A DNA stretch of 64,000 bases from the NCBI RefSeq assembly GCF_040580765.1, contig NZ_CP158687.1, forward strand, positions 3,162,001 through 3,226,000, written 5' to 3'. Within the stretch, counting starts at the first letter, position 1. Each line of letters begins with the position of its first letter. Position numbers and translations under genes: made by a program. Below the pieces are notes generated by a model. The model was not told the DNA's origin and made no database searches. It worked only from the letters and a program-made list of their open reading frames with translations. This document shows, in pieces, positions 1 through 64,000 of the stretch. The DNA comes from Lentibacter algarum (GTDB lineage Bacteria; Pseudomonadota; Alphaproteobacteria; Rhodobacterales; Rhodobacteraceae).

Positions 1-37
1 AAACCCGACCCATTGAGGGGGACCAGCCCCACTCAAA

Positions 38-67
38 CTCCCTATGGGATATTTCTGGAAAGAAGAG
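38..67 (+). repeat. 3'-UTR motif, copy A
   Basis: Copy of the dispersed motif GGGATATTTCTGGAAAGA with a purine-rich tail. It lies 11 nt past the stop codon of the minus-strand desaturase gene, so it would be read as its reverse complement in that gene's 3' UTR. A GC-rich imperfect hairpin (about 13-34) follows in the transcript direction. Confidence 0.7.
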
Positions 68-78
68 GTAGGCTTTGA

Positions 79-1116
79 TCAGGCTGTGAGAGCGCGAGCT
101 TGGCGGAAGGAGAGCAGGCGCTTGCCGTCTTCATCCCAGAGGTGCATGCGGACGGAGGCGAGGCTTTCGCGGATTGTCATGCGGTTTATCTCTCCGAGCT
201 CGGCATTTTCGCGCAGCACTTCTGGCAAGCGATAGAACGGAATGCGCGCGTAGAGATGATGCACATGGTGGATCGCAATATTGGCGCTGAACCAGTTGAG
301 CCATGACGGGAGGATATAGTGCGAGCTACCGTAAAGCGCGGCATCGTGCAAATCCCAGTTTTCGTCGTGGTCCCATGTTGTTTCTTCGAACTGATGCTGG
401 ACGTAGAAGAGCCACATGCCTGCCGTCGCTGCAAGGAGCGTTGAGGGCACGAAAATCAACAGGATTGGGGCCCAGCCGCCAAAATAGTAGATCGTTCCGA
501 GAACAGCCAAAAGCGCAAGATTGGTAAGCATGGCGGACACCCAGTATTTGGGTGTCTTTGTCAGGCCGACTGGGAAGCGTTGCTGAATGAAAAAGAGATA
601 GGCGGGCACAAAGCCGAAGAGGAAGAACGGGTTCCGATAGGCGCGGTATTGAAGCTTCCAGAGCGGTGAGAGGGCCTGATATTCGGCAACTGTCAGGGTG
701 ACGATGTCGCCGATGCCACGCTTTTCGAGATTGCCGTGTGAAGAATGGTGAATCGCATGGGTGCGACGCCAGACATCATAGGGTGTCAGTGTGACGACAC
801 CGAGGACGCGGCCAACCCAATCGCTTGCTGTTCGATTTTTGAAAAGCGAGCCGTGGCCGCAGTCATGCTGAATTGTGAAGAGGCGCAGTAGGAACATAGA
901 GATTGGCACCGAGAGCGCCAATGTGAGCCAGTAACTCACCGAGAGCGATACCCATGCCGCTGCCCAAAGGGCGAGGAAGGGTACAGCCGTGATCAAAAGC
1001 TCAAAGTTGCTGCGCGCGGGATTGGGCTCGCGGAATTTTGCGAGGGTGCTGACCCATTCTTTGGCGGATTTGACTGTTTTGGTCTGCTCGGTCGGGAAGG
1101 CGGATGCGATGTTCAT
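79..1116 (-). CDS. membrane fatty acid desaturase
   Basis: Integral-membrane di-iron desaturase, which would introduce a double bond into membrane lipid acyl chains. The three histidine boxes are visible: HDCGH near residue 85, HAIHHSSHG near 120 and HHVHH near 283. Hydrophobic pairs lie between them, as is usual for this family. An upstream in-frame start at 1167 exists, but the ATG at 1116 (MNIASAF) fits better because the extra 17 residues are very basic and unlike the family. Length is 345 aa. The gene stands alone, with a copy of the 3' repeat just after its stop. Exact regiospecificity cannot be told from sequence. Confidence 0.9.
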   Translation of the reverse strand: MNIASAFPTEQTKTVKSAKEWVSTLAKFREPNPARSNFELLITAVPFLALWAAAWVSLSVSYWLTLALSVPISMFLLRLFTIQHDCGHGSLFKNRTASDWVGRVLGVVTLTPYDVWRRTHAIHHSSHGNLEKRGIGDIVTLTVAEYQALSPLWKLQYRAYRNPFFLFGFVPAYLFFIQQRFPVGLTKTPKYWVSAMLTNLALLAVLGTIYYFGGWAPILLIFVPSTLLAATAGMWLFYVQHQFEETTWDHDENWDLHDAALYGSSHYILPSWLNWFSANIAIHHVHHLYARIPFYRLPEVLRENAELGEINRMTIRESLASVRMHLWDEDGKRLLSFRQARALTA

Positions 1117-1250
1117 ACGTCTCTGTCTTAATTTTTTCTTTGCAAACACATAAAGCAACGAGGGCATGAGGGAAGGGGGAATATGACTTTTTTGGCAAAC
1201 CTGCGCTAAAAGGTAGCTTTTTGGGGCTGAATTTTGACTCGCTTATGGCT

Positions 1251-1967
1251 TTAGGGCGCAAGTTTATGGGCGGCGAGGCGCTCGTAGATGGGCAGGGCTT
1301 TTGCGAGAAGCTCTTGCTGAGCCTCTGTTTCCAGGACGGGCAGTGGCCCTTCGGGGCCGGCGAAGCCTGTGGAGCTGTGCACTGCATTGTACCAATGGGC
1401 GGCCCAGACGCCATCGGAGGGGTGGCCGCCTTTGGGCCAGCTCAGCATCGCGGGATCAAAGGAGAGATCGAGCGCGGTGCAGAGTTTTGTGAGCATCGGT
1501 TCAGGCTCTTCACGGATATCTGCGCTGTCGATGACAAGGGGGGTATGGCTCTCGGCGCGGAGCATCTCGAAGAGTTCGAGCTGTTGGGAGAAGCCGATAT
1601 CAGCGAGGCCGAAGTCTTCATATTTTGCGCCGAAGCTGGCGATTACGCGGGCCGGGTGACGGATCAGAAAGACGTTTTTGACAGTGTTCATCCAGTCGCG
1701 CGGCACCGAGGGCAGCATGTGTTGGCACATGTGCTTTTGGTAGAAGTGCTTTGATATGGGGTTTGTTAGAGACTGTATAACCTGATCTGCATCTTGGGGC
1801 TGGGAGGCGAGAACCTCCTCGCGCATTGGGTGTGCGAGACCCGTTTCACGCAGGTAATGGGCGTAGAAGGGCTCATCGACCACGGCGAAATCGGCGCGGT
1901 TGCCGAAGCTGTACATGAGCGCGGTTGATAGATTCCGTGGGCCGGACCACATTGCGATTTTGGTCAT
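1251..1967 (-). CDS. sulfotransferase-like protein coupled to aminotransferase
   Basis: 238-aa soluble protein with a P-loop-like 5' phosphosulfate-binding motif at the very N-terminus (SGPRNLSTA, residues 9-17) and a second region RHPARVIASF near residue 104, as in PAPS-dependent sulfotransferases. The start overlaps the stop of the upstream branched-chain aminotransferase gene by ATGA, so the two are translationally coupled and probably act on related amino-acid-derived substrates. The substrate is unknown. The fold call rests on the two binding motifs; transfer of sulfate is inferred from the family. Confidence 0.75.
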   Translation of the reverse strand: MTKIAMWSGPRNLSTALMYSFGNRADFAVVDEPFYAHYLRETGLAHPMREEVLASQPQDADQVIQSLTNPISKHFYQKHMCQHMLPSVPRDWMNTVKNVFLIRHPARVIASFGAKYEDFGLADIGFSQQLELFEMLRAESHTPLVIDSADIREEPEPMLTKLCTALDLSFDPAMLSWPKGGHPSDGVWAAHWYNAVHSSTGFAGPEGPLPVLETEAQQELLAKALPIYERLAAHKLAP

Positions 1968-2869
1968 GCGCGGGCCTCAATCAGTGCTTTGTAGAGCGCA
2001 CGGATGCGTTTTGTTACGGGGCCCATTTCCCCTGTCCCGATCTGGCGTCCGTCTATCTCGCTGACGGGGGTTTGTGCGCCGAATGTGCCTGTGAGGAAGG
2101 CTTCATCTGCGCCGTAGGTATCGACAAGCGAATAATTGCGCTCATAAACTGGGATGCCATCAGCGCGGCAAACATCAATCACCTTCTGGCGGGTGATTCC
2201 GTTCATGCAATAGTCGCCTGTACTGGTCCAGACGGCGCCTTTACGCACGATGAAAAAATTGCAGGCGTTGGTTGTGTTTACGAAGCCGTGGACATCAAGC
2301 ATCAGCGCCTCGTCGGCGCCTGCCTTTTCAGCGGCGATGCAGGCGAGAATGCAGTTGAGCTTGGAATGGGAGTTGAGCTTTGGGTCCTGTGTCATCGGCA
2401 GGCCGCGGATGTGAGGGACCGTGGCGAGGCGGATGGGACGCGGGATTTTGGGCTGGGAGTGCTCCATGATGATTGTGATGGTGGGGCCTTGGCGGCTGAG
2501 TGAGGGGTGTTGGAAGGGACGCGTTTTGACCCCCCGAGTGACCATGAGGCGCGCATGGGCGTCTGTTGTCATATCATTTGCGGATTGTGTCTCTAACAGG
2601 GCCGAATAGAGCTCATCACGGGTCATGCCGATATCAAGATCAATCGCTTTGGCGGCCTCAAAGAGCCTGTCAAAATGTTCATCCCAGAAGGCCCATTGAC
2701 CGTTGTAGAGGCGCAAGCCTTCCCATACGCCATCGCCGAGCATGAAACCGCTGTCATAGACAGACACAAGCGCCTCGGCCTTGGGGACGCAGCGGCCGTT
2801 GAGCCAAATCTGGAGGTCTTCGTTGCGTGCATCTTCTTCGGCGGCGTGGGTTGTTATTTTGTCACTCAT
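1964..2869 (-). CDS. class IV (branched-chain-type) aminotransferase
   Basis: PLP-dependent fold-type IV transaminase, 301 aa, of the family of branched-chain amino acid and D-amino acid aminotransferases. The predicted Schiff-base lysine lies in the HSKLN segment near residue 160, and the EALMLD...GFV...N region that contacts PLP follows. The start at 2869 (MSDKITTHAAEED) has a good AGAGG ribosome site 8 nt upstream; the 63 extra in-frame residues before it are unlike the family. The gene is first in a two-gene unit with the sulfotransferase-like gene and faces msrA across about 110 bp. Confidence 0.85.
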   Translation of the reverse strand: MSDKITTHAAEEDARNEDLQIWLNGRCVPKAEALVSVYDSGFMLGDGVWEGLRLYNGQWAFWDEHFDRLFEAAKAIDLDIGMTRDELYSALLETQSANDMTTDAHARLMVTRGVKTRPFQHPSLSRQGPTITIIMEHSQPKIPRPIRLATVPHIRGLPMTQDPKLNSHSKLNCILACIAAEKAGADEALMLDVHGFVNTTNACNFFIVRKGAVWTSTGDYCMNGITRQKVIDVCRADGIPVYERNYSLVDTYGADEAFLTGTFGAQTPVSEIDGRQIGTGEMGPVTKRIRALYKALIEARA

Positions 2870-2978
2870 GTTTCGACCTCTCACGTTTCGGGGATCAGTA
2901 GTAACCTCTCTGTGAGGCCTGTCTACAGGGGAGTTTTTACGCGCTAGAATGAGGGGACGTTTAGCAGGAGTGAAAGCT

Positions 2979-3629
2979 ATGATGTGCTGTGTGAGAGAAA
3001 TGAAGGCCTTGATGCTGGCGGTGTTGATTGCGCTGGCGCTGATGATGCAAGCCATCATGGCTGAGGCAGGTCCGCGCGAGGAGATTGTTGTCGCTGGTGG
3101 CTGTTTCTGGTGTGTGGAGTCTGACTTTGAGGGGGTTCCCGGTGTGATTGCTGCGGTCTCAGGCTTTGCCGGTGGGAAATCGACAAACCCGACTTACAAG
3201 GATCACACAGGACATTATGAGGTTGTGAAGATCACTTTTGATGCGGGAAAGATCAGCCGTGACGAGATTTTGCACAAGTTCATGCGCTCGATTGATCCGA
3301 CGGATGATGGCGGGCAGTTTTGTGACCGAGGGCCTGCGTATAAGACAGCGCTGTTTTATAACGGCACAGATCAGCGGGTGGCCGCTGAGCAGGCTGTGAG
3401 CGCGGCGGGTCAGGACTTGGGGCGCAAAATCGTTACTAAGATTTTGCCGCTGAGCGGCTTTTACCCAGCCGAGGACTATCATCAGGATTATTATAAGAGC
3501 TCTGATATTGTCCTGACGCGGGCGGGTCCGAAGAGCAAGGCAAGTGCGTATAAGTTTTATCGCAAGGCCTGTGGTCGTGACGCAAAGGTGAAGGCTCTCT
3601 GGGGCGGTGCAGCGCCGTTTGCGGGGTAG
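2979..3629 (+). CDS. msrA: peptide methionine-S-sulfoxide reductase, exported
   Basis: Reduces the S epimer of methionine sulfoxide in proteins. The GGCFWC active-site motif with its catalytic cysteine sits near residues 41-46, followed by the family segments DPTDDGGQFCDRG and EDYHQDYY. The N-terminus is a clear signal peptide (basic start, LMLAVLIALALMMQAIMAEA), so the enzyme should work in the periplasm, unlike cytoplasmic MsrA. The ATG at 2979 is chosen because AGGAG lies 8 nt upstream; a second ATG follows directly. Length is 216 aa. A perfect hairpin terminator lies downstream at 3671. Confidence 0.93.
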   Translation: MMCCVREMKALMLAVLIALALMMQAIMAEAGPREEIVVAGGCFWCVESDFEGVPGVIAAVSGFAGGKSTNPTYKDHTGHYEVVKITFDAGKISRDEILHKFMRSIDPTDDGGQFCDRGPAYKTALFYNGTDQRVAAEQAVSAAGQDLGRKIVTKILPLSGFYPAEDYHQDYYKSSDIVLTRAGPKSKASAYKFYRKACGRDAKVKALWGGAAPFAG

Positions 3630-3670
3630 GTTGCGCCGCGTATTGGTGGTGAGGCGGCTTTGCCCCATCA

Positions 3671-3697
3671 GTTTCAAAAGCCGAGGGCTTTTGAAAC
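3671..3697. terminator. bidirectional hairpin terminator
   Basis: Perfect 10-bp inverted repeat GTTTCAAAAG / CTTTTGAAAC with a 7-nt loop, between the converging msrA and PfkB genes. The A/T-rich arm ends would supply U-rich tails in both directions. Confidence 0.7.
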
Positions 3698-3698
3698 C

Positions 3699-3731
3699 TC
3701 TCCCCTAGGATATTTCTAGAACGAGGAAGAG
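3699..3731 (+). repeat. 3'-UTR motif, copy B
   Basis: Copy of the dispersed motif (AGGATATTTCTAGAACGAGG plus tail), 4 nt past the stop of the minus-strand PfkB kinase gene and next to the 10-bp hairpin at 3671-3697. Confidence 0.65.
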
Positions 3732-3735
3732 TCAG

Positions 3736-4605
3736 CTAGGCTTGAGCCTTTAGGAAGCTGTCGACTGCGGAGCGAGAGGGGATGGCGTCAGCTGTCCCTC
3801 TTTTTGTGACTTTGAGGGCAGAGGCGGCGGCGGCGCAGCGCAAGGCGTCTTGCAGGCTTTGGCCTTCCTGCAGGGCGGCGGCGAGATAGCCTGTGAAAGT
3901 ATCGCCTGCGCCTGTTGTGTCTAGCGCTTGCACGGGGAAGGCCGAGAAGCGCTGTTTGCCTTTGGATGTCAGGGCGTAGCCGCCTTTTGAGCCTTCGGTT
4001 ACCACGATCGTTTCGGGGGAAAGATCGGCTGTGCTTTTGGCCTCAGACAGTTGTTTCATTTCGACAGCATTGAGAATGAGAATATCGGTCAGCGGCAGGA
4101 GCGCGGCTGTTGCCGCGGCATTGAAGGGCGCGGCGGCGTAGAGCACTTTGAGGCCAAGACTGCGCGCGAGTGTGGCGGCCTCAAAAGCAAGGTTGGTCTC
4201 GTTTTGGAGAAGCAGCATATCGCCGCGCTTTGCGCTAAGCAGAGCGGTTTTGAGCTGTGTCAGAGACTGCTGCATGTTGGCACCAGGGAAAACGACGATA
4301 GCGTTTTCGCCCTTTGGGTCCACATTGATAATCGCGTGGGCTGTTGGGGCGGTGACCTCGGAGATATGCGTGGTGTCGACGCCGAGCGCTTTGAGGCGGG
4401 AGACGGCCCATGCACCATCGGGGCCGACTGCGCCGATATGCACCACACGCGCACCAGCTTGGGCCGCGGCGACCGACTGGTTTGCGCCCTTGCCGCCGAG
4501 GCCTGTGCTGTGGCTCTCGGCGAGGATGGTTTCGCCCGGCGCGGGGAGGTGAGGAACCTCGTAGAAGTGGTCGAGGTTGATCGAGCCGAGGCAGAAGAGC
4601 GTCAT
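3736..4605 (-). CDS. PfkB-family sugar kinase, ribokinase-like
   Basis: 289-aa carbohydrate kinase of the ribokinase/PfkB fold. Signature 1 is seen as GLGGKGANQSVAAAQAGA near residues 36-53, and signature 2, with the anion hole and catalytic Asp, as DTTGAGDTF near 230. Both match ribokinase most closely (GGKGANQ is typical of RbsK). It lies 3 nt downstream of the malic enzyme gene, so the two are probably cotranscribed. Without a ribose transporter nearby the true sugar, which could be ribose or a nucleoside, stays open. Confidence 0.85.
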   Translation of the reverse strand: MTLFCLGSINLDHFYEVPHLPAPGETILAESHSTGLGGKGANQSVAAAQAGARVVHIGAVGPDGAWAVSRLKALGVDTTHISEVTAPTAHAIINVDPKGENAIVVFPGANMQQSLTQLKTALLSAKRGDMLLLQNETNLAFEAATLARSLGLKVLYAAAPFNAAATAALLPLTDILILNAVEMKQLSEAKSTADLSPETIVVTEGSKGGYALTSKGKQRFSAFPVQALDTTGAGDTFTGYLAAALQEGQSLQDALRCAAAASALKVTKRGTADAIPSRSAVDSFLKAQA

Positions 4606-4608
4606 GGT

Positions 4609-6864
4609 TTACCCGACTTTGCAGGCGGCGAGCACGGCCATGTTCAGGATGTCATTGACTGTCGAGACAGTGGAACAAATCTGGATGCTTTCGTCGATGC
4701 CCGCAAGAATGGGGCCAATAACTGTTGCGCCGGCCATTTCCTGCATCAGCTTTGTACTGATGGAGGCGGAGTGACGCGCAGGAACGACGAGGATATTGGC
4801 GGGACCTGTGAGGCGCGAGAAGGGGTAGCTTTTTTGCGCCTGAGCATTCAGCGCGACATCGACTGTCATCTCGCCCTCATACTCGAAATCAGCGCCGCGG
4901 GCTTCAAGAACGCTTGGTGCCTTGTGCATCTTCTCGGCGCGCTCGGAGCGCGGGTAGCCGAATGTGGAGAAGCTGACGAATGCGACGCGGGGCTCAAGGC
5001 CCAAGTGGCGTGCGACATCGGCTGAGCGCTCGGCGATTGTGGCGAGGTCTTGCTCGTCAGGCCATTCGTGGACGAGCGTATCGCCAACGAGAACAATGCG
5101 GCCTTTGTGAAGCAGTGCCGTGACGCCCACTGCGCCTGCTTCGGCGCTTGCGTCAAACACCATGTTGATGCGTTGCATTACGTGTGCCGACTTGCGGGTA
5201 GCACCTGTGATGAGGCCTTCGCCATGACCATGGGCCAGCATAAGCGCTGCGAACACGTGACGGTCGCGCGCAGCGAGGCGGTGCACATCGTGGCGGTCAA
5301 ACCCTTGACGCTGGAGGCGCTTGTAGAGGAAGGCCTTGTATTCGGCCAAGTGGGGCGAATTGGCGGCGTTGACGATTTCGAGCTCGCCAACAGCATCGGC
5401 CATGCCTTCGGCAGTGAGCTTGGTTTTTACATCATCCTCGCGGCCTACGACGAGGGCACGGCCCATGCCAGAGCGTTGATACTGGACGGCGGCGCGCAGC
5501 ACGCGGGGATCATCGCCTTCGGCGAAGATCATTGTCGCCTGATTTTGACGGGCGCGGGCGTTGAGGCTGCGCAGGATGCTGGCTGTCGGGTCCATCCGCG
5601 ATTTGAGGGAGGCCTCATAGGCGTCCATATCAATGATCGGGCGGCGGGCGACGCCTGTGTCCATACCTGCCTTGGCGACGGCGGGAGGGATCACATAAAT
5701 CAGGCGCGGATCAAACGGTGTCGGGATGATGTAGTCGCGCCCGAAGCTGAGCTTTTTGCCATAGGCCATTGCGACTTCGTCAGGGACATCCTCGCGCGCC
5801 AGTTTGGCCAGCGCTTCGGCGCAGGCGATTTTCATTTCGTCGTTGATGGCGCGAGCGTGGATATCGAGCGCGCCGCGGAAGAGATAGGGGAAGCCGAGGA
5901 CGTTGTTCACTTGATTGGGATAATCCGAGCGGCCTGTGGCGACGATCACGTCTTCGCGCACGGCATGGGCCTCTTCGGGTGTGATCTCGGGGTCAGGATT
6001 GGCCATGGCGAAGATCACGGCGTTTTTGCCCATGGAGGCGACCATCTCTTGCGTGACCGCGCCTTTGGCGGAGACGCCAAGGAAGACATCGGCGCCATCC
6101 ATGGCTTCTGCGAGTGTGCGCGCAGGCGTGTTGGCGGCGTGAGCCGATTTCCACTGGTTCATGCCTTCGGTGCGGCCCTGATAGATCACGCCTTTGGTAT
6201 CGCAAAGGATGCAGTTGTCGTGCTTTGCGCCCATGACTTTGATCAGTTCGATACAAGCGATGCCTGCTGCGCCAGCGCCGTTAACGACGATTTTGACGTC
6301 TTCGATTTTCTTGCCGGAAATTTGCAGGGCGTTGAGAAGCCCAGCTGCGCAGATCACGGCTGTGCCGTGTTGGTCGTCGTGGAAGACGGGGATATCCATC
6401 TGCTCTTTGAGAGTTTGCTCGATGATGAAGCATTCGGGCGCTTTGATGTCTTCGAGGTTGATGCCGCCGAATGTCGGGCCCATCAGGCGCACGGCGTTGA
6501 TAAACTCGTCGGGGTCTTCTGTATCAAGCTCAAGATCGATTGAGTTGACATCAGCAAAGCGTTTGAAGAGTACGGCCTTGCCCTCCATCACGGGCTTGGA
6601 GCCGAGCGCGCCCAGATTGCCAAGGCCGAGGACGGCCGTACCGTTGGAGATCACGGCGACGAGATTGCCTTTGTTGGTGTAGTCATAGGCGAGCTCTGGA
6701 TTGGCGGCGATGTCTTCGCAAGGGACGGCAACGCCCGGAGAGTAGGCAAGAGAAAGATCCCGCTGTGTTGTCATGGGGACAGTTGCCTGCACCTCCCATT
6801 TGCCAGGTGTTGGCTCAAGGTGAAAGGCAAGGGCGTCTTCGCGGGAGATCTTCTGCTTGGTCAT
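4609..6864 (-). CDS. maeB: NADP-dependent malic enzyme with phosphotransacetylase-like tail
   Basis: 751-aa MaeB-type malic enzyme that decarboxylates malate to pyruvate with reduction of NADP. Order of parts: malic N-terminal domain (Tyr in YSPGVAVPC near residue 40, VMEGKAVLFKRFADVN), NAD(P)-binding domain (VNGAGAAGIACIE near 195), then from about residue 430 a phosphotransacetylase-like domain, which in this family is regulatory, often acetyl-CoA responsive, and not catalytic. The full length equals the family's usual size. It starts 146 bp from mutS in the divergent direction. Confidence 0.93.
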   Translation of the reverse strand: MTKQKISREDALAFHLEPTPGKWEVQATVPMTTQRDLSLAYSPGVAVPCEDIAANPELAYDYTNKGNLVAVISNGTAVLGLGNLGALGSKPVMEGKAVLFKRFADVNSIDLELDTEDPDEFINAVRLMGPTFGGINLEDIKAPECFIIEQTLKEQMDIPVFHDDQHGTAVICAAGLLNALQISGKKIEDVKIVVNGAGAAGIACIELIKVMGAKHDNCILCDTKGVIYQGRTEGMNQWKSAHAANTPARTLAEAMDGADVFLGVSAKGAVTQEMVASMGKNAVIFAMANPDPEITPEEAHAVREDVIVATGRSDYPNQVNNVLGFPYLFRGALDIHARAINDEMKIACAEALAKLAREDVPDEVAMAYGKKLSFGRDYIIPTPFDPRLIYVIPPAVAKAGMDTGVARRPIIDMDAYEASLKSRMDPTASILRSLNARARQNQATMIFAEGDDPRVLRAAVQYQRSGMGRALVVGREDDVKTKLTAEGMADAVGELEIVNAANSPHLAEYKAFLYKRLQRQGFDRHDVHRLAARDRHVFAALMLAHGHGEGLITGATRKSAHVMQRINMVFDASAEAGAVGVTALLHKGRIVLVGDTLVHEWPDEQDLATIAERSADVARHLGLEPRVAFVSFSTFGYPRSERAEKMHKAPSVLEARGADFEYEGEMTVDVALNAQAQKSYPFSRLTGPANILVVPARHSASISTKLMQEMAGATVIGPILAGIDESIQICSTVSTVNDILNMAVLAACKVG

Positions 6865-7010
6865 TTTTGGCCTGATTCAATACTGGTTTAATAAGGGGTC
6901 GGGCAGTCATAGCCTTTGTCGGCGCTTCTCTCAAACGATTTCAGACTTTCGGCTTTCGCGCGGTCGCTTGGCAGATTAGTTTGGCCCCAACCATTCGGGG
7001 GGATGAGCCT

Positions 7011-9647
7011 GTGAGCGCTGCCAAGCCAACTGTGACGCCAATGATGGCGCAGTATCTTGAGATTAAGGGGAATTACCCCGAGGCGCTCTTGTTTTATCGC
7101 ATGGGCGACTTTTACGAGATGTTCTTTGACGATGCTGTGGCAGCGTCGGAAGCGCTGGATATTGCGCTGACCAAGCGAGGCAAACACGACGGCGAGGATA
7201 TTGCCATGTGCGGTGTGCCCCATCATGCGGCTGAGAACTACCTTTTGACGCTTATTCGCAAGGGCTTTCGTGTGGCTGTTTGTGAACAGTTGGAAAGTCC
7301 CGAAGAGGCCAAGAAGCGCGGCTATAAATCAGTTGTGCGGCGGGATGTTGTGCGGCTTGTCACGCCGGGCACGCTGACAGAAGACAGCCTTTTGGAGGCG
7401 CGCCGCAACAACTTTTTGGCGGCGTATATCGAGATTCGCGATGTGGCAGGGCTGGCTTGGCTTGATATGTCCACAGGTGACTTTCGGGTTATGGAGCTAT
7501 CGCGCGTGCGGCTGGGGCCAGAGCTTGCGCGGCTTTCACCGAGTGAAATTGTTTTTGCGGATGCACAGTTTAACGAGCTTGCGCCGCTGGCTGAGGAACA
7601 AGGCGTCGCTGTGAGCGAACTGGGCAAGGCCAGCTTTGACAGCGAGGGGGCTCAGAAGCGGCTCTGTACCTTTTTTGAAGTCGAGACCTTGGACGCTTTT
7701 GGCCAATTTTCACGCGCTGAAGTTTCGGCGCTGGGGGCTGTGCTTGATTATCTGGAGATCACCCAGAAGGGGAAGCTGCCGCTTTTGGCAGCACCCGTGC
7801 GCGAAGTGGCGGGACGGGTTATGCAGATTGATGCGGCCACGCGGCGCAATCTTGAGCTGACGCGCTCTATGCAGGGTGCGCGCGCTGGCTCGCTTCTGGG
7901 GGCGATTGACCGCACGTTGACAGCGCAGGGCGCGCGGCTTTTGGAGCGGCGGGTTAGCTCGCCCTCTTGTGACGTGGCCGAGATTTCTGCGCGTCTGGAT
8001 GCTGTGAGTGTTGGGCTGGCTGATACAGGGTTTCTGGCGGACACTCGTGACAGCTTGCGCCATGTGCCAGATATGGAGCGCGCGCTTTCAAGGCTTGGGC
8101 TAGAGCGCGGCGGGCCGAGAGACTTGGCGAGTATTCGCAACGGTCTTGGGAAAGCGGGTGATATAGGCTCTAATATGGCCAAACTTGAGCTGCCCACGCT
8201 TTTGAGAGAAGCAGGCCAAAAGCTTTTGGGGCATGATGCACTCGTTGATCTGCTTGATGCGGCGCTTGTGGCGGAGCCGCCTTTGTTTGCCCGCGATGGC
8301 GGGTTTGTGGCAGCCGGCTATGACGAAGAGCTCGACGCCAGCCGCGCCTTGCGCGACGAGGGACGCGGCGTGATTGCTAAGATGCAGGCGGACTATGCCG
8401 CTGACACGGGGATTGCGGCGCTCAAGATCAAGCACAACAATGTGCTTGGGTATTTCATCGAGGTGACGGCGACCCATGCGGAGAAAATGTTGGGCGCGCC
8501 ACTTAACGAACGCTTCAAACACCGCCAAACCACCGCCAATCAGGTGCGCTTTACCACGCCTGAATTGAACGAGATGGAAACACGAATACTCAATGCGGGC
8601 GGACGCGCGACCGAGATTGAGCTGCGGATTTTTGGCGAGCTGCGCGGTGCCATTCTGGCGGAGCAGGAGGCTGTCTTTGCGGCCACGGGGGCGCTGGCCG
8701 AAATCGACCTTGCCCTTGGGCTTGCCAGCATCGCGCGGGAAGAAGATTGGGCACGGCCCTCCGTTGACATGAGCCATGCGCTTGAGATCAGCCAAGGGCG
8801 CCACCCCGTTGTGGAGCAGGCTTTGCGGCGGCAGGGTAGCACAAGCTTTGTCCCGAATGACTGCGTGTTGGCTGAAGACGACCAGCTTTGGCTTCTGACG
8901 GGACCGAACATGGCGGGTAAGTCGACCTTTCTACGCCAGAATGCGCTGATTGCTGTGCTGGCACAGATGGGAAGCTATGTGCCTGCGGTGGCGGCACGTG
9001 TGGGGATTGTGAGCCAGCTTTTCAGCCGTGTGGGCGCGAGTGATGATCTGGCACGGGGGCGCTCGACTTTTATGGTCGAGATGGTGGAAACCGCCGCGAT
9101 CCTCAATCAGGCGGATGAACGTGCGCTTGTTATTCTCGACGAGATTGGGCGCGGCACGGCGACGTATGATGGCCTCTCGATTGCTTGGGCCACGCTGGAG
9201 CACTTGCACGAGAGCAACCACTGCCGCGCGCTTTTTGCGACGCACTATCATGAAATGACCCAGCTGTCTGACAAGCTTGAGCGCTGCTCCAACGCCACTG
9301 TCATGGTGAAAGAGTGGGAGGGCGATATCATCTTCTTGCATGAGGTGCGCAAAGGTGTCGCGGACCGCTCTTATGGGGTGCAGGTTGCCAAGTTGGCTGG
9401 TCTGCCCGAGAGCGTGATTGCGCGGGCGCGTGTTGTGCTTGACGCGTTGGAGAAGGGCGAGCGGGAAGGCTCTGCAAAGGCCGTTATTGACGATTTGCCA
9501 TTGTTTAGTGCCACACCTGCGCCCGCACCAGTAAAGGCCAAGGAGAGTGAAGTGGAAGGCGCTTTGGCCGACGTCTTCCCCGACGAGCTGACGCCGCGCG
9601 AGGCGCTGGCTGTGCTTTACGAGCTGAAGGCAAAGATGGCTAAGTGA
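7011..9647 (+). CDS. mutS: DNA mismatch repair ATPase MutS
   Basis: Recognises mismatches and small loops in newly made DNA. N-terminal mismatch-binding domain with the Phe-X-Glu motif in MGDFYEMFFDDA; C-terminal ABC-type ATPase with Walker A GPNMAGKST near residue 631, Walker B VILDEIGRGTATYDG and ATHYHE. The start is put at GTG 7011 (VSAAKPTVTPMM), which has a GGGGGGAT ribosome site about 8 nt before it; a TTG at 6981 would add 10 residues with no such site. Length is 878 aa. Its end overlaps the converging phosphotransferase gene by 8 nt. Confidence 0.95.
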   Translation: MSAAKPTVTPMMAQYLEIKGNYPEALLFYRMGDFYEMFFDDAVAASEALDIALTKRGKHDGEDIAMCGVPHHAAENYLLTLIRKGFRVAVCEQLESPEEAKKRGYKSVVRRDVVRLVTPGTLTEDSLLEARRNNFLAAYIEIRDVAGLAWLDMSTGDFRVMELSRVRLGPELARLSPSEIVFADAQFNELAPLAEEQGVAVSELGKASFDSEGAQKRLCTFFEVETLDAFGQFSRAEVSALGAVLDYLEITQKGKLPLLAAPVREVAGRVMQIDAATRRNLELTRSMQGARAGSLLGAIDRTLTAQGARLLERRVSSPSCDVAEISARLDAVSVGLADTGFLADTRDSLRHVPDMERALSRLGLERGGPRDLASIRNGLGKAGDIGSNMAKLELPTLLREAGQKLLGHDALVDLLDAALVAEPPLFARDGGFVAAGYDEELDASRALRDEGRGVIAKMQADYAADTGIAALKIKHNNVLGYFIEVTATHAEKMLGAPLNERFKHRQTTANQVRFTTPELNEMETRILNAGGRATEIELRIFGELRGAILAEQEAVFAATGALAEIDLALGLASIAREEDWARPSVDMSHALEISQGRHPVVEQALRRQGSTSFVPNDCVLAEDDQLWLLTGPNMAGKSTFLRQNALIAVLAQMGSYVPAVAARVGIVSQLFSRVGASDDLARGRSTFMVEMVETAAILNQADERALVILDEIGRGTATYDGLSIAWATLEHLHESNHCRALFATHYHEMTQLSDKLERCSNATVMVKEWEGDIIFLHEVRKGVADRSYGVQVAKLAGLPESVIARARVVLDALEKGEREGSAKAVIDDLPLFSATPAPAPVKAKESEVEGALADVFPDELTPREALAVLYELKAKMAK

Positions 9648-10608
9648 TCTGCTTGAGATCATCCAGAAGCGCATTTGACATGGCTTCAGCATGATCAAGC
9701 CGCGCTTGGGGCATGTTTGGGTGCTCGACTTTGATTAGGGCTTCAAAGCAGATGAAGTAGGGCAAGAAGCCGTTTTCTTCTTGGTCGGAAAACTCAAAGC
9801 GCTTTGTGAAGGCTTCAAAGGCGGCGGCGTCGACACCGAAGCGGCGTGAGCCTGAGGGAAGCATGCCGCGGCGGGCCATATGAACGAGCGCACGGGCGAT
9901 GTCTTTGTAGAGTGGGGCGTGATTGGTTGCGCCAAGATCAATCGCGGTGACGGTCTGGCCATCCCAGAAGAGATTGTTGAGATGAAAGTCGCCATGGGCG
10001 AGCGCCACGCGCCATTCGGGAAAGTCGATCTGGCGGTACAGTTTTTTCATTTTTTGAAACACGCGGGATTCGACGTTGCGCAGGCTGTCGTGCGGCTGTT
10101 TTTCGGCGGCTTTCTCGGCCCAGCTGCGCCACGGGCGTCGATTGGGGGCGCGCCACTCTTCGGTTGGCGCAGTAAATTTGCGCAGCCAGTCGGCGGAGCG
10201 CGCTATGGGGGCGGAGCGTTCCTCCGACGGTAGACGCCAGAGCGCTGTCAGCAGGCCTTCGCCTTTGGCCAGCGCCGTAATGGTTAGGCCAGCTTCGGGA
10301 GCGTGAAAGAGAGGCTCCTGAACGGTGAGCGGAGCCGTATTCATATAAGCCCAGGCGCGGGCGAGTTCATCCCATTCTTTTGTGGTTGTCGCTTGCGCCT
10401 CGGCGGAGAGCGTAAGGCGGAACACAGCGTCTTGGCCCTGAAAGCTGCCTTGAAACACGGCGTGACGGCTTGGTACGAGGTGAAGCGCAGGGCCGATGCT
10501 GTAGACGCGGCCTTGAAGGGCCGTGGATGCGACATGAGTGAGCCTGTCCAAAGCGGCGCGGGCCTCTTCGGGGAAAAGCTCAATGTTACTCGTCTCAACC
10601 ACTGTCAT
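9640..10608 (-). CDS. aminoglycoside-phosphotransferase-family small-molecule kinase
   Basis: 322-aa protein with the kinase-like fold of the APH/choline kinase family. The catalytic loop is seen as ALAHGDFHLNNLFWD (HxDxxxxN type), followed by the metal-binding segment VTAIDLGATNHAPLYKDIARAL. The substrate cannot be read from sequence; no resistance role should be assumed. The ATG at 10608 (MTVVETSN) is preferred over 10836 because the earlier start would run through the promoter region and 5' end of xseB. No clear ribosome site precedes it, so the exact start is unsure. Confidence 0.7.
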   Translation of the reverse strand: MTVVETSNIELFPEEARAALDRLTHVASTALQGRVYSIGPALHLVPSRHAVFQGSFQGQDAVFRLTLSAEAQATTTKEWDELARAWAYMNTAPLTVQEPLFHAPEAGLTITALAKGEGLLTALWRLPSEERSAPIARSADWLRKFTAPTEEWRAPNRRPWRSWAEKAAEKQPHDSLRNVESRVFQKMKKLYRQIDFPEWRVALAHGDFHLNNLFWDGQTVTAIDLGATNHAPLYKDIARALVHMARRGMLPSGSRRFGVDAAAFEAFTKRFEFSDQEENGFLPYFICFEALIKVEHPNMPQARLDHAEAMSNALLDDLKQIT

Positions 10609-10692
10609 AGGGAGAGCATATGCGCGGGCGGTTGTGAATTGAACCCTAAACGAAGCGCCTGTATGGTCGGGAAAATTGAGCTGGAGAGACGC

Positions 10693-10935
10693 ATGAGCGA
10701 GACACCTGTTACCGAGATGAGCTTTGAGGCGGCGATGGCCGAACTTGAGAAAGTTGTGGGCCAGCTTGAGCGGGGTGATGTGCCACTGGATGACTCTATC
10801 AAGCTTTATGAGCGCGGCGCGCTTTTGAAGAAGCATTGCGAAGGTAAGCTGAAGGACGCAGAAGAAAAAGTCGCCGCGATTACGCTGGATGGCGAAGGCA
10901 ATCCGACAGGGACGAAGCCGCTTGACGTTGATTGA
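10693..10935 (+). CDS. xseB: exodeoxyribonuclease VII small subunit
   Basis: 80-aa helical protein with the XseB pattern SFEAAMAELEKVVGQLERGDVPLDDSIKLYE-type heptads. It binds the large subunit XseA to form the single-strand-specific exonuclease. A GGAGAG ribosome site lies 5 nt before the ATG. It is the first gene of the xseB-ispA-dxs operon, whose order is conserved in many proteobacteria. XseA is not in the window. Confidence 0.92.
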   Translation: MSETPVTEMSFEAAMAELEKVVGQLERGDVPLDDSIKLYERGALLKKHCEGKLKDAEEKVAAITLDGEGNPTGTKPLDVD

Positions 10936-11809
10936 ACCACTGGGCTTTGAGGCGGCGTTGACGCGGGCGCAGAGCCTGATGCAGCAAGCGCCTGAAGCGT
11001 TTTTTGAAGAGGCCCGTTCGCGGCCTGAGGCCGAGCTGCTCGAAGCGATGCGCTATGCGCTGGAGGGCGGGAAGGCCCTGCGGGCTTTTCTTGTGATCGA
11101 ATCGGCGCGGCTGCACGGGCAGGGGCTTGAAGCTGCGACACGTGCGGGGCTGGCTGTGGAGTGTATCCATGCCTATTCGCTGATCCATGATGATCTGCCG
11201 TGCATGGACGACGATGACCTGCGCCGTGGTAAGCCCACGGTGCACAAGAAATGGAACGAGCACACTGCCGTTTTGGCGGGGGACGCTTTGCAAGCCAAGG
11301 GCTTTGAGCTGCTCGCGAGCGAGGATATGCCCAATGCGCTCCCGCTGTTGCGGGGGCTGGCTGAGGCGAGTGGTCATGGCGGGATGGTTGGCGGCCAGAT
11401 GATGGATATTGCGGCGGAAACCAGTGAGATGCCGCTGACTCTGGCCGAGATCAAGGCTGTTCAGAACGGCAAGACAGGCGCGCTGATCCGTTGGTCAGCG
11501 ACGGCTGGCGCTGTGATGGCGGGCGCTGATTGTGCTGGATTAGAGACCTATGGCGACAGGCTTGGGCTTGCCTTCCAGATTGCTGATGACATTCTTGATG
11601 TAGAAGGTGATGCGCAAGAAACGGGCAAGGCCGTGGGCAAGGATGAAGAGGCTGGCAAGGCGACATTTGTCTCGCTTCTGGGGCTTGATGCGGCAAAACG
11701 CCAAGCGGCAAGCCTTGTGGAAGAGGCCTGTGAGGCCTTATCTGTTTATAAAGACAATGCTGATTGCTTGCGAGAGGCTGCGCGCTTCGTTATCTCGCGG
11801 CGCAAATGA
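10922..11809 (+). CDS. ispA: farnesyl/geranyl diphosphate synthase
   Basis: Trans-isoprenyl diphosphate synthase, 295 aa. The first Asp-rich motif is [14 protein letters not shown] and the second is [11 protein letters not shown], both needed for Mg-diphosphate binding. It condenses IPP with DMAPP/GPP for quinone, undecaprenyl and hopanoid side chains. A TTG start at 10922 with AGGGAC upstream, overlapping xseB by 14 nt, is proposed; an ATG at 10889 without a ribosome site is the alternative and would add 11 residues. It lies 22 nt before dxs, which supplies its precursors. Confidence 0.9.
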
Positions 11810-11831
11810 GTGTTCCCTTGAAAGGGTGATT

Positions 11832-13760
11832 ATGACCGACCGCCCCAAGACCCCGCTGCTAGATAAAGTGGCCAGCCCCGCTGATATGAAGCGGCTGAGC
11901 GATGGCGAACTCGTTACGCTGGCTGGAGAGCTGCGCGCCGAGACGATTTCGGCGGTGAGTGAAACGGGCGGACATTTGGGCGCCGGTTTGGGTGTGATTG
12001 AACTGACCGTGGCGCTGCATGCTGTTTTTGATGCGCCCAAAGACAAGATTATCTGGGATGTTTCGCATCAGTCTTACCCTCACAAGATCCTAACAGGGCG
12101 GCGGGACCGTATCCGCACTTTGCGCAAGCGTGGCGGCCTGAGCGGATTTACCAAGCGTTCTGAGAGCCCATATGATTGCTTCGGGGCGGCACATAGCTCC
12201 ACTTCGATCAGCGCTGCGCTGGGCTTTGCTGTGGCGCGCGACTTGGGCGGAAACTGCCCCGAAGGACTGGGCGATGCGATTGCCGTTATCGGCGATGGCG
12301 CGATGAGCGCGGGCATGGCTTTTGAGGCGATGAACAACGCTGGGCATTTGGGCAAGCGGCTGATTGTGATCCTGAATGACAACGAGATGAGTATTGCGCC
12401 GCCTGTGGGCGCGCTTTCGAGTTATCTGAGCCGTTTGTATGCCGAGGAGCCTTTTCAGGAACTCAAGGCTGCGGCCAAGGGCGCGGTCAGTCTGATGCCA
12501 CCGTTCTTTCAAGAGGGGGCGAAGCGGGCCAAGGAAATGCTCAAGGGTATGACCGTGGGCGGCACGCTTTTTGAAGAGCTGGGCTTTAGCTATATCGGGC
12601 CGATTGATGGCCATGACATGGACCAGCTGCTGCCGCTTCTGCGCACTGTGAAGGCGCGCGCAACGGGGCCTATCCTTATTCATGCGATCACCAAAAAGGG
12701 TAAGGGCTATGCCCCCGCCGAGGCGCGCGACGACAAGGGCCACGCGACGGCGAAGTTTGATGTGATCACTGGGAAGCAAGTGAAAACGCCGAGCAATGCA
12801 CCGAGCTATACGGCTGTGTTTGGTGATGAGCTGGTTGCGCTTGCGGCAGAAGACGACAAGATCTGCGCTGTCACGGCGGCGATGCCGAGCGGCACTGGGC
12901 TTGACTTGATGGCCGAACGTTACCCCAGCCGCTGCTTTGATGTGAGCATTGCAGAGCAGCATGGTGTCACTTTTTGCGCGGCTTTGGCGGCGGGCGGGAT
13001 GAAGCCGTTTTGCACGATGTATTCGACGTTCCTTCAGCGCGGGTACGACCAGATTGTGCATGATGTGGCGTTGCAGAACCTGCCTGTACGCTTTGCGATT
13101 GACCGTGCAGGGCTTGTTGGCGCCGATGGGGCGACGCATGCGGGGAGCTATGACATCGCGTATCTCGCGAACCTGCCCAATATGGTTGTGATGGCGGCGT
13201 CTGACGAGGCGGAGCTGAAGCATATGGTCGTTACGGCAGCGAGCTATGATGCGGGGCCTATTGCCTTCAGGTATCCGCGCGGCGAGGGCGTTGGCGTAGA
13301 GCTGCCGGCGCGCGGCGTTGCGCTTGAGATCGGTAAGGGCCGTGTTGTGCGTGAGGGCGCGCGCGTGGCGCTTTTGAGCTTTGGCACGCGGCTGGCCGAG
13401 GCCGAGAAAGCCGCCGAACAGCTGGCCGCGAAGGGGATTACTCCGACTGTCGCAGACGCGCGGTTTGCGAAGCCTTTGGATAAAGAGATGATCTTGCGGC
13501 TGGCACGTGAACATGAAGTTCTGATCACGCTGGAAGAGGGCGCTGTGGGCGGGTTTGGCTCGCATGTGGCGCAGCTTCTGGCCGAGGAAGGCGCTTTTGA
13601 CGCGGGGCTCAAGTTCCGCTCTATGGTCTTGCCTGACTGGTTTATTGACCAAGGATCGCCTTCAGAAATGTATGCCGAGGCAGGGCTAGAGGCCGCGGAC
13701 ATCGTCACGAAAGTGCTCGATGTGCTTGGGGTTGCTCAGGTGAAGGGGCAGCGGGCTTAG
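11832..13760 (+). CDS. dxs: 1-deoxy-D-xylulose-5-phosphate synthase
   Basis: First enzyme of the MEP isoprenoid pathway, joining pyruvate and glyceraldehyde 3-phosphate with thiamine diphosphate. Visible: the ThDP/Mg motif [15 protein letters not shown] near residue 155, [11 protein letters not shown], and the C-terminal transketolase domain with [15 protein letters not shown]. The 642-aa length is normal. The ATG at 11832 is preceded by GAAAGGG; a longer frame opening inside ispA is not plausible. Third gene of the xseB-ispA-dxs operon. Confidence 0.95.
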
Positions 13761-13782
13761 ACTAAAACAGAGTGTAGTGTGT

Positions 13783-14715
13783 ATGACGATTCCTAATTAT
13801 CAAGTTTTGATGTTACCTGTCCTGAAGCTCATTGCCACAGGGCATGAAACAATCCCAAGCTGCCTCGAGCCGCTGCGAAGCGAGTTTGCGATTTCAGAAA
13901 ACGAGTTTGAAGAGCTGTTGCCGAGTGGCAAACAAACCGTCTTGGCAAACCGCGCGCATTGGGCGCGAAACTATATGTCGCAAGCTGGATTGGTTGAGCC
14001 GATCAAGCGGGGGCATTACCGGCTCACCCAAGAGGGGGAAGCGTTGCTAGCGAACCCGCCTCAAGGGCTGAACGCTGATTACTTAAAACGATATGACCGG
14101 TTTCTTGAGTTTTTGCAGCGGTCTTCGACGACACAAAACGACAATTCAAACGACGCTAAAAATGCTGACAGCAAGAGTGAAGCGTCGACGCCAGAAGACT
14201 TAATGGCGAAGAGCCACCGTGAAATTGAAGCGCTGTTGAGGAACGATTTGCTGGAGGCGGTGCTCTCTGTTTCTCCTGCGCGATTTGAACAGCTGATTGT
14301 CGATCTGCTGGTAGCTATGGGCTACGGCGGTGGGGACTCTTCCATGGGAAAGAGTATCGGTAAATCGGGAGATGGCGGGATTGACGGGGTGATCAATGAA
14401 GACGCTCTGGGGCTTGATGCCGTTTATGTTCAGGCCAAGCGCTATGATCCTTCAAACAAGGTTGGTCGGCCTGATATCCAGAAGTTTGTCGGCTCTCTCA
14501 CAGGCGAAAGCGCAACGAAGGGCGTGTTTGTTACGACCTCGGCGTTTTCTCGCGAAGCGCAGGATTATATCAGCCGTGTTCAACAACGGATTGTTTTGAT
14601 CGACGGTGAAATGCTGGCCAGACTGATGATCCAGCACGGTGTCGGCGTGAGGGCGCGGGCGCAATATGTCATCCGCTCGATAGATGAAGACTATTTCCCA
14701 GAAAGAGAAACCTAA
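13783..14715 (+). CDS. mrr: Mrr-type restriction endonuclease
   Basis: 310-aa protein in two parts. The N-terminal winged-helix Mrr_N domain (about residues 5-95) is for DNA recognition; the C-terminal PD-(D/E)XK-type nuclease has GDGGIDGVI near 200 and the Q-x-K catalytic strand VYVQAKRYD, followed by KGVFVTTSAFSREA. Family members cut modified (methylated) DNA and need no partner methylase; none is present here. A low-complexity Asn/Asp/Ser-rich linker joins the domains. The gene sits alone between dxs and the sodium channel and overlaps the latter's end by 4 nt. GTG at 13777 is an alternative start. Confidence 0.88.
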   Translation: MTIPNYQVLMLPVLKLIATGHETIPSCLEPLRSEFAISENEFEELLPSGKQTVLANRAHWARNYMSQAGLVEPIKRGHYRLTQEGEALLANPPQGLNADYLKRYDRFLEFLQRSSTTQNDNSNDAKNADSKSEASTPEDLMAKSHREIEALLRNDLLEAVLSVSPARFEQLIVDLLVAMGYGGGDSSMGKSIGKSGDGGIDGVINEDALGLDAVYVQAKRYDPSNKVGRPDIQKFVGSLTGESATKGVFVTTSAFSREAQDYISRVQQRIVLIDGEMLARLMIQHGVGVRARAQYVIRSIDEDYFPERET

Positions 14716-15500
14716 CCTTTCCGCTCGCCGCCCAAAGCATCCAGCTTTTTATCAATCGCATCGAGGCGTGCTTTGACGTCGTCGCGGTAGGCGTCGGTGT
14801 TGGCGATGTCTTCGGTGTGGTGGGCGTCTTGCATGGAGTTGACCACGAGGCCGACGAGCAAGTTGACCACTGCGAAAGTTGTCACGAGGATGAATGGCAG
14901 GAAGAAGGCCCATGCGTAGGGGTAGATTTCCATCACGGGGCGTACGATCCCCATGGACCAGCTTTCGAGCGTCATGATCTGAAAGAGTGTGTAAGCGGAT
15001 GCCCCGAGCGAGCCGAACCACTGCGGGAAGGCATCGGCGAAGAGTTTTGTGGCGATGACGGCGCCGATGTAGAAGATCAGGCCCATCAGCATGAAGACCG
15101 AGCCCATCCCGGGCATTGCCGTGATGAGGCCTTCGACCACGCGGCGTAGAGACGGGGCGACCGAGATCACACGGAGCACCCGCAGGATGCGCAGGGCGCG
15201 CATTGCGGAGAAGCCTTGGCCCGCAGGGATAAGCGAAATGGCGATGATCACAAAGTCGAATATGTTCCAACCCGAGCGGAAAAAGCGGGGGCCGTGGGCG
15301 ACGAGCTTGGCGAGCAGTTCGACCACGAAGATGGTCAGGCAGAGCGTATCAAGCGTTTTGATCAGCCCGCTATAGTTTGCCATGGCGCTTTGGGATGTCT
15401 CCAAGCCGAGGATGATCGCGTTAAAGATGATTACGGCTGTAATGATCGTTGCGGTTCTTGGGTGATCGACGAGTTTGGCGAGCGTTGCGCGCAGGGACAT
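14712..15500 (-). CDS. bacterial voltage-gated sodium channel (BacNav)
   Basis: 262-aa six-transmembrane single-domain channel subunit that would assemble as a tetramer. S1-S3 lie in residues 15-100. The S4 voltage sensor has regularly spaced arginines in RALRILRVLRVIS near 105-120. The pore loop carries the selectivity filter TLESWSM near residues 175-181, matching that of known marine channels such as NavMs. S6 (FILVTTFAVVNLLVGLVVNSM) is followed by an acidic neck and a short C-terminal coiled coil. It contributes Na+ influx, with likely links to motility or pH/ion balance. It stands alone. Confidence 0.92.
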   Translation of the reverse strand: MSLRATLAKLVDHPRTATIITAVIIFNAIILGLETSQSAMANYSGLIKTLDTLCLTIFVVELLAKLVAHGPRFFRSGWNIFDFVIIAISLIPAGQGFSAMRALRILRVLRVISVAPSLRRVVEGLITAMPGMGSVFMLMGLIFYIGAVIATKLFADAFPQWFGSLGASAYTLFQIMTLESWSMGIVRPVMEIYPYAWAFFLPFILVTTFAVVNLLVGLVVNSMQDAHHTEDIANTDAYRDDVKARLDAIDKKLDALGGERKG

Positions 15501-15558
15501 ATGGGCCTCGAAAGCTAGGGTTTAGAGTTAGGTAGGGGCTGGGGCGCGAAAGGCAAGT

Positions 15559-16416
15559 TTATTTGCGCGTTTCGGCCGCGAGGACAGCCTGAAGGCCAGA
15601 CTTATAGTCGGGGTAATGGAGTGTCACGCCGAGGTCATTCTTGATGCGTTCATTTGCGACGCGTTTGCTTTCGCCATAAAAGCTGCGCGCCATGGGGGAA
15701 AGTTCGGCGTCTTCAAAGCGCACCTCTGGCGGCGGGGCCATACCAAGAAGCTCAGCGGCATAGGCGAGGACGTCTTGCGGAGGCGCTGGCATATCATCGC
15801 AGACATTATAGGCCGCGCCCGCGTTCGGGCTTTTGATCGATGCGAGAAGCACTTGGGCGATATCGTCCACATGGGTGCGTGAGAAGACTTGGCCTTCCTT
15901 GATGATCCGTCTGGCTGTGCCATTGCGGATTTTTTCAAATGGGCCGCGATGGGGACCATATATTCCTGCGAGGCGGAAGATGTGGAGCGGCAGACCTGTC
16001 CCGCGCCACTGGTTTTCGGCTTCGACGCGCATCAGGCCACGCCGGCTGCTTGGCGTGAGCGGGGTCTCTTCTGTGACCCAGCCTCCTGCGTGGTCGCCAT
16101 ATACGCCAGTTGTTGAGAGATAGCCGACCCATTCTAGATTGGGCGCATATTGGCGTAGTTTAGAACCGTATTTCGCTAAGAAGGGGTCGCCGTTCTCAGA
16201 GGGTGAAACGGAGATCAGCAGGTGTGTTGCCTCGGACAACGCGTCCGTCAGATCGCCTTCGGGGAAGATCAACGGGATAACGCCAAGGGACTGTATCGCG
16301 GCGAATTTCTCGGGCGAGCGGGTTGTCCCGAAGAGCTTCCAGCCCTTGGGGGAAAGGCGTCCAGCGAGGGCGTTGGCCGAGTAGCCTTGGCCTATGGTGA
16401 GGAGTGTTTTTGTCAT
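15559..16416 (-). CDS. NAD(P)-dependent epimerase/dehydratase-like SDR
   Basis: 285-aa extended-SDR-like protein of the YeeZ type. The N-terminal dinucleotide motif is seen as TIGQGYSANAL and the catalytic-like region as GYLSTTGVYGDHAGGWVTEE. The substrate is unknown. The ATG at 16416 (MTKTLLTIGQ) overlaps the stop of rarD by ATGG/TGA-type coupling; the longer frame upstream would be buried in rarD. Confidence 0.8.
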   Translation of the reverse strand: MTKTLLTIGQGYSANALAGRLSPKGWKLFGTTRSPEKFAAIQSLGVIPLIFPEGDLTDALSEATHLLISVSPSENGDPFLAKYGSKLRQYAPNLEWVGYLSTTGVYGDHAGGWVTEETPLTPSSRRGLMRVEAENQWRGTGLPLHIFRLAGIYGPHRGPFEKIRNGTARRIIKEGQVFSRTHVDDIAQVLLASIKSPNAGAAYNVCDDMPAPPQDVLAYAAELLGMAPPPEVRFEDAELSPMARSFYGESKRVANERIKNDLGVTLHYPDYKSGLQAVLAAETRK

Positions 16417-17324
16417 GGCGTTGCCGCTGTTTTGCCCGCGAGTTTGCGTGCGGCGCGCATGTTGCGGAAGATGGCGATGGAATAGAGCACAAGCGCCATC
16501 CAGATCATTGGGAAGGCAATCATCCGCGCGCCGCCGAAGGGCTCTTTGAATACAAAGACGCCGATGAGGAAGATCATCGTGGGAGCGATGTATTGCAAAA
16601 TTGCTATTGTGCTGAGGCGCAAGAGCTTGGCGCCGTTGGCGTAGATGAGAAGCGGCACGGCGGTGACCACGCCGCAGCCGAGGAGAAGCCATGTATCATA
16701 GGCGCTGCCGAGGAAGTTTCCTGTTGGGCCAAGCCAGATAAGATAGGCTATCGCAGGCGGTGTGAGGATCATTACTTCAAGCAGAAAGCCTTGATTGGGC
16801 CCGATGGGGAGCGACTTCTTCGCCAGCGCATAAAAGCCCCATGTGACGAAGAGTGCGATCGCGACCCACGGGAGCTTGCCTGCTTCAAGGGTAAGGATCA
16901 CCACGGCGGCAAAGGCGAGGGCAAGAGCGGCAAGCTGAAGTTTGTTGAGCCGCTCGCCGAGCAGGACCGCACCGAGGAAGACGGAGAAGAGCGGGTTGAT
17001 GTAGTACCCAAGTGCTGCGTCTAGGGCGTGTCCTGATGTGATTGCCCAGACGTAGAAGCCCCAGTTGATCGAGATCAGCGCGGCAGTGACGCAGCCCATA
17101 GCCAGCATTTTGGGCGTTGTGAGAGCGGTTTTGATATCGCCTGTGCGCCCAAGAATTATGAGCAGGGTTGCGGCGATGGGGAGAGACCAGATCACCCGAT
17201 GCGCGACCACTTCGGCAGGGGGAATATGGCTGAGCAATTTCATGTAGAGGGGCAGGAATCCCCAAAGCACGTAGGCTGTGAGCGCAAAGGCGAGGCCTTG
17301 GGGTGTGTCGCGGTTCTCTGGCAT
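16413..17324 (-). CDS. rarD: EamA-family permease RarD
   Basis: 303-aa inner-membrane protein with ten predicted helices in two EamA repeats. It starts with the RarD-type segment GLAFALTAYVLWGFLPLYMKLL, and the family motif AHRVIWSLP follows. It probably exports or exchanges small metabolites; the substrate is unknown. An AGGAG ribosome site lies 6 nt before the ATG. First gene of a pair with the epimerase-like gene. Confidence 0.88.
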   Translation of the reverse strand: MPENRDTPQGLAFALTAYVLWGFLPLYMKLLSHIPPAEVVAHRVIWSLPIAATLLIILGRTGDIKTALTTPKMLAMGCVTAALISINWGFYVWAITSGHALDAALGYYINPLFSVFLGAVLLGERLNKLQLAALALAFAAVVILTLEAGKLPWVAIALFVTWGFYALAKKSLPIGPNQGFLLEVMILTPPAIAYLIWLGPTGNFLGSAYDTWLLLGCGVVTAVPLLIYANGAKLLRLSTIAILQYIAPTMIFLIGVFVFKEPFGGARMIAFPMIWMALVLYSIAIFRNMRAARKLAGKTAATP

Positions 17325-17394
17325 GTGGCGCTCCTCTTCTCTGAATGACTAGGCTGTTTTGATGGGGAGGGCTAGTCCCGTGACGCAACGCTTT

Positions 17395-17481
17395 GGTTTC
17401 GAATTGTGCTTTGCACAATCCGACTGCGGCGAGGGGCTTTGCCCCTCGCGCTCCCCAGGATACTTGAAGAAAGAGGAAGAG
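17395..17481 (+). repeat. 87-nt composite 3' element, copy C
   Basis: Two hairpins followed by the dispersed motif: stem ATTGTGC/GCACAAT, then stem GCGAGGGGC/GCCCCTCGC, then CCAGGATACTTGAAGAAAGA and a purine tail that touches the stop codon of the minus-strand dehydrogenase gene at 17482. It aligns without gaps to the copy at 30128-30214, with two compensated base-pair changes in the second stem. Confidence 0.8.
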
Positions 17482-19929
17482 CTAGGCGCGCACGTTCTCT
17501 GATTTGGGATCATACATCGGCTTGAGAGAGGCCGTTGCTTTGACGCGAGTTCCTTTGATATCGATTTCATAGGAGCTTGCCAGAACCTCAGTGGCAGATT
17601 GACCTTCGCAGGGAACGTAGCCAAGGCCGACGGCTGCGCCGAGAGTGTGGCCGTAGCCGCCTGAGCTTAGGTAGCCGACAATTTCGCCATCACGCAGGAT
17701 CGGCTCGTTATGGTAGAGGAGTGGCTGGCTGTCTTGTAAAAGGAACTGCACCATGCGCGCCTTGGGGCCGCTTTCCTTGCGGGCGGCGACGGCGGCCTTG
17801 CCTATGAAATCGGGTTTGGAGAGATCAACTGCGAAGCTGAGGCCTGCATCGACGACATTGTCCTCGGAGGTGATATCGTGACCGAAGTGGCGGAAGGCTT
17901 TCTCGATACGGCAGCTGTCCATTGTGTGCATGCCACAGAGCTTGAGGCCGAGGGGCTGGCCAGCGGCATGGAGCGTTTCGAAGGCGTGGCTTGCCATGTC
18001 TGTGCTTACATAGATCTCCCAACCAAGCTCTCCCACATATGAGACGCGGTGGGCCCGAGCGAGGCCCATGCCAAGCTCGATCTCCTGTGCGGTGCCAAAG
18101 GGGTTGGCCTCGTTTGAGAAGTCGTTTGGCGAGACAGCTTGCAGGAGCGCCCGCGCGTTGGGGCCCATAACGGCGAGGACACCTTCGCCTGCTGTGACAT
18201 CGGTGATGACAGCTATGTTAGAGCCGAGATTGCGGCGTAGCCATGTTTCATCAGCGAGGCGCGTGGCAGCGGGGGTAACCACGAGATAGGCTGTTTCACT
18301 GAGGCGCGTGACTGTAACGTCGGCCTCAATGCCACCCTTCGCATTGAGGAACTGTGTGTAGACAATCTTGCCTGTGGGCACGGACATATTTGCGCCGCAG
18401 ACGTTGTTGAGGAAGCGCTCCGCATCGGGGCCTTCGACGCGCAGTTTGCCGAAGGACGACATATCATACATGCCGATGTTTTCGCGGATGGCGGCGTGTT
18501 CGGCGGCGCGGTTTTCAAACCAGTTCTGACGCTGCCATGTGTATTCGTATTCTGCCTTCTGCCCCTCATTGGCGAACCAGTTGGCGCGCTCCCAGCCCGC
18601 GAGCTCGCCCATGACGGCGCCGTTTGCGAGAAGTTTGTCATGGAAGGGTGTGCGGCGTATGCCGCGAGCGGTGTCTTTCTGACGAAAGGGGAAGTGATCG
18701 GCATAGAGGAGGCCGAGGGCCTCTTTGGACCGCTCGAAGAGGTAGTGTTTGTTGCCTTGGAAGGGCTGCATGCGGGAGATATCGACATCGCCGAGATCAA
18801 ACGGCTTTGCGCCTGTGTCCATCCATGCTGCGAGGGCCATACCCGCGCCGCCAGCGGACTGGATCCCAATTGAGTTGAAGCCAGCGGCGACCCAGACGTT
18901 ATCCATATTTGGTGCGAGGCCGAGGTGATAGGCGTTATCAGGAGTGAAGCTTTCGGGCCCGTTGAAGAAGGTATGGATGCCGGCTTCGCCGAGCATGGGC
19001 ATACGGTTGACGGCCTTTTCGAGAATCGGCTCGAAATGATCGAAATCTTCTTGAAGCTGGTCGAACTCGAAGCTCTCGGAGATGCCCTCCATGCCCCAAG
19101 GTTTGGCGCGCGGCTCGAAGGCGCCGAGCATCAGCTTGCCAGCGTCTTCTTTGTAATAGGCGCATTCATCGGGGACGCGCAGAACGGGCAGCTGTGTGAG
19201 GCCAGTGATGGGCTCGGAAACGATATAGAAGTGCTCGCAAGCGTGAAGGGGGACATTTACGCCTGCCATACGCCCGACATCGTGGCCCCACATACCTGCG
19301 CAGTTGACGATCATATCGGTCTCTATTTCGCCTGATGTGCCATCTTCGCCTTGCCAGTTGACGGATGTCACGCGGCGGCCATTTTTGACAATATCAGTGA
19401 CTTTGACGCGCTCTTGCACGGTTGCGCCACGTTGGCGCGCGCCTTTGGCGAGGGCGAGGGCAATGTTGGCTGGGTCTCCCTGACCATCAAGGGGGAGGTA
19501 AACGCCGCCTGTGACACCTTCGATGTTGAGATGTTCGTAGCGTTGTTTAATTTCGGACGGCGAAATTTCTTCGACCTCAACACCGAAAGCGCGGGCCATG
19601 GCGGCGGAGCGGTGCAGCTCTTCGAGGCGCTCGCCTGTGAGGGCTGCTGTGATGGAGCCGACGCGCTTAAAGCCGGTGGCGACGCCTGTTTCTTCCTCAA
19701 GGTTGCCGTAAAGCTCTTGGGAGTATTTCGCGAGCTTGGTCATATTGGCCGTGGCGCGTAGCTGAGCAATTAGGCCTGCGGCATGCCATGTTGTGCCTGA
19801 GGTGAGCTGCTTGCGCTCAAGCAGAACCACATCTTTCCAGCCAAGTTTTGTTAAGTGATAGGCGACGGAGCAACCGACGATGCCGCCGCCAATGATAACG
19901 ACGCGGGCTTTTGAGGGGAGAGTGGGCAT
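17482..19929 (-). CDS. FAD-dependent N-methyl amino acid dehydrogenase (dimethylglycine/sarcosine type)
   Basis: 815-aa two-part oxidoreductase. The N-terminal DAO-type FAD domain (GGGIVGCSVAYHL near residues 14-26) has the SGTTWHAAG motif whose His carries covalent FAD in mitochondrial dimethylglycine dehydrogenase. The C-terminal half (about 430-805) is a GcvT-like tetrahydrofolate domain that takes up the formaldehyde unit. With the neighbouring methyltransferase and a second paralogue it fits demethylation of dimethylglycine or sarcosine. Which of the two steps it catalyses cannot be read from sequence. Last gene of the 25.2-17.5 kb set. Confidence 0.85.
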   Translation of the reverse strand: MPTLPSKARVVIIGGGIVGCSVAYHLTKLGWKDVVLLERKQLTSGTTWHAAGLIAQLRATANMTKLAKYSQELYGNLEEETGVATGFKRVGSITAALTGERLEELHRSAAMARAFGVEVEEISPSEIKQRYEHLNIEGVTGGVYLPLDGQGDPANIALALAKGARQRGATVQERVKVTDIVKNGRRVTSVNWQGEDGTSGEIETDMIVNCAGMWGHDVGRMAGVNVPLHACEHFYIVSEPITGLTQLPVLRVPDECAYYKEDAGKLMLGAFEPRAKPWGMEGISESFEFDQLQEDFDHFEPILEKAVNRMPMLGEAGIHTFFNGPESFTPDNAYHLGLAPNMDNVWVAAGFNSIGIQSAGGAGMALAAWMDTGAKPFDLGDVDISRMQPFQGNKHYLFERSKEALGLLYADHFPFRQKDTARGIRRTPFHDKLLANGAVMGELAGWERANWFANEGQKAEYEYTWQRQNWFENRAAEHAAIRENIGMYDMSSFGKLRVEGPDAERFLNNVCGANMSVPTGKIVYTQFLNAKGGIEADVTVTRLSETAYLVVTPAATRLADETWLRRNLGSNIAVITDVTAGEGVLAVMGPNARALLQAVSPNDFSNEANPFGTAQEIELGMGLARAHRVSYVGELGWEIYVSTDMASHAFETLHAAGQPLGLKLCGMHTMDSCRIEKAFRHFGHDITSEDNVVDAGLSFAVDLSKPDFIGKAAVAARKESGPKARMVQFLLQDSQPLLYHNEPILRDGEIVGYLSSGGYGHTLGAAVGLGYVPCEGQSATEVLASSYEIDIKGTRVKATASLKPMYDPKSENVRA

Positions 19930-19971
19930 TTGGGTGACTCCATGGATGATGGGGCTTGGCTTGGCGGAGCG

Positions 19972-20016
19972 GCGGGGGCCAGCCCCGCACCCCCGGGATA
20001 TTTTTGGAAAGAGGAC
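19972..20016 (+). repeat. 3'-UTR motif, copy D
   Basis: GC-rich hairpin (arms GCGGGG/CCCCGC) followed by GGGATATTTTTGGAAAGA, 1 nt past the stop codon of the minus-strand homocysteine methyltransferase gene. Confidence 0.7.
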
Positions 20017-20017
20017 G

Positions 20018-20914
20018 TTAGATGATGGTGTGGCCTTCGGCTTTGAGTTGGGTGGCGAGTTCGGTGATGTGCTCGGGGCCGACTTCGCAGCAGCCGCCCA
20101 CGATGGTTGCGCCTTGGGTGATCCAATGCATGACGAAGGCGGCGTATTCTTTTGGGCCGAGGTCTTTGCGTTGTTCTAATGCGTCGACTGTCGGGGCTGC
20201 TTTTAGGAAGCCCTCGGAGATACGCGTGAATCCATTGGCATAGGCGCCGAAGGGCAGGCCCATGGGCGCGATGAGATCGAGCGCTGCAGCGATGGCTTCG
20301 GGGCGGGAGCAGTTCACCAACAACGCGGCAGGGGCAAACTCTGAAACAAGCTGGGCAAGATCGGAAACAGATTCGCCTGAGCGCAGCTTGGTTCCGTCAT
20401 CATCATCGACTGTGATGGCGAGCCAGACGGGCTTCTCTGATGTGGCGCAACCCATAAGCGCGCCGCGTGCGGCGTGCACGGAGGAGACCGTTTCGATCAG
20501 GAAGAGATCGGCGCTGGGCGCGAGGCGCTCCATGTTGATACGGTAGGCTTCAGCGGCCTCGTCAAGCGGGATCGTGATATCAGGGCGATAGCTTGCGCCG
20601 AGGGGGCCCAAAGAGGCGGCGATCCGACCAGATCCGAAAGCGGCGCGCGCGGCCACGGCCTCGGCGGCGGCGGTGTCGAGAAGATGGGGGTGTTCGTTTG
20701 CGAGGCCGACGCGTTCGAGCCTGTCAGGCCATATCGCATAGCTGTTCATCGTGGCGATGGTTGCGCCTGCGTTGAAGTAGTCAAGATGCACAGCGCGCAC
20801 GACTTCGGGCTGCTCCATCATTACGGATGTGGACCAGAGCGGAGTGGCGCGGCTGCCAGAGCGTTTGACGATTTCCTGTCCGATGGAGCCGTCGAGGAGC
20901 GTTATGTTTGTCAT
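20018..20914 (-). CDS. homocysteine S-methyltransferase family (betaine:homocysteine type)
   Basis: 298-aa TIM-barrel methyltransferase. It starts with the family DGSIGQE motif and has zinc-ligand cysteines in LVNCSRPEA near residue 200 and GGCCEVGPEH near 275. Family members move a methyl group from betaine or S-methylmethionine to homocysteine, giving methionine. Its start overlaps the upstream dehydrogenase gene by 4 nt and a second such dehydrogenase lies downstream, so glycine betaine is the likeliest donor, with dimethylglycine passed on. Donor identity is inference from context. Confidence 0.82.
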   Translation of the reverse strand: MTNITLLDGSIGQEIVKRSGSRATPLWSTSVMMEQPEVVRAVHLDYFNAGATIATMNSYAIWPDRLERVGLANEHPHLLDTAAAEAVAARAAFGSGRIAASLGPLGASYRPDITIPLDEAAEAYRINMERLAPSADLFLIETVSSVHAARGALMGCATSEKPVWLAITVDDDDGTKLRSGESVSDLAQLVSEFAPAALLVNCSRPEAIAAALDLIAPMGLPFGAYANGFTRISEGFLKAAPTVDALEQRKDLGPKEYAAFVMHWITQGATIVGGCCEVGPEHITELATQLKAEGHTII

Positions 20915-23361
20915 GCGCGCAGTCTTTCGTTGCTGGCGTCCCAGAGGGGGGCGTCTTCTTGCACCACAGCTTTGTAGCGCGTGCCGTAGATTTCGACTTC
21001 GAGTTCTGTGCCAGCTTGGGCAAGATCGGCTCTGACCATGCCCAAGGCGATGGATTTGCCGATGCGGTAGCCCCAGCCGCCTGAGGTTGTTTCGCCGACG
21101 ATCGCGCCGCCCGAGTAGATGCAGGACATATAGGGCGCGTCTGTATCGCCAGCTTCAACCAGAAGTGTGACGAAGCGCTTTTTGCTGCCTTGCTGCTTTT
21201 CGGCCAGAAGCGCCGCTTTGCCGGGGAAGTCCTGAGGCTTGTCGAGCTTCACGAAGCGCTCAAGGCCGCCTTCAAAGAGGGAGTAATCTGTGGAGAGGTC
21301 ACCCTTCCAAGCGCGGTAGCCTTTCTCAAGGCGTAGAGAATTGAGCGCCCACATGCCGAAGGGCTTGGCGCCTGCTGCGATGATGGCCTCGTAGATTGCG
21401 GGGAGGGCGGCATTTGTGGCGTGGACTTCCCAGCCGAGCTCACCTGCGAAAGAGACACGGGCGAGTGCACAGGGCTGGCCTGCGACTGTGGCCGACTGGT
21501 GAGAGAGCCATGGCAGAGAGAGGTCTGCTTCTGTTCCGATGTCTTCAAAGAGCGCGCGAGATTGCGGGCCTGTGACGATGAGGGTTCCGAACTCAGTGGA
21601 GTGGTCGGTGAGACTGAGGCCCTCGGGGAGGCGTGCGCGCAGAAGCTCAAAGTCATGCCACTGGGCTGTGGCGGCTGTGATAAGTGTAAAGCTGTCCTCG
21701 TCGTGGCGAACGCAGCTCATTTCGGTGAGGATGCGTCCGCGAGTGTCAGCGAAATACATCAGATTCATGCGGCCGATTTTAGGCAGGGCGCCAGTGATCT
21801 GGCTACGCAAGAACTCTGCTGCGCCTGTGCCAGAGAGATTGAAGCGGGAGAAGCCCGGGAGATCAAGGACGCCAACATGATCGCGCACTGCTTCACATTC
21901 TTCGCGGATGCGCTGCTCCCATGGGCCAGAGCGGGCCCATGTGTGCGTTGCTTCTTCGGAGGTATCGTCACCGTCCTGAGCGAACCAATTGGCGCGCTCC
22001 CAGCCGTTGTAGTCGCCCATCTGTCCGCCGAGGGCTTTGACGCGTGCGTGGACGGCAGACAGCTTGCGGTCGGGGGCGGCGGGCCAGCGATGCCACGGGA
22101 AGTGCATGGCGTATTCGTTGCCGTAGACTTCCATGCCTTTCGCCACGCAGTAGTCGTGATCTGTGTAGTCGGTGTAGCGGCGCGGATCGACGGCCCACAT
22201 ATCCCATTCTGTTGCACCATCGACGATCCATTCGGCCATGACCTTGCCAGCACCGCCGCCTTGGGCGATGCCGAAGGTAAAGACACAGGCCTCGAAGGCA
22301 TTATCAACGCCCGGCATAGGGCCGATCAGTGGGAGGCCATCGGGGGCATAAGGGATCGGGCCGTTGATGACGCTTGAGACACCTGTTGTGGCCATAAGTG
22401 GCACACGCTCCATGGCATCTGTGACGATATCCTCGATGCGGTCGAGGTCTTCCTGCCAAAGTTGGAAGGAGAAATCATCGGGCATCTCTGCGTCGCCGCC
22501 TTCCCAGTGGGCTTTGCAATTTGGCTCATAGGGGCCGAGATTGTAGCCGCCTTTTTCTTGGCGCAGGTAGTATGAGACGTCTACATCGCGGATGAGGGGA
22601 AGCTTTTTGCCGTGCTCTTCGGACCATGCGACCACTTCGGGGATCTGTTCTGTCAGCAGATACTGGTGCTCCATCACCATCATCGGAACAGTACGTCCGC
22701 CATAGGGCTTGAACCACTCGCCAACGCGCTGGGCGTAATAGCCTGCGGCGTTGACCACATAGTCGGCGGCGATATCGCCTTTTTCAGTGTGGACGATCCA
22801 GCTTTTGTCCGCCTGCTGGGTGACGCCTGTGGCGGGGCAGAAGCGAAGGATTTTCTGGCCCATGTCGCGCGCGCCCTTGGCGAGGGCTTGAGTGAGCTGG
22901 GCGGGGTCAATATCGCCGTCTGTCGGATCGTAGAGCACACCTGCGAGATCGTGGGTTTCAAGGAAAGGGTAGTGTTCTTTGGCCTCCTCGGGCGTCCAGA
23001 TTTCCATGGCGATGCCTTGGTAGCGGCCCATGGAAGCCGCGCGTTCAAACTCTTGCATGCGCTCTTTGGTATGGGCGAGGCGAATGGAGCCTGATTGGTG
23101 ATAATTCATTGGGTAATCGACCTCTGCTCCGAGGCGGGCGTAGAGCTCTGTCGAGTAGCGCTGCATGTTCATGATCGACCACGAGGTGCTAAATGTTGGC
23201 ACGTTGCCTGCGGCGTGCCATGTGCTGCCTGCGGTCAGTTCGTTCTTCTCTAGGAGCACACAATCTGTCCAGCCTTTGAGACCGAGGTGATACAGAACAG
23301 AGCAGCCTACAACGCCGCCACCGATGACGACCACACGGGCTTTTGTTGGAATATCGGACAT
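20911..23361 (-). CDS. FAD/GcvT dimethylglycine-dehydrogenase-like oxidoreductase
   Basis: 816-aa paralogue of the 17482-19929 protein with the same plan: FAD motif GGGVVGCSVLYHL at residues 14-26, covalent-FAD motif TAGSTWHAAGN near 48, and a GcvT-like folate-binding C-terminal half from about residue 440. Sequence between the shared motifs differs widely (for example QHYLLTEQIPEVV versus EHFYIVSEPITGL), so the two are not recent duplicates and probably handle different N-methyl substrates. Its stop overlaps the start of the homocysteine methyltransferase gene by 4 nt, which ties the functions together. Confidence 0.85.
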   Translation of the reverse strand: MSDIPTKARVVVIGGGVVGCSVLYHLGLKGWTDCVLLEKNELTAGSTWHAAGNVPTFSTSWSIMNMQRYSTELYARLGAEVDYPMNYHQSGSIRLAHTKERMQEFERAASMGRYQGIAMEIWTPEEAKEHYPFLETHDLAGVLYDPTDGDIDPAQLTQALAKGARDMGQKILRFCPATGVTQQADKSWIVHTEKGDIAADYVVNAAGYYAQRVGEWFKPYGGRTVPMMVMEHQYLLTEQIPEVVAWSEEHGKKLPLIRDVDVSYYLRQEKGGYNLGPYEPNCKAHWEGGDAEMPDDFSFQLWQEDLDRIEDIVTDAMERVPLMATTGVSSVINGPIPYAPDGLPLIGPMPGVDNAFEACVFTFGIAQGGGAGKVMAEWIVDGATEWDMWAVDPRRYTDYTDHDYCVAKGMEVYGNEYAMHFPWHRWPAAPDRKLSAVHARVKALGGQMGDYNGWERANWFAQDGDDTSEEATHTWARSGPWEQRIREECEAVRDHVGVLDLPGFSRFNLSGTGAAEFLRSQITGALPKIGRMNLMYFADTRGRILTEMSCVRHDEDSFTLITAATAQWHDFELLRARLPEGLSLTDHSTEFGTLIVTGPQSRALFEDIGTEADLSLPWLSHQSATVAGQPCALARVSFAGELGWEVHATNAALPAIYEAIIAAGAKPFGMWALNSLRLEKGYRAWKGDLSTDYSLFEGGLERFVKLDKPQDFPGKAALLAEKQQGSKKRFVTLLVEAGDTDAPYMSCIYSGGAIVGETTSGGWGYRIGKSIALGMVRADLAQAGTELEVEIYGTRYKAVVQEDAPLWDASNERLRA

Positions 23362-23366
23362 GGTGT

Positions 23367-23990
23367 TTACTCCCAGATGAGGCGCGCAGCTAAGCCGCCG
23401 AAGACGATAGATGTGATTTTGTTGAGCGTTCCGCCCATACGAATGATGCGGTGGCCTGCAAGGCCAGCGGCGATGCCATAGGTGCTGTTGATGACGAGGC
23501 CTGAGGCGTTGAAGATGAGCCCTAGGATAAAGATTTGCTGCCAGATTGGACCCGCTTCGGGACGGGTGAACTGGGGCAGGAAGGCGACAATGAAGAGCGC
23601 GACTTTAGGGTTGAGCAGGTTTGTCAGGTAGCCGCGCTTGAGGGCCGAGACGAGGCGGGATGCGCCGCGTGCTTTCTCTAGCTCGGGTGGCGCGCGCCAT
23701 GTTTTGACGGCCAGTATGATCAGATAGGCAGCGCCGAGGTAGCGGATGATATCATAGGCGTGCGGTACGGCCATGAGTGCCGCGGAGATGCCAACGACTG
23801 CGAAGAAGACATGTGTGAGGCCACCAAGGGTAATGCCTGTGGCCGCGGCAACGCCTGCGCGCGGGCCGCCTGAAATACCTGAAGCCATGGAGAAGGCGAC
23901 ATCGGAGCCAGGCGTGATATTGAGCAGGATACCGGCGCCTGTGAAGGTCAGGATGAGGGCGGTGTCCATTGCAAAAAGAGTCTCAAACAA
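23367..23990 (-). CDS. LysE/RhtB-family amino acid exporter
   Basis: 207-aa inner-membrane protein with six hydrophobic segments and the family motif NITPGSDVAFSMASGISGGPRAG near residue 24. Likely exports an amino acid or derivative. A TTG start at 23990 is favoured by a strong GGAGGAC ribosome site 9 nt upstream; an ATG at 23969 has none. It lies 3 nt downstream of a second exporter and 5 nt before the dehydrogenase gene, so it belongs to the betaine cluster operon. Confidence 0.86.
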   Translation of the reverse strand: MFETLFAMDTALILTFTGAGILLNITPGSDVAFSMASGISGGPRAGVAAATGITLGGLTHVFFAVVGISAALMAVPHAYDIIRYLGAAYLIILAVKTWRAPPELEKARGASRLVSALKRGYLTNLLNPKVALFIVAFLPQFTRPEAGPIWQQIFILGLIFNASGLVINSTYGIAAGLAGHRIIRMGGTLNKITSIVFGGLAARLIWE

Positions 23991-23993
23991 AGC

Positions 23994-24608
23994 TTAAGTC
24001 CTCCCTGATGTGGCGCCAAGGGCGAGGCCATAGGCGATAAAGCAGAGGCCCATTGCGCGGCGAAACCAGACGTTGAAGACGGCTCCAAGGGCGAGCTTTC
24101 CAAGGCCTGCGCCGAGCGCTGTGTAGGTGCAATAGCTCAAGGTTGTGAGGCTGAGCGCAGTGGGTACGATCAGCCACATTTGAGCGGCAATCGGAGTGTT
24201 CGGGTCTACGAACTGGCTGAAGGCGGCAAAGTAGCCTGCGACAGATTTTGGATTGATTGTGGCGATGAGAAAGGCGCGGGTGAAGAGCGAGCGGCCCGCG
24301 TGCTTGCCTGCCTTGATCGGCAAATGTGCGGTCAGTATTGCGCGCAAGCCGAGGTAGACGAGAAACCCTGCGCCTGCATATTTGAGGATGAGAAAGGCTG
24401 TTGGCGACGCCGCTAGAAGCGCTGTTATGCCAAAGCCTGACAGTGTGAGAAAGAGCGAGGCTTGGCAGAGGATTGCTGCGACTGCTGGTAAGGCGCGGAC
24501 AAATCCAAGACTCATGCCTGACTGAATACAATTGACAGCATTGGGGCCCGGTGTTGTGACAAACACCAGCCAGAAAAGTGCGAATATGGTCCAGGCTTCG
24601 AAGCTCAT
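23994..24608 (-). CDS. LysE/RhtB-family amino acid exporter
   Basis: 204-aa homologue of the neighbouring exporter, with the motif VTTPGPNAVNCIQSGMSLG near residue 17 and six membrane segments. Two unlike LysE exporters in tandem suggest that two products, for example glycine and methionine or homoserine-type compounds, must be let out when betaine or related compounds are broken down. It lies 11 nt downstream of the XRE-cupin regulator. Confidence 0.86.
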   Translation of the reverse strand: MSFEAWTIFALFWLVFVTTPGPNAVNCIQSGMSLGFVRALPAVAAILCQASLFLTLSGFGITALLAASPTAFLILKYAGAGFLVYLGLRAILTAHLPIKAGKHAGRSLFTRAFLIATINPKSVAGYFAAFSQFVDPNTPIAAQMWLIVPTALSLTTLSYCTYTALGAGLGKLALGAVFNVWFRRAMGLCFIAYGLALGATSGRT

Positions 24609-24619
24609 TTCACGGCGCC

Positions 24620-25189
24620 TTAGTACACGGGTGGTGCAATAACCCAGATGACCACTGCGGGGTGGTCATAGGGGTTGATCCACTCGAACGGTTCGCCGCG
24701 GATGCGGAAACTGTCGCCGGGATGGATTGTGAAACGTTTGCCGCTGATGACAAGATCAAGCTTGCCAGAGATCAGATAGCCGACCTCTTGCGTTGGGCGG
24801 GTCACCTCTTCGCCAATGCGGGAGTGAGGCTGGAAGGTAGAATGGACCATCTCAAAATCGTCAGTGAGGTCGGGGGAGAGGAGCTCTTCGACAAGCCCCG
24901 CCTCGCCAGAGCCTATGGGGCGACGGGCACCGTTGCGTACCACATACCCGGCCTCATGCGTGGGAGCTGGAGCGTGGCTGAACAGCATTGAAACAGAGAC
25001 GCCGAGCGTACGCGCCATATGGCGCAGATCGGTGATTGAGGGCTCGGACAAGTCACGCTCCACTTGGCTGAGCCAGCCGACAGAACGGCCCAGCGTTTCG
25101 GCCATATCTGTCAGGGTCAGACCTCGCGCCTTTCGCAAGGCGCGCAGATCGGCCCCGAGAGTTTGCGAAGAGGTGGCGGCCTGGTTCAT
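24620..25189 (-). CDS. XRE-family regulator with cupin sensor domain
   Basis: 189-aa protein with an N-terminal helix-turn-helix (LRALRKARGLTLTDMAETLGRSVGWLSQVE, split over residues 14-45) and a C-terminal cupin (about 110-185; HPGDSFRIRG, PFEWINPYDHPAVVIWVI) that binds a small ligand. Such regulators commonly control amine and amino acid catabolism. It is the first gene of the cluster and presumably its regulator. ATG 25189 is chosen (GGGAA 5-6 nt upstream). A palindrome with GTGAAA arms just upstream is a probable own operator. Confidence 0.87.
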   Translation of the reverse strand: MNQAATSSQTLGADLRALRKARGLTLTDMAETLGRSVGWLSQVERDLSEPSITDLRHMARTLGVSVSMLFSHAPAPTHEAGYVVRNGARRPIGSGEAGLVEELLSPDLTDDFEMVHSTFQPHSRIGEEVTRPTQEVGYLISGKLDLVISGKRFTIHPGDSFRIRGEPFEWINPYDHPAVVIWVIAPPVY

Positions 25190-25198
25190 TTGATTCCC

Positions 25199-25223
25199 GT
25201 GAAATTTGCGTAACAATTTTCAC
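25199..25223. promoter_or_regulatory. candidate operator of the XRE-cupin regulator
   Basis: Inverted repeat with arms GTGAAATT and ATTTTCAC (7 of 8 positions symmetric, 9-nt centre), starting 10 nt upstream of the regulator's ATG. More GTGAAA half sites occur at 25256-25262 (as TTTTCAC) and 25314, on the side of the fRMsr gene. The position suggests autoregulation; no binding data. Confidence 0.5.
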
Positions 25224-25308
25224 GATGCATCAAGAGAATGAAATTTCAAAGCGTTTTTTCACGCGATCCCAACGGGTCAAATTGTCTGAAGCCCAATCGG
25301 AAATTGGC

Positions 25309-25761
25309 TCACTGTGAAAAAACGCTCGCCAGTATCGTTGTCAGGGCTTGCGCATCTTCTTTTATAAAGGCTGCGGGCTGATCGCTATCGATATCCAAGA
25401 CAGCGATGACATCTCCTGCGGCATTGAACACAGGCAACACCAGTTCGGAACTGGTGCTAGATGCACACGCGATATGGCCCTCGAAGGCCTCGACATCGTC
25501 AACAAGTTGCACCTCTCTTGTGCGCGCTGCGGCACCGCAGACACCACGCGAAAAGGGGATTTGCAGGCAGCCATGACCGCCTTGATACGGCCCAATTTTG
25601 AGCAGGTTCGGCTCTGTGACGCGGTAAAAACCTGTCCAGTCGAAGCGGTCATCTGCGTGATGAAGCTCGCAAACCAGTGTGGCCATCAAGGCGACCTCGT
25701 CTGTTTCGCCCTCTGTGAGAGAGTGAATTGTCTTGGCGAGGGTGTCGTAGTTTACACGCAT
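25309..25761 (-). CDS. msrC: free methionine-R-sulfoxide reductase (GAF)
   Basis: 150-aa single GAF-domain enzyme that reduces free methionine-(R)-sulfoxide. All three family cysteines are present: GHGCLQIPF, RGVCGAAA and HIACAS. The ligand-pocket glutamate segment SSELVLPVF and the closing AVLDIDS also match. It neighbours a methionine-forming cluster, and the window also has an exported MsrA, so methionine oxidation seems to be handled in two compartments. Confidence 0.88.
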   Translation of the reverse strand: MRVNYDTLAKTIHSLTEGETDEVALMATLVCELHHADDRFDWTGFYRVTEPNLLKIGPYQGGHGCLQIPFSRGVCGAAARTREVQLVDDVEAFEGHIACASSTSSELVLPVFNAAGDVIAVLDIDSDQPAAFIKEDAQALTTILASVFSQ

Positions 25762-25786
25762 GGATTTGCCTTTTGGGAGAGCAGAG

Positions 25787-25830
25787 CCGGGGCGCTGCCC
25801 CAGACCCCGGGATATTTTTGGAAAGAGAAA
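25787..25830 (+). repeat. 3'-UTR motif, copy E
   Basis: Hairpin GGGGC/GCCCC, then GGGATATTTTTGGAAAGA, ending 3 nt before the stop codon of the minus-strand thiolase gene. Confidence 0.7.
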
Positions 25831-25833
25831 GGT

Positions 25834-27006
25834 TTAGACGCGTTCGATTGCAATTGCTGTGCCTTCGCCACCACCGATGCAGATTGCGGCAACGCCGCGT
25901 TTGAGACCGCGTTTTTCCAAGGCGTTGAGAAGCGTAACAATGATGCGCGTGCCTGAAGCGCCGATCGGGTGACCGAGGGCGCAAGCGCCGCCGTTGACGT
26001 TGATCTTGTCGCGGGTGATGCCCATGTCTTGCATGAAGGCCATCGGGACCACAGCGAAGGCTTCGTTGACTTCCCAGAGATCTACGTCCTCCACGCTCCA
26101 GCCGATGTTTTTGAGGAGTTTTTGCGCCGCGGGAATTGGTGCGGTGGCGAACCATCCGGGAGCTTGGGCATGACTGGCATGGCCAATGATCTGCGCTCGG
26201 ACAGTGAGGCCTTGGGCTTTTGCGGCCTCTTCGGAGGCGAGGACAAGTGCGGCCGCGCCATCGGAGATCGAAGAGGCATTGGCAGCGGTGACTGTGCCAC
26301 CCTCACGAAAGGCGGGTTTTAGCGTGGGGATCTTTTCGGGGCGCGCTTTTGCGGGTTGTTCGTCCTCAGTGATAATAACCTCGCCCTTGCGTGTTGTCAG
26401 GGTGACGGGGGCAACTTCGCCATCAAAGGCTCCAGAGCGGATTGCTTCAAGGGCGCCGTTGAGAGAGCCGATGGCATAGTCGTCCTGCGAGGCGCGGGTG
26501 AACTGGTATTTTTCAGCGCAGTCTTCGGCGAATGTACCCATGAGGCGGCCCTTGTCATAGGCGTCTTCCAACCCGTCGAGGAACATATGATCAATCACCT
26601 TCTGGTGCCCGATCCGTGCGCCTGACCGCATTTTTTCGAGAAGATAGGGCGCATTTGACATAGATTCCATGCCGCCGGTGATCACTGTGTCTGTGTTGCC
26701 GAGGGCGATCTGGTCAAAGCCCATCATTGTGGTTTTCATGCCTGAGCCACACATTTTGTTGACAGTTGTGGCGGGAACATCCTCGCCCAAGCCGCCTGCA
26801 AAGCCAGCCTGACGAGCAGGGGCCTGACCTTGGCCTGCGGGTAGAACGCAGCCCATGAGCAGCTCATCAACTGTGTTTGCGCCAGCGTTTGCGAGCGCTG
26901 CGCGGATGGCGGCGCCGCCGAGTGTTGAGGCGGGAACGCCATCAAAAACACCTTGAAAGCCGCCCATGGGCGTGCGGGCTGCACCTGCGATCATCACTTT
27001 TTTCAT
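25834..27006 (-). CDS. acetyl-CoA C-acyltransferase (thiolase)
   Basis: 390-aa biosynthetic/degradative thiolase. The acyl-accepting cysteine lies in NKMCGSGMKT near residue 89, the His-containing NEAFAVVP near 345, and the second cysteine region NGGACALGHPIGASG followed by the C-terminal ICIGGGEG. Full family length. It may join acetyl-CoA units or act in beta-oxidation; without phaB or fad genes nearby the direction is not settled. Confidence 0.92.
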   Translation of the reverse strand: MKKVMIAGAARTPMGGFQGVFDGVPASTLGGAAIRAALANAGANTVDELLMGCVLPAGQGQAPARQAGFAGGLGEDVPATTVNKMCGSGMKTTMMGFDQIALGNTDTVITGGMESMSNAPYLLEKMRSGARIGHQKVIDHMFLDGLEDAYDKGRLMGTFAEDCAEKYQFTRASQDDYAIGSLNGALEAIRSGAFDGEVAPVTLTTRKGEVIITEDEQPAKARPEKIPTLKPAFREGGTVTAANASSISDGAAALVLASEEAAKAQGLTVRAQIIGHASHAQAPGWFATAPIPAAQKLLKNIGWSVEDVDLWEVNEAFAVVPMAFMQDMGITRDKINVNGGACALGHPIGASGTRIIVTLLNALEKRGLKRGVAAICIGGGEGTAIAIERV

Positions 27007-27104
27007 GGGGAGTCCTCCTGAGTTGTTCCTTCATTACCGAATAGAAAGGTTTGCCGTCTAGTCTTGTCACTCAAGGGCGTATTTCTACGGTAACGGAGAG
27101 AATT

Positions 27105-27443
27105 ATGGAGTTTAGCTGCACTGAAGCGGGCGATGTACTGATTGTAAGGGTGATGGCGGAGCGTATTGATGCGGCTGCCGCTCTTAAGTTTAAGGATGCC
27201 CTGCGCGAGTTGACGGGGGCGGCAAGCCATGTGGCGCTTGATCTGCGGGATGTTCAGTTTGTGGATTCGAGCGGGCTGGGCGCGATCGTGGCTGTGATGA
27301 AACTTATGGGGACGACGCGGCGGCTTGATCTTGCGGGGCTGACACCGACTGTTGATAAAGTGTTTCGGCTGACACGGATGGATTCTATTTTTACGATCCA
27401 TGGCAGTGTGGACGATATTCCGAAGCTCTATCAGGCGGGTTAA
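27105..27443 (+). CDS. STAS-domain anti-sigma factor antagonist
   Basis: 112-aa STAS protein like SpoIIAA/RsbV. The phosphorylatable serine is in FVDSSGLGAIVAVM near residue 55. GGAGAG lies just before the ATG at 27105. It is followed 24 nt later by a matching ATPase kinase, together forming a partner-switch pair. No sigma factor or phosphatase gene is next to it, so the final target lies elsewhere. Confidence 0.9.
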   Translation: MEFSCTEAGDVLIVRVMAERIDAAAALKFKDALRELTGAASHVALDLRDVQFVDSSGLGAIVAVMKLMGTTRRLDLAGLTPTVDKVFRLTRMDSIFTIHGSVDDIPKLYQAG

Positions 27444-27467
27444 TCGCCGATTGAGGAAGTGCAGAAG

Positions 27468-27908
27468 ATGCGCGAGTCTGACCAAAATCCGAAGTCACTG
27501 AAGCTTGATTTTCCAAGCTGCGAATTTGAAGTGCGGAAGGCTTTGAAGCAATTGGCCTGCGCACTTGAAGAGCTGGGTGTCGGGGCGGATGTGATTGGGT
27601 CAGCTGAAGTTGTACTGGGCGAGGTGCTCAACAACATTGTCGAACATGCTTACGGGAGCTCTGCGCAAGGGCGTATTGTGATGACCCTGACGTTGCGGGC
27701 GGCGGACCTGCGCTTTTTGGTCGTTGATGAAGGGCGGGCTTTGCCTATGAAAGAGCTGCCTCACGGCACCTTGCCAAGGCTTGATGGGCCGCTGGAAGGC
27801 CTGCCGGAGGGCGGCTTTGGCTGGTATCTGGTGCGCAAGTTGGCCACGGATCTGACCTATCAGCGCAAAGCTGGCCACAATGAGCTGGGCTTCTCTATCC
27901 TGCGTTGA
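27468..27908 (+). CDS. RsbW-like anti-sigma regulatory serine/threonine kinase
   Basis: 146-aa HATPase_c (GHKL) protein with the N box EVLNNIVEHAYG near residue 50, the G1-like VVDEGRALP and a G2-like GFGWYLVRKLATDL. Such proteins phosphorylate the STAS partner on serine and release or hold a target. A GAGGAAG site lies 8-9 nt before ATG 27468; a GTG at 27459 is an alternative. Confidence 0.88.
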   Translation: MRESDQNPKSLKLDFPSCEFEVRKALKQLACALEELGVGADVIGSAEVVLGEVLNNIVEHAYGSSAQGRIVMTLTLRAADLRFLVVDEGRALPMKELPHGTLPRLDGPLEGLPEGGFGWYLVRKLATDLTYQRKAGHNELGFSILR

Positions 27909-28020
27909 GGATTTCAGGGTTGTTGCTCTATGAATCGAGAAAACTTGAAAATGACATATTCAGCCCGAAGATTCGCCTGATTCAACTGTCATAACCCTCT
28001 TTGTAGCTGCATATAGCTTC

Positions 28021-28068
28021 CCTCGGCGCTGTGCGTTAATAGCCCCCACCCAGTGTGCGGCGCCGAGG
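28021..28068 (+). ncRNA. strand-specific long hairpin, possible structured leader or sRNA
   Basis: Arms CCTCGGCGC (28021-28029) and GCGCCGAGG (28060-28068) pair perfectly. The stem extends inward by eight more pairs, five of them G-U, leaving a 14-nt C-rich loop (AATAGCCCCCACCC). The G-U pairs would be A-C mismatches on the other strand, so only a + strand RNA folds well. It lies about 100 nt upstream of the gamma-glutamyltransferase start. I do not recognise it as a known riboswitch. Confidence 0.4.
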
Positions 28069-28165
28069 CCTTACCTTTCTGACGTATCGTTCTGATGAAT
28101 CCGCATTGGCTTTGGTCTTTGCGGAGCATAGTCTTTTCTGTGAAGCGAAACAGGATGGACGAGAT

Positions 28166-29743
28166 ATGCGCGATTTTCATTTTCCGGGGCGTTCTCCCGT
28201 ATTGGCCCAGAACGGCATGTGCGCGACCTCGCACCCTTTGGCGGCGAAAGTTGCTGTTGATATTATGGAGCGCGGCGGCAACGCTATGGATGCTGCGATT
28301 GCTGGTGCGGTTCTGCTTGGAATTTGCGAACCGCAGATGACAGGGATCGGTGGTGACTGCTTTGTCTTGTTTCAGGACAAGGACGGCGGAGCCATTCGCG
28401 CGCTTAACGGGTCGGGCTGTGCGCCCGCAGGCGCGGACCTTTCGGCGCTGAAGGCGCGGGGGGAGACTACTGTGCCGCTGAACGGACCTGAGGCTGTCAC
28501 AATCCCCACGGCAATGGACGCATTTTGCCGCCTTTCGGAAGATTACGGAAAGATCGGGATCGATGCTATTCTTGCGCCGACGATCCGCTATGCCGACGAG
28601 GGCGTGCCTGTCGCGGCGCGGGTGGCGTTTGACTGGCCAGAAGCCGGCAAAGCGCTTCAGGGGCACGGACGAACGCATTATATGATTGATGGCAAGCCTG
28701 GCGAAGTCGGCCAGATGTTTCGCTCGCCTGCGCAGGCTGAGGCGCTGCGGCGTGTTGCGAAAGAGGGGCGAAAGGGCTTTTATGAAGGCGAAGTTGCTGA
28801 AGACATGGTCGCGGCCCTGAAGGCGCTTGGCGGCGTTCACGAGCTGAGCGATTTTGCCAATGCGACAAGCTTTTACACCGAACCTGTTGGAAGCCATTAT
28901 AAGGGTGCAGACCTTCTGGAGCACCCGCCGAACGGACAGGGTGCAACGGCCAACTTGATGCTCAATATCCTGAGCCATTTTGATCTGGCGAGCATGGAGC
29001 CGTTTGGTGCGATGCGAGCGCATATTGAAGCGGAGGCGACGAAGCTCGCTTATGATGCGCGCAACCGCTTTATTGCCGACCCTGATGTCTCCAAGCGCGT
29101 AGAGCATATGCTGAGTATGGAGACGGCGACAAAGTTGGCTGCGCTGATTGATCCGAAGCGCGCGATGGCTGCGGCTGCGCCAATCAGTGAGGCGGTCCAT
29201 AAGGATACTGTATATATCACTGTAGTAGATAAAGACCGCATGGCTGTGAGCTTTATCTATTCTATTTTCCATGGATTTGGCTCTGGTATTGCCTCTGAAA
29301 AATTCGGGATTTTGCTGCAAAATCGTGGTGCAGGATTTACTCTGGATGAAAGCCATCCGAACGTTTACGGCGCAGGTAAGCGGCCGATGCATACAATTAT
29401 TCCTGGAATGTTGGCTGAAAATGGCCGCGCGACGATGCCTTTTGGTGTGATGGGCGGGCAGTATCAGTCATGTGGTCATGCGCGGTTTGTCACGAATATG
29501 ACTGATTTCGGTATGGATGCGCAGAGCGCGATTGATGCACCGCGGTGTTTTTCGGATGCGGGCGAGCTAAAAGTTGAGAAGGGCTATAGTGAGGCTGTGC
29601 GTGCCGAGCTTGCCGACATGGGACATAAGGTTGTTGTGCCTGACGGACCGCTCGGCGGGGCGCAGGCTATTCGCATCAGAAACGATGGCGTGCTGGAAGG
29701 CGCGTCTGATCCGCGCAAAGACGGCGCGGCGCTGGGGTATTGA
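28166..29743 (+). CDS. ggt: gamma-glutamyltransferase
   Basis: 525-aa Ntn-hydrolase precursor that cleaves itself before a threonine to make two subunits. The family opening MCATSHPLAAKVAVDIMERGGNAMDAA (residues about 18-43) and GIGGDCFVLF are seen. The likely nucleophile is the Thr in HKDTVYITVVD near residue 348, followed by GSGI and a conserved C-terminal GVMGGQYQ. There is no signal peptide, so a cytoplasmic version, as is common in Roseobacter amide and glutathione metabolism. Start at 28166 chosen for the family N-terminus; upstream residues are not conserved. Confidence 0.88.
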   Translation: MRDFHFPGRSPVLAQNGMCATSHPLAAKVAVDIMERGGNAMDAAIAGAVLLGICEPQMTGIGGDCFVLFQDKDGGAIRALNGSGCAPAGADLSALKARGETTVPLNGPEAVTIPTAMDAFCRLSEDYGKIGIDAILAPTIRYADEGVPVAARVAFDWPEAGKALQGHGRTHYMIDGKPGEVGQMFRSPAQAEALRRVAKEGRKGFYEGEVAEDMVAALKALGGVHELSDFANATSFYTEPVGSHYKGADLLEHPPNGQGATANLMLNILSHFDLASMEPFGAMRAHIEAEATKLAYDARNRFIADPDVSKRVEHMLSMETATKLAALIDPKRAMAAAAPISEAVHKDTVYITVVDKDRMAVSFIYSIFHGFGSGIASEKFGILLQNRGAGFTLDESHPNVYGAGKRPMHTIIPGMLAENGRATMPFGVMGGQYQSCGHARFVTNMTDFGMDAQSAIDAPRCFSDAGELKVEKGYSEAVRAELADMGHKVVVPDGPLGGAQAIRIRNDGVLEGASDPRKDGAALGY

Positions 29744-29745
29744 GC

Positions 29746-30126
29746 ATGGCAATTACACCTGTGAAAGAGCTCGTGATGCGGGCGAAAGAAGAGATTGAAA
29801 CGCTGAGCCGCGACGAAGTTTGGCGGCTGGCGGAAGCGGGAGAGGCGCTTGTCGTGGATATTCGGGATCCGCGTGAGCTTGAGCGGGAGGGACGCTTTCC
29901 TGGCGCGATGCATGCGCCGCGGGGGATGTTGGAATTCTGGTTTGATCCTGCGAGCCCCTACCACAAAGAGGCTTTTGCCACCGACAAGAAGATCATCCTG
30001 TTTTGTGCTGGGGCATGGCGCTCGGCTTTAGCGGCGAAAGCTCTAAAGGACATGGGCGGCGAGAATATTGCCGAGATGGATGGTGGCTTTGGCGCGTGGA
30101 AGAAGGACGGGCGGCCTGTGGAATAG
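29746..30126 (+). CDS. rhodanese-like sulfurtransferase
   Basis: 126-aa single rhodanese domain with the active-site cysteine in ILFCAGAWRSA near residue 86 and the closing MDGGFGAWKKDGRPV. The six-residue loop CAGAWR fits a sulfurtransferase, not a phosphatase. It starts 2 nt after the ggt stop, so the two are coupled; a role in handling sulfur from glutathione breakdown is plausible but inferred. Confidence 0.88.
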   Translation: MAITPVKELVMRAKEEIETLSRDEVWRLAEAGEALVVDIRDPRELEREGRFPGAMHAPRGMLEFWFDPASPYHKEAFATDKKIILFCAGAWRSALAAKALKDMGGENIAEMDGGFGAWKKDGRPVE

Positions 30127-30127
30127 C

Positions 30128-30214
30128 GGTTTCGAATTGTGCTGCGCACAATCCGACCGTGGCGGGGGACGCTGTCCCCCGCACCCCCTGGGATATTTTT
30201 AAAAAGAAGAAGAG
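30128..30214 (+). repeat. 87-nt composite 3' element, copy F
   Basis: Same layout and length as the copy at 17395-17481: stem ATTGTGC/GCACAAT, stem GCGGGGGAC/GTCCCCCGC, then CTGGGATATTTTTAAAAAGA and a purine tail ending 21 nt from the hspQ stop codon. It starts 2 nt after the rhodanese stop, so it separates two converging genes. Confidence 0.8.
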
Positions 30215-30235
30215 TGTGCGGGTAGGAATTCCAGC

Positions 30236-30565
30236 TCAGTTCAGTTGGAACTGGAGCGGGTATTGGCCATCTTGGAAGGGGCCGAAGAGATCAGGAATGT
30301 CGGGATGATCGACCGGCTCGCCTGAATAGTCTGCGACGAGGTTTTGTTCGGAGACATAGGCCACGTAGTAGCTCTGATCATTTTCGGCGAGGAGATGATA
30401 AAAGGGCTGCTCCTTTTGGGGGCGGCTGTCCTCGGGGATTGCTTCATACCATTCGTCAGTGTTTGAAAACTGCGGATCCACGTCAAAGACAACCCCTCGG
30501 AAAGGGTGCTTCTTGTGGCGGACGACTTGTCCGAGGTGGTATTTGGCGCGTTTGCGTATCATCAT
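30236..30565 (-). CDS. hspQ: heat shock protein HspQ (YccV family)
   Basis: 109-aa protein with the HspQ/hemimethylated-DNA-binding core: GQVVRHKKHPFRGVVFDVDPQF, then QPFYHLLAEND and YVAYVSEQNLV. In enterobacteria it acts as an adaptor or enhancer for Lon and binds hemimethylated DNA. Single gene, converging on the rhodanese gene. Confidence 0.9.
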   Translation of the reverse strand: MMIRKRAKYHLGQVVRHKKHPFRGVVFDVDPQFSNTDEWYEAIPEDSRPQKEQPFYHLLAENDQSYYVAYVSEQNLVADYSGEPVDHPDIPDLFGPFQDGQYPLQFQLN

Positions 30566-30780
30566 GAGTTTAGCCCCTACCCGAGCAGCTTAACGCTTTC
30601 AATGGGGGCTTGTCTATTTCTGAGCGTGAAAATGATGGAAACACTCTGTGACGCTCTCGCCTACAGTTCGATGCATCTGGGGGTGGTTTGCGCGCAGAAA
30701 AGCGCTTGCGCCACGGAAATTTGATTTAGGTTTTGGCCATGATGCGCTATGCTTTGAAAAAATAAGCAAGCGAGGGGCAG

Positions 30781-31371
30781 ATGAGCAGAATCCTTTGCGC
30801 ATTTCTAATTGTGGCAACGCTGGCGGCCTGTGGTCGTGGCGCAGGAACGAGCGCGCCAAGGCAGCTCGATAACGCATGTGCCCTGTTGAAAGAGCGCCCA
30901 ACCTATTACAAAGCCTTCAAGGCGACCGAGCGCAAATGGGGCGTGCCTGTGCATGTGCAGATGGCCACCATTTACCAAGAAAGCAAATTCAAGTCAGACG
31001 CGCGCACGCCGTTTCAGTATACGCTTGGAGTGATCCCTGTTGGACGACAGTCGAGCGCTTTTGGCTATTCGCAAGCACTTGATGCGACCTGGAAGGAATA
31101 CCAACGCAAAGAAGGCAAACGCATGGCGCGGCGGAATAATATCCGCGATGCGAGTGACTTCATGGGCTACTATATGAACATCAGTCGGGAGCGGAACGGT
31201 ATCTCGCTTCATGATGCGCGAAATCAGTATCTGGCCTACCATGACGGGCATACAGGCTATGCCCGAGGAACCTATCGTCAAAAGGCTTGGTTGATGCGGG
31301 TGGCTGGAGAAGTTGGCCAGCGCTCAGAGATGTATAAAGCCCAATTGGCGAGCTGTAGGCGCTTTCGTTGA
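30781..31371 (+). CDS. SLT-like transglycosylase lipoprotein
   Basis: 196-aa lipoprotein with a lipobox LAAC (Cys about residue 17). The body resembles the lytic transglycosylase fold: VQMATIYQESKF holds the likely catalytic Glu near residue 64, and FGYSQALDATW and YLAYHDGHTGYARGTY match SLT motifs. It should cut peptidoglycan at the inner face of the envelope. GAGGGG lies 5 nt before the ATG. Single-gene unit. Confidence 0.85.
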   Translation: MSRILCAFLIVATLAACGRGAGTSAPRQLDNACALLKERPTYYKAFKATERKWGVPVHVQMATIYQESKFKSDARTPFQYTLGVIPVGRQSSAFGYSQALDATWKEYQRKEGKRMARRNNIRDASDFMGYYMNISRERNGISLHDARNQYLAYHDGHTGYARGTYRQKAWLMRVAGEVGQRSEMYKAQLASCRRFR

Positions 31372-31387
31372 GCTATTGACGCGGTAG

Positions 31388-31993
31388 CTAGCGCCCGCCG
31401 CGTTTCTTCGTATTGGCATCGATATCAAACAGGGCGTTGGGCAGAGAGCCGCCTTTTGCGAGCTCGCCGAGCACAACTGTTGTGCTTGAGCCGCTGTCGT
31501 CATTGATGACCCATTGGCGCAGCTCTACGGGGCTTCCTGTAAATTTAAGCTGGATATTGCCGTACTCAGGGTGTGCAGGGTCTTGCGCCGTGATCACTGT
31601 GGCTGTGCCATCAAAGCTGTGGCCTGTCACCATATTGGCGCTTGCGAGATCTACTGTGCGCGCGAGGATGATTGAGAGGGGCGTTTTGGCCAAGGGGTAA
31701 CTTTCAGGGCCCTGGTTTGTCTTTGGGTCAAAGATGGCCACGGTGTTGGCGCTGGCCAGCACGAGGGTTTCTTCGGGGGGGTTATACTCGAAGCGGATCT
31801 TGCCAGGGCGTTTGATGTAGATCGTGCCTGTGGAGATTGTGCCATCGTCATTGATCTGGGTGAAGGCGCCTTTGGCTGTTTTCATCGCGTTGAGATATTG
31901 CGAGAGCGCGTTGAGTGAAAGCTTTTCCGCGGCGGCGGGGGCTGCGAGGGTAAGGGCCAGAACAGGCGCGAGAAAAATGTGTTTGAGTTTCAT
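31388..31993 (-). CDS. lolA: outer-membrane lipoprotein carrier protein LolA
   Basis: 201-aa periplasmic chaperone that carries lipoproteins from LolCDE to the outer membrane. Signal peptide (MKLKHIFLAPVLALTLAAPAAAE) followed by the LolA core with GTIYIKRPGKIRFEYNPP near residue 60. ATG 31993 with a TAGGT site is chosen over TTG 31999. It lies downstream of ftsK on the same strand, a common alphaproteobacterial order, but a strong hairpin separates them. Confidence 0.92.
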   Translation of the reverse strand: MKLKHIFLAPVLALTLAAPAAAEKLSLNALSQYLNAMKTAKGAFTQINDDGTISTGTIYIKRPGKIRFEYNPPEETLVLASANTVAIFDPKTNQGPESYPLAKTPLSIILARTVDLASANMVTGHSFDGTATVITAQDPAHPEYGNIQLKFTGSPVELRQWVINDDSGSSTTVVLGELAKGGSLPNALFDIDANTKKRGGR

Positions 31994-32052
31994 AACCAAT
32001 ACCTAAGTGTTCAGGGGCTTCGTTGCACCAGTGACTTGGGGGTAAAATACGA

Positions 32053-32088
32053 AAACACCAGTTGTTAAGCGATAACAAACTGGTGTTT
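32053..32088 (-). terminator. hairpin terminator after ftsK
   Basis: Long stem with arms AAACACCAGTT and AACTGGTGTTT plus an inner GTTA/TAAC pair. On the minus strand the hairpin is followed by TTTTCGTATTTT. It lies 27 nt past the ftsK stop. Confidence 0.7.
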
Positions 32089-32114
32089 CGATAATTTTAA
32101 GGGCGAAAGACCGC

Positions 32115-35045
32115 TTAGTGCTGTTCTGGCACAAGAATTTCGCGTTTGCCGACGTGGTTCGCGCCCGAGATGATGCCTTCGTCTTCCATCTGTTCGACGA
32201 GCTTGGCGGCTTTGTTGTAGCCGATCGAGAGCTTGCGCTGGATGTAGGATGTGGAGCACTTGCGATCTTTGATGACGATGGCGACGGCTGTATCGTAAAG
32301 CGCGTCTTCACCATCGGTGTTGCCGCCAAGGCCGAGGACTGCGTCGATATCGCTTGCGTTGTCATCAGGCGGGCCTTGGACAACACCTGAGACATATTCG
32401 GGCGGGCCGAAAGCCTTCAAGTGATTGACGATTTCTTCGACTTCTTCATCGGAGACAAAGGGGCCGTGGCAGCGTGTGATCTTGGCGCCGCCTGCCATAT
32501 AGAGCATGTCGCCCATGCCGAGGAGTTGTTCGGCGCCCATTTCGCCAAGGATTGTGCGGCTGTCGATTTTACTCGTCACTTGGAAGCTGATCCGTGTGGG
32601 GAAGTTGGCTTTGATTGTGCCTGTGATGACGTCGACCGAGGGGCGCTGTGTGGCCATGATGATATGAATGCCAGACGCGCGCGCCATTTGAGCGAGGCGC
32701 TGGATGCAGGCTTCGATCTCTTTGCCTGCGACCATCATAAGGTCGGCCATTTCGTCGACGATGACGACGATATAGGGCATTTTCTCAGGCTGCATTTCCT
32801 CTGTTTCAAACACTGGCTCGCCTGTGTCGTCGTCGAAGCCGGTCTGGACGGTCCGCGAGAACATCTCGCCTTTGGCCAGAGCATCGGCCACGCGGGAGTT
32901 GTAGCCGTCGATGTTGCGCACGCCCATTTTGGACATTTTGCGGTAGCGCTCTTCCATCTCGCCAACTGTCCACTTGAGAGCAACCACGGCTTTCTTCGGG
33001 TCGGTCACAACGGGGGAGAGCAGGTGCGGGATGCCGTCATATACGGAGAGTTCGAGCATTTTGGGGTCGATCATGATCATGCGGCACTCTTCAGGCGTGA
33101 GCTTGTAGAGAAGCGAGAGGATCATCGTGTTGATAGCGACAGATTTACCTGAGCCAGTTGTACCCGCGATAAGCAGGTGAGGCATCTTGGCGAGGTTGGC
33201 GACGATGGGATCACCGCCGATGTCTTTGCCAAGTGCTAGGGGCAGTTTGTGGTTCCCGTCGCCGTATTCGCGGCCAGAGAGGATCTCGCGGAAGCCGACC
33301 ATCTCGCGGTTGTCATTGGGGAGTTCGATACCGATGACGGAGCGTCCGGGGACAGTAGAAACACGCGCGGAAAGAGCGGCCATGGAACGGGCGATATCAT
33401 CGGCGAGGCCGATCACACGAGAGGCTTTCAAGCCTGGCGCAGGCTCTAGCTCATACATTGTGACAACAGGGCCAGGACGGACCGAGACGATCTCGCCTTT
33501 GACGCCGTAGTCATCGAGTACGGACTCGAGCATACGGGCGTTGGCCTCTAGGGCTTCATCGGAGAGATGGAAACGTTCGATTTTGACCGGATCGGCGAGA
33601 AGCGAAAGCGGAGGAAGCTCGTAGGCGGGGCGCTTGTCTTCGAATTTGAATGTCGGCTGGGCCTCGGCTTTGGCACGCGTGCTGGTTTGAACCGGTTTTT
33701 TGACAGCGTGTTGAACGACCTTCTTTGGTTCAGCAGTCGGGATTGAATAGGCGCGCGGTGCGGCGGGCACTTCTTCTGGTGCGAATGTCTCGTCGATAAC
33801 CGCTTCGTCGGCGTAGTCGTCGAAAATATTAGCCTCGGACGCTTCAAAGGCTTCGGGCTCTGGCGCGTAGGCTGCTGTGAGCTGCGGCTCTGGCGGCAGG
33901 CTTGGGATGCCTCCACCTGTCAGTGGGGGCTCGGCACGCAAGTGGGCTGGCGTTGTGTCAAGCACAAGAGGCACGGGGCCGTGGCCACGGCCTTTGGTAA
34001 GGGGGGCAGCGATGGCCGATTGGATTGTTGGACTTTGGCGCACGCGTGATTTGATCACATCAGCGATCTTGGCTTTAATGCGGTCGTCCGATGGGGCAGG
34101 GGGCTCGCCATGAGAAAATTGTGGTGCGGTTTCGACAAGCTCTTGTTCGGGCATAGGCTCTGCGCGGCGAATAAGATTGGGCATAAGTGCGCGCAGGCCT
34201 GTCTTCTCGGCGGGCTCCACTGTGAGCGGTGGCTCGTCATGGTGGGCATAGGCGGCAGGCGCGCGTGGCAGAACCTCAAGGCTCTGGGCATCTTGCAGGG
34301 CTGTCCATTCGGCGGCTTCGGCGCGGGCGATGGCGCGTTGCTCACGGCGGGCGCGGTTGCGCTCTTGCATTGTTTGGGCAGCAGTCATCGCGCCTGTTGC
34401 TGTTTTGCCCAGAACTTTCATGGCGGTGGCATAGGCAATGATCGTTCCGATCAGGAGGAACCGACCGATGTAGCGAAGCTCAGGCCGTGTGAACCCGAGG
34501 ATAAACGCGCCAAATGCGATCATCGCTGCGCCGAGAATAAGAGAGAGCACTTTGAGGCCAAAGCTTGCACCGACGGGCAGCAGGCCGAGGAGGCTGCCAA
34601 GAACAGTGTCGCCGAAGAGGCCGCCAAGGCCGAAAGAATGTGTCCATGTTTCGCCTGGTACGAGGGTAGAAGCATAGACGGAGAGAAGCGCAAGCCAGAT
34701 TGGTGCGAAGATCAAGCGGCCGATGGCGCGGTCTGCTCCGAAGTGGAGGGCGAAACGAAGGCCCCAAGCAAGGAGCGCGGCTGCGATGCCCCAGCTTCCC
34801 CATCCGATGATCATAAAGAGAGGTGCAGCGATGGCTGCTCCGATGCCACCCATCCAGTTTTGGACCGGAGCGTCTGTGGCAGAGAGCCAAGAAGGGTCGT
34901 TGGGATTGTAGGAGGCAACCATAGCGGCGGCCGCCAGAGCTACGATGACAAGCGCAATGCCAATCAGCTCTTTGCCGCGTTTTTCGATGGCTTCTGCCAT
35001 TTTGCTATCGAGAAGCGGATCGCGTCCACGTGTCTGGTATGCCAT
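32115..35045 (-). CDS. ftsK: DNA translocase FtsK
   Basis: 976-aa septal DNA pump that clears chromosome ends and activates XerCD at dif. Four to five membrane helices lie in residues 28-210, then a Pro/Glu/Ala-rich linker to about 480. The motor has Walker A TTGSGKS near 640 and Walker [14 protein letters not shown] near 760. The C-terminal winged-helix gamma domain (about 905-970; [17 protein letters not shown]) reads KOPS. Length and order are normal. An aminotransferase gene lies 12 nt upstream. Confidence 0.95.
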
Positions 35046-35057
35046 TTTCCCTCGTCC

Positions 35058-36236
35058 TCAGCTTTGTAAGCAGCTTTTGAGGCGGAGGAGCCCCTGCTGC
35101 ATTTCTTCTTTTGGGGCCACCATGGCGACCCTGATGTAATTCTGTCCTGGATTACGGCCTTCGGCGTCGCGGCTCAGGTAGGCTCCGGGGAGCACACGCA
35201 CGCCTGTCTCGCGCCAGAGCTTGAGCGCAGCAGTTTCGCCGTCTTCCACTGGAAGCCAAAGGAAAAAACCACCTTCGGGGCCTTGATAGCCATCGAAATC
35301 AGCCATGACCTTGTCCGCAATGGTGTATTTTTCCTGATAGAGCTTACGGTTCTCTATCACATGTTCTTCATCGGCCCAGACGCGTGCGGCTACGGCCTGA
35401 AGCGGCGTCGGGAGTGGTGCACCAGCGTAGTTCCGCAGCTGCTTTAGGCGTGCGATAGTTTGCGGCCCGCCTGCAACAAAGCCTGAGCGTAGGCCAGGTA
35501 AGTTGGATCGTTTGGAAAGCGAATGAAAGATCACCACGCGTTCAGGGTGTGCGCCCATCTCGGTGGCGACATCCAGCGCGCTGGGGGGCGGATCATTTCG
35601 ATAAATTTCCGAGTAGCATTCATCAGCAAAGATCTGGAAATCAAACTGCTCCGCCAAGGCGATCAGCTCGCGCAGGTAAGCGCGACTGGCGATTGCGCCC
35701 TGCGGATTGGAGGGAGAACAGATAAAGGCAGCAGCTGTTTTCTTGAGAATATCAGTGGGCAGGCCAGAGAAGTCAGGCAGGAAGCCAGTACTCTCTGTCG
35801 CATTTGCGAAGATTGGTCGTGCTCCGACAGAGGCTGCACCAACGGCATAGACTTGATAAAAGGGGTTCGGCATCAGGATATTGGGCGTATCGCCCTGCAC
35901 CTTCTCAGGCACGAGCGCCATGCAGGCGTTGTAGAGGCCTTCACGGGTTCCATTGAGAGCCAAGATTTGCGTATCAGCGGCGGCCGTTATGGAGAAGCGG
36001 CTCTTGAGCCAGCCTGAAATGGCTGTAAGCAGGGCTTCGCTGCCGTCATTGGGGGGGTAGCTGTTGAAGCCTTTGATGTGCGCGGCCAGCTCTTCGCCGA
36101 CCCAAGTGGGGAAGGGGTGCTTTGGCTCGCCGATGGTCATATGCACGGTTTCGCCGCCTGCAGGATGGTGATCCAACAGGGCGCGCAAACGCGGGAACGC
36201 ATAGGCCGGAAGGTTCGAAAACCGCTCGGGAAACAT
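35058..36236 (-). CDS. class I/II aminotransferase (DapC-like)
   Basis: 392-aa fold-type I PLP enzyme. The Schiff-base lysine is in HSLSKRSNLPGLRSGF near residue 240, with SPSNPQGAI and FADECYSEIYR before it and a C-terminal arginine region PGAYLSRD. The pattern is closest to succinyldiaminopimelate aminotransferases of alphaproteobacteria that work in lysine/peptidoglycan precursor synthesis. The specific substrate is inferred. Cotranscribed with ftsK (12-nt gap). Confidence 0.85.
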   Translation of the reverse strand: MFPERFSNLPAYAFPRLRALLDHHPAGGETVHMTIGEPKHPFPTWVGEELAAHIKGFNSYPPNDGSEALLTAISGWLKSRFSITAAADTQILALNGTREGLYNACMALVPEKVQGDTPNILMPNPFYQVYAVGAASVGARPIFANATESTGFLPDFSGLPTDILKKTAAAFICSPSNPQGAIASRAYLRELIALAEQFDFQIFADECYSEIYRNDPPPSALDVATEMGAHPERVVIFHSLSKRSNLPGLRSGFVAGGPQTIARLKQLRNYAGAPLPTPLQAVAARVWADEEHVIENRKLYQEKYTIADKVMADFDGYQGPEGGFFLWLPVEDGETAALKLWRETGVRVLPGAYLSRDAEGRNPGQNYIRVAMVAPKEEMQQGLLRLKSCLQS

Positions 36237-36438
36237 ATCAATACTGCCTCAAAGTCGGGGTCATTAGCGCCCCGTTTGAAATCAAATTACTCAAGCAAGC
36301 TCGCTTCGTCCAGAAAAACTGTGTGGATTCAGGCAGTTTGTGGCATTTATAGCGCCCCATGCGAGGTTTGAACTGCCAATAGGCTATCCGTTGACGCCTT
36401 CGCGGGACGCTGGCGGCGCTTTTCTATCATGCCGCAGC

Positions 36439-37773
36439 TCAGGTGCTTGACAGGACTTTCTCAGCAGCAGCGGCCACGCGGAGGAGCTTTTCTTCCTCAA
36501 AAGCTGCGCCCATGAACAGAATTCCGCAGCTCGGCGTGTCTGTTGGCAGGGTTATCGCAGGCAGACCGAGGAGGTTGCCGATCCGCGTGTTACGAAGGGA
36601 GAGCAGGTTTTCTGAGATGTAATAGTCGCTATCTGTCATTAGGCGCTCGGCGTCGGGCGGCAAAATGGGTGCGCTGGGCAGGAGGACGGCGTCATATCCG
36701 GCGACGCGCGTGGCCCATTTCGAGCGTGCTGCGTCAATGGCTTGCCACGCGGCGACATAATCGGCGGCGGCATGGCCTGCGCCAGAGCGGAAGCGCGCGA
36801 GAATTTCGGGGAACATTTTGTCTGGTGCAGCGTCAATGACTTCTTTCCAGGTGCCGTAGGCCTCGGATGTGAAGAGGATCGGCGAGAGTGGCATGACTTC
36901 GGCGACTTCGGGGGCCTCAATGTGTTCGATCGTTGCGCCTGCGGCTTTGAGGCGCGCAATCGCGCTGTCAAAGGCGGCTTTGGGCGCGTCCCGAACATCA
37001 TCAGGGGCGATGGTGTCAAGGATGGCGAGGCGCAGACCCTTTGCTGAGACGCCTTTAAGATCGGCGGCTTGTCCACCTTCGAGCGCGGCGAGCATGAGGG
37101 CAGCGTCTTCCACTGTGCGGCAGAGCGGGCCGATTGTGTCAAACTTTTCGCAGAGCGGCACAACGCCTGTGAGGGGGATGCGGGTGGCCGTTGTTTTGAG
37201 GCCGACAAGATCGTTCCATGCCGCAGGGATGCGCACGCTTCCGCCCGTATCTGAGCCAATACCACAAGGAGCCAGAGCAAAGGCAACCGAGGCCGCAGCG
37301 CCAGAGGAAGATCCGCCTGCAACAGCGGCGTGATCGTTTACACAAGGGGGCGTTTCGGTCACGGGGTTGAGACCAAGGCCAGAGAAGGCCAGCTCGCTCA
37401 TATGGGTTTTGCCGAGGCAAACGAGGCCCGATTGAGTAGCGTTTTGAAGCACCCATGCGTCGCTATCTGGCACGCGGTCTTTGAGGAGGGCGGAGCCCGC
37501 TTCTGTGGCTGTACCCGCCGTATCAAATAGGTCTTTCCAGCTTACGGGAACGCCATCAAGCGGGCCGCGGCGTAAGCCTGCTTTGGCACGCTCGGAGGCG
37601 GCCTTTGCTTCGGCTCTGGCGCGCTCTTCTGTGAGGCGGGCATAGATGCGTGTGCCGAAGGGGTGGGCCTTGATGGCGGAGAGATATTTTTCTGTAAGGT
37701 CAATGGGATCAATCTCGCCTGCGGCGATACCACGGCCCAGATCGGCCATGCTCATTGTGAGCCATTTTTCCAT
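36439..37773 (-). CDS. amidase-signature family hydrolase
   Basis: 444-aa amidase with the full Ser-cisSer-Lys triad: Lys in PVSWKDLFD near residue 78, Ser in GGSSSGAAASVA near 155 and Ser in GSDTGGSVRIPA near 178. It hydrolyses an unknown amide. No gatB/gatC genes are beside it and the C-terminus lacks clear GatA features, so it is not called GatA. An AAAGGG site lies 7 nt upstream of the ATG. Confidence 0.87.
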   Translation of the reverse strand: MEKWLTMSMADLGRGIAAGEIDPIDLTEKYLSAIKAHPFGTRIYARLTEERARAEAKAASERAKAGLRRGPLDGVPVSWKDLFDTAGTATEAGSALLKDRVPDSDAWVLQNATQSGLVCLGKTHMSELAFSGLGLNPVTETPPCVNDHAAVAGGSSSGAAASVAFALAPCGIGSDTGGSVRIPAAWNDLVGLKTTATRIPLTGVVPLCEKFDTIGPLCRTVEDAALMLAALEGGQAADLKGVSAKGLRLAILDTIAPDDVRDAPKAAFDSAIARLKAAGATIEHIEAPEVAEVMPLSPILFTSEAYGTWKEVIDAAPDKMFPEILARFRSGAGHAAADYVAAWQAIDAARSKWATRVAGYDAVLLPSAPILPPDAERLMTDSDYYISENLLSLRNTRIGNLLGLPAITLPTDTPSCGILFMGAAFEEEKLLRVAAAAEKVLSST

Positions 37774-37860
37774 TTTACATCCCTTTTCGCTGCGTTCAAA
37801 ACCACGGTAGCGGCGTTCTGTTGCATGGACAATCCCGCAGGCTCAGGCATAGTGAAACAC

Positions 37861-39075
37861 ATGACATATGACAGTGATATCGCAATCGTAGGCGGCGGGC
37901 TAAACGGCCCCGTATTGGCGCTGGCTTTGGCCGCGCGGGGGCGGCGTGTGAGCATCATTGATGCGCAGCCTGAAACAGTACGTGCGAATGCAGCGTTTGA
38001 TGGGCGAGCCTATGCTTTGGCCTTCGCTTCGATCCGGCTTTTGCAGCGTTTGGGCCTTTGGAATAAGGTGTCTGAGCACGCGCAGCCTATGAACGAGATC
38101 AAGGCAAGCGATGGCCGCGCAGGGCAAGGACCAGCGCCGTTTTTCCTGCATTTCGAGCGTGGTGAGCTGGAAGAAGGCCCTATGGGCCATATGCTTGAAG
38201 ACCGCTACCTGCGACGCGCGTTGCTTGAGGCGGTGGCGGCGCATCAGGGGATCGAAACCATCGAGGGAAAGGTTGTTTCCCAAGAGGTGAATGATAGCGG
38301 TGCGTGGCTGACTTTGGCCTCTGGCGATGTACATTCTACACGGCTGATTGTTGGGGCGGACGGACGTGCATCAGGCACGGCTGAGCGCGCACGAATCAGG
38401 CGTACGGGCTGGGAGTATGGCCAAACGGCTCTTGTCTGCGCGATTGCCCATGAAAAACCGCATAATGGCATTGCGCATCAATTTTTTATGCCTGAGGGGC
38501 CGTTGGCTATTTTGCCGCTTCCGGGAAACCGCAGCTCTATTGTCTGGTCAGAGCGTTCGGAGCGGGCGAATGGCATCAACGATCTAAGTGATTCAGACTA
38601 TCTTGAAGTGCTGCGCCCGCGCTTTGGGGACTTCCTCGGGGAGATCAAACTGGACGGCAAGCGCTTTGCCTATCCGCTCAAGTTGACCATTGCGAATTCC
38701 TTTATAGAGCAAAGGCTTGCGCTTGTTGGTGATGCGGCGCACGGGATGCATCCGATTGCGGGGCAGGGGCTCAATGCGGGACTCCGCGATGTGGCGGCGC
38801 TGGCGCATGTGATCGAGCACGCAGAGCAGCGCGGCGAGGACTTTGCCAGCCAGCTTGTGCTGGAGCGCTATCAAAGCTGGCGGAGGTTTGACACGGCGAC
38901 TTTGGCGGCGACGACAGATCTAACCAACAAGCTGTTTTCAAATGATAATCCGATCCTCAGAGCGGGGCGCGACCTTGGCATGGGGCTGATCAATGCGATG
39001 CCCGGTGTGAAACGCGGATTTATGCGCGAAGCGGCAGGTTTGAACGGCGATTTGCCCGACCTCATGCAATTGTGA
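37861..39075 (+). CDS. UbiH/UbiF/COQ6-family FAD monooxygenase
   Basis: 404-aa flavoprotein hydroxylase, probably of ubiquinone synthesis. FAD motif IVGGGLNGPVLALAL near residue 9, the DG motif LIVGADGRASGTAE near 165, and GDAAHGMHPIAGQGLNAG near 290 are all seen. It starts 87 bp from the amidase gene in the opposite direction. Which ring position it hydroxylates cannot be told; alphaproteobacteria often use UbiL/UbiM-type members. Confidence 0.88.
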   Translation: MTYDSDIAIVGGGLNGPVLALALAARGRRVSIIDAQPETVRANAAFDGRAYALAFASIRLLQRLGLWNKVSEHAQPMNEIKASDGRAGQGPAPFFLHFERGELEEGPMGHMLEDRYLRRALLEAVAAHQGIETIEGKVVSQEVNDSGAWLTLASGDVHSTRLIVGADGRASGTAERARIRRTGWEYGQTALVCAIAHEKPHNGIAHQFFMPEGPLAILPLPGNRSSIVWSERSERANGINDLSDSDYLEVLRPRFGDFLGEIKLDGKRFAYPLKLTIANSFIEQRLALVGDAAHGMHPIAGQGLNAGLRDVAALAHVIEHAEQRGEDFASQLVLERYQSWRRFDTATLAATTDLTNKLFSNDNPILRAGRDLGMGLINAMPGVKRGFMREAAGLNGDLPDLMQL

Positions 39076-39125
39076 TCTCCAAAGGTTAACGTGTTTTGAA
39101 CCCTCTCCCAGGAGGGGGGTGAAAA

Positions 39126-39158
39126 GCGTGCACAATGCGTGCACAACCCGTGCACCGA
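39126..39158. repeat. three 11-bp tandem units centred on GTGCAC
   Basis: GCGTGCACAAT, GCGTGCACAAC and CCGTGCACCGA follow each other directly. The palindrome GTGCAC thus recurs at one-helical-turn spacing. The site lies between converging genes, not in an obvious promoter. Confidence 0.6.
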
Positions 39159-39269
39159 CAAAACAGGATTTTGCTGCAGCGCGCAGGTGTTGACGCTGCG
39201 TGCGGTGGGTTTGGGGGATGTTAGAGGCTGGCTTGGCAGATTGCCGTTTTCCGAGCGCGGTATGCGCAG

Positions 39270-39455
39270 TTACGCCTCGAGCTTGCGCGCTTCATCAAAC
39301 AGCATCACAGGGATGCCATCGCGGATAGGGTAAGCAAGGTTTGCGGAGGCGCTGATCAGCTCTTGGGCCTCGGCGTCATATTCGAGCCGCCCTTGGGAGA
39401 CGGGGCAAACGAGGGCTTCAAGCATGTGGCGGTCGAACGTCGGTGTTTCGGTCAT
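39270..39455 (-). CDS. Trm112-family small protein
   Basis: 61-aa UPF0434/Trm112-like protein: [28 protein letters not shown]. It usually partners methyltransferases. Only one of the cysteines of the zinc-binding relatives remains (VCPVSQ), as is common in bacterial members. Its ATG overlaps the LON-domain gene's stop by 4 nt. Confidence 0.85.
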
Positions 39456-40099
39456 TGGAGAATATCCTCGCCATCGCCGCCGCTGTGCAGGGCGAATTCG
39501 ATCAGGGTCACGAGGGTTTCGCGACGGGTGGAAAGAGAGGGTGCTTCGAGCAGCGCCTGTTTGTCCTCGGGGGAGAAATCAAGCAGCATGGAGAGGGAGT
39601 TGACGAGGAGTTCGTCATCAGCCTCTTGCAGGGTTTCCCAGTCTGTATTGAGGCCCTTGGCGGAGAAGAACCGCTCGAGCAGTGCGAGGAATTTGGCACG
39701 GTCAAAAACGGGGTCGTGCTCTTCGGGGCCCATATCTTTTTCAAAACCATCCCAGCTCACTTCAGCACGACGGTAGGGCGCGAAGCCCTCGACTTGGGAA
39801 GAGATGCGGTACCGCGATATGCCCGTGAGGGTGATCATGTAGCGGCCATCATCTGTTTCGTTGAACTGTGTGATGCGACCAGCGCAGCCGATTGTCATCA
39901 GCGCATCATCGGCGCTGTGTGGGCCTGTGTCGGGTTGGATCATTCCGATGAGACGTTCGGGCGTTTTGAGCGCGTCATCAAGCATGGTGAGGTAACGCGG
40001 TTCAAAGATATGCAGCGGCATATTGGAGCGCGGCAAGAGCAGCGCACCAGGAAGCGGAAAGATGGGAATGACGCTGGGCAGATCTTTAAATTTGCGCAT
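39452..40099 (-). CDS. LON substrate-binding domain protein
   Basis: 215-aa protein made only of the N-terminal Lon-like (PUA-like) domain; no AAA+ or protease part. The opening [26 protein letters not shown] is typical. Function unknown; found across alphaproteobacteria between thioredoxin and Trm112 genes, as here (8 nt from the former, 4-nt overlap with the latter). Confidence 0.88.
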
Positions 40100-40107
40100 G
40101 TTTTTCC

Positions 40108-41034
40108 TCAGATCAGGATCATGGAGCCGAGCTTGCGGCGGCCTGCCAACGCGATTGGGTCTTGTGGCGGGAGGGCGTCAAACAGTGTGAAGAGCTGGGC
40201 TTTGGCGGCGCCATCGTTCCACTCGCGGTCGCGGCGGAAGAGCTCAAGCAACTGGGCGACGGCTTCGGCCATATCACCCGCGCCTTGCAGTGCATTGGCG
40301 TAGTCAAAGCGCGCTTGGTGATCATCGGGGTTTGCCTCGGATGCGGCCTGAAGCTCTGCGACGGGGCCAGCATTTGCGGCTTGTTTTGCAAGCTCAAGCT
40401 GGGCATGAGCGGCCTCAAGTTCGGGCGCTGCACTGATTTCGGCGGGCGCACCGTTGAGAGTTGCTTCTGCGCCCGAGAGATCGTCGAGTGCGATATAGGC
40501 GCGGACGAGGCCACCGTAGGCTGCGGCGTGATTTGGCTCTTCTTCGAGGATCGCCGCGAAAGTCTGTGCTGCGTCGGCTGCTGCGCCTTCGGCGAGCATA
40601 TCTTCGGCAGCAGCGACGGCATCATCAAGCCCACCTGAGGCATCACCGCCCGCGGCATCGACGACTTTCTTCACGAAAGCGTCAAGCTCCGACTGGGGCA
40701 CGGCGCCTTGGAACATATCCACGGGGCGGCCTTGGTAGAAGCCGACAACTGTGGGGATCGATTGGATCGGGAGACCCTGCTGGGCGAGCATCTGGGCGAG
40801 GCGCTGCTCTTGATCAACATCGACCTTGGCCATTTTGACCGCGCCCTTGGCTTTGGTCACGGCGCCTTCAAGCATCGGGCCAAGGGTCTTGCAGGGGCCA
40901 CACCATGGCGCCCAGAAGTCGACGATCACCGGGGTCTCCATCGAGGCTTCAACCACGTCTTTCATGAAGGTGGCTTCTGTGACGTCAAAGATCAGATTTT
41001 CTGTTGCGGCGGGCTGTGAAAGATTGAGGTCCAT
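40108..41034 (-). CDS. thioredoxin-TPR protein (CnoX/YbbN-like)
   Basis: 308-aa protein. The N-terminal thioredoxin domain has a complete WCGPC redox motif near residue 44 and IQSIPTVVGFYQG with the cis-Pro. From about residue 130 it is an Ala/Glu-rich run of TPR helices. E. coli YbbN (CnoX) with this layout is a chaperone-holdase linked to GroEL; E. coli itself has an altered motif, whereas here both cysteines are kept, so reductase activity is possible. Confidence 0.88.
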   Translation of the reverse strand: MDLNLSQPAATENLIFDVTEATFMKDVVEASMETPVIVDFWAPWCGPCKTLGPMLEGAVTKAKGAVKMAKVDVDQEQRLAQMLAQQGLPIQSIPTVVGFYQGRPVDMFQGAVPQSELDAFVKKVVDAAGGDASGGLDDAVAAAEDMLAEGAAADAAQTFAAILEEEPNHAAAYGGLVRAYIALDDLSGAEATLNGAPAEISAAPELEAAHAQLELAKQAANAGPVAELQAASEANPDDHQARFDYANALQGAGDMAEAVAQLLELFRRDREWNDGAAKAQLFTLFDALPPQDPIALAGRRKLGSMILI

Positions 41035-41107
41035 CGGGGACTCCTTTGGAAGATGTGTTGCCCTTTATGTGAGGGATGCGCGCCGCGCTTGCAAGGGGCG
41101 GGCGCGG

Positions 41108-41896
41108 TTAGATATCAAACGTGGCGAAGACTGGCGCGTGATCCGAGGGCTGGGTCCAGCCGCGGGCGGCGCGCAGTACGCGGGAGGAATGAGCGGCGCT
41201 TGAGATGTCGGGGGTGGCCCAGACGTGATCAAGGCGGCGGCCTTTGTCGGCGTCGTCCCAGTCTTTGGCGCGGTAGGACCACCACGAATAGAGCAGACCC
41301 TCAGGGAGATCCTGACGGGTGATGTCGACCCATTTGCCTGCGTCTTGCGTCTGCGCGAGGGCTTCGACTTCGATGGGGGTGTGGGAGACGACTTTGAGGA
41401 GTTTCTTGTGGTCCCAGACGTCGTCTTCGCGGGGGGCGATGTTGAGATCGCCCACGAGGATCGATTTTTGAGGGGCTGCGGCATGGAACGCGTCGCGCAT
41501 CTCGGTGAGGTAGTCGAGCTTTTGGCCGAACTTCTCGTTCACTTCGCGGTCGGCGACATCGCCGCCAGCGGGGACGTAGAAGTTATGAACTGTGACGCCG
41601 TTGTCTAGCTTGCCCGCGATATGGCGGGCGTGGCCGAGGCTTGCGTAATCTTCGGCGCCCGCTTCGACCATGGGGATTTTGGAGAGGATCGCGACGCCGT
41701 TGTAGCCCTTCTGGCCGCGTGCGACCATGTGGGTATAGCCGAGCGCTTTGAAGCCATCGAGGGGGATTTTATCAACAGGGCTTTTGCACTCTTGCAGACA
41801 GAGAACATCGGGGGCTTCTTCAGAGAGCAGCTTGAGCACCAGAGGTTCGCGCAGGCGCACGGAGTTGATGTTCCAAGTGGCGAGTGTGAATGACAT
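41108..41896 (-). CDS. xthA: exodeoxyribonuclease III
   Basis: 262-aa AP endonuclease/exonuclease of the EEP fold. WNINSVRLR at the N-terminus, LQECK with the metal-binding Glu near residue 35, YNGVAIL near 65, GDLNIAPRE near 150 and the C-terminal catalytic SDHAPV are all present. An AGGAG site precedes the ATG. Confidence 0.94.
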   Translation of the reverse strand: MSFTLATWNINSVRLREPLVLKLLSEEAPDVLCLQECKSPVDKIPLDGFKALGYTHMVARGQKGYNGVAILSKIPMVEAGAEDYASLGHARHIAGKLDNGVTVHNFYVPAGGDVADREVNEKFGQKLDYLTEMRDAFHAAAPQKSILVGDLNIAPREDDVWDHKKLLKVVSHTPIEVEALAQTQDAGKWVDITRQDLPEGLLYSWWSYRAKDWDDADKGRRLDHVWATPDISSAAHSSRVLRAARGWTQPSDHAPVFATFDI

Positions 41897-41998
41897 GTGG
41901 TGCTCCTGACTGAAAGAGCCTTTGATCTAACACAACATGCATGGGCAGGGAATCGACTATTGCTTGTGATGCTTCGCAGAATAGACAGGAATACACTT

Positions 41999-42706
41999 AT
42001 GGCTAAAGGACCGCCCGCACATCCCGAAATGCGGCATTATGTAAACAGGAGTGGCTGGCTGCGTGCGGCTGTTTTGGGGGCGAATGACGGGATTGTCTCC
42101 ACTTCGGCGTTGATTGTCGGAGTGGCTGCAGCGGAGCCTGAAGTGAAGACAGTGTTTTTGGCGGGCTTTGCGGGGCTGGTGGCTGGGGCGATGTCGATGT
42201 CGGCGGGCGAGTATGTTTCGGTGTCGTCGCAATCAGATATCGAAAAGGCTGATATTGCGCGTGAAATCAAGTCTCTAGAGCAAAACCCCGAGACCGAAAT
42301 CAACGAGCTTGTTCAAATTTATGAAGAGCGCGGGCTTTCGGAGGGGACGGCGCGGACTGTTGCGCTGGAGCTGACCGAGCATGACGCGTTGGGCGCGCAT
42401 GTGCGGGATGAGCTGGGCTTGTCAGAGGTGCTTTCGGCGCGGCCCTTTGAGGCGGCTTTGGCTTCGGGAATGACCTTTTCTGTTGCGGCGGCTGTGCCTC
42501 TTGTGGCGGCCGTGCTTGCGCCAGCAGGTTCTATTATAACAGTGGTGCTGGCTGTGACGGTGCTTGCTCTTATTGTTTTGGGCGCACTGGGGGCCTATGC
42601 GGGCGGCGCTCCAAAGGGGCCAGCCATGCTGCGGGTTGTGGTCTGGGGTATATTTGCCATGGCTGTGAGCGCGTTATTGGGGCGGCTTTTTGGGGTGGTT
42701 GTTTAG
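41999..42706 (+). CDS. VIT1/CCC1-family metal transporter
   Basis: 235-aa membrane protein with GANDGIVSTSALIVGVAAA in helix 1 (near residue 23), AGAMSMSAGEYVSVSSQ in helix 2 and three C-terminal helices. The charged stretch between helices 2 and 3 (about 85-150, Glu-rich) resembles the metal-binding domain of VIT1. Family members move Fe2+ or Mn2+ out of the cytosol. Start at 41999 (MAKGPPAHPEM) with AGGAAT upstream. Confidence 0.87.
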   Translation: MAKGPPAHPEMRHYVNRSGWLRAAVLGANDGIVSTSALIVGVAAAEPEVKTVFLAGFAGLVAGAMSMSAGEYVSVSSQSDIEKADIAREIKSLEQNPETEINELVQIYEERGLSEGTARTVALELTEHDALGAHVRDELGLSEVLSARPFEAALASGMTFSVAAAVPLVAAVLAPAGSIITVVLAVTVLALIVLGALGAYAGGAPKGPAMLRVVVWGIFAMAVSALLGRLFGVVV

Positions 42707-42974
42707 GGTTTGAAGCTTCTCACTGAGTGGTTGAGCGATAAGCGGCGGGATGGGCTGGTCACTTGAACCTGTATCAAATAGCCGTGTCTTGCCTATGGTC
42801 CATGTGTCTCTTTTACATTTCTGGACGGTCAACCAGCTGTCCTCATGCGTGAGACCACCTGCGAGACAAAGCTCGGAAATGGGGCACTTGAACGTTTTCA
42901 TGTGAGCAAGAACAACCGAGGCCGAGAGGCGAGGCAAGCGGGTGGCGTGTTGCGTATTGAAGTGAGGGTTTAAA
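42707..42974. other. intergenic stretch, no gene called
   Basis: Between the VIT1-type gene and the predicted small RNA. Minus-strand frames stay open through it, but they have no ribosome site, no recognisable domain and would have to read through the terminator at 42975-43003. I see nothing else here. Confidence 0.5.
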
Positions 42975-43003
42975 CAAAAAAAGGCCGAGCGCGGGGCTCG
43001 GCC
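42975..43003 (-). terminator. intrinsic terminator of predicted small RNA
   Basis: Perfect 8-bp stem GGCCGAGC/GCTCGGCC with a 5-nt loop. On the minus strand it is followed by a run of seven U, then GUUU: a textbook Rho-independent terminator. Confidence 0.88.
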
Positions 43004-43051
43004 AAAGTCCAACAGGGAGGTGCATATGATAGACCGCATATGCGACGGTAT
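42975..43051 (-). ncRNA. predicted FNR-controlled small RNA, about 77 nt
   Basis: Delimited by a predicted start near 43051 and the terminator at 42975-43003. The RNA would hold a 5' hairpin (GCATATG/CATATGC, 8-nt loop), an unpaired stretch with ACCUCCCU, which is complementary to Shine-Dalgarno sequences, and the terminator stem. A -10-like TACAAG (43063-43058) lies exactly 22 nt after a perfect FNR box, the spacing of class II FNR promoters. No such RNA is known to me at this locus. Confidence 0.6.
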
Positions 43052-43085
43052 ACTTAACTTGTATTGGCAACTTTGAGATGCATCT

Positions 43086-43099
43086 TTGATGCAGATCAA
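43086..43099 (-). promoter_or_regulatory. FNR/FnrL box
   Basis: TTGATGCAGATCAA, a full match to TTGAT-N4-ATCAA. It lies 13 nt past the response-regulator stop codon. Its centre is 41.5 nt from the predicted start of the minus-strand small RNA, so it should activate under low oxygen. Confidence 0.75.
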
Positions 43100-43112
43100 G
43101 TCACTTTATTTT

Positions 43113-43799
43113 TCAAGCGACGAGGCGGTAGCCTCCTGACTCAGTGACCAGAAGCCTTGCATTGGAGGGGTCTGGCTCGATTTTCTGGCGCAGGCGGTAG
43201 ATGTGTGTCTCTAGCGTATGGGTTGTAACCCCTGCGTTGTAGCCCCAGACCTCGTGAAGCAGCACATCGCGCGCGACGACGCCGTCTGTGGAGCGATAGA
43301 GGAACTTGAGGATGTTTGTTTCTTTCTCGGTTAGGCGAATCTTTTTCTCATCTTCAGTGATCAGCATCTTCATTGAGGGCTTGAAGGTATATGGCCCGAG
43401 CGTGAACACCGCGTCTTCGCTTTGCTCATGCTGGCGCAGCTGGGCACGGATACGCGCAAGCAGGACCGGAAACTTGAACGGTTTGGTGACGTAATCATTG
43501 GCGCCCGCATCTAGACCGAGAATTGTGTCAGCGTCGCTATCGTGGCCTGTGAGCATAAGCACAGGCGCTTTGACACCTTGTTTGCGCATCAGGCGGCAGA
43601 GTTCGCGGCCGTCGGTGTCGGGGAGGCCGACATCGAGGATGATCAGATCATAGAGGCCTTCTTTGGTCTTTTGCATGGCAGTTGCGCCGCTGTCGGCCTC
43701 GAAGACATCAAAGTCTTCGGTCATGACAAGTTGTTCACTCAACGCTTCGCGCAGGTCATCATCATCGTCGACGAGCAGGATTTTTCTGAGTTGCGCCAT
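43113..43799 (-). CDS. cenR: OmpR-family response regulator, CenR-like
   Basis: 228-aa two-domain regulator. The receiver has acidic DDDDD at residues 11-15, phospho-acceptor Asp in LIILDVGLPD near 56 and the switch Lys in YVTKPFKF near 107. The winged-helix DNA-binding domain spans about 130-226 (VTTHTLETHIYRLRQKIE). The stretch QHEQSEDAVFTLGPYTFKP matches my memory of alphaproteobacterial CenR, an envelope regulator; the name is a best guess. No kinase gene is adjacent. Confidence 0.75.
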   Translation of the reverse strand: MAQLRKILLVDDDDDLREALSEQLVMTEDFDVFEADSGATAMQKTKEGLYDLIILDVGLPDTDGRELCRLMRKQGVKAPVLMLTGHDSDADTILGLDAGANDYVTKPFKFPVLLARIRAQLRQHEQSEDAVFTLGPYTFKPSMKMLITEDEKKIRLTEKETNILKFLYRSTDGVVARDVLLHEVWGYNAGVTTHTLETHIYRLRQKIEPDPSNARLLVTESGGYRLVA

Positions 43800-43939
43800 G
43801 AGGGCCTCCTATCGGGTTGTGCCTACTAGAAATAGGGCAGATCACGGCGCTGGCAAGTTTTGTAGCAAGGTTTCACGCGCTCGTGTTGCACAGGCTGTTT
43901 TTGTTTCAGTTCTGCAATTTTTTGGCCTAAGGATGTGCC

Positions 43940-45031
43940 ATGAATTTAGGCCCTGACATAAACGAGACCTTGGCACGCGCGCGGGCAGACCTGCGTATTG
44001 GTGTGCCTGTGGTCCTTTTGAGCGCTGATGGCGCGGCGCTTGTGATGGCGGCAGAGACTGCCGAGAGCGCGCGGCTTGAGGCGATGCGCGCGCGGGGGCT
44101 GACCCCTGTGTTGGCGATTACGGCGCGCCGCGCGGAGACGCTGAAGGCGCGGTGTTATGACGGCGATATGGCGCGAATTGTGCTGCCTGACGGTGCAGAT
44201 TTACGCTGGGTCTTGGCAGTCGCGGACCCGAAAGACGACCTAGCGAACCCGATGAAAGGGCCGCTTCAGAGCGCGCGCGAGGGCGGGGCGCAGCTTCACC
44301 GGCTTTCACTCATGCTCTGTAAGGCGGCGCGGCTTTTGCCTGCGGCTTTGGTGGCAGATCTAGCGGATGCTGAGGCGTTTGCGGCTGCGGAACGGCTGAC
44401 TGTGGTGGATGCGGAGGCGGCGGCGCAGGCGATGGACGCGAGCGCGGCTTTGCAGGAGATTGTTGCAGCGCGTGTGCCTATTGAGGTGGCGGAAAACACG
44501 CGACTGCATGTGTTTCGTCCTGAGGACGGCAGCGAAGAGCATTATGCCATTGAGATTGGGCGGCCCGACCGAGCGCTACCTGTGCTGACGCGGCTGCATT
44601 CGGCGTGCTTTACGGGCGATCTTATGGGCTCGCTCAAATGCGATTGTGGCCCACAGCTGCGCGGTGCTTTGGCGCAGATGGGTGCTGAGGGCGCAGGTAT
44701 TTTGCTTTATCTCAACCAAGAGGGGCGTGGGATTGGTCTTGCCAACAAAATGCGCGCTTATAGTTTGCAGGACCAAGGCTTTGATACGGTTGAGGCCAAT
44801 CACCGCCTTGGTTTTGAAGACGACGAGCGCGACTTTCGGGTGGGCAGTGCTATTCTGAAAGAGCTTGGCTTTGGTGCGATCAGGCTGATGACGAACAACC
44901 CAGCCAAGATATCCATGATGGAAAAGACGGGTGTGAAAGTGGTCGAGCGTGTACCGCTTGTTGTGGGTGAAAACGCGCATAACCACGGCTACCTTAAGGT
45001 GAAGGCGGCGAAATCGGGGCATTTGCTTTGA
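43940..45031 (+). CDS. ribA: GTP cyclohydrolase II with degenerate RibB-like half
   Basis: 363-aa protein for the first step of riboflavin synthesis. The C-terminal half (from about residue 165) has all GCH II features: RLHSACFTGDLMGSLKCDCG with three zinc cysteines, QEGRGIGL and the arginine-rich GTP site, then TNNPAKI. The N-terminal 160 residues align only loosely with DHBP synthase and lack its acidic catalytic motifs, as in other Rhodobacterales. AAGGATG precedes the ATG. The next gene overlaps by 4 nt. Confidence 0.92.
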   Translation: MNLGPDINETLARARADLRIGVPVVLLSADGAALVMAAETAESARLEAMRARGLTPVLAITARRAETLKARCYDGDMARIVLPDGADLRWVLAVADPKDDLANPMKGPLQSAREGGAQLHRLSLMLCKAARLLPAALVADLADAEAFAAAERLTVVDAEAAAQAMDASAALQEIVAARVPIEVAENTRLHVFRPEDGSEEHYAIEIGRPDRALPVLTRLHSACFTGDLMGSLKCDCGPQLRGALAQMGAEGAGILLYLNQEGRGIGLANKMRAYSLQDQGFDTVEANHRLGFEDDERDFRVGSAILKELGFGAIRLMTNNPAKISMMEKTGVKVVERVPLVVGENAHNHGYLKVKAAKSGHLL

Positions 45032-45522
45032 GTGTTGCTGATCTTGTTCTGACTCCGACGGGGCTGCGCTTTTTGGGGCGGAGGTTTCCTTGTGTGATTG
45101 GCAAAGGTGGAATTTCTGCGGCCAAGCGTGAGGGTGATGGGGCGACGCCCACGGGGGCGCATCGGCTTGTCGGGATGTTGTATCGTCCTGATCGCCTTGT
45201 GCAGCCGCGGGTCTGGGCGGAGCCGATCGGGCCGCGCGACCTATGGTCGGACGAGAGCGGAGACGCTTCTTATAATCTGCCTGTGCGTGCGCCTTACGGC
45301 GGCAGCCACGAGCGACTGCGGCGAGCCGATCCGCTTTATGACCTTGTGATTGTGACGGATTGGAACTGGCCCGAGGCCGAAGCAGGCAAAGGCTCGGCTA
45401 TTTTTTTGCACCAGTGGCGGCGCGGCGGATATCCGACCGAAGGCTGTGTTGCGTTTGCGCGCGCGGATTTGCACTGGATTGCGGCGCGGATTGAGATTGG
45501 CACGCGGCTGATTGTCCGCTGA
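45028..45522 (+). CDS. YkuD-type L,D-transpeptidase catalytic domain protein
   Basis: 164-aa single-domain protein. The catalytic pattern H-x12-GC is seen as FLHQWRRGGYPTEGCVAF near residues 130-147. There is no signal peptide at this start, which is a TTG inside the ribA stop region (TTGA coupling); either export is unusual or the true start differs. It would cross-link peptidoglycan through meso-DAP or attach proteins. Confidence 0.8.
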   Translation: MSVADLVLTPTGLRFLGRRFPCVIGKGGISAAKREGDGATPTGAHRLVGMLYRPDRLVQPRVWAEPIGPRDLWSDESGDASYNLPVRAPYGGSHERLRRADPLYDLVIVTDWNWPEAEAGKGSAIFLHQWRRGGYPTEGCVAFARADLHWIAARIEIGTRLIVR

Positions 45523-45540
45523 GAGATGCTGTCTCACAGA

Positions 45541-45579
45541 CCTCCCTCCCTGGGATATTTCTGGAGCGAAAAAGGAAGA
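45541..45579 (+). repeat. 3'-UTR motif, copy G
   Basis: TGGGATATTTCTGGAGCGAA plus a purine tail, ending 17 nt before the stop of the minus-strand PEBP-like gene and 18 nt after the L,D-transpeptidase stop. Confidence 0.65.
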
Positions 45580-45596
45580 CCCTTTTGACTTAATCT

Positions 45597-45986
45597 TTAG
45601 GGGTATTTCTTGCTGACCTTCGCTTTGGCCAAAGTTTTGCTGCCTTTTTTGGCTGTGGCAGTCCATTCGTAGGTATGGGAGCCAGAGGGTGGGCAGGGGC
45701 TTTTATATTTGAAAGTCCCTTCGGGGATGGTTCCATCGGCTGTCATTTTGACTTTGCCACCACCGTGGTTGTAGCCGGGGACATTAAGGTCTTTGAGGCG
45801 GATCTGGACTTGAGTTGTCCCTGCGGGGATACCTTTGAGCGTAAAGGCAGGGTTGCCGACTGTATTGGGGCTACCCGTGGTGCAGGAGGGAATATTGCCC
45901 CAGCCTTTGAAGCTGAGCTGCATGTCTGCTTGAGCTGTTGTTGCAGCGGTGAGTGTGAGGGCGGTGAAAAGGGCGATGCGCTTCAT
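45597..45986 (-). CDS. small secreted PEBP-like protein
   Basis: 129-aa exported protein: signal peptide MKRIALFTALTLTAATTAQA, then a domain with FTLKGIPAGTTQVQIRLKDLNVPG, NHGGGKV and KSPCPPSGSHTYEWTATA. The last stretch mirrors the GPCPP-G-H-Y motif of phosphatidylethanolamine-binding (YbhB) proteins, but the protein is shorter than usual and lacks the classical DPDAP motif. Two cysteines could form a disulfide. Family call moderate, ligand unknown. Confidence 0.6.
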   Translation of the reverse strand: MKRIALFTALTLTAATTAQADMQLSFKGWGNIPSCTTGSPNTVGNPAFTLKGIPAGTTQVQIRLKDLNVPGYNHGGGKVKMTADGTIPEGTFKYKSPCPPSGSHTYEWTATAKKGSKTLAKAKVSKKYP

Positions 45987-46027
45987 ACTGGTCTCCTGTT
46001 GAACATGAGAGCGAGATTAGCGGAAAA

Positions 46028-47176
46028 TTAGGATTTTTGGGAGAGCATAAAGGCGAGGCCACCAAAGAGGAGGCCCCAGACGGCACCGCTGAGCCCAAAG
46101 AGGCTGACGCCTGAGGCGGTTGTGAGAAATGTAATGGCGGCGGCTTCGCGAGACTTTGCATCGGCGAGGGCGACGCTTGCAGAGTTGGCGAAGACGCCAA
46201 GAAGCGCAATGCCTGCGAGCACTTCCAGTGTTTTGGGTGGTGCGGCAGCGGCAAAGGAGATGATGAGGGCTGCGAAGAGGCCGAAGAGGCAGTAAAACAC
46301 CCCACCCATGACTGCAGACCAGAAACGCAAGGCTTTGTCGGGATGTGAGTCCGCGCCTGCGCAGAGCGAGGATGTGATAGCTGCAAGACATGTCTGGAGG
46401 GCGCCGAAGGGAGCGGAGAGGATGCTGGCGATGCCGACTGCGGAGAGGAAGAAGGCGGGGCGCGGCGCATAACCTTCTCCCTTGAGAACGGCCATACCCG
46501 GGCTGTTCTGGGTGGCCATTGTGATGATGAAGAGCGGCAGCGCGAGGCCAAGGACGCTGGCGAGGCTAAAGGCGGGGAGGACTATGACAGGCTGAGTCAA
46601 AAAGTGATTTGGCGGCGAGAATGCACCACCCCAAAGTGTCAGCCCGACGGCCATAAGCACGGCTGCGGGCACGGCGAAGAGACGCGACAGTTTGCCGACC
46701 ACAAACCATGTGAGCAGGATGGGGGCGGCAGTATAGGGCGCATCGGCCAAGGCAAGAAAGGGGCGCGCGCAGAGGGTTATAAGGACGCCAGCAAGCAGCG
46801 CATGAGCGAGCGGAAGAGGAACATTTGCCGCGAGCTGCCGCAGGGGGCGATAGAGCCCTGCGAGCACTGTGAGCGCGCCAGCAATTAGAAAGGCGCCGAC
46901 GGCTTCGGCAAAACCGCCCGCGGGCGCGAGAGAGACGGCGAGGAAGGCGGCGCCGGGTGTGGACCACGCAACGGAGGAGGGCTGCCGCGTGACGAGACTG
47001 ATGACAATGGCTGTGAGGCCCATAGAGAGCGAGGCGGCCATAAGGCCCGAGCTGGCCTCTGCGGGGCTGGCGCCCATCGCGGCGAGGCCCTGAAGGACGA
47101 TGGGAAAGGAACTGAAGAAACCGACAATGGCGACAACGAGCCCTGTGGAAACAGTTTGAAGCGGGGGAATGCTCAC
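46028..47176 (-). CDS. benE: BenE-family benzoate/H+ symporter-like transporter
   Basis: 382-aa membrane protein with about 11-12 helices. The BenE pattern is seen as VGFFSSFPIVLQGLAAMGASPAEASSG and WSTPGAAFLA. No benzoate-degradation genes lie nearby, so the substrate may be another organic acid. It starts at GTG 47176, overlapping the yggS stop by GTGA. Confidence 0.85.
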   Translation of the reverse strand: MSIPPLQTVSTGLVVAIVGFFSSFPIVLQGLAAMGASPAEASSGLMAASLSMGLTAIVISLVTRQPSSVAWSTPGAAFLAVSLAPAGGFAEAVGAFLIAGALTVLAGLYRPLRQLAANVPLPLAHALLAGVLITLCARPFLALADAPYTAAPILLTWFVVGKLSRLFAVPAAVLMAVGLTLWGGAFSPPNHFLTQPVIVLPAFSLASVLGLALPLFIITMATQNSPGMAVLKGEGYAPRPAFFLSAVGIASILSAPFGALQTCLAAITSSLCAGADSHPDKALRFWSAVMGGVFYCLFGLFAALIISFAAAAPPKTLEVLAGIALLGVFANSASVALADAKSREAAAITFLTTASGVSLFGLSGAVWGLLFGGLAFMLSQKS

Positions 47177-47829
47177 AGTTCGTAGGCTCGAGCGCCGAAA
47201 ATGGCGGAGCCGACGCGAACATGTGTTGCACCCAGCGCGATGGCGCTTTCGAAGTCGCCGCTCATGCCCATCGAGAGGCCTGAAAGGCCGTTTCGAGCCG
47301 CGATTTTGGCGAGGAGGGCGAAGTGTAAACTGGGCTCTTCATCGACTGGCGGGATGCACATAAGGCCCGAAATTGGCAAGTCGTTGCGCGCGCATTCGGC
47401 GAGAAAGCTTTCAGCGTCTTTCGGTCTCAAACCAGCCTTTTGCGGCTCTTCGCCTGTGTTGATCTGAACGAAGAGTTCAGGGCATTTACCTGTCTCTTGA
47501 GCGAGGCGGGCGAAGGCCGTTATGAGCTTCGGTCTGTCGAGAGTGTGGATGGCGTCGAAGAGCTCGAAAGCTTGGCGCGCCTTGTTGGTTTGCAGAGGGC
47601 CGATGAGGTGCACTTTGGTGTCTGGAAAGCTCTCGCGGAAGGTGGGCCATTTGCCTGCAGCTTCTTGAACGCGGTTCTCGCCAAAGAGGCGGTGCCCCTC
47701 TTTGAGGACGGCCTCGACGCGCGCATCGGGCTGGACTTTGGAGACGGCGATCAGCTCGACGCTGCCTGCTGCGCGACCTGCCTTGGCCTCGGCTTTGGCG
47801 ATACGGGCGGATATTTCTGAGAGGGACAT
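47173..47829 (-). CDS. yggS: YggS-type PLP homeostasis protein
   Basis: 218-aa PLP-binding TIM-barrel protein without known catalytic activity, which helps control vitamin B6 and amino acid pools. The PLP lysine is in LIAVSKVQPD near residue 31, followed by FGENRVQEA and HLIGPLQTNKAR; GMSGDFESAIALGATHVRVGSAIFG closes the site. AGGAG is upstream of the ATG. Confidence 0.93.
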   Translation of the reverse strand: MSLSEISARIAKAEAKAGRAAGSVELIAVSKVQPDARVEAVLKEGHRLFGENRVQEAAGKWPTFRESFPDTKVHLIGPLQTNKARQAFELFDAIHTLDRPKLITAFARLAQETGKCPELFVQINTGEEPQKAGLRPKDAESFLAECARNDLPISGLMCIPPVDEEPSLHFALLAKIAARNGLSGLSMGMSGDFESAIALGATHVRVGSAIFGARAYEL

Positions 47830-47893
47830 GGGGCGCGCTCCTGTGGGGCCAATTTGTGCAAAGAATTTGAGTCAAATAACAACAGGAGCGGGC

Positions 47894-47923
47894 AAAAGAA
47901 AAGGGCAGGCGCGAGGCCTGCCC
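47894..47923 (-). terminator. intrinsic terminator of porin gene
   Basis: Stem GGGCAGGC/GCCTGCCC, 5-nt loop. On the minus strand it is followed by TTTTCTTTT. It lies 28 nt past the porin stop codon. Confidence 0.85.
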
Positions 47924-47951
47924 TTAACTATAGATTGGTCAGCTTCTAAGA

Positions 47952-49058
47952 TTAGAAGTTGAAGCGTACACCGAAGTCAGCAACGGTCTGGCCGCTGAAG
48001 TTCGACGCTACACCACCGCGGAGCGATGTGCCGCCGCCGAGGCTGTGGTTGAAGTCGATGCCGTAGCTGTCGTCAGCCATGTTTGACTGTGACGCGTAGT
48101 AAGCTTCAACGTTTGTCGCTGCGCCAACATCCATGCCTGCTGAGAGTACGAAACGGTCAACGTTTGCGCCTGTTTCAGCATATGCGAGGCCAAGCGATAC
48201 TGGGCCGACTGTGCCGCCAACTGTCGCTGTGATCTCTGTGTCTGTGGCTGCTGATGAGTCTTGCAGACCCAGAGCAACTGTCCAGCCGCTGAACGTGTAT
48301 GCGCCGTAGGCGGCGATACGATCGTTTGTGTCTGAAGCAGAGATGTGTGCTGTGAAGTCACCCATTGAGTACATAACTTCGATGCCGTTGGCACCTGATG
48401 AACCCAGACCGCCTGATGAGTAAGCGTCTGCGCCGCCTACACCGTAAACAGTGTAATCATAGCCGAGACCTGTGAGGCCGAGGTCGATTGGGTACTGGCC
48501 TGGCATGCTTTCGAAAGCGCCCCAGATGTTGCCAACGCCAACTTCAAGACCGCCTGATTTGGCGTAGAAGCGTGCACCGTTTGTTGCGCCCTGCTGGCCT
48601 TCGCCTTGCTGGATGCGAACCATTGCGCCGAATGTAACGCCAGCATCTGATTCAGCGTTTGCATCGATAACGATGCGAAGACGTGATGTGATGTCTGTTG
48701 AAGACGCGCCAGCTGCGCCAGCTGCGGTAGGTGCAACGCCAGCTGTTTCAGCTGCGAGAGCTGTTTCGGCGGTTGCGAGTGTAGCCGCTGCTGCTGCCGC
48801 TGCTGTTACTGCTGCCGCTTGAGCAGCAGCAGTCGCCGCTGTCAGAACTGCTGCGTCAGCTGCTGCTGCTGCTGTAGCTGCTGTGTCGCGTGCTGTAAGA
48901 GCTGCGCCGTAGCCAGCTGATGCTGGTGTGCCAGCTGTCGCTGCTGTTGCTGCTGTTGAACCTGTGTATGCGATACCAAAACGGCCATAGCCGCTGAACG
49001 TTACATCAGCTGCGGCAACAGAAGCTGTTGCGACGAGAGCTGTGGTAGCGAAAAGACT
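47952..49058 (-). pseudogene. porin gene lacking its start codon
   Basis: Reading frame of a Rhodobacter-type trimeric porin. It is open from LFATTALVATASVAAADVTF (end of a signal peptide, 49055 leftwards) to the terminal GVRFNF at 47952, including GRFGIAYTG, RLRIVIDANAES and the C-terminal Phe needed for outer-membrane insertion. But upstream of LFATT the frame reads only YGANSS and then a TAA at 49074-49076; no ATG, GTG or TTG is in frame. The first codons and promoter are therefore gone. A first usable ATG at 48623 would give a 223-aa barrel fragment without a signal peptide. Residues of about 48693-48962 encode a long Ala/Thr-rich insert. Confidence 0.8.
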
Positions 49059-49179
49059 ACTGTTAGCGCCGTATTAGTAAAGTGGGAATATTGTATGCAA
49101 CCACGTTGCTAGAAATCTCTCCAGCGACATGACCTATAAACAAGCCAAACTGCCAACATTTCTGGCAGAAGGAGCACCT

Positions 49180-50133
49180 ATGATATCTTTCTTCAGTCGC
49201 CCTGTCGGCCCCTATACCGACAAGAGTAGCACAGGAGTCAAACTGACCCTAAACCAGTTCTTTGATGATTTGTATTTTCCCCACGCCAAAGCGACCAAAA
49301 AACAGTCTCATCACGACTGGAGCATCTACAACAAACACATGCGCGAGAAGCTCGGTCGCTACCAACTGGACGAAATCCTGAACCCGATCATGGACGTTTG
49401 GGTCCGTGAACAAGTCATTGCGGGCTATCAGCGCAGCACGGTTAACAAGCACATACACTTGCTTAACAGAATGTTGAGCCTTGCCCGCCACTGGGGGTAC
49501 CTCCCTGCGCACAATCCTCAGCAGGAAAATATCAAGCGCCTTTCTGTTGGCGATCATACACAACGCTTCCTGAGTGCTGACGAGATCGAGCGCCTTCTCG
49601 CCGCTTGCCGCGCCAATCAGCACCCTTTTCTTTACCTCTTTGTGCGGTTTCTTCTGCTGACAGGTGCACGCAAAGGCGAAGCGCGCATGGCGGTCTGGTC
49701 CCATATCGACTTTGACAAAAGAATTTGGACAGTGCCGCGTTCCAAAAACGGCCGTTCGCGGCGGATCGTGCTCTCCACGGCCGCAATCGAAGTTTTGACA
49801 GATATTCGCAAGAAGTCTGATGAAATGATGCTGCCAAGCGAGGCCGACAACTATCTGTTCACAAACCCGATGACGCGCACAGCCTATCAAAGCTTCTATG
49901 CCTCATGGTTTGTGGCGCGTGATAAAGCAGGCCTCAAAGATTTGCGCATTCATGATCTGCGACACACCTTTGCCAGCTTGCTCATCAACAAAGGAGTCAG
50001 CCTCTACGAGGTCCAAACGCTTCTTGGCCACAGCTCGGTGCAAATGACACAACGCTACGCGCACCTTGCGCCTGATCTCTTGCAAAACCGTACCGAAATC
50101 GTTGGCGGTATCGTTGGAGGCGGCCATTTTTAG
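49180..50133 (+). CDS. tyrosine recombinase/phage-type integrase
   Basis: 317-aa site-specific recombinase. An N-terminal SAM-like DNA-binding domain (about 15-105) is followed by the catalytic domain with Arg in LTGARKGEARMA near residue 165, HDLRHTFAS (His-x-x-Arg) near 258, His in LLGHSSVQ near 283 and the nucleophile Tyr in TQRYAHLAP near 292. Start 49180 is chosen for a strong AGAAGGAG site 5 nt upstream; an ATG at 49129 has none. It lies between the broken porin and tRNA-Arg. No excisionase or phage structural genes are found. Confidence 0.9.
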   Translation: MISFFSRPVGPYTDKSSTGVKLTLNQFFDDLYFPHAKATKKQSHHDWSIYNKHMREKLGRYQLDEILNPIMDVWVREQVIAGYQRSTVNKHIHLLNRMLSLARHWGYLPAHNPQQENIKRLSVGDHTQRFLSADEIERLLAACRANQHPFLYLFVRFLLLTGARKGEARMAVWSHIDFDKRIWTVPRSKNGRSRRIVLSTAAIEVLTDIRKKSDEMMLPSEADNYLFTNPMTRTAYQSFYASWFVARDKAGLKDLRIHDLRHTFASLLINKGVSLYEVQTLLGHSSVQMTQRYAHLAPDLLQNRTEIVGGIVGGGHF

Positions 50134-50146
50134 GCCTAAACAGAAA

Positions 50147-50187
50147 ACGGGTGGCGCTCCATGCGCCGCCCGTCCCAAAGCTTTGGG
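50147..50187 (+). terminator. two-hairpin terminator-like region after integrase
   Basis: Stem ACGGGTGGCGC/GCGCCGCCCGT (one G-U pair, 5-nt loop) followed directly by the palindrome CCCAAAGCTTTGGG. There is no U run, so termination strength is uncertain. Confidence 0.5.
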
Positions 50188-50227
50188 GCTGACACCCACG
50201 ACACAAAACGCTATCCCATCTCCTAGC

Positions 50228-50304
50228 GGCCCCGTGGCTCAACTGGATAGAGCAGCCCCCTCCTAAGGGGCAGGTTACAGGTTCGAATCCTGTCGGGGTC
50301 ACCA
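50228..50304 (+). tRNA. tRNA-Arg (anticodon CCT)
   Basis: Complete cloverleaf of 77 nt including an encoded CCA. Acceptor GGCCCCG/CGGGGTC, D arm GCTC/GAGC, anticodon stem GCCCC/GGGGC with loop CTCCTAA (anticodon CCT, reads AGG), T arm CAGG/CCTG with TTCGAAT. Arg-CCT genes are common integration targets, and an integrase lies 95 bp upstream; no second copy of the tRNA 3' end was seen in the window. Confidence 0.96.
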
Positions 50305-50441
50305 AAACTCGCTAAAAGATAAGGCTTGTCCAAATCGCGTGGTGCAGTTTCCTTGCCTGCGTCAGACATTGTCCCGTGCGTGGTTACGACTTTAGTCGGA
50401 CAACTGGGCCGACCTCGGGCGGACGCGGGCCGCTGTTGAAT

Positions 50442-50470
50442 GTGACATCAACATGACAGTTTTGTAACAC
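50442..50470 (+). promoter_or_regulatory. PHO-box-like heptamer repeat
   Basis: GTGACAT, ATGACAG and GTAACAC at an exact 11-bp period. On the minus strand the first two read CTGTCAT-N4-ATGTCAC, close to the PhoB consensus. It lies 48-76 nt before the DUF4956 start. The orientation is opposite to that usual for a downstream target, so the call is tentative. Confidence 0.4.
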
Positions 50471-50517
50471 CGCCCGCCTGATCATCCGATCCAGTGTAGT
50501 ATAGAAAGGCCCTCCAA

Positions 50518-51093
50518 ATGTTTGAACTGATCGCTCCCGTCGCAGAGCTTCTTGCTCGGTTTATGATCGATATTGCCGCAATGGGCGTGTTGATCTTTGG
50601 CCTTTACTATCGTCGCTACCGCGACCGCGAGCTGGCGACTACGGCTTCGATGTTCAACATCTTCGCCTTTGCTGTTCTCACGATCCTTTCAAGCGTCGAG
50701 TTTTCGGTCGCAGCGGGCTTTGGCCTCTTTGCTATTCTTGCGCTGTTCAGCCTGCGCTCAGAACAGATCGAGAAAATCGAGATCGCCTACTTCTTTGGCG
50801 CCATTGCCGTCGCAGTGATTTGTTCGGTGGTCGGAACCAGCCTCCTGATGGTGTTCATGATCACAACCTTCGTGATCCTCGCGGCCTGGGTGCTTGATCA
50901 TCCGCGCATGCTTAAGTCTGCCCATGGTGCGAAGCTGACGCTCGATGCCATTGACCCTGACATTCTTTCGGACAGCGCGAAAACGCGTCAGATGCTGTCC
51001 GATAGGCTTGGCGTCGACGTGATGACCTTTCAGATCGTCGAGCTGAACTACGTGAACGATATGGCGCGCATCAACGTCTACTATCGCAACTGA
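50518..51093 (+). CDS. DUF4956 membrane protein
   Basis: 191-aa inner-membrane protein. About four helices lie between residues 12 and 130 (LIFGLYYRR, IFAFAVLTILSSVEFSVAAGFGLFAILALFSLRSE). A cytoplasmic C-terminal domain of about 60 residues ends in INVYYRN. The segment GFGLFAILALFSLRSEQI is typical of DUF4956. Members usually neighbour VTC-domain polyphosphate polymerases, as here (10-nt gap), but their job is unknown; a channel or membrane anchor for the polymerase is possible. Confidence 0.85.
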   Translation: MFELIAPVAELLARFMIDIAAMGVLIFGLYYRRYRDRELATTASMFNIFAFAVLTILSSVEFSVAAGFGLFAILALFSLRSEQIEKIEIAYFFGAIAVAVICSVVGTSLLMVFMITTFVILAAWVLDHPRMLKSAHGAKLTLDAIDPDILSDSAKTRQMLSDRLGVDVMTFQIVELNYVNDMARINVYYRN

Positions 51094-51103
51094 GGATAGG
51101 CCC

Positions 51104-51943
51104 ATGAACATAATGAAACTTTATTGCCAAGATAAAGGCCTTCGCTGGCTGACAGGCGGCTTCGCCCCTATTTCACTTGAGGAGCTCAACAGCAAAGCCG
51201 AGATGATGTCGCGGATCGACAACAAATATGTGGTTGATCGTTGGGCGCTGGAGCGCATCCTGCCAGCCCTGCTTGAAGAGTTCGACATACTTGAAATCGA
51301 CGATCGCCGCGCTTTTACATATGATACGCGCTATTTTGATGACCCCGATTGCAGTGCTTATTACGAGCATCATCAAGGGCTGAGAAAAGGCTTCAAGGTG
51401 CGTGTGCGGCGTTATTCTGATGCAGGCCTTTGCTTCCTTGAAGTCAAGGTCAAGGGCAAGCGCGGCATGACGGTCAAGAACCGCCAGTCTTATGATCCTG
51501 CCGATCTGGGAGAGTTGACGCCAGAAGCATTCGACTACGCAAAAGGTGTTTATACGGGTCACTACGACAAGGCGTTTGACTATGATCTGAGGCCTGCGCT
51601 CGACATTGAGTATCAGCGCATAACGCTGGTGGCCAAAGAAGGCGGTGAGCGGATGACAATTGATGGCAAGCTCTCGTTTCGCAACGAAAAGAAGCGCCTG
51701 GAGGCGCCCAATGATGTCTTCATCGTTGAGACCAAATCTGCACTTGGCCGCGGATATGCCGACAAAGCTCTCCGCGCGGTCCATGCGCGGCCCACCAAGA
51801 AGTGCTCGAAATATTGCATCGGCATGGCAGCTCTGGGGGCCGTCAGCCGCTGGAACCGCTTCATGCCGACAATGCGGATGCTGCGCCTTGTCACGGGAAC
51901 CAAGCTCGCACTGGAGCCTCACGTCCTCAGCAGTGCCGCCTAA
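51104..51943 (+). CDS. VTC-domain polyphosphate-polymerase-like protein
   Basis: 279-aa soluble tunnel-fold protein of the VTC/triphosphate-tunnel group. The charged strands that line the tunnel are visible: SRIDNKYVVD near residue 35, KVRVRRYSD near 97, CFLEVKVKGKRGMTVKNR near 108-126 and a late VFIVETKSALGRG with KKCSKYCIG. In yeast Vtc4 such residues bind ATP and polyphosphate. Making of polyphosphate is inferred from the family. A GAGGAT ribosome site lies upstream. Paired with DUF4956. Confidence 0.85.
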   Translation: MNIMKLYCQDKGLRWLTGGFAPISLEELNSKAEMMSRIDNKYVVDRWALERILPALLEEFDILEIDDRRAFTYDTRYFDDPDCSAYYEHHQGLRKGFKVRVRRYSDAGLCFLEVKVKGKRGMTVKNRQSYDPADLGELTPEAFDYAKGVYTGHYDKAFDYDLRPALDIEYQRITLVAKEGGERMTIDGKLSFRNEKKRLEAPNDVFIVETKSALGRGYADKALRAVHARPTKKCSKYCIGMAALGAVSRWNRFMPTMRMLRLVTGTKLALEPHVLSSAA

Positions 51944-52049
51944 ATGGGTAAAGCTGACAGGGCTCTCGATAGAGGACTATGCAAATTCGTTATCTTGGTC
52001 GGACGAAAGTCTGTTCCGCTTAAGCAGACCGCGTATTAGTTATGATGCA

Positions 52050-53468
52050 ATGAACACGGAAAAGGCCGAACGATTTTGGAACCGTCTAAGCCTGCCGCGC
52101 CAGTTTATTCTCGCGGGCAGCGTGGTGATGTTTGTCGCTATGGTACTTGTTGGCTCTTGGGTCTCCAAGCGGATCGAGCAAGCAGCCGTGCAGAATTTTG
52201 CGATCATCGCTGCAAATTACGTCGAAAGCTTCATCGCGCCGATCACACAAGATTTGGCTGAAGGCGACACGCTATCTCCCCCTGCAAAGCAGGCGATGAT
52301 CGAGGTCTTTTCTACGACGGCGCTGAACGAGCGTATCGTTTCATACAAGATATGGAAGGAAGGCGGGTTGATTGTTCACGCCTCTGACCCAAGCCTCATC
52401 GGTAAGGTGTTCGAACCCTCCGAAGACTTGCAAGCCGCATGGACTGGCAAATTCGCCGCGTCGCTCGACAATCATGTTGATGCCGAAGACGCGAGTGAGG
52501 CCTCTCTCGGAATTTCACTGCTTGAGGTCTATAGTCCGATTCACGAGGTCTTCAGTGGTCGCATAATCGCCGTGGCAGAGTTCTACGAGCGCGCCGATCC
52601 TCTGGTCGCAGAGCTGCGCAGCGCCCGCAGGAACTCATGGCTGGTCGTCGGCTCAGCCTTCTTGGCAAGCGGTCTGCTCTTGGCAGGGATCGTGCAAGCT
52701 GGCGGGCGCACCATTCAAGAGCAGCGGCAGCGCCTTCAAACGCAGCTCGCACAATCCGAACATCTTGCGGAGCAAAACATCGCCCTGCGTCGCAAAGCGA
52801 TCACGGCAAATCTGCGTGCTACAGCCCAGCTCGAACAGACAATCCGCCATGTCGGCTCAGATTTGCACGATGGTCCTGCCCAACATCTTTCGCTGGCCGC
52901 CTTGAGACTCGATTCAGCCTTTGACAAAAACGCAGACCCAAACGCTCGCAGCGAAATTCGCGCCTCAATCGATCGTGCGCTCGAAGAGATAAGAGCGATC
53001 TCACGAGGACTTGCCCTGCCAGAGCTAGAGCAAATGGATCTGGCCTCCCTCGTCCGCGCAGCAATCTCCGAGCGTGAGGTCCAATCAGGCATCGACGTAA
53101 ACGTCACATTCTTTGGCTCGGAGCCAAAGCACCTGAGCTATACAGAAAAACTCTGCGTTTACCGTTTTCTGCAAGAGGGCTTGTCCAACGCGGTACGCCA
53201 CGGCGGCGTGAAATCCGCCGAAGTGCGTGTCGCGGTCGATACCAAAATCATCGAAATTTCGATCCATGATGATGGCTCGGGGTTTGACATGAACGCTGTG
53301 CCTGGCCTGCACGCCACCGGAGGCCAAGGCCTCACGGGCCTGCGCGACCGCGCCGAAAGCATCGGAGGAAGCATTTTGGTTTCATCCAATCCCCGTTCAG
53401 GCACGACCCTGACGCTCACACTCTTGAGGGAGCAATATAATGGCAATCCGACTAATCCTCGCCGATGA
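52050..53468 (+). CDS. NarX-type sensor histidine kinase
   Basis: 472-aa membrane kinase. TM1 is at about residues 19-38, then a periplasmic sensor of about 155 residues, TM2 at about 196-217, a coiled-coil stretch rich in Gln/Leu, and the HisKA_3 box DLHDGPAQHLSLAALRLD with the phospho-His near 273. The HATPase domain has N box EGLSNAVRHGG, DDGSGFD and GGQGLTGLRDRAE. The start is set at MNTEKAERF; the upstream open frame lies inside the VTC gene. It overlaps the regulator gene by 29 nt. Signal unknown. Confidence 0.88.
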   Translation: MNTEKAERFWNRLSLPRQFILAGSVVMFVAMVLVGSWVSKRIEQAAVQNFAIIAANYVESFIAPITQDLAEGDTLSPPAKQAMIEVFSTTALNERIVSYKIWKEGGLIVHASDPSLIGKVFEPSEDLQAAWTGKFAASLDNHVDAEDASEASLGISLLEVYSPIHEVFSGRIIAVAEFYERADPLVAELRSARRNSWLVVGSAFLASGLLLAGIVQAGGRTIQEQRQRLQTQLAQSEHLAEQNIALRRKAITANLRATAQLEQTIRHVGSDLHDGPAQHLSLAALRLDSAFDKNADPNARSEIRASIDRALEEIRAISRGLALPELEQMDLASLVRAAISEREVQSGIDVNVTFFGSEPKHLSYTEKLCVYRFLQEGLSNAVRHGGVKSAEVRVAVDTKIIEISIHDDGSGFDMNAVPGLHATGGQGLTGLRDRAESIGGSILVSSNPRSGTTLTLTLLREQYNGNPTNPRR

Positions 53469-54087
53469 CCATCCGATTTTTCGTGATGGGCTGGTGCAAA
53501 GTATAACTGAGACAGGTGAGTTTGAAGTCTTGGGTGTCGGGGAATCGGCCGAAGAAGCTGTTGCTCTTGCAGCGCAACACTCGCCTGATATCGCCCTGCT
53601 TGATCTCTCGATGCCTGGCAATGGCATCACCGCTGCCAAGCGCATTATCGAAGGAGGATTTGCCAAGCATGTCGCGATGCTGACCGTCTCGGAAGACGGT
53701 GCTGACGTCACCAAAGCGCTGCAAGTCGGCGCAATCGGTTATGTGCTGAAAGGGGTCTCGGCAGACGATCTCCGCCGCATACTCAAAGGTATCGCCCGTG
53801 GCGAGGCCCATGTCTCGCCCGCGCTCGCCGCGCAAGTGCTACAGATCATGCAAAAGCCAAAGGCCAAGAAAGAGCACAACCCAATTGATGATCTAACAAA
53901 GCGCGAGGAAGAAATCCTACGCCTCGTGGCCACCGGTCAAAGCAACCGCGAGGTGGCCGATGCGCTCAGCCTTCAGGAAAAGACTGTAAAGCACTACATG
54001 ACAGTTATTCTAAGCAAGCTGCATGCCCGCAATCGTGTCGAGGCCGCCGTGATGGCACATGAGGCTTGGAACGGTGAAAAACCCTAG
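53440..54087 (+). CDS. NarL/LuxR-family response regulator
   Basis: 215-aa regulator, partner of the preceding kinase. Receiver: LILADDHPIF with the acidic pair near residue 8, phospho-Asp in IALLDLSMPG near 53, Lys in YVLKGVSADDL near 104. LuxR-type helix-turn-helix near 148-205 (LTKREEEILRLVATGQSNREVADAL). Target genes are not known; the flanking DUF4956/VTC and Asp-rich protein genes are obvious candidates. Confidence 0.92.
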   Translation: MAIRLILADDHPIFRDGLVQSITETGEFEVLGVGESAEEAVALAAQHSPDIALLDLSMPGNGITAAKRIIEGGFAKHVAMLTVSEDGADVTKALQVGAIGYVLKGVSADDLRRILKGIARGEAHVSPALAAQVLQIMQKPKAKKEHNPIDDLTKREEEILRLVATGQSNREVADALSLQEKTVKHYMTVILSKLHARNRVEAAVMAHEAWNGEKP

Positions 54088-54090
54088 CCG

Positions 54091-54786
54091 CTACCGAAAC
54101 CTTTCCAGCCGTGTGATATCGCTTTGAGTGGCCCTACGTGAGGCAACGATGCGGCTAAACTGGTCTCTCAAGACATATTGCCCACGCGTAACCGCCTCAG
54201 TCCAGCCATTGGCATAATGAATTTCGATATCTCGCCCGCGATAATATGCCCTGACTGCTTGCGACTCGACCTTTGGTGATTTGCTTTTGGACGCTGACTG
54301 CGTACTTTCAAAATACGCCCGCATGCGCGACGCATCGCTTCCCTTTGCTTTACGGCGCTCCAGCACTCTCCCTGACGAATCTGTTCTGCGAAAGCGGTCC
54401 CCGATGATCTCGCTCATGCTCCCGTCGGAAAATGTAACACGCGCGCCGTTTTGCAGACGCTCGGCGTGCTTTACCTGCTTTGATCGGGCCTTGTCGGGGT
54501 CGCGATGCGCCTTCTTCGACCGGTCATGATCATCGTCATCGTCATGATCACCATCATCGTTATCACTATCATCATCGCCATCGTCACCGTCGTCTCCATC
54601 ATCCCCGTCTCCATCGTCTCCGCCCCCATCATCACCGTCGCCGTCTTTTGCAGCCGCTGAGGCCATGACAACACGAAGCAAGCCCTCGCTGTCGACTTCC
54701 AGCCGAAGCGGGAAGGCAACAAAAAGAACGGCCAGAAAGGCCAGCCAGCGGCTACGTTTGATATTCATCTTTCCCGCAATATCCAT
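54091..54786 (-). CDS. secreted protein with Asp/Gly-rich tract
   Basis: 231-aa protein with a signal-peptide-like start (residues 7-45; the ATG at 54768 giving MNIKRSRW is an equally good start). Residues about 47-92 are nearly all Asp and Gly with a few Asn/Ser and His, like a Ca2+- or metal-binding or mineral-binding tract. A basic Lys/Arg-rich segment and a C-terminal domain with repeated patterns (FSDGSMSEIIGDRFRRTDSSGRVLERR; YANGWTEAVTRGQYVLRDQFSRIVASR) follow. I know no family. It converges on the response regulator, 3 nt between stops. Confidence 0.75.
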   Translation of the reverse strand: MDIAGKMNIKRSRWLAFLAVLFVAFPLRLEVDSEGLLRVVMASAAAKDGDGDDGGGDDGDGDDGDDGDDGDDDSDNDDGDHDDDDDHDRSKKAHRDPDKARSKQVKHAERLQNGARVTFSDGSMSEIIGDRFRRTDSSGRVLERRKAKGSDASRMRAYFESTQSASKSKSPKVESQAVRAYYRGRDIEIHYANGWTEAVTRGQYVLRDQFSRIVASRRATQSDITRLERFR

Positions 54787-55120
54787 ATTTCAAGCCGACG
54801 ATAGCACAGCACCGCATGCCTTACTTCGGACTTTGGTCTAACAATGAGGAACGTTTCTAAGCTACCAAAGCGGCATCAGACCTATATCCAATTCCCCAAG
54901 TTTCGGCCTTATCCCACGCTCTGACTGGCTCACAACAGACCATGTATATGTCTCAAGCCAAGTGCCTGCGCAGCGTCCAACGTAACACAAGAGCGCATTT
55001 TGCATTCTGTGGGAAGGCGTCTAGCCTGACACAATGGAAACTAGCTCATCGGCAGTCAAAAACTGTCATGAAAGCAACTGGACGTTTCCAATCAGGTGCA
55101 GCCAGTGATGCTGGTGCGAA
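54787..55120. other. intergenic region without recognised content
   Basis: About 330 bp between the start of the Asp-rich protein gene and the permease terminator. It must hold the promoter of the Asp-rich protein gene at its left end. Short open frames in it have no ribosome site or known domain. I see no RNA gene. Confidence 0.5.
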
Positions 55121-55144
55121 GCGGGCGGCCCGAAGACCGCCCGC
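55121..55144 (-). terminator. hairpin after uracil permease gene
   Basis: Perfect stem GCGGGCGG/CCGCCCGC with an 8-nt loop, 9 nt past the permease stop codon. No U tract follows, so it may act as an RNA-stabilising end and not as a true intrinsic terminator. Confidence 0.5.
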
Positions 55145-55152
55145 CAGTTTGT

Positions 55153-56439
55153 TTAGTCTTTGCTCTGATGCGGCAAAATCAGGTTCAGAACCAGACCCGC
55201 AATCCCCGCAAGACCAATCCCTGCAAGCTTGAAATCATCGCCAAGCTCAAGTGTGAGGCCACCGATACCAATGACAAGAATGGTCGATACAATCACCATA
55301 TTACGTGGCTCGCTCAGGGCTTCTCCAAGCTTGGAAAGAACCGAAAGACCAACCACAGCAATCATCCCGAAGAGTAGGATCATAATGCCGCCCATGACAG
55401 GCATAGGGATCGTGCCAAGCGCGCCGCCAAGCTTTCCGACAAAGGACAGGATGATCGCAAAGATCGCCGCCCAAGTCATGATCGCAGGGTTAAACGCGCG
55501 CGTCAGCGTCACCGCACCTGTCACTTCCGAATAGGTCGTGTTGGGTGGTCCGCCCAAGAGGCCCGCAACACTTGTGGCCAGGCCGTCTCCAAGCATCGTG
55601 TTTTGAATGCCTGGCTTTGTCATGTAGTCGCGCTTGGTGACATTCCCGATGGCAAGGATGTCGCCAAAATGCTCGATCGCAGGCGCAATCGCGACTGGCA
55701 GCATGAAGACAATTGCCGCAAGCTGGAACTCAGGCGTTACAAAATTCGGCACAGCAAACCAAGCCGCATTCGAGACAGAGGCCGTGCTCACAAAGCTTTC
55801 GCCTGTTACCATGCCAAGCACAAGCGCGGCCACATACCCTGCAATCACACCTACAATAATCGGCACAATCCGCATCATGCCACGGCCCAGAATGGCCGTT
55901 AGCATCGTCGCGCCAAGCGCAACCGCCGCCAGAAGCAGCGCATAAGATTTCGGCATAATCTGCGTATCACCCGCAAGACCTGTCGCCATATTCACAGCGA
56001 CAGGGGCGAGCGAAAGACCAATGACCATAATCACAGGTCCGACAACAACAGGCGGCAACAGCCGCTGCAAAAAGCCCGCGCCAAAAATGCGGATCGCAAA
56101 GCTCAGCACCACATAAACAAGCCCCGAAACCGCCAGAGCACCCGTTGTCGCAGGCAAGCCCCACGTCTGAACCGCAAAGATGATTGGCGCAATGAATGCA
56201 AAAGAAGAAGCAAGAAAAACAGGCACTTGGCCTTTGGTGACAATCTGGAAGATCAGCGTTCCAACACCAGCCGTAAACAAAGCGACACTCGCATCAAGTC
56301 CAGTCAACAGCGGCACAAGAACGAGCGCGCCAAACGCCACAAAGAGCATCTGCGCGCCAACAAGCGCTTGCCCCATACCAAACTTATAGTCTTCGCCCAG
56401 GGCATCTGCCCCTGCGGTATTCTCTGTCTGTGCAGTCAT
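55153..56439 (-). CDS. uraA: uracil/xanthine permease (NCS2)
   Basis: 428-aa nucleobase:cation symporter with about 14 membrane segments. The NCS2 signature is visible as AIAPAIEHFGDILAIGNVTKRD near residue 245, and GLLGGPPNTTYSEVTGAVTLTRAFNP near 300 matches UraA. Uptake of uracil is likeliest. ATG 56439 is preferred because GGAGGG lies 9 nt upstream; the ATG at 56445 is too close to it. Confidence 0.9.
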   Translation of the reverse strand: MTAQTENTAGADALGEDYKFGMGQALVGAQMLFVAFGALVLVPLLTGLDASVALFTAGVGTLIFQIVTKGQVPVFLASSFAFIAPIIFAVQTWGLPATTGALAVSGLVYVVLSFAIRIFGAGFLQRLLPPVVVGPVIMVIGLSLAPVAVNMATGLAGDTQIMPKSYALLLAAVALGATMLTAILGRGMMRIVPIIVGVIAGYVAALVLGMVTGESFVSTASVSNAAWFAVPNFVTPEFQLAAIVFMLPVAIAPAIEHFGDILAIGNVTKRDYMTKPGIQNTMLGDGLATSVAGLLGGPPNTTYSEVTGAVTLTRAFNPAIMTWAAIFAIILSFVGKLGGALGTIPMPVMGGIMILLFGMIAVVGLSVLSKLGEALSEPRNMVIVSTILVIGIGGLTLELGDDFKLAGIGLAGIAGLVLNLILPHQSKD

Positions 56440-56547
56440 TTTCATGTCCCTCCAATGACACATATGAAGCCACATGCCCCATTGTTCGGGTGCTCTGCAG
56501 CTTCTCTCCTGTCTACCGAATGAAGGGGGGTTGCGTAAAGCGTGCTG

Positions 56548-56997
56548 TCAGTGCGTCGCGTTGCAGAGCTTTAAAGCTGGGTCAAGCGCCACCATTTCTT
56601 CCGCAGTCAGCTTGGTCATTTCACGGCTTTTACCCCATGTGCTGAGAAAGCGCTGGCGGATCACAGGCGTCAGATACTCTGCGCTCAAAGCGTTGAACCG
56701 CCCATTCAGGTTGCTCGCATGAAAGCCAAAGCGCGTTCCGCGGATCAAGCAGGCGTTGGGCAAGCTCGTAAGCATCGTACATGCAGAGTTACACCCCCCA
56801 AGACGAACCTGCCGCCCACTCGCCTTGAGCTCCGCATGAAGGGCCGCATATTCATAAGGGTTCCCGCCTGTGTCCCCAAGGATCGTCACAGGCCCGCTCC
56901 CGCTCACATCAGGCGTGGTGTTCACAGAGCACGCTGCCAGAACAAGAAAGAATAGAGAAACAAAGAAAAAGCTACCAAAGCGCATTGAAAAACCCAT
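56548..56997 (-). CDS. ClpP-like-fold small lipoprotein
   Basis: 149-aa lipoprotein with lipobox VLAAC (Cys near residue 23; start may be ATG 56985). The body has GGNPYEYAALHAELKASGRQV, GGCNSACTMLTSLPNACLI and GFHASN. The spacing Gly-Gly, Ser-Ala-Cys-Thr and Phe-His matches periplasmic ClpP/crotonase-fold proteins (COG3904 type) with a Ser and His that could be catalytic. Activity unproven. Neighbours a trypsin-like protease on the other strand. Confidence 0.65.
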   Translation of the reverse strand: MGFSMRFGSFFFVSLFFLVLAACSVNTTPDVSGSGPVTILGDTGGNPYEYAALHAELKASGRQVRLGGCNSACTMLTSLPNACLIRGTRFGFHASNLNGRFNALSAEYLTPVIRQRFLSTWGKSREMTKLTAEEMVALDPALKLCNATH

Positions 56998-57082
56998 TCA
57001 GCAATCGTTTACAAACATCCATCATCAGGCTTGCCTAGCCTATCACGCTTATGCAACTCTTTGAGTAATAAAGGTCTGTGTG

Positions 57083-58510
57083 ATGAAATTACTTCTATCG
57101 CTACTTCTGTCCGCCACGGTGTTTTTGGCAACTCCACAGAAGAGTTTTGCCCAAAACTACGCGGCGCTCTTTGAGCAGTTCCAGCCGAGCGCCTTAACCC
57201 GTGAAGACAAGCGCTTCCTGCAAGCTGCTCTCGCTTTTGAGGGGCACTATAAAGGTCTCTTCGATGGAGACTGGGGCAAGCTGAGTCAAACTGCGATGGA
57301 GAGCTACTCGGCCAGAACGTTTCAGACAGGTGTCGAGCCGTGGCACATGGCCCTTCTTGCGTTTTCCCTCTTTGATGAGACGAAAGAAAATGGCTGGGAC
57401 ATGTATCATTCTGACTGGCTCGGCATGACATACCTCTGGCCTAAAGACGCCTTTCGTAAAGATAGATCGACCAAGAATTTTATAAACTTCCGTCATATCG
57501 GCAGCAGCCTGTCTTATTCCGTCGGTGTCCTTGATTTTAAAGCCGCTCAAAACGTCCATGACTTCACGCAACGCCGCCATGCGGGCTCTGGTGAAGCCTA
57601 TTCGGTGCGCAAGCCCAACTTCGCAATTTCCACAGCACAGATCTCCGACGGGAGCTATCTCTACACCCGTTCCAATCTTATCAAAAACCGTTGGTCAACC
57701 GTCATGCTATCGGCAAATAGGCGTGACAAAGCCTTGCTGGACGCCGTCTCCTCCAGCATCTCCACAGGCTACGCCAATCCACTCGGCATGACAGAAAACG
57801 GACATCTAGCAACTGTTGTTCTACAAACAATTGAGGTTTTGAGCACAAAGGACGAACCTCAATTGAATGCCGCTCAACCTGCCCCAAGCCCACCCAAAAC
57901 AACAACCAGTTCAGGCACAGGGTTTGTTGTATCCGCACAGGGCCATATCCTTACCAATGATCATGTGGTCGACAGCTGCAGCCGCTACACAGTTGATGGT
58001 AAGCAAGCAGAGCGCATCGCTGGGTCGCCTGAATTTGATCTCGCCCTCCTGAAAGCTCCTATTAAAAAAGACGCTGCCGTTGCTGTCTTCTCCGCCGCAC
58101 CCCCGCGTCTCAACTCTGATGTGACAGTGGTTGGCTATCCATACGGTGGCGCCCTTAGCGGCCTCAACGTGACACGCGGTTCGGTCTCGTCCCTCAAAGG
58201 CCTTGGCGGAGACGCCACCCGCCTCCAGATCACAGCGCCAGTTCAGCAAGGCAACTCTGGTGGCCCCCTCGTCGCAGCCGATGGTGAGATCGTCGGCGTC
58301 ATCGTCTCTAAGCTCGACGTTCTCAAATTTGCCGACGCCATTGGTGATGTCCCGCAGAACGTCAATTTCGCCGTACGTGGCGAAATAGCCAAGCTTTTCT
58401 TATCTCAGAACGGAATCACGCCCGCACTCAGCCTTGATGATATTGCTCTTGATCCAACAGAAATAGCTGAACGCACTGCTGCCTTCACCGTTTTCATCGA
58501 GTGCCACTAA
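57083..58510 (+). CDS. exported trypsin-like serine protease
   Basis: 475-aa secreted protein. Signal peptide (residues 1-23, ending SFAQ), then a domain of about 30-250 whose opening LQAALAFEGHYKGLFDGDWGKLSQTAMESY looks like a peptidoglycan-binding repeat, a Pro/Thr linker, and a C-terminal S1 protease domain. The triad is complete: His in LTNDHVVDSC, Asp in PEFDLALLKAP and Ser in QQGNSGGPLVA. No PDZ domain, so it is not a standard DegP. ATG 57083 has AAAGG 9 nt upstream. Confidence 0.87.
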   Translation: MKLLLSLLLSATVFLATPQKSFAQNYAALFEQFQPSALTREDKRFLQAALAFEGHYKGLFDGDWGKLSQTAMESYSARTFQTGVEPWHMALLAFSLFDETKENGWDMYHSDWLGMTYLWPKDAFRKDRSTKNFINFRHIGSSLSYSVGVLDFKAAQNVHDFTQRRHAGSGEAYSVRKPNFAISTAQISDGSYLYTRSNLIKNRWSTVMLSANRRDKALLDAVSSSISTGYANPLGMTENGHLATVVLQTIEVLSTKDEPQLNAAQPAPSPPKTTTSSGTGFVVSAQGHILTNDHVVDSCSRYTVDGKQAERIAGSPEFDLALLKAPIKKDAAVAVFSAAPPRLNSDVTVVGYPYGGALSGLNVTRGSVSSLKGLGGDATRLQITAPVQQGNSGGPLVAADGEIVGVIVSKLDVLKFADAIGDVPQNVNFAVRGEIAKLFLSQNGITPALSLDDIALDPTEIAERTAAFTVFIECH

Positions 58511-58516
58511 ACCAAG

Positions 58517-59605
58517 TTAAGCCACAACCTCACTTGCAAAGTCGCCCCGCAAAGCACATTCCAGAAGCTCTAAGTCTTCCGAGCACTCCGCATAACGCGC
58601 GCTCATGTGTGGCGGCAGCACAAAAGCATCCCCCGCCTGTAGCGCGCGTGGCTCCTGGCCTTCAGCATGAAGCGTCATTGTGCCCTCCATGACAAAGGTA
58701 AAGTGAATGTCCGCATCCGTTCGCGTGGCGGGTGGCTCACCGCTCTCAAAACGAACCACCTGAATACCGGCCACGCCCTTCGTGCCGTCCGATATCCCCG
58801 TATCGCGACAGCGAAACCCGGGGATGCGGAAAGGCTGCCAAGTGGCCCCCTCCTTTACATGATGCACAAAGCGCTGGCCCTGCCATTCGCGCTTGGGGTC
58901 GCCATGGCCGTTGGGCAGTGTAAAGGCGTGATCAATCGTCGTCACATGGTCCGCAGGAACGCCGATCTCGATCACTTCGATATCAGGAGAAGCATGACAC
59001 ACCCGATGGCGGATCTCTGGCGGCTGGATCACACAGTCGCCCGCGTGCAGGCGCATCAGGCCGCCTTGGTCCTCATAGAGCACATCCACCCAGCCTTTGT
59101 AGCAAAAGATAAGCTGGAACCCGACAGTGTGGTAATGCACCATATCAGGCACATCGCCGCCACCTGGCACACGGATATGGCTGGCAATAATCGCCCCGCC
59201 CAACCGCGTGGGCAGCAAGTCACGGTAGTTCATTCCCGCGCGCCCGATGACCCAAGGGGCAGAGTCCCGCAATCGCCGCACATCAAACATATGCTCGGTC
59301 TTGGGCAGGATCATCGGAGGATTCAGCTCGGCAATTTCGATCTTGGTCCCGTTCGGGGCAACAAGCTCTCTCGCGCCATCCGCAAAGCCTTCAGGGTCCG
59401 TCGTCAGGATGCGCAGCGTCCCCGCAGGTTCCTTCGCCCCCTTCTCGATGCGCACCCGCAATCCATGCCCCGAAAGCACAGCCACGCGCGGATCATCTGC
59501 AGGGAAAATCTCGTCCAGCCGCATCCCCAACACTTTGGTGTAAAACGGCAGATCGTCTCTCAGCTCGTCGGTCGGCAGGCGGACTTCGGCGCGAATTTCG
59601 CTCAT
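58517..59605 (-). CDS. VOC-bicupin fusion protein
   Basis: 362-aa protein with an N-terminal VOC (glyoxalase-like) stretch (LRDDLPFYTKVLGMRLDEIF at residues 15-34, to about 95), then two cupin domains: HYHTVGFQLIFCYKGWVDVLYED near 160-205 and DADIHFTFVMEGTMTLHAEGQ near 295-340. The first cupin keeps HYH-type metal ligands. The layout suggests a metal-dependent dioxygenase or isomerase for a small, perhaps aromatic, molecule. The stop codon of the GST gene overlaps its start (ATGA), so the pair works together. Confidence 0.75.
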   Translation of the reverse strand: MSEIRAEVRLPTDELRDDLPFYTKVLGMRLDEIFPADDPRVAVLSGHGLRVRIEKGAKEPAGTLRILTTDPEGFADGARELVAPNGTKIEIAELNPPMILPKTEHMFDVRRLRDSAPWVIGRAGMNYRDLLPTRLGGAIIASHIRVPGGGDVPDMVHYHTVGFQLIFCYKGWVDVLYEDQGGLMRLHAGDCVIQPPEIRHRVCHASPDIEVIEIGVPADHVTTIDHAFTLPNGHGDPKREWQGQRFVHHVKEGATWQPFRIPGFRCRDTGISDGTKGVAGIQVVRFESGEPPATRTDADIHFTFVMEGTMTLHAEGQEPRALQAGDAFVLPPHMSARYAECSEDLELLECALRGDFASEVVA

Positions 59606-60195
59606 AGCTTGAGCCGCCCCCGTGCGGCCTTGAAGCCCTCCCGCTTGCGCACTTGGCTCGCGTATGTGTTGAGCCTGTCATCTTCCAGATCAAACTTCGC
59701 GCTGATCGCCCATCCGAGACAATGTACCAGAAGCATATCCGCAATCGTCATTTCTTCACCCATAAGGTAAGGCCCCTCCATGCGCTCGGAGATACGCTTG
59801 ATGTTGCGCGCGAACTCCCACTTGAGTGAGTCTTTCACAGCAGGCACGCGCTGCTCTTCAGGCAAAATAAACGAGTGCCGCGCCGCCGTCCAAAGCACGG
59901 CATCGACCTCGTCCAAAATCTGATGAAACCAAGCATCTTGCTTTGCGCGTTCAATTGTCCCGGCAGGGTAGGTAAACTGGCCGTGCTTATCAGCCAAAAA
60001 CGTCATGATCGCCGCTGAATCTGTGATCAGTTCACCATCGACTTTCAGCGCAGGAACCTTGCCAGACGGGTTCACAGCCTTCATCTCGTCACTGCCAGCT
60101 TTCAGATCATGATGGACAAATTCCACACCCATTTCGTCCAAAAGCCAAAGCACCCGAAACGCACGGCTCGCCACACCACCAAAGACTTCATACAT
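59602..60195 (-). CDS. glutathione S-transferase family protein
   Basis: 197-aa GST. N-terminal thioredoxin-like domain with SRAFRVLWLLDEMGVEF near residue 10, the cis-Pro GKVPAL near 51 and the glutathione-contact DSAAIMTFLAD near 64; all-helical C-terminal domain with EEMTIADMLLVHCLGWA near 150. It is the first gene of a coupled pair with the VOC-bicupin gene, so it may activate or remove the same compound. Confidence 0.88.
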   Translation of the reverse strand: MYEVFGGVASRAFRVLWLLDEMGVEFVHHDLKAGSDEMKAVNPSGKVPALKVDGELITDSAAIMTFLADKHGQFTYPAGTIERAKQDAWFHQILDEVDAVLWTAARHSFILPEEQRVPAVKDSLKWEFARNIKRISERMEGPYLMGEEMTIADMLLVHCLGWAISAKFDLEDDRLNTYASQVRKREGFKAARGRLKL

Positions 60196-60336
60196 GATTT
60201 CTCTCCCTTATTTGTGCACACGAGACATCAAACAAAAGAAAGCCGCAAGGGGCGCATTGAAAAAGACGATCATGTTCTTTTGCGTTTACGGTCTGCGTGT
60301 TACTCTCAAGTATGTGTAAGTAGATGGTGTCGACAT

Positions 60337-61410
60337 TTGGCAGATGTTGAGCAACCCGCCTATTCCAAAAAAGAAATTGTTGAAGCAGGGAAAACCCTGA
60401 GTCAAAAAATATCCGAAGTTAACGTGAAAACACTAAGTGCCTTTCAAGTGGCACACAATTGGAGGGCTTCATATGCGCTTCCAATGAATAGAGTAAGACA
60501 TGAACTACGCGGCAAGGTCTTACGAAATGAAGGCAGCGGAGTAACTGCTGCCAGGCTAAAACGCATGTCATCAATTCGGAAAAAGCTCGCGCCAGGAAAT
60601 CGCACACTTTATCAATTACAAGATATCGCAGGCACACGGGCAATACTCCCTGATATGGCGAGCTTGGATAGGGTGTCAAAATACTTCGAAGATGGTGATA
60701 CGCTACATTCCATCGTCAGATTGAACGACTACATCGCGGATCCAAAGCCCGATGGCTATCGTAGTAAACACATAGTTTTGAAGTTTTCAGGAGAGGGCGC
60801 TGAAGCGGTATATAGTCGTCAGTTTGTTGAGATTCAGCTGCGAACTGAAAAACAACATGCTTGGGCTACCGCAGTTGAGGCCGTTAGTTTGGTCAGAAAC
60901 GAACCAATGAAGTCAGGGGAAGGTTCTAAAGATTGGCTCAGGTTTTTTAACTTGATGTCAGCCGAAATCGCCGATCGGGAACTACAAGTCACAGCAAAAA
61001 ATGCGATACGCATCGAAGAACTAAAAGAACTCGACTCAACTCTTGGCGCCTTGAAGGAGTTGCAGGGCTACAATCAAGCTCTGAAATTTACAGAGCGCGT
61101 TGATGCAAGGTCAGGGCAGTTCTTTTTGATCAATTTTGATCTAAAGTCTAAAGCTATGAGTGTTTCGCCATACAGTATGTCGAAAGAAGGCAACGCAGCA
61201 TACGACGCAGAAGAGCGTAATGTTCGCGGAACAAACGCTGTTCTGGTCGAAGTTGATAGAGTGCATGACCTTAGAGCAACATACCCAAACTACTTTCTAG
61301 ACGTTCGAAAATTCGTTGAGGAATGTGAAGTCTCGTTATTTGGGAAAAAGGTATTTAGGTTCCATGAGATGGACGTTTCATGGGTGAGAAATTGGAAAAA
61401 ACCAACTTAA
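60337..61410 (+). CDS. RelA/SpoT-domain nucleotide synthetase-like protein
   Basis: About 357 aa with a single (p)ppGpp synthetase-like domain: RLKRMSSIRKKL, LYQLQDIAGTRAI, PKPDGYRSKHIV and FVEIQLRTEKQHAWA are all family motifs. No HD hydrolase or TGS/ACT domains. The gene is clearly more A/T rich than its neighbours (for example the stretch around 60930-61080), which suggests recent gain. The start is unsure: TTG 60337 is the first in-frame start after the divergent GST gene's promoter region. It could be a small alarmone synthetase, a toxSAS-type toxin or a phage-defence protein; no antitoxin is seen beside it. Confidence 0.78.
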   Translation: MADVEQPAYSKKEIVEAGKTLSQKISEVNVKTLSAFQVAHNWRASYALPMNRVRHELRGKVLRNEGSGVTAARLKRMSSIRKKLAPGNRTLYQLQDIAGTRAILPDMASLDRVSKYFEDGDTLHSIVRLNDYIADPKPDGYRSKHIVLKFSGEGAEAVYSRQFVEIQLRTEKQHAWATAVEAVSLVRNEPMKSGEGSKDWLRFFNLMSAEIADRELQVTAKNAIRIEELKELDSTLGALKELQGYNQALKFTERVDARSGQFFLINFDLKSKAMSVSPYSMSKEGNAAYDAEERNVRGTNAVLVEVDRVHDLRATYPNYFLDVRKFVEECEVSLFGKKVFRFHEMDVSWVRNWKKPT

Positions 61411-61426
61411 AGTAAGGAAAATGGAT

Positions 61427-62455
61427 TCACCGCTTTCCAGCCAGCCCTGCGAGCCTGATCAGCGTGCGCTCCACCAGCGCCATCTGTGGCGCGGTCTGCC
61501 CTGCGCTGCGCAGTTGCAAATCTGTTTCGATAAGATAGCTCAAAGCCTGTTCAAGCTTCACAGCGCCCCAGCCTTGCGCTTGCTTGAGCATCCTGTCGCG
61601 CCGTGGCCCAAAGATCGGCGGGCGCAGCCGTGCAATGCCTTGGCTCGCGCCCGCAGGGTCACTCGCCGCCGCATAGAGCGCCTTGAAATGCCGTGTCGCG
61701 CCAATGATAAGCCCCACGGGCTGCACGCCTTGGGCCTTAAGCTTTGTCATGATCGGGTGAATTTCGCCCATCTTGGCCTCCGCCACGACGTTCAAAAGAT
61801 CATCAAGCGCCGCCTCTGTGCTTTGCGGTGCGCAGGCCGCAACATCTGCGCTGCCCACTTCGCTTGCGTCACCGTGTTTATACAGCGCAAGCTTCTCGAT
61901 CGTCTGGCGGAAGTCCCCCGGTCCAAGCTCACGGCTCAGCCCAGTGAGGTCAGTCATGGCATCGCGGCTCACTTGCGCAAGCCCAGCGTCCTTTAGCATG
62001 CCTTCAATTTCGTCGCGCCCGGGCGGATCGTCATAAATCCCCACAGCATAGGCATTTCGATGCGCCTCAAAAGCCTTGCGGATTTTCGACGTCGCCTTGA
62101 GCTGTCCCGCTGTCACGATGATCTGCGCATCACCCTCGGCCCAGTCTTCCAGCGCAGCAAGAATAGCAGGCGCAGCCGTATCGTTGGCATCCTCCACAAA
62201 GGCCACACGCGGCCCAGGGAAAAAGCTCACGGCCTTCACAGCATCAAGCAACATAGCAGGGTCTTTGCGCAAATCGCCCGCAGGCATCCGCACCAGCCGC
62301 ATTTCTTCGTCGCCCTTGGGGCCAATAAGCGCTTTAATGACGTCTTGCCGCTTCAGAGCAACGCGCATCCCGTCACTGCCATAAATCAAAAGCCCCGTGC
62401 GCTTGGCATCTGGCGATTTGAAATAAGCTGTCGCCTCGCGCCCGCCGAGCTTCAT
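61427..62455 (-). CDS. holA: DNA polymerase III subunit delta
   Basis: 342-aa clamp-loader subunit that opens the beta clamp. YFKSPDAKRTGLLIYGSDGMRV at the N-terminus, the middle PGDFRQTIEKLALYK and C-terminal RPPIFGPRRDRMLKQAQGW match HolA. It starts with a 4-nt overlap of the lptE stop; the leuS-lptE-holA order is conserved in alphaproteobacteria. Confidence 0.93.
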   Translation of the reverse strand: MKLGGREATAYFKSPDAKRTGLLIYGSDGMRVALKRQDVIKALIGPKGDEEMRLVRMPAGDLRKDPAMLLDAVKAVSFFPGPRVAFVEDANDTAAPAILAALEDWAEGDAQIIVTAGQLKATSKIRKAFEAHRNAYAVGIYDDPPGRDEIEGMLKDAGLAQVSRDAMTDLTGLSRELGPGDFRQTIEKLALYKHGDASEVGSADVAACAPQSTEAALDDLLNVVAEAKMGEIHPIMTKLKAQGVQPVGLIIGATRHFKALYAAASDPAGASQGIARLRPPIFGPRRDRMLKQAQGWGAVKLEQALSYLIETDLQLRSAGQTAPQMALVERTLIRLAGLAGKR

Positions 62456-62940
62456 GCCGCTGGCTCAAGCTTTGCCGCCACAAGGCGCGCAACGATCTGA
62501 TCACCAAGAATAACCATAAGTCGCTCACTCGCGTCCTGTTCAGCGGCCCGCGTCGCGGCGGTGCTGCCCGTGGTTGAATAGCCCGTAAAGCTCTGCACAA
62601 CCCCGCTGGTCACGACTTTACCGCCATCCAAGGCGCGCAAAGCGTAAGTCGCTTTGCCCAGAAGGTTAAATCGCGTTGCCACGTTGTCTGTGGTGATCGC
62701 CATGCGCTCTTCACCGAGCTCAATCGCAATCGAAAGTGCATATGTTGGACTGCTCGTACGCCCGAGCCGCTCCTCAATATGGCGCACAAGAAGATAGCCT
62801 TCGCGGTCACGCGGCGGATCAACTTCGACGGTGTTGAGAAGCGTGCGCGCGCCACTCTCGGGCCCATAAACAGGTGTAAACCCGCAGCCCGAAAGCGCCA
62901 GCGCGCCCAGCAATACAGTTCTTCGGTTAGGCAACCACAT
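62452..62940 (-). CDS. lptE: LPS-assembly lipoprotein LptE
   Basis: 162-aa outer-membrane lipoprotein that plugs the LptD barrel. The lipobox is [14 protein letters not shown] (Cys near residue 19), with the typical GFTPVYG following. RRTVLL at the start fits a lipoprotein signal. It overlaps the leuS end by 14 nt and holA's start by 4 nt. Confidence 0.92.
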
Positions 62941-64000
62941 TCACAATCCGCCCAGGAACAACGATCACCTTCTTGGGCGTCGCCCCGTCCAGCACCTTTT
63001 GCACAGCATGATGCGCCAGCGCGAGCTTTTCAACCTCGGCCTTGTCCATGTCTTTGGGCACGCTGATTTCCGCGCGCCGCTTACCGTTGATCTGGATCGG
63101 CATGACAACCTCGTCATCGACAAGCATCGCCTCGTCCGCCACAGGCCAAGGTGCAAGCGCACAAAGCCCCTCGCCGCCGAGTGTCTCCCAGACAGCTTCC
63201 GCAAGGTGCGGCGTCATCGGGCTCATCAGCTGCGCAAGCGTGCGCGCCGCTTGTTTCTTCGCCGCGCCACCCGCGTTTGACTTGGCCAGCGTGTTGGTAA
63301 AGCCGTAAAGCTTCGCAATCGCCGCGTTAAAGCCAAAACTTTCAACGCCCATAGTCACATCATGGATCGCCTTGTGCATTTCACGGATCAGCGCCGTATC
63401 GTCCGCCTCTTGGCCCGTTGCTTCCGCATCAATCTCTGAAGCAATACGGTAGACCCGCCCCAGATGCTTGTGCGCTGCTTCCGCGCCCGAAGCTGTCCAC
63501 TCCACATCCCGTTCGGGAGGGGAATCAGAGAGCACAAACCAGCGCGCCGTATCCGCGCCATAGCTTTCAATGATGTGCAGCGGATTCACGACGTTGTTCT
63601 TGGATTTGGACATCTTGGCTGAGGGCACAACATCCACTTCGCGCCCGTCTTCCAGCACAGCGGTATCACCCTTGAGTGTTACTTCTTCGGGGTAGTGATA
63701 CACTGGCCGCCCGTCCGCGCCCTCTGTCTTATAAATCGCGTGCGTCACCATGCCCTGCGTGAACAACGCATCAAACGGCTCTTTCGCACTCTCTGGCAGA
63801 TGTCCGCAAATATGCATCGCCCGCGCAAAGAAGCGCGCATAGAGCAAGTGCAAGATCGCGTGCTCCACACCGCCAATATATTGGTCCACATTCATCCAAT
63901 ACTCGGCATCCGCCGCATTTGTCGGCGTCTCGGCGCGTGGCGCGGTGAAGCGCGCAAAATACCAAGATGAGTCTACAAACGTATCCATCGTATCGGTCTC
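62927..64000 (-). CDS. leuS: leucyl-tRNA synthetase, C-terminal part
   Basis: Partial gene; the N-terminal part lies beyond the right edge. Visible are [11 protein letters not shown] of the catalytic region, [15 protein letters not shown] with the KMSKS signature, the anticodon-binding helical domain ([15 protein letters not shown]) and the C-terminal extension ending IVNVVA. It is the first gene of the leuS-lptE-holA operon. Confidence 0.95.

Follow-up and report, generated by a model that had tools for sequence, protein, structure and literature searches.

A probable FnrL-type promoter, conserved in the cenR 3′ untranslated region, suggests a second origin for the small RNA SorX

Introduction

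In Lentibacter algarum, a perfect match to the binding site of the oxygen sensor FNR lies between the end of a response regulator gene and a small RNA. The locus raises the question of how this RNA is made: is it only released from the messenger of the gene that precedes it, or is it also transcribed from a promoter of its own that answers to oxygen? We have analysed the window (the whole stretch of 64 kb of DNA containing the locus) and compared it with related genomes.

The closest known RNA is the trans-acting SorX, formerly RSs2461, of Rhodobacter sphaeroides. In the published accounts it is cut from the transcript of RSP_0847 by an unidentified nuclease and RNase E, it is described as lacking a promoter of its own and as being co-transcribed from an RpoHI/II promoter, and it is bound by Hfq and acts on potA. 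RSP_0847 is named ompR-1 in the SorX papers and CenR in a cell-envelope paper, the text of which does not mention SorX. A ChIP-seq study of R. sphaeroides FnrL reported sites in the putative promoter regions of RSs0019 and RSs2461; its authors stated that a regulatory influence could not be established, as both RNAs were absent from their array. In the open-licence literature searched, "SorX" and "CenR" as whole words never occur together in one paper, and neither a conserved promoter of fixed geometry nor a link of such a promoter to the cenR 3′ untranslated region (3′UTR) origin of SorX was found. Binding of FnrL at SorX is already in print for R. sphaeroides.

Results

The small RNA and its host gene

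The RNA, which the initial annotation had presented as undescribed, is SorX. It matches the covariance model of Rfam family RF02784 over its full length (model positions 1–73 of 73) with 74.1 bits against a gathering score of 46.6 (E 2.7e-16), which rules out the earlier description. The features of the locus are as follows.

43113..43799, minus strand: cenR (ompR-1), response regulator gene with the box and SorX in its 3′UTR (open reading frame; 88% identity to the R. sphaeroides gene)
43086..43099, no strand assigned: FNR-type box, TTGATCTGCATCAA in minus-strand reading, 10/10 to palindromic TTGAT-N4-ATCAA (motif scan)
43058..43063, minus strand: −10-like element TACAAG, 22 nt past the box, 4/6 to TATAAT
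43051, minus strand: predicted FnrL-dependent transcription start, from the geometry (box centre 41.5 bp upstream)
42977..43050, minus strand: SorX small RNA (RF02784 match)
43022..43043, minus strand: SorX 5′ hairpin, 7 bp, GCATATG/CATATGC (SorX model alignment and fold)
43006..43021, minus strand: conserved SorX core ACCTCCCTGTTGGACT, probably the region that pairs with targets (letters kept across the SorX alignment)
42976..43003, minus strand: intrinsic terminator, 8-bp stem at 42983–43003 and seven T at 42976–42982 (scan and SorX model alignment)
41108–41896, minus strand: exodeoxyribonuclease III gene

The case for the RNA rests on its match to the covariance model; the fold signal over shuffles is modest (z −2.06, with 8 of 200 shuffles equally good). 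The hairpin and the terminator with its seven U lie where they had been placed, and the stretch ACCTCCCT occupies 43021–43014 between them. The letters of ACCUCCCU, taken as unpaired in the initial annotation, are also there, but the minimum-energy fold of SorX pairs part of the core. By consensus scan, the window has 7 terminators against 7.2 in shuffles, i.e., no excess.

Matches of the window to SorY, the Betaproteobacteria toxic sRNA, SraC/RyeA and suhB are all below the gathering scores. SorY (RF02651) has the CCUCCCUGUUGGACUU core and the terminator in common with the window RNA, but the latter reaches just 36.7 bits with the SorY model, far under its gathering score of 111. A second SorX-type RNA is present in the same genome (L002, G000:C1:1368596-1368671, minus strand), scoring 48.5 bits, just over the cut-off. 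It shares the core and the terminator with the window SorX, has no FNR box better than 7/10 within 300 nt before its core, and is possibly the counterpart of SorY.

The adjoining gene had been called CenR-like, and this naming is sound: it is 88% identical to RSP_0847, the gene named CenR that precedes SorX in R. sphaeroides (L189). SorX begins 62 nt after its stop codon on the same strand, i.e., in the cenR/ompR-1 3′UTR, and cenR lies within 520 nt upstream of SorX in 142 of 145 related loci, taken from the best-scoring SorX matches. On the other side, a 269-residue open reading frame with no NCBIfam match (41897–42706, plus strand) separates SorX from the exodeoxyribonuclease III gene; in R. 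sphaeroides, a reading frame that resembles it by eye directly follows SorX.

The putative promoter in the window

The box at 43086–43099 is the only perfect FNR box in the 64-kb window, and TACAAG begins exactly 22 nt past it; both had been pointed out in the initial annotation and both are confirmed. Boxes with at most one mismatch number five in the window against 1.74 expected, a count reached by 6 of 100 shuffles. The genome contains 26 TTGAYN4RTCAA palindromes, against 4 for the reversed pattern, and the consensus scan of the window finds neither an excess of terminators nor a sigma-70-type promoter at the site; a perfect box in one window is therefore weak evidence alone, and its strength comes from comparison across loci. 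The predicted start, 43051, and the 5′ end of the SorX family match, 43050, are adjacent bases, and in R. sphaeroides this 5′ end is made by RNase E; a 5′ end mapped here would therefore fit promoter and processing alike.

The genome encodes the expected regulator. A search for Crp-type helix-turn-helix domains gave nine matches, of which four are over the cut-off and one spans the whole domain; the protein with the whole domain is the FnrL equivalog (456.5 bits, cut-off 300). A search for cNMP-binding domains returned FnrL, one other protein over the cut-off and one weak match. The other protein is a second Crp/Fnr-like protein, encoded by a reading frame of 209 residues (L349, 1360–1989; cNMP-binding domain, 56.9 bits), which has neither the N-terminal cysteine cluster of FnrL nor a full HTH_Crp_2 match. 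One of the weaker helix-turn-helix matches (L116) looks like an Lrp-like regulator by eye.

Perfect FNR boxes also flank the fnrL neighbourhood (L113, 406–419 and 2226–2239). One lies 18 nt before fnrL; the other is identical to the SorX box in all 14 letters and precedes a reading frame of 279 residues by 90 nt.

Conservation of the box

For the comparison, 149 genomes were taken by best SorX match from the 315 with a match, one locus per genome. Leaving out G269, G217, G383 and G340 gave 145 SorX loci, and dropping L225, L247 and L276, which have no CenR match in the stretch, gave 142 cenR-SorX loci; the set was chosen by covariance-model score, independently of the box, and weaker SorX loci are not represented in it. 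The box was sought between the end of cenR and the SorX core, which was anchored by its first 14 letters, and counts were compared with 100 dinucleotide shuffles and with five control motifs.

A box of at least 8/10 precedes SorX in 67 of these 142 loci from the best 149 of 315 genomes (shuffles: mean 5.4, maximum 12), one of at least 9/10 in 52 (mean 0.4, maximum 2), and a perfect one in 13 (mean 0.03, maximum 1). The control motifs occur in 0–7, 0–2 and 0 of the loci at the same thresholds. A second set was chosen by CenR similarity and its organisms may overlap the main set; it comprises 80 loci, of which the 61 with a SorX core were counted and the 19 without one were not. Here, 24 of 61 have a box of at least 8/10 (shuffles: mean 2.7, maximum 6) and 18 one of at least 9/10 (mean 0.25, maximum 2). 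The strict pattern TTGAN6TCAA, followed after 35–65 nt by ACCTCCCTGTTGGA, occurs in 48 of 394 family genomes, with 0 for the reversed pattern among the matches listed; some of the 48 (e.g., G349 and G084) look like chance boxes.

In the genus of the window, all six genomes examined keep a box of 8–10/10 and a hexamer starting with TA at exactly +22; a seventh (G004) gave no SorX locus. The remaining 75 of the 142 loci retain cenR and SorX without an 8/10 box. The box is thus shared by about half of the relatives compared. The initial annotation had named homologous loci that keep the regulator but not the box and terminator as evidence against its reading; this counts against it in the lineages of these 75 loci, but not in the lineage of the window.

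The history of the box was followed on a tree of CenR DNA with 141 rows, one of the 142 sequences being too short. The presence of the box is clustered on this tree (34 changes against a shuffled mean of about 45; none of 500 shuffles is as low), but it is also scattered, with at least eight changes forced by well-supported branches. As only 16 of the 138 inner branches are well supported, no origin of the box can be named.

Spacing between box and −10 element

By sequence comparison, the spacing is the strongest point for a promoter. In the boxed loci of the main set (best 149 of 315 genomes), TA begins exactly 22 nt past the box in 49 of 67 and at 21–23 nt in 61 of 67, while the distance from the box to the SorX core varies from 35 to 95 nt. 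The relation holds in loci with a box-to-core distance of 60–67 nt (TA at 21–23 in 38 of 39; control offsets at most 13) and of 68–100 nt (21 of 23; at most 7), and is seen in only two of the five loci at 35–44 nt (at most 1). Among the 62 loci with a distance of at least 60 nt, the informative columns are both half-sites, an AG past the box, T at position 23 and A at position 24; most bases between the box and the −10 element carry little information. The TA keeps its place relative to the box while the distance to the core varies. The box is therefore coupled to a −10 element rather than to the RNA, which is what a class II FNR promoter demands.

When the box and the −10 element were combined in a leave-one-out profile and scored on the 142 loci (best 149 of 315 genomes), 64 exceeded the 1% null and 61 the 0.1% null; the window scores 16.5, and the R. 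sphaeroides locus 5.1, barely over the 1% threshold of 4.4. The window itself has a 10/10 palindromic box, a −10 element at +22 that is weak at 4/6, a box centre at −41.5, and FnrL encoded in the same genome. The class II geometry proposed by the initial annotation is upheld by the conserved spacing, and FnrL binding by the reported R. sphaeroides ChIP-seq site; activation itself is a prediction.

In the short-distance loci, FnrL-dependent transcripts would start at the core. L073 and L074 have the box 37–38 nt from the core and lack the stretch for the 5′ hairpin; L073 keeps TAGATT at +22, while L074 has no TA there. Three further loci (L236, L263 and L275) have a box overlapping the cenR stop codon, 35–36 nt from the core.

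Comparison with the R. sphaeroides locus

In the R. sphaeroides 2.4.1 genome (G089), SorX was recovered at 2,598,225, against 2,598,224 as printed, and a SorY match is also present. SorX there resembles that of the window in being a full-length member of the same RNA family, behind the same host gene cenR/ompR-1 on the same strand, with a box, a TATAAA beginning exactly 22 nt past it, and the reported FnrL ChIP-seq site. The two differ in detail. The window has a perfect box downstream of the stop codon, and the start expected from it falls at the mature 5′ end, whereas the R. sphaeroides box (TTGCGTGAGATCAA, 8/10, G089:C4:2598148-2598161, L189) overlaps the cenR stop codon, with 28 nt more between predicted start and mature SorX. 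The start predicted from this box, at about 2,598,196, is around 14 nt off the published pre-SorX 5′ end at 2,598,182.

In several other loci, too, the box starts 4 nt before the cenR stop codon ends. As the R. sphaeroides box contains the stop codon and similar overlaps occur elsewhere, stop codon and operator share letters.

Candidate targets

Pairing of SorX with GGGAGG-containing ribosome sites is plausible, and the target evidence is thin. The search for core-complementary ribosome sites suggested by the initial annotation gave no enrichment in this genome: the near-complement CCAACAGGGAGG, with at most one mismatch, is found 11 times and the control 9 times; two of the 11 are SorX-type genes. 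In R. sphaeroides, it occurs at 18 places against 8 for the control. Such places lie 3–15 nt before the start codon of a reading frame of at least 60 residues in 1 of 11 cases here and in 7 of 18 in R. sphaeroides. The complement of the SorX core in the window (43011–43028, plus strand) reads AACAGGGAGGTGCATATG and resembles a ribosome site before a start codon; this likeness is probably a mere mirror of the pairing motif.

The genome has four potA-like genes above the family cut-off. Two of their leaders were usable, and 55 of 300 and 99 of 300 shuffles pair with SorX as well as they do; among four R. sphaeroides potA leaders, one (L332) stands out, with 5 of 300 shuffles as good. The first pairing test covered 19 loci with crude start calling, giving no start in L329, L335 and L337 and a plainly internal one in L331; the second covered the 8 genes over the potA cut-off, of which L329 and L335 gave no open frame under the filter. 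The control L347 is in neither test.

Discussion

We consider it likely that SorX is made in two ways: by processing of the cenR transcript, and from a class II FnrL promoter of its own in the stretch that separates the cenR stop codon from SorX. Judged by the comparative evidence, the promoter is real. At low oxygen, FnrL carrying its Fe-S cluster would bind at 43086–43099, centred 41.5 bp before the start, and recruit RNA polymerase to the −10 element at 43063–43058. The primary transcript would be about 75 nt long, starting near 43051 and ending at the terminator. Processing of the cenR mRNA, as described for R. sphaeroides, would yield SorX as well, and the inputs of SorX would then be the promoter before cenR and, via FnrL, oxygen. 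From either source, it would pair through its ACCUCCCUGUUGGA stretch with the ribosome-site regions of target mRNAs.

Parts of this scheme have precedents. The E. coli small RNA FnrS is not known to derive from a 3′UTR. It is reported to be directly under FNR and to repress its targets without oxygen, and to have no sequence similarity to RSs2461. PcrZ of R. sphaeroides is, like SorX in our proposal, a small RNA under FnrL; as published, it differs in having its own promoter and other targets.

It is unlikely that SorX arises from processing of the cenR mRNA alone, with the box a chance match or a relict. This is the published biogenesis in R. sphaeroides; the predicted start in the window is adjacent to the processed 5′ end of the family, and over half of the main set lacks an 8/10 box. 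Further points weigh against the two-source reading itself: the start predicted in R. sphaeroides misses the published 5′ end by the 14 nt or so given above, the profile score of that locus barely exceeds the 1% null, the −10 element of the window is weak, only two of the five short-distance loci have the TA at 21–23 nt, and the genome encodes a second Crp/Fnr-like protein. Against processing alone, the box and the TA at +22 are kept together far above shuffles, with little information in the spacer and a varying distance to SorX, and the six genomes of the genus retain both. The FnrL ChIP-seq site reported for R. sphaeroides also speaks against it.

We regard it as quite improbable that the box serves a regulator other than FnrL in some lineages (e.g., a Dnr-type regulator in denitrifiers), or that it acts here as a repressor site or a roadblock to read-through from cenR. 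D. shibae is reported to have one FnrL and three Dnr regulators that act on similar sites, and CrpK of R. sphaeroides to bind an FnrL-like motif. The 209-residue Crp/Fnr-like protein is a candidate in the present genome, but the absence of the cysteine cluster and of a full HTH_Crp_2 match speaks against it. The repressor reading is opposed by the position of the box, as −41.5 with a −10 element at +22 is an activating geometry for FNR.

That the first half of the box is instead the −35 element of an RpoHI/II-type promoter (CTTGAT ... CATCT), with an incidental likeness to FNR, is hardly credible: the window letters fit by eye what we take to be a sigma-32-like pattern, but both half-sites and the TA at +22 are conserved and a C precedes the box in only 24 of 62 loci. 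SorX has been counted in the RpoHI/II regulon of R. sphaeroides, which is the published point in favour.

Returning to two sources for SorX, we tentatively suggest, as a possibility about which we are somewhat doubtful, that SorX anticipates oxygen and has two independent origins. The FnrL transcript made at low oxygen would be almost ready-made and would bypass RNase E, so that the response to singlet oxygen and polyamines might be pre-loaded before oxygen returns; in some lineages (L073 and L074), it may lack the 5′ hairpin and begin with the pairing core. A small RNA derived from a 3′UTR would then have remained, or become, an autonomous gene across the family.

A conserved FnrL promoter in the cenR 3′UTR, if confirmed, would make SorX a dual-origin RNA and link the response to photo-oxidative stress with oxygen sensing by FnrL. 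It would account for the FnrL ChIP-seq site in R. sphaeroides, to which that study could assign no regulatory effect. It would also join two literatures, that of SorX and that of cenR, which have run apart though SorX sits in the 3′UTR of the gene now named cenR.
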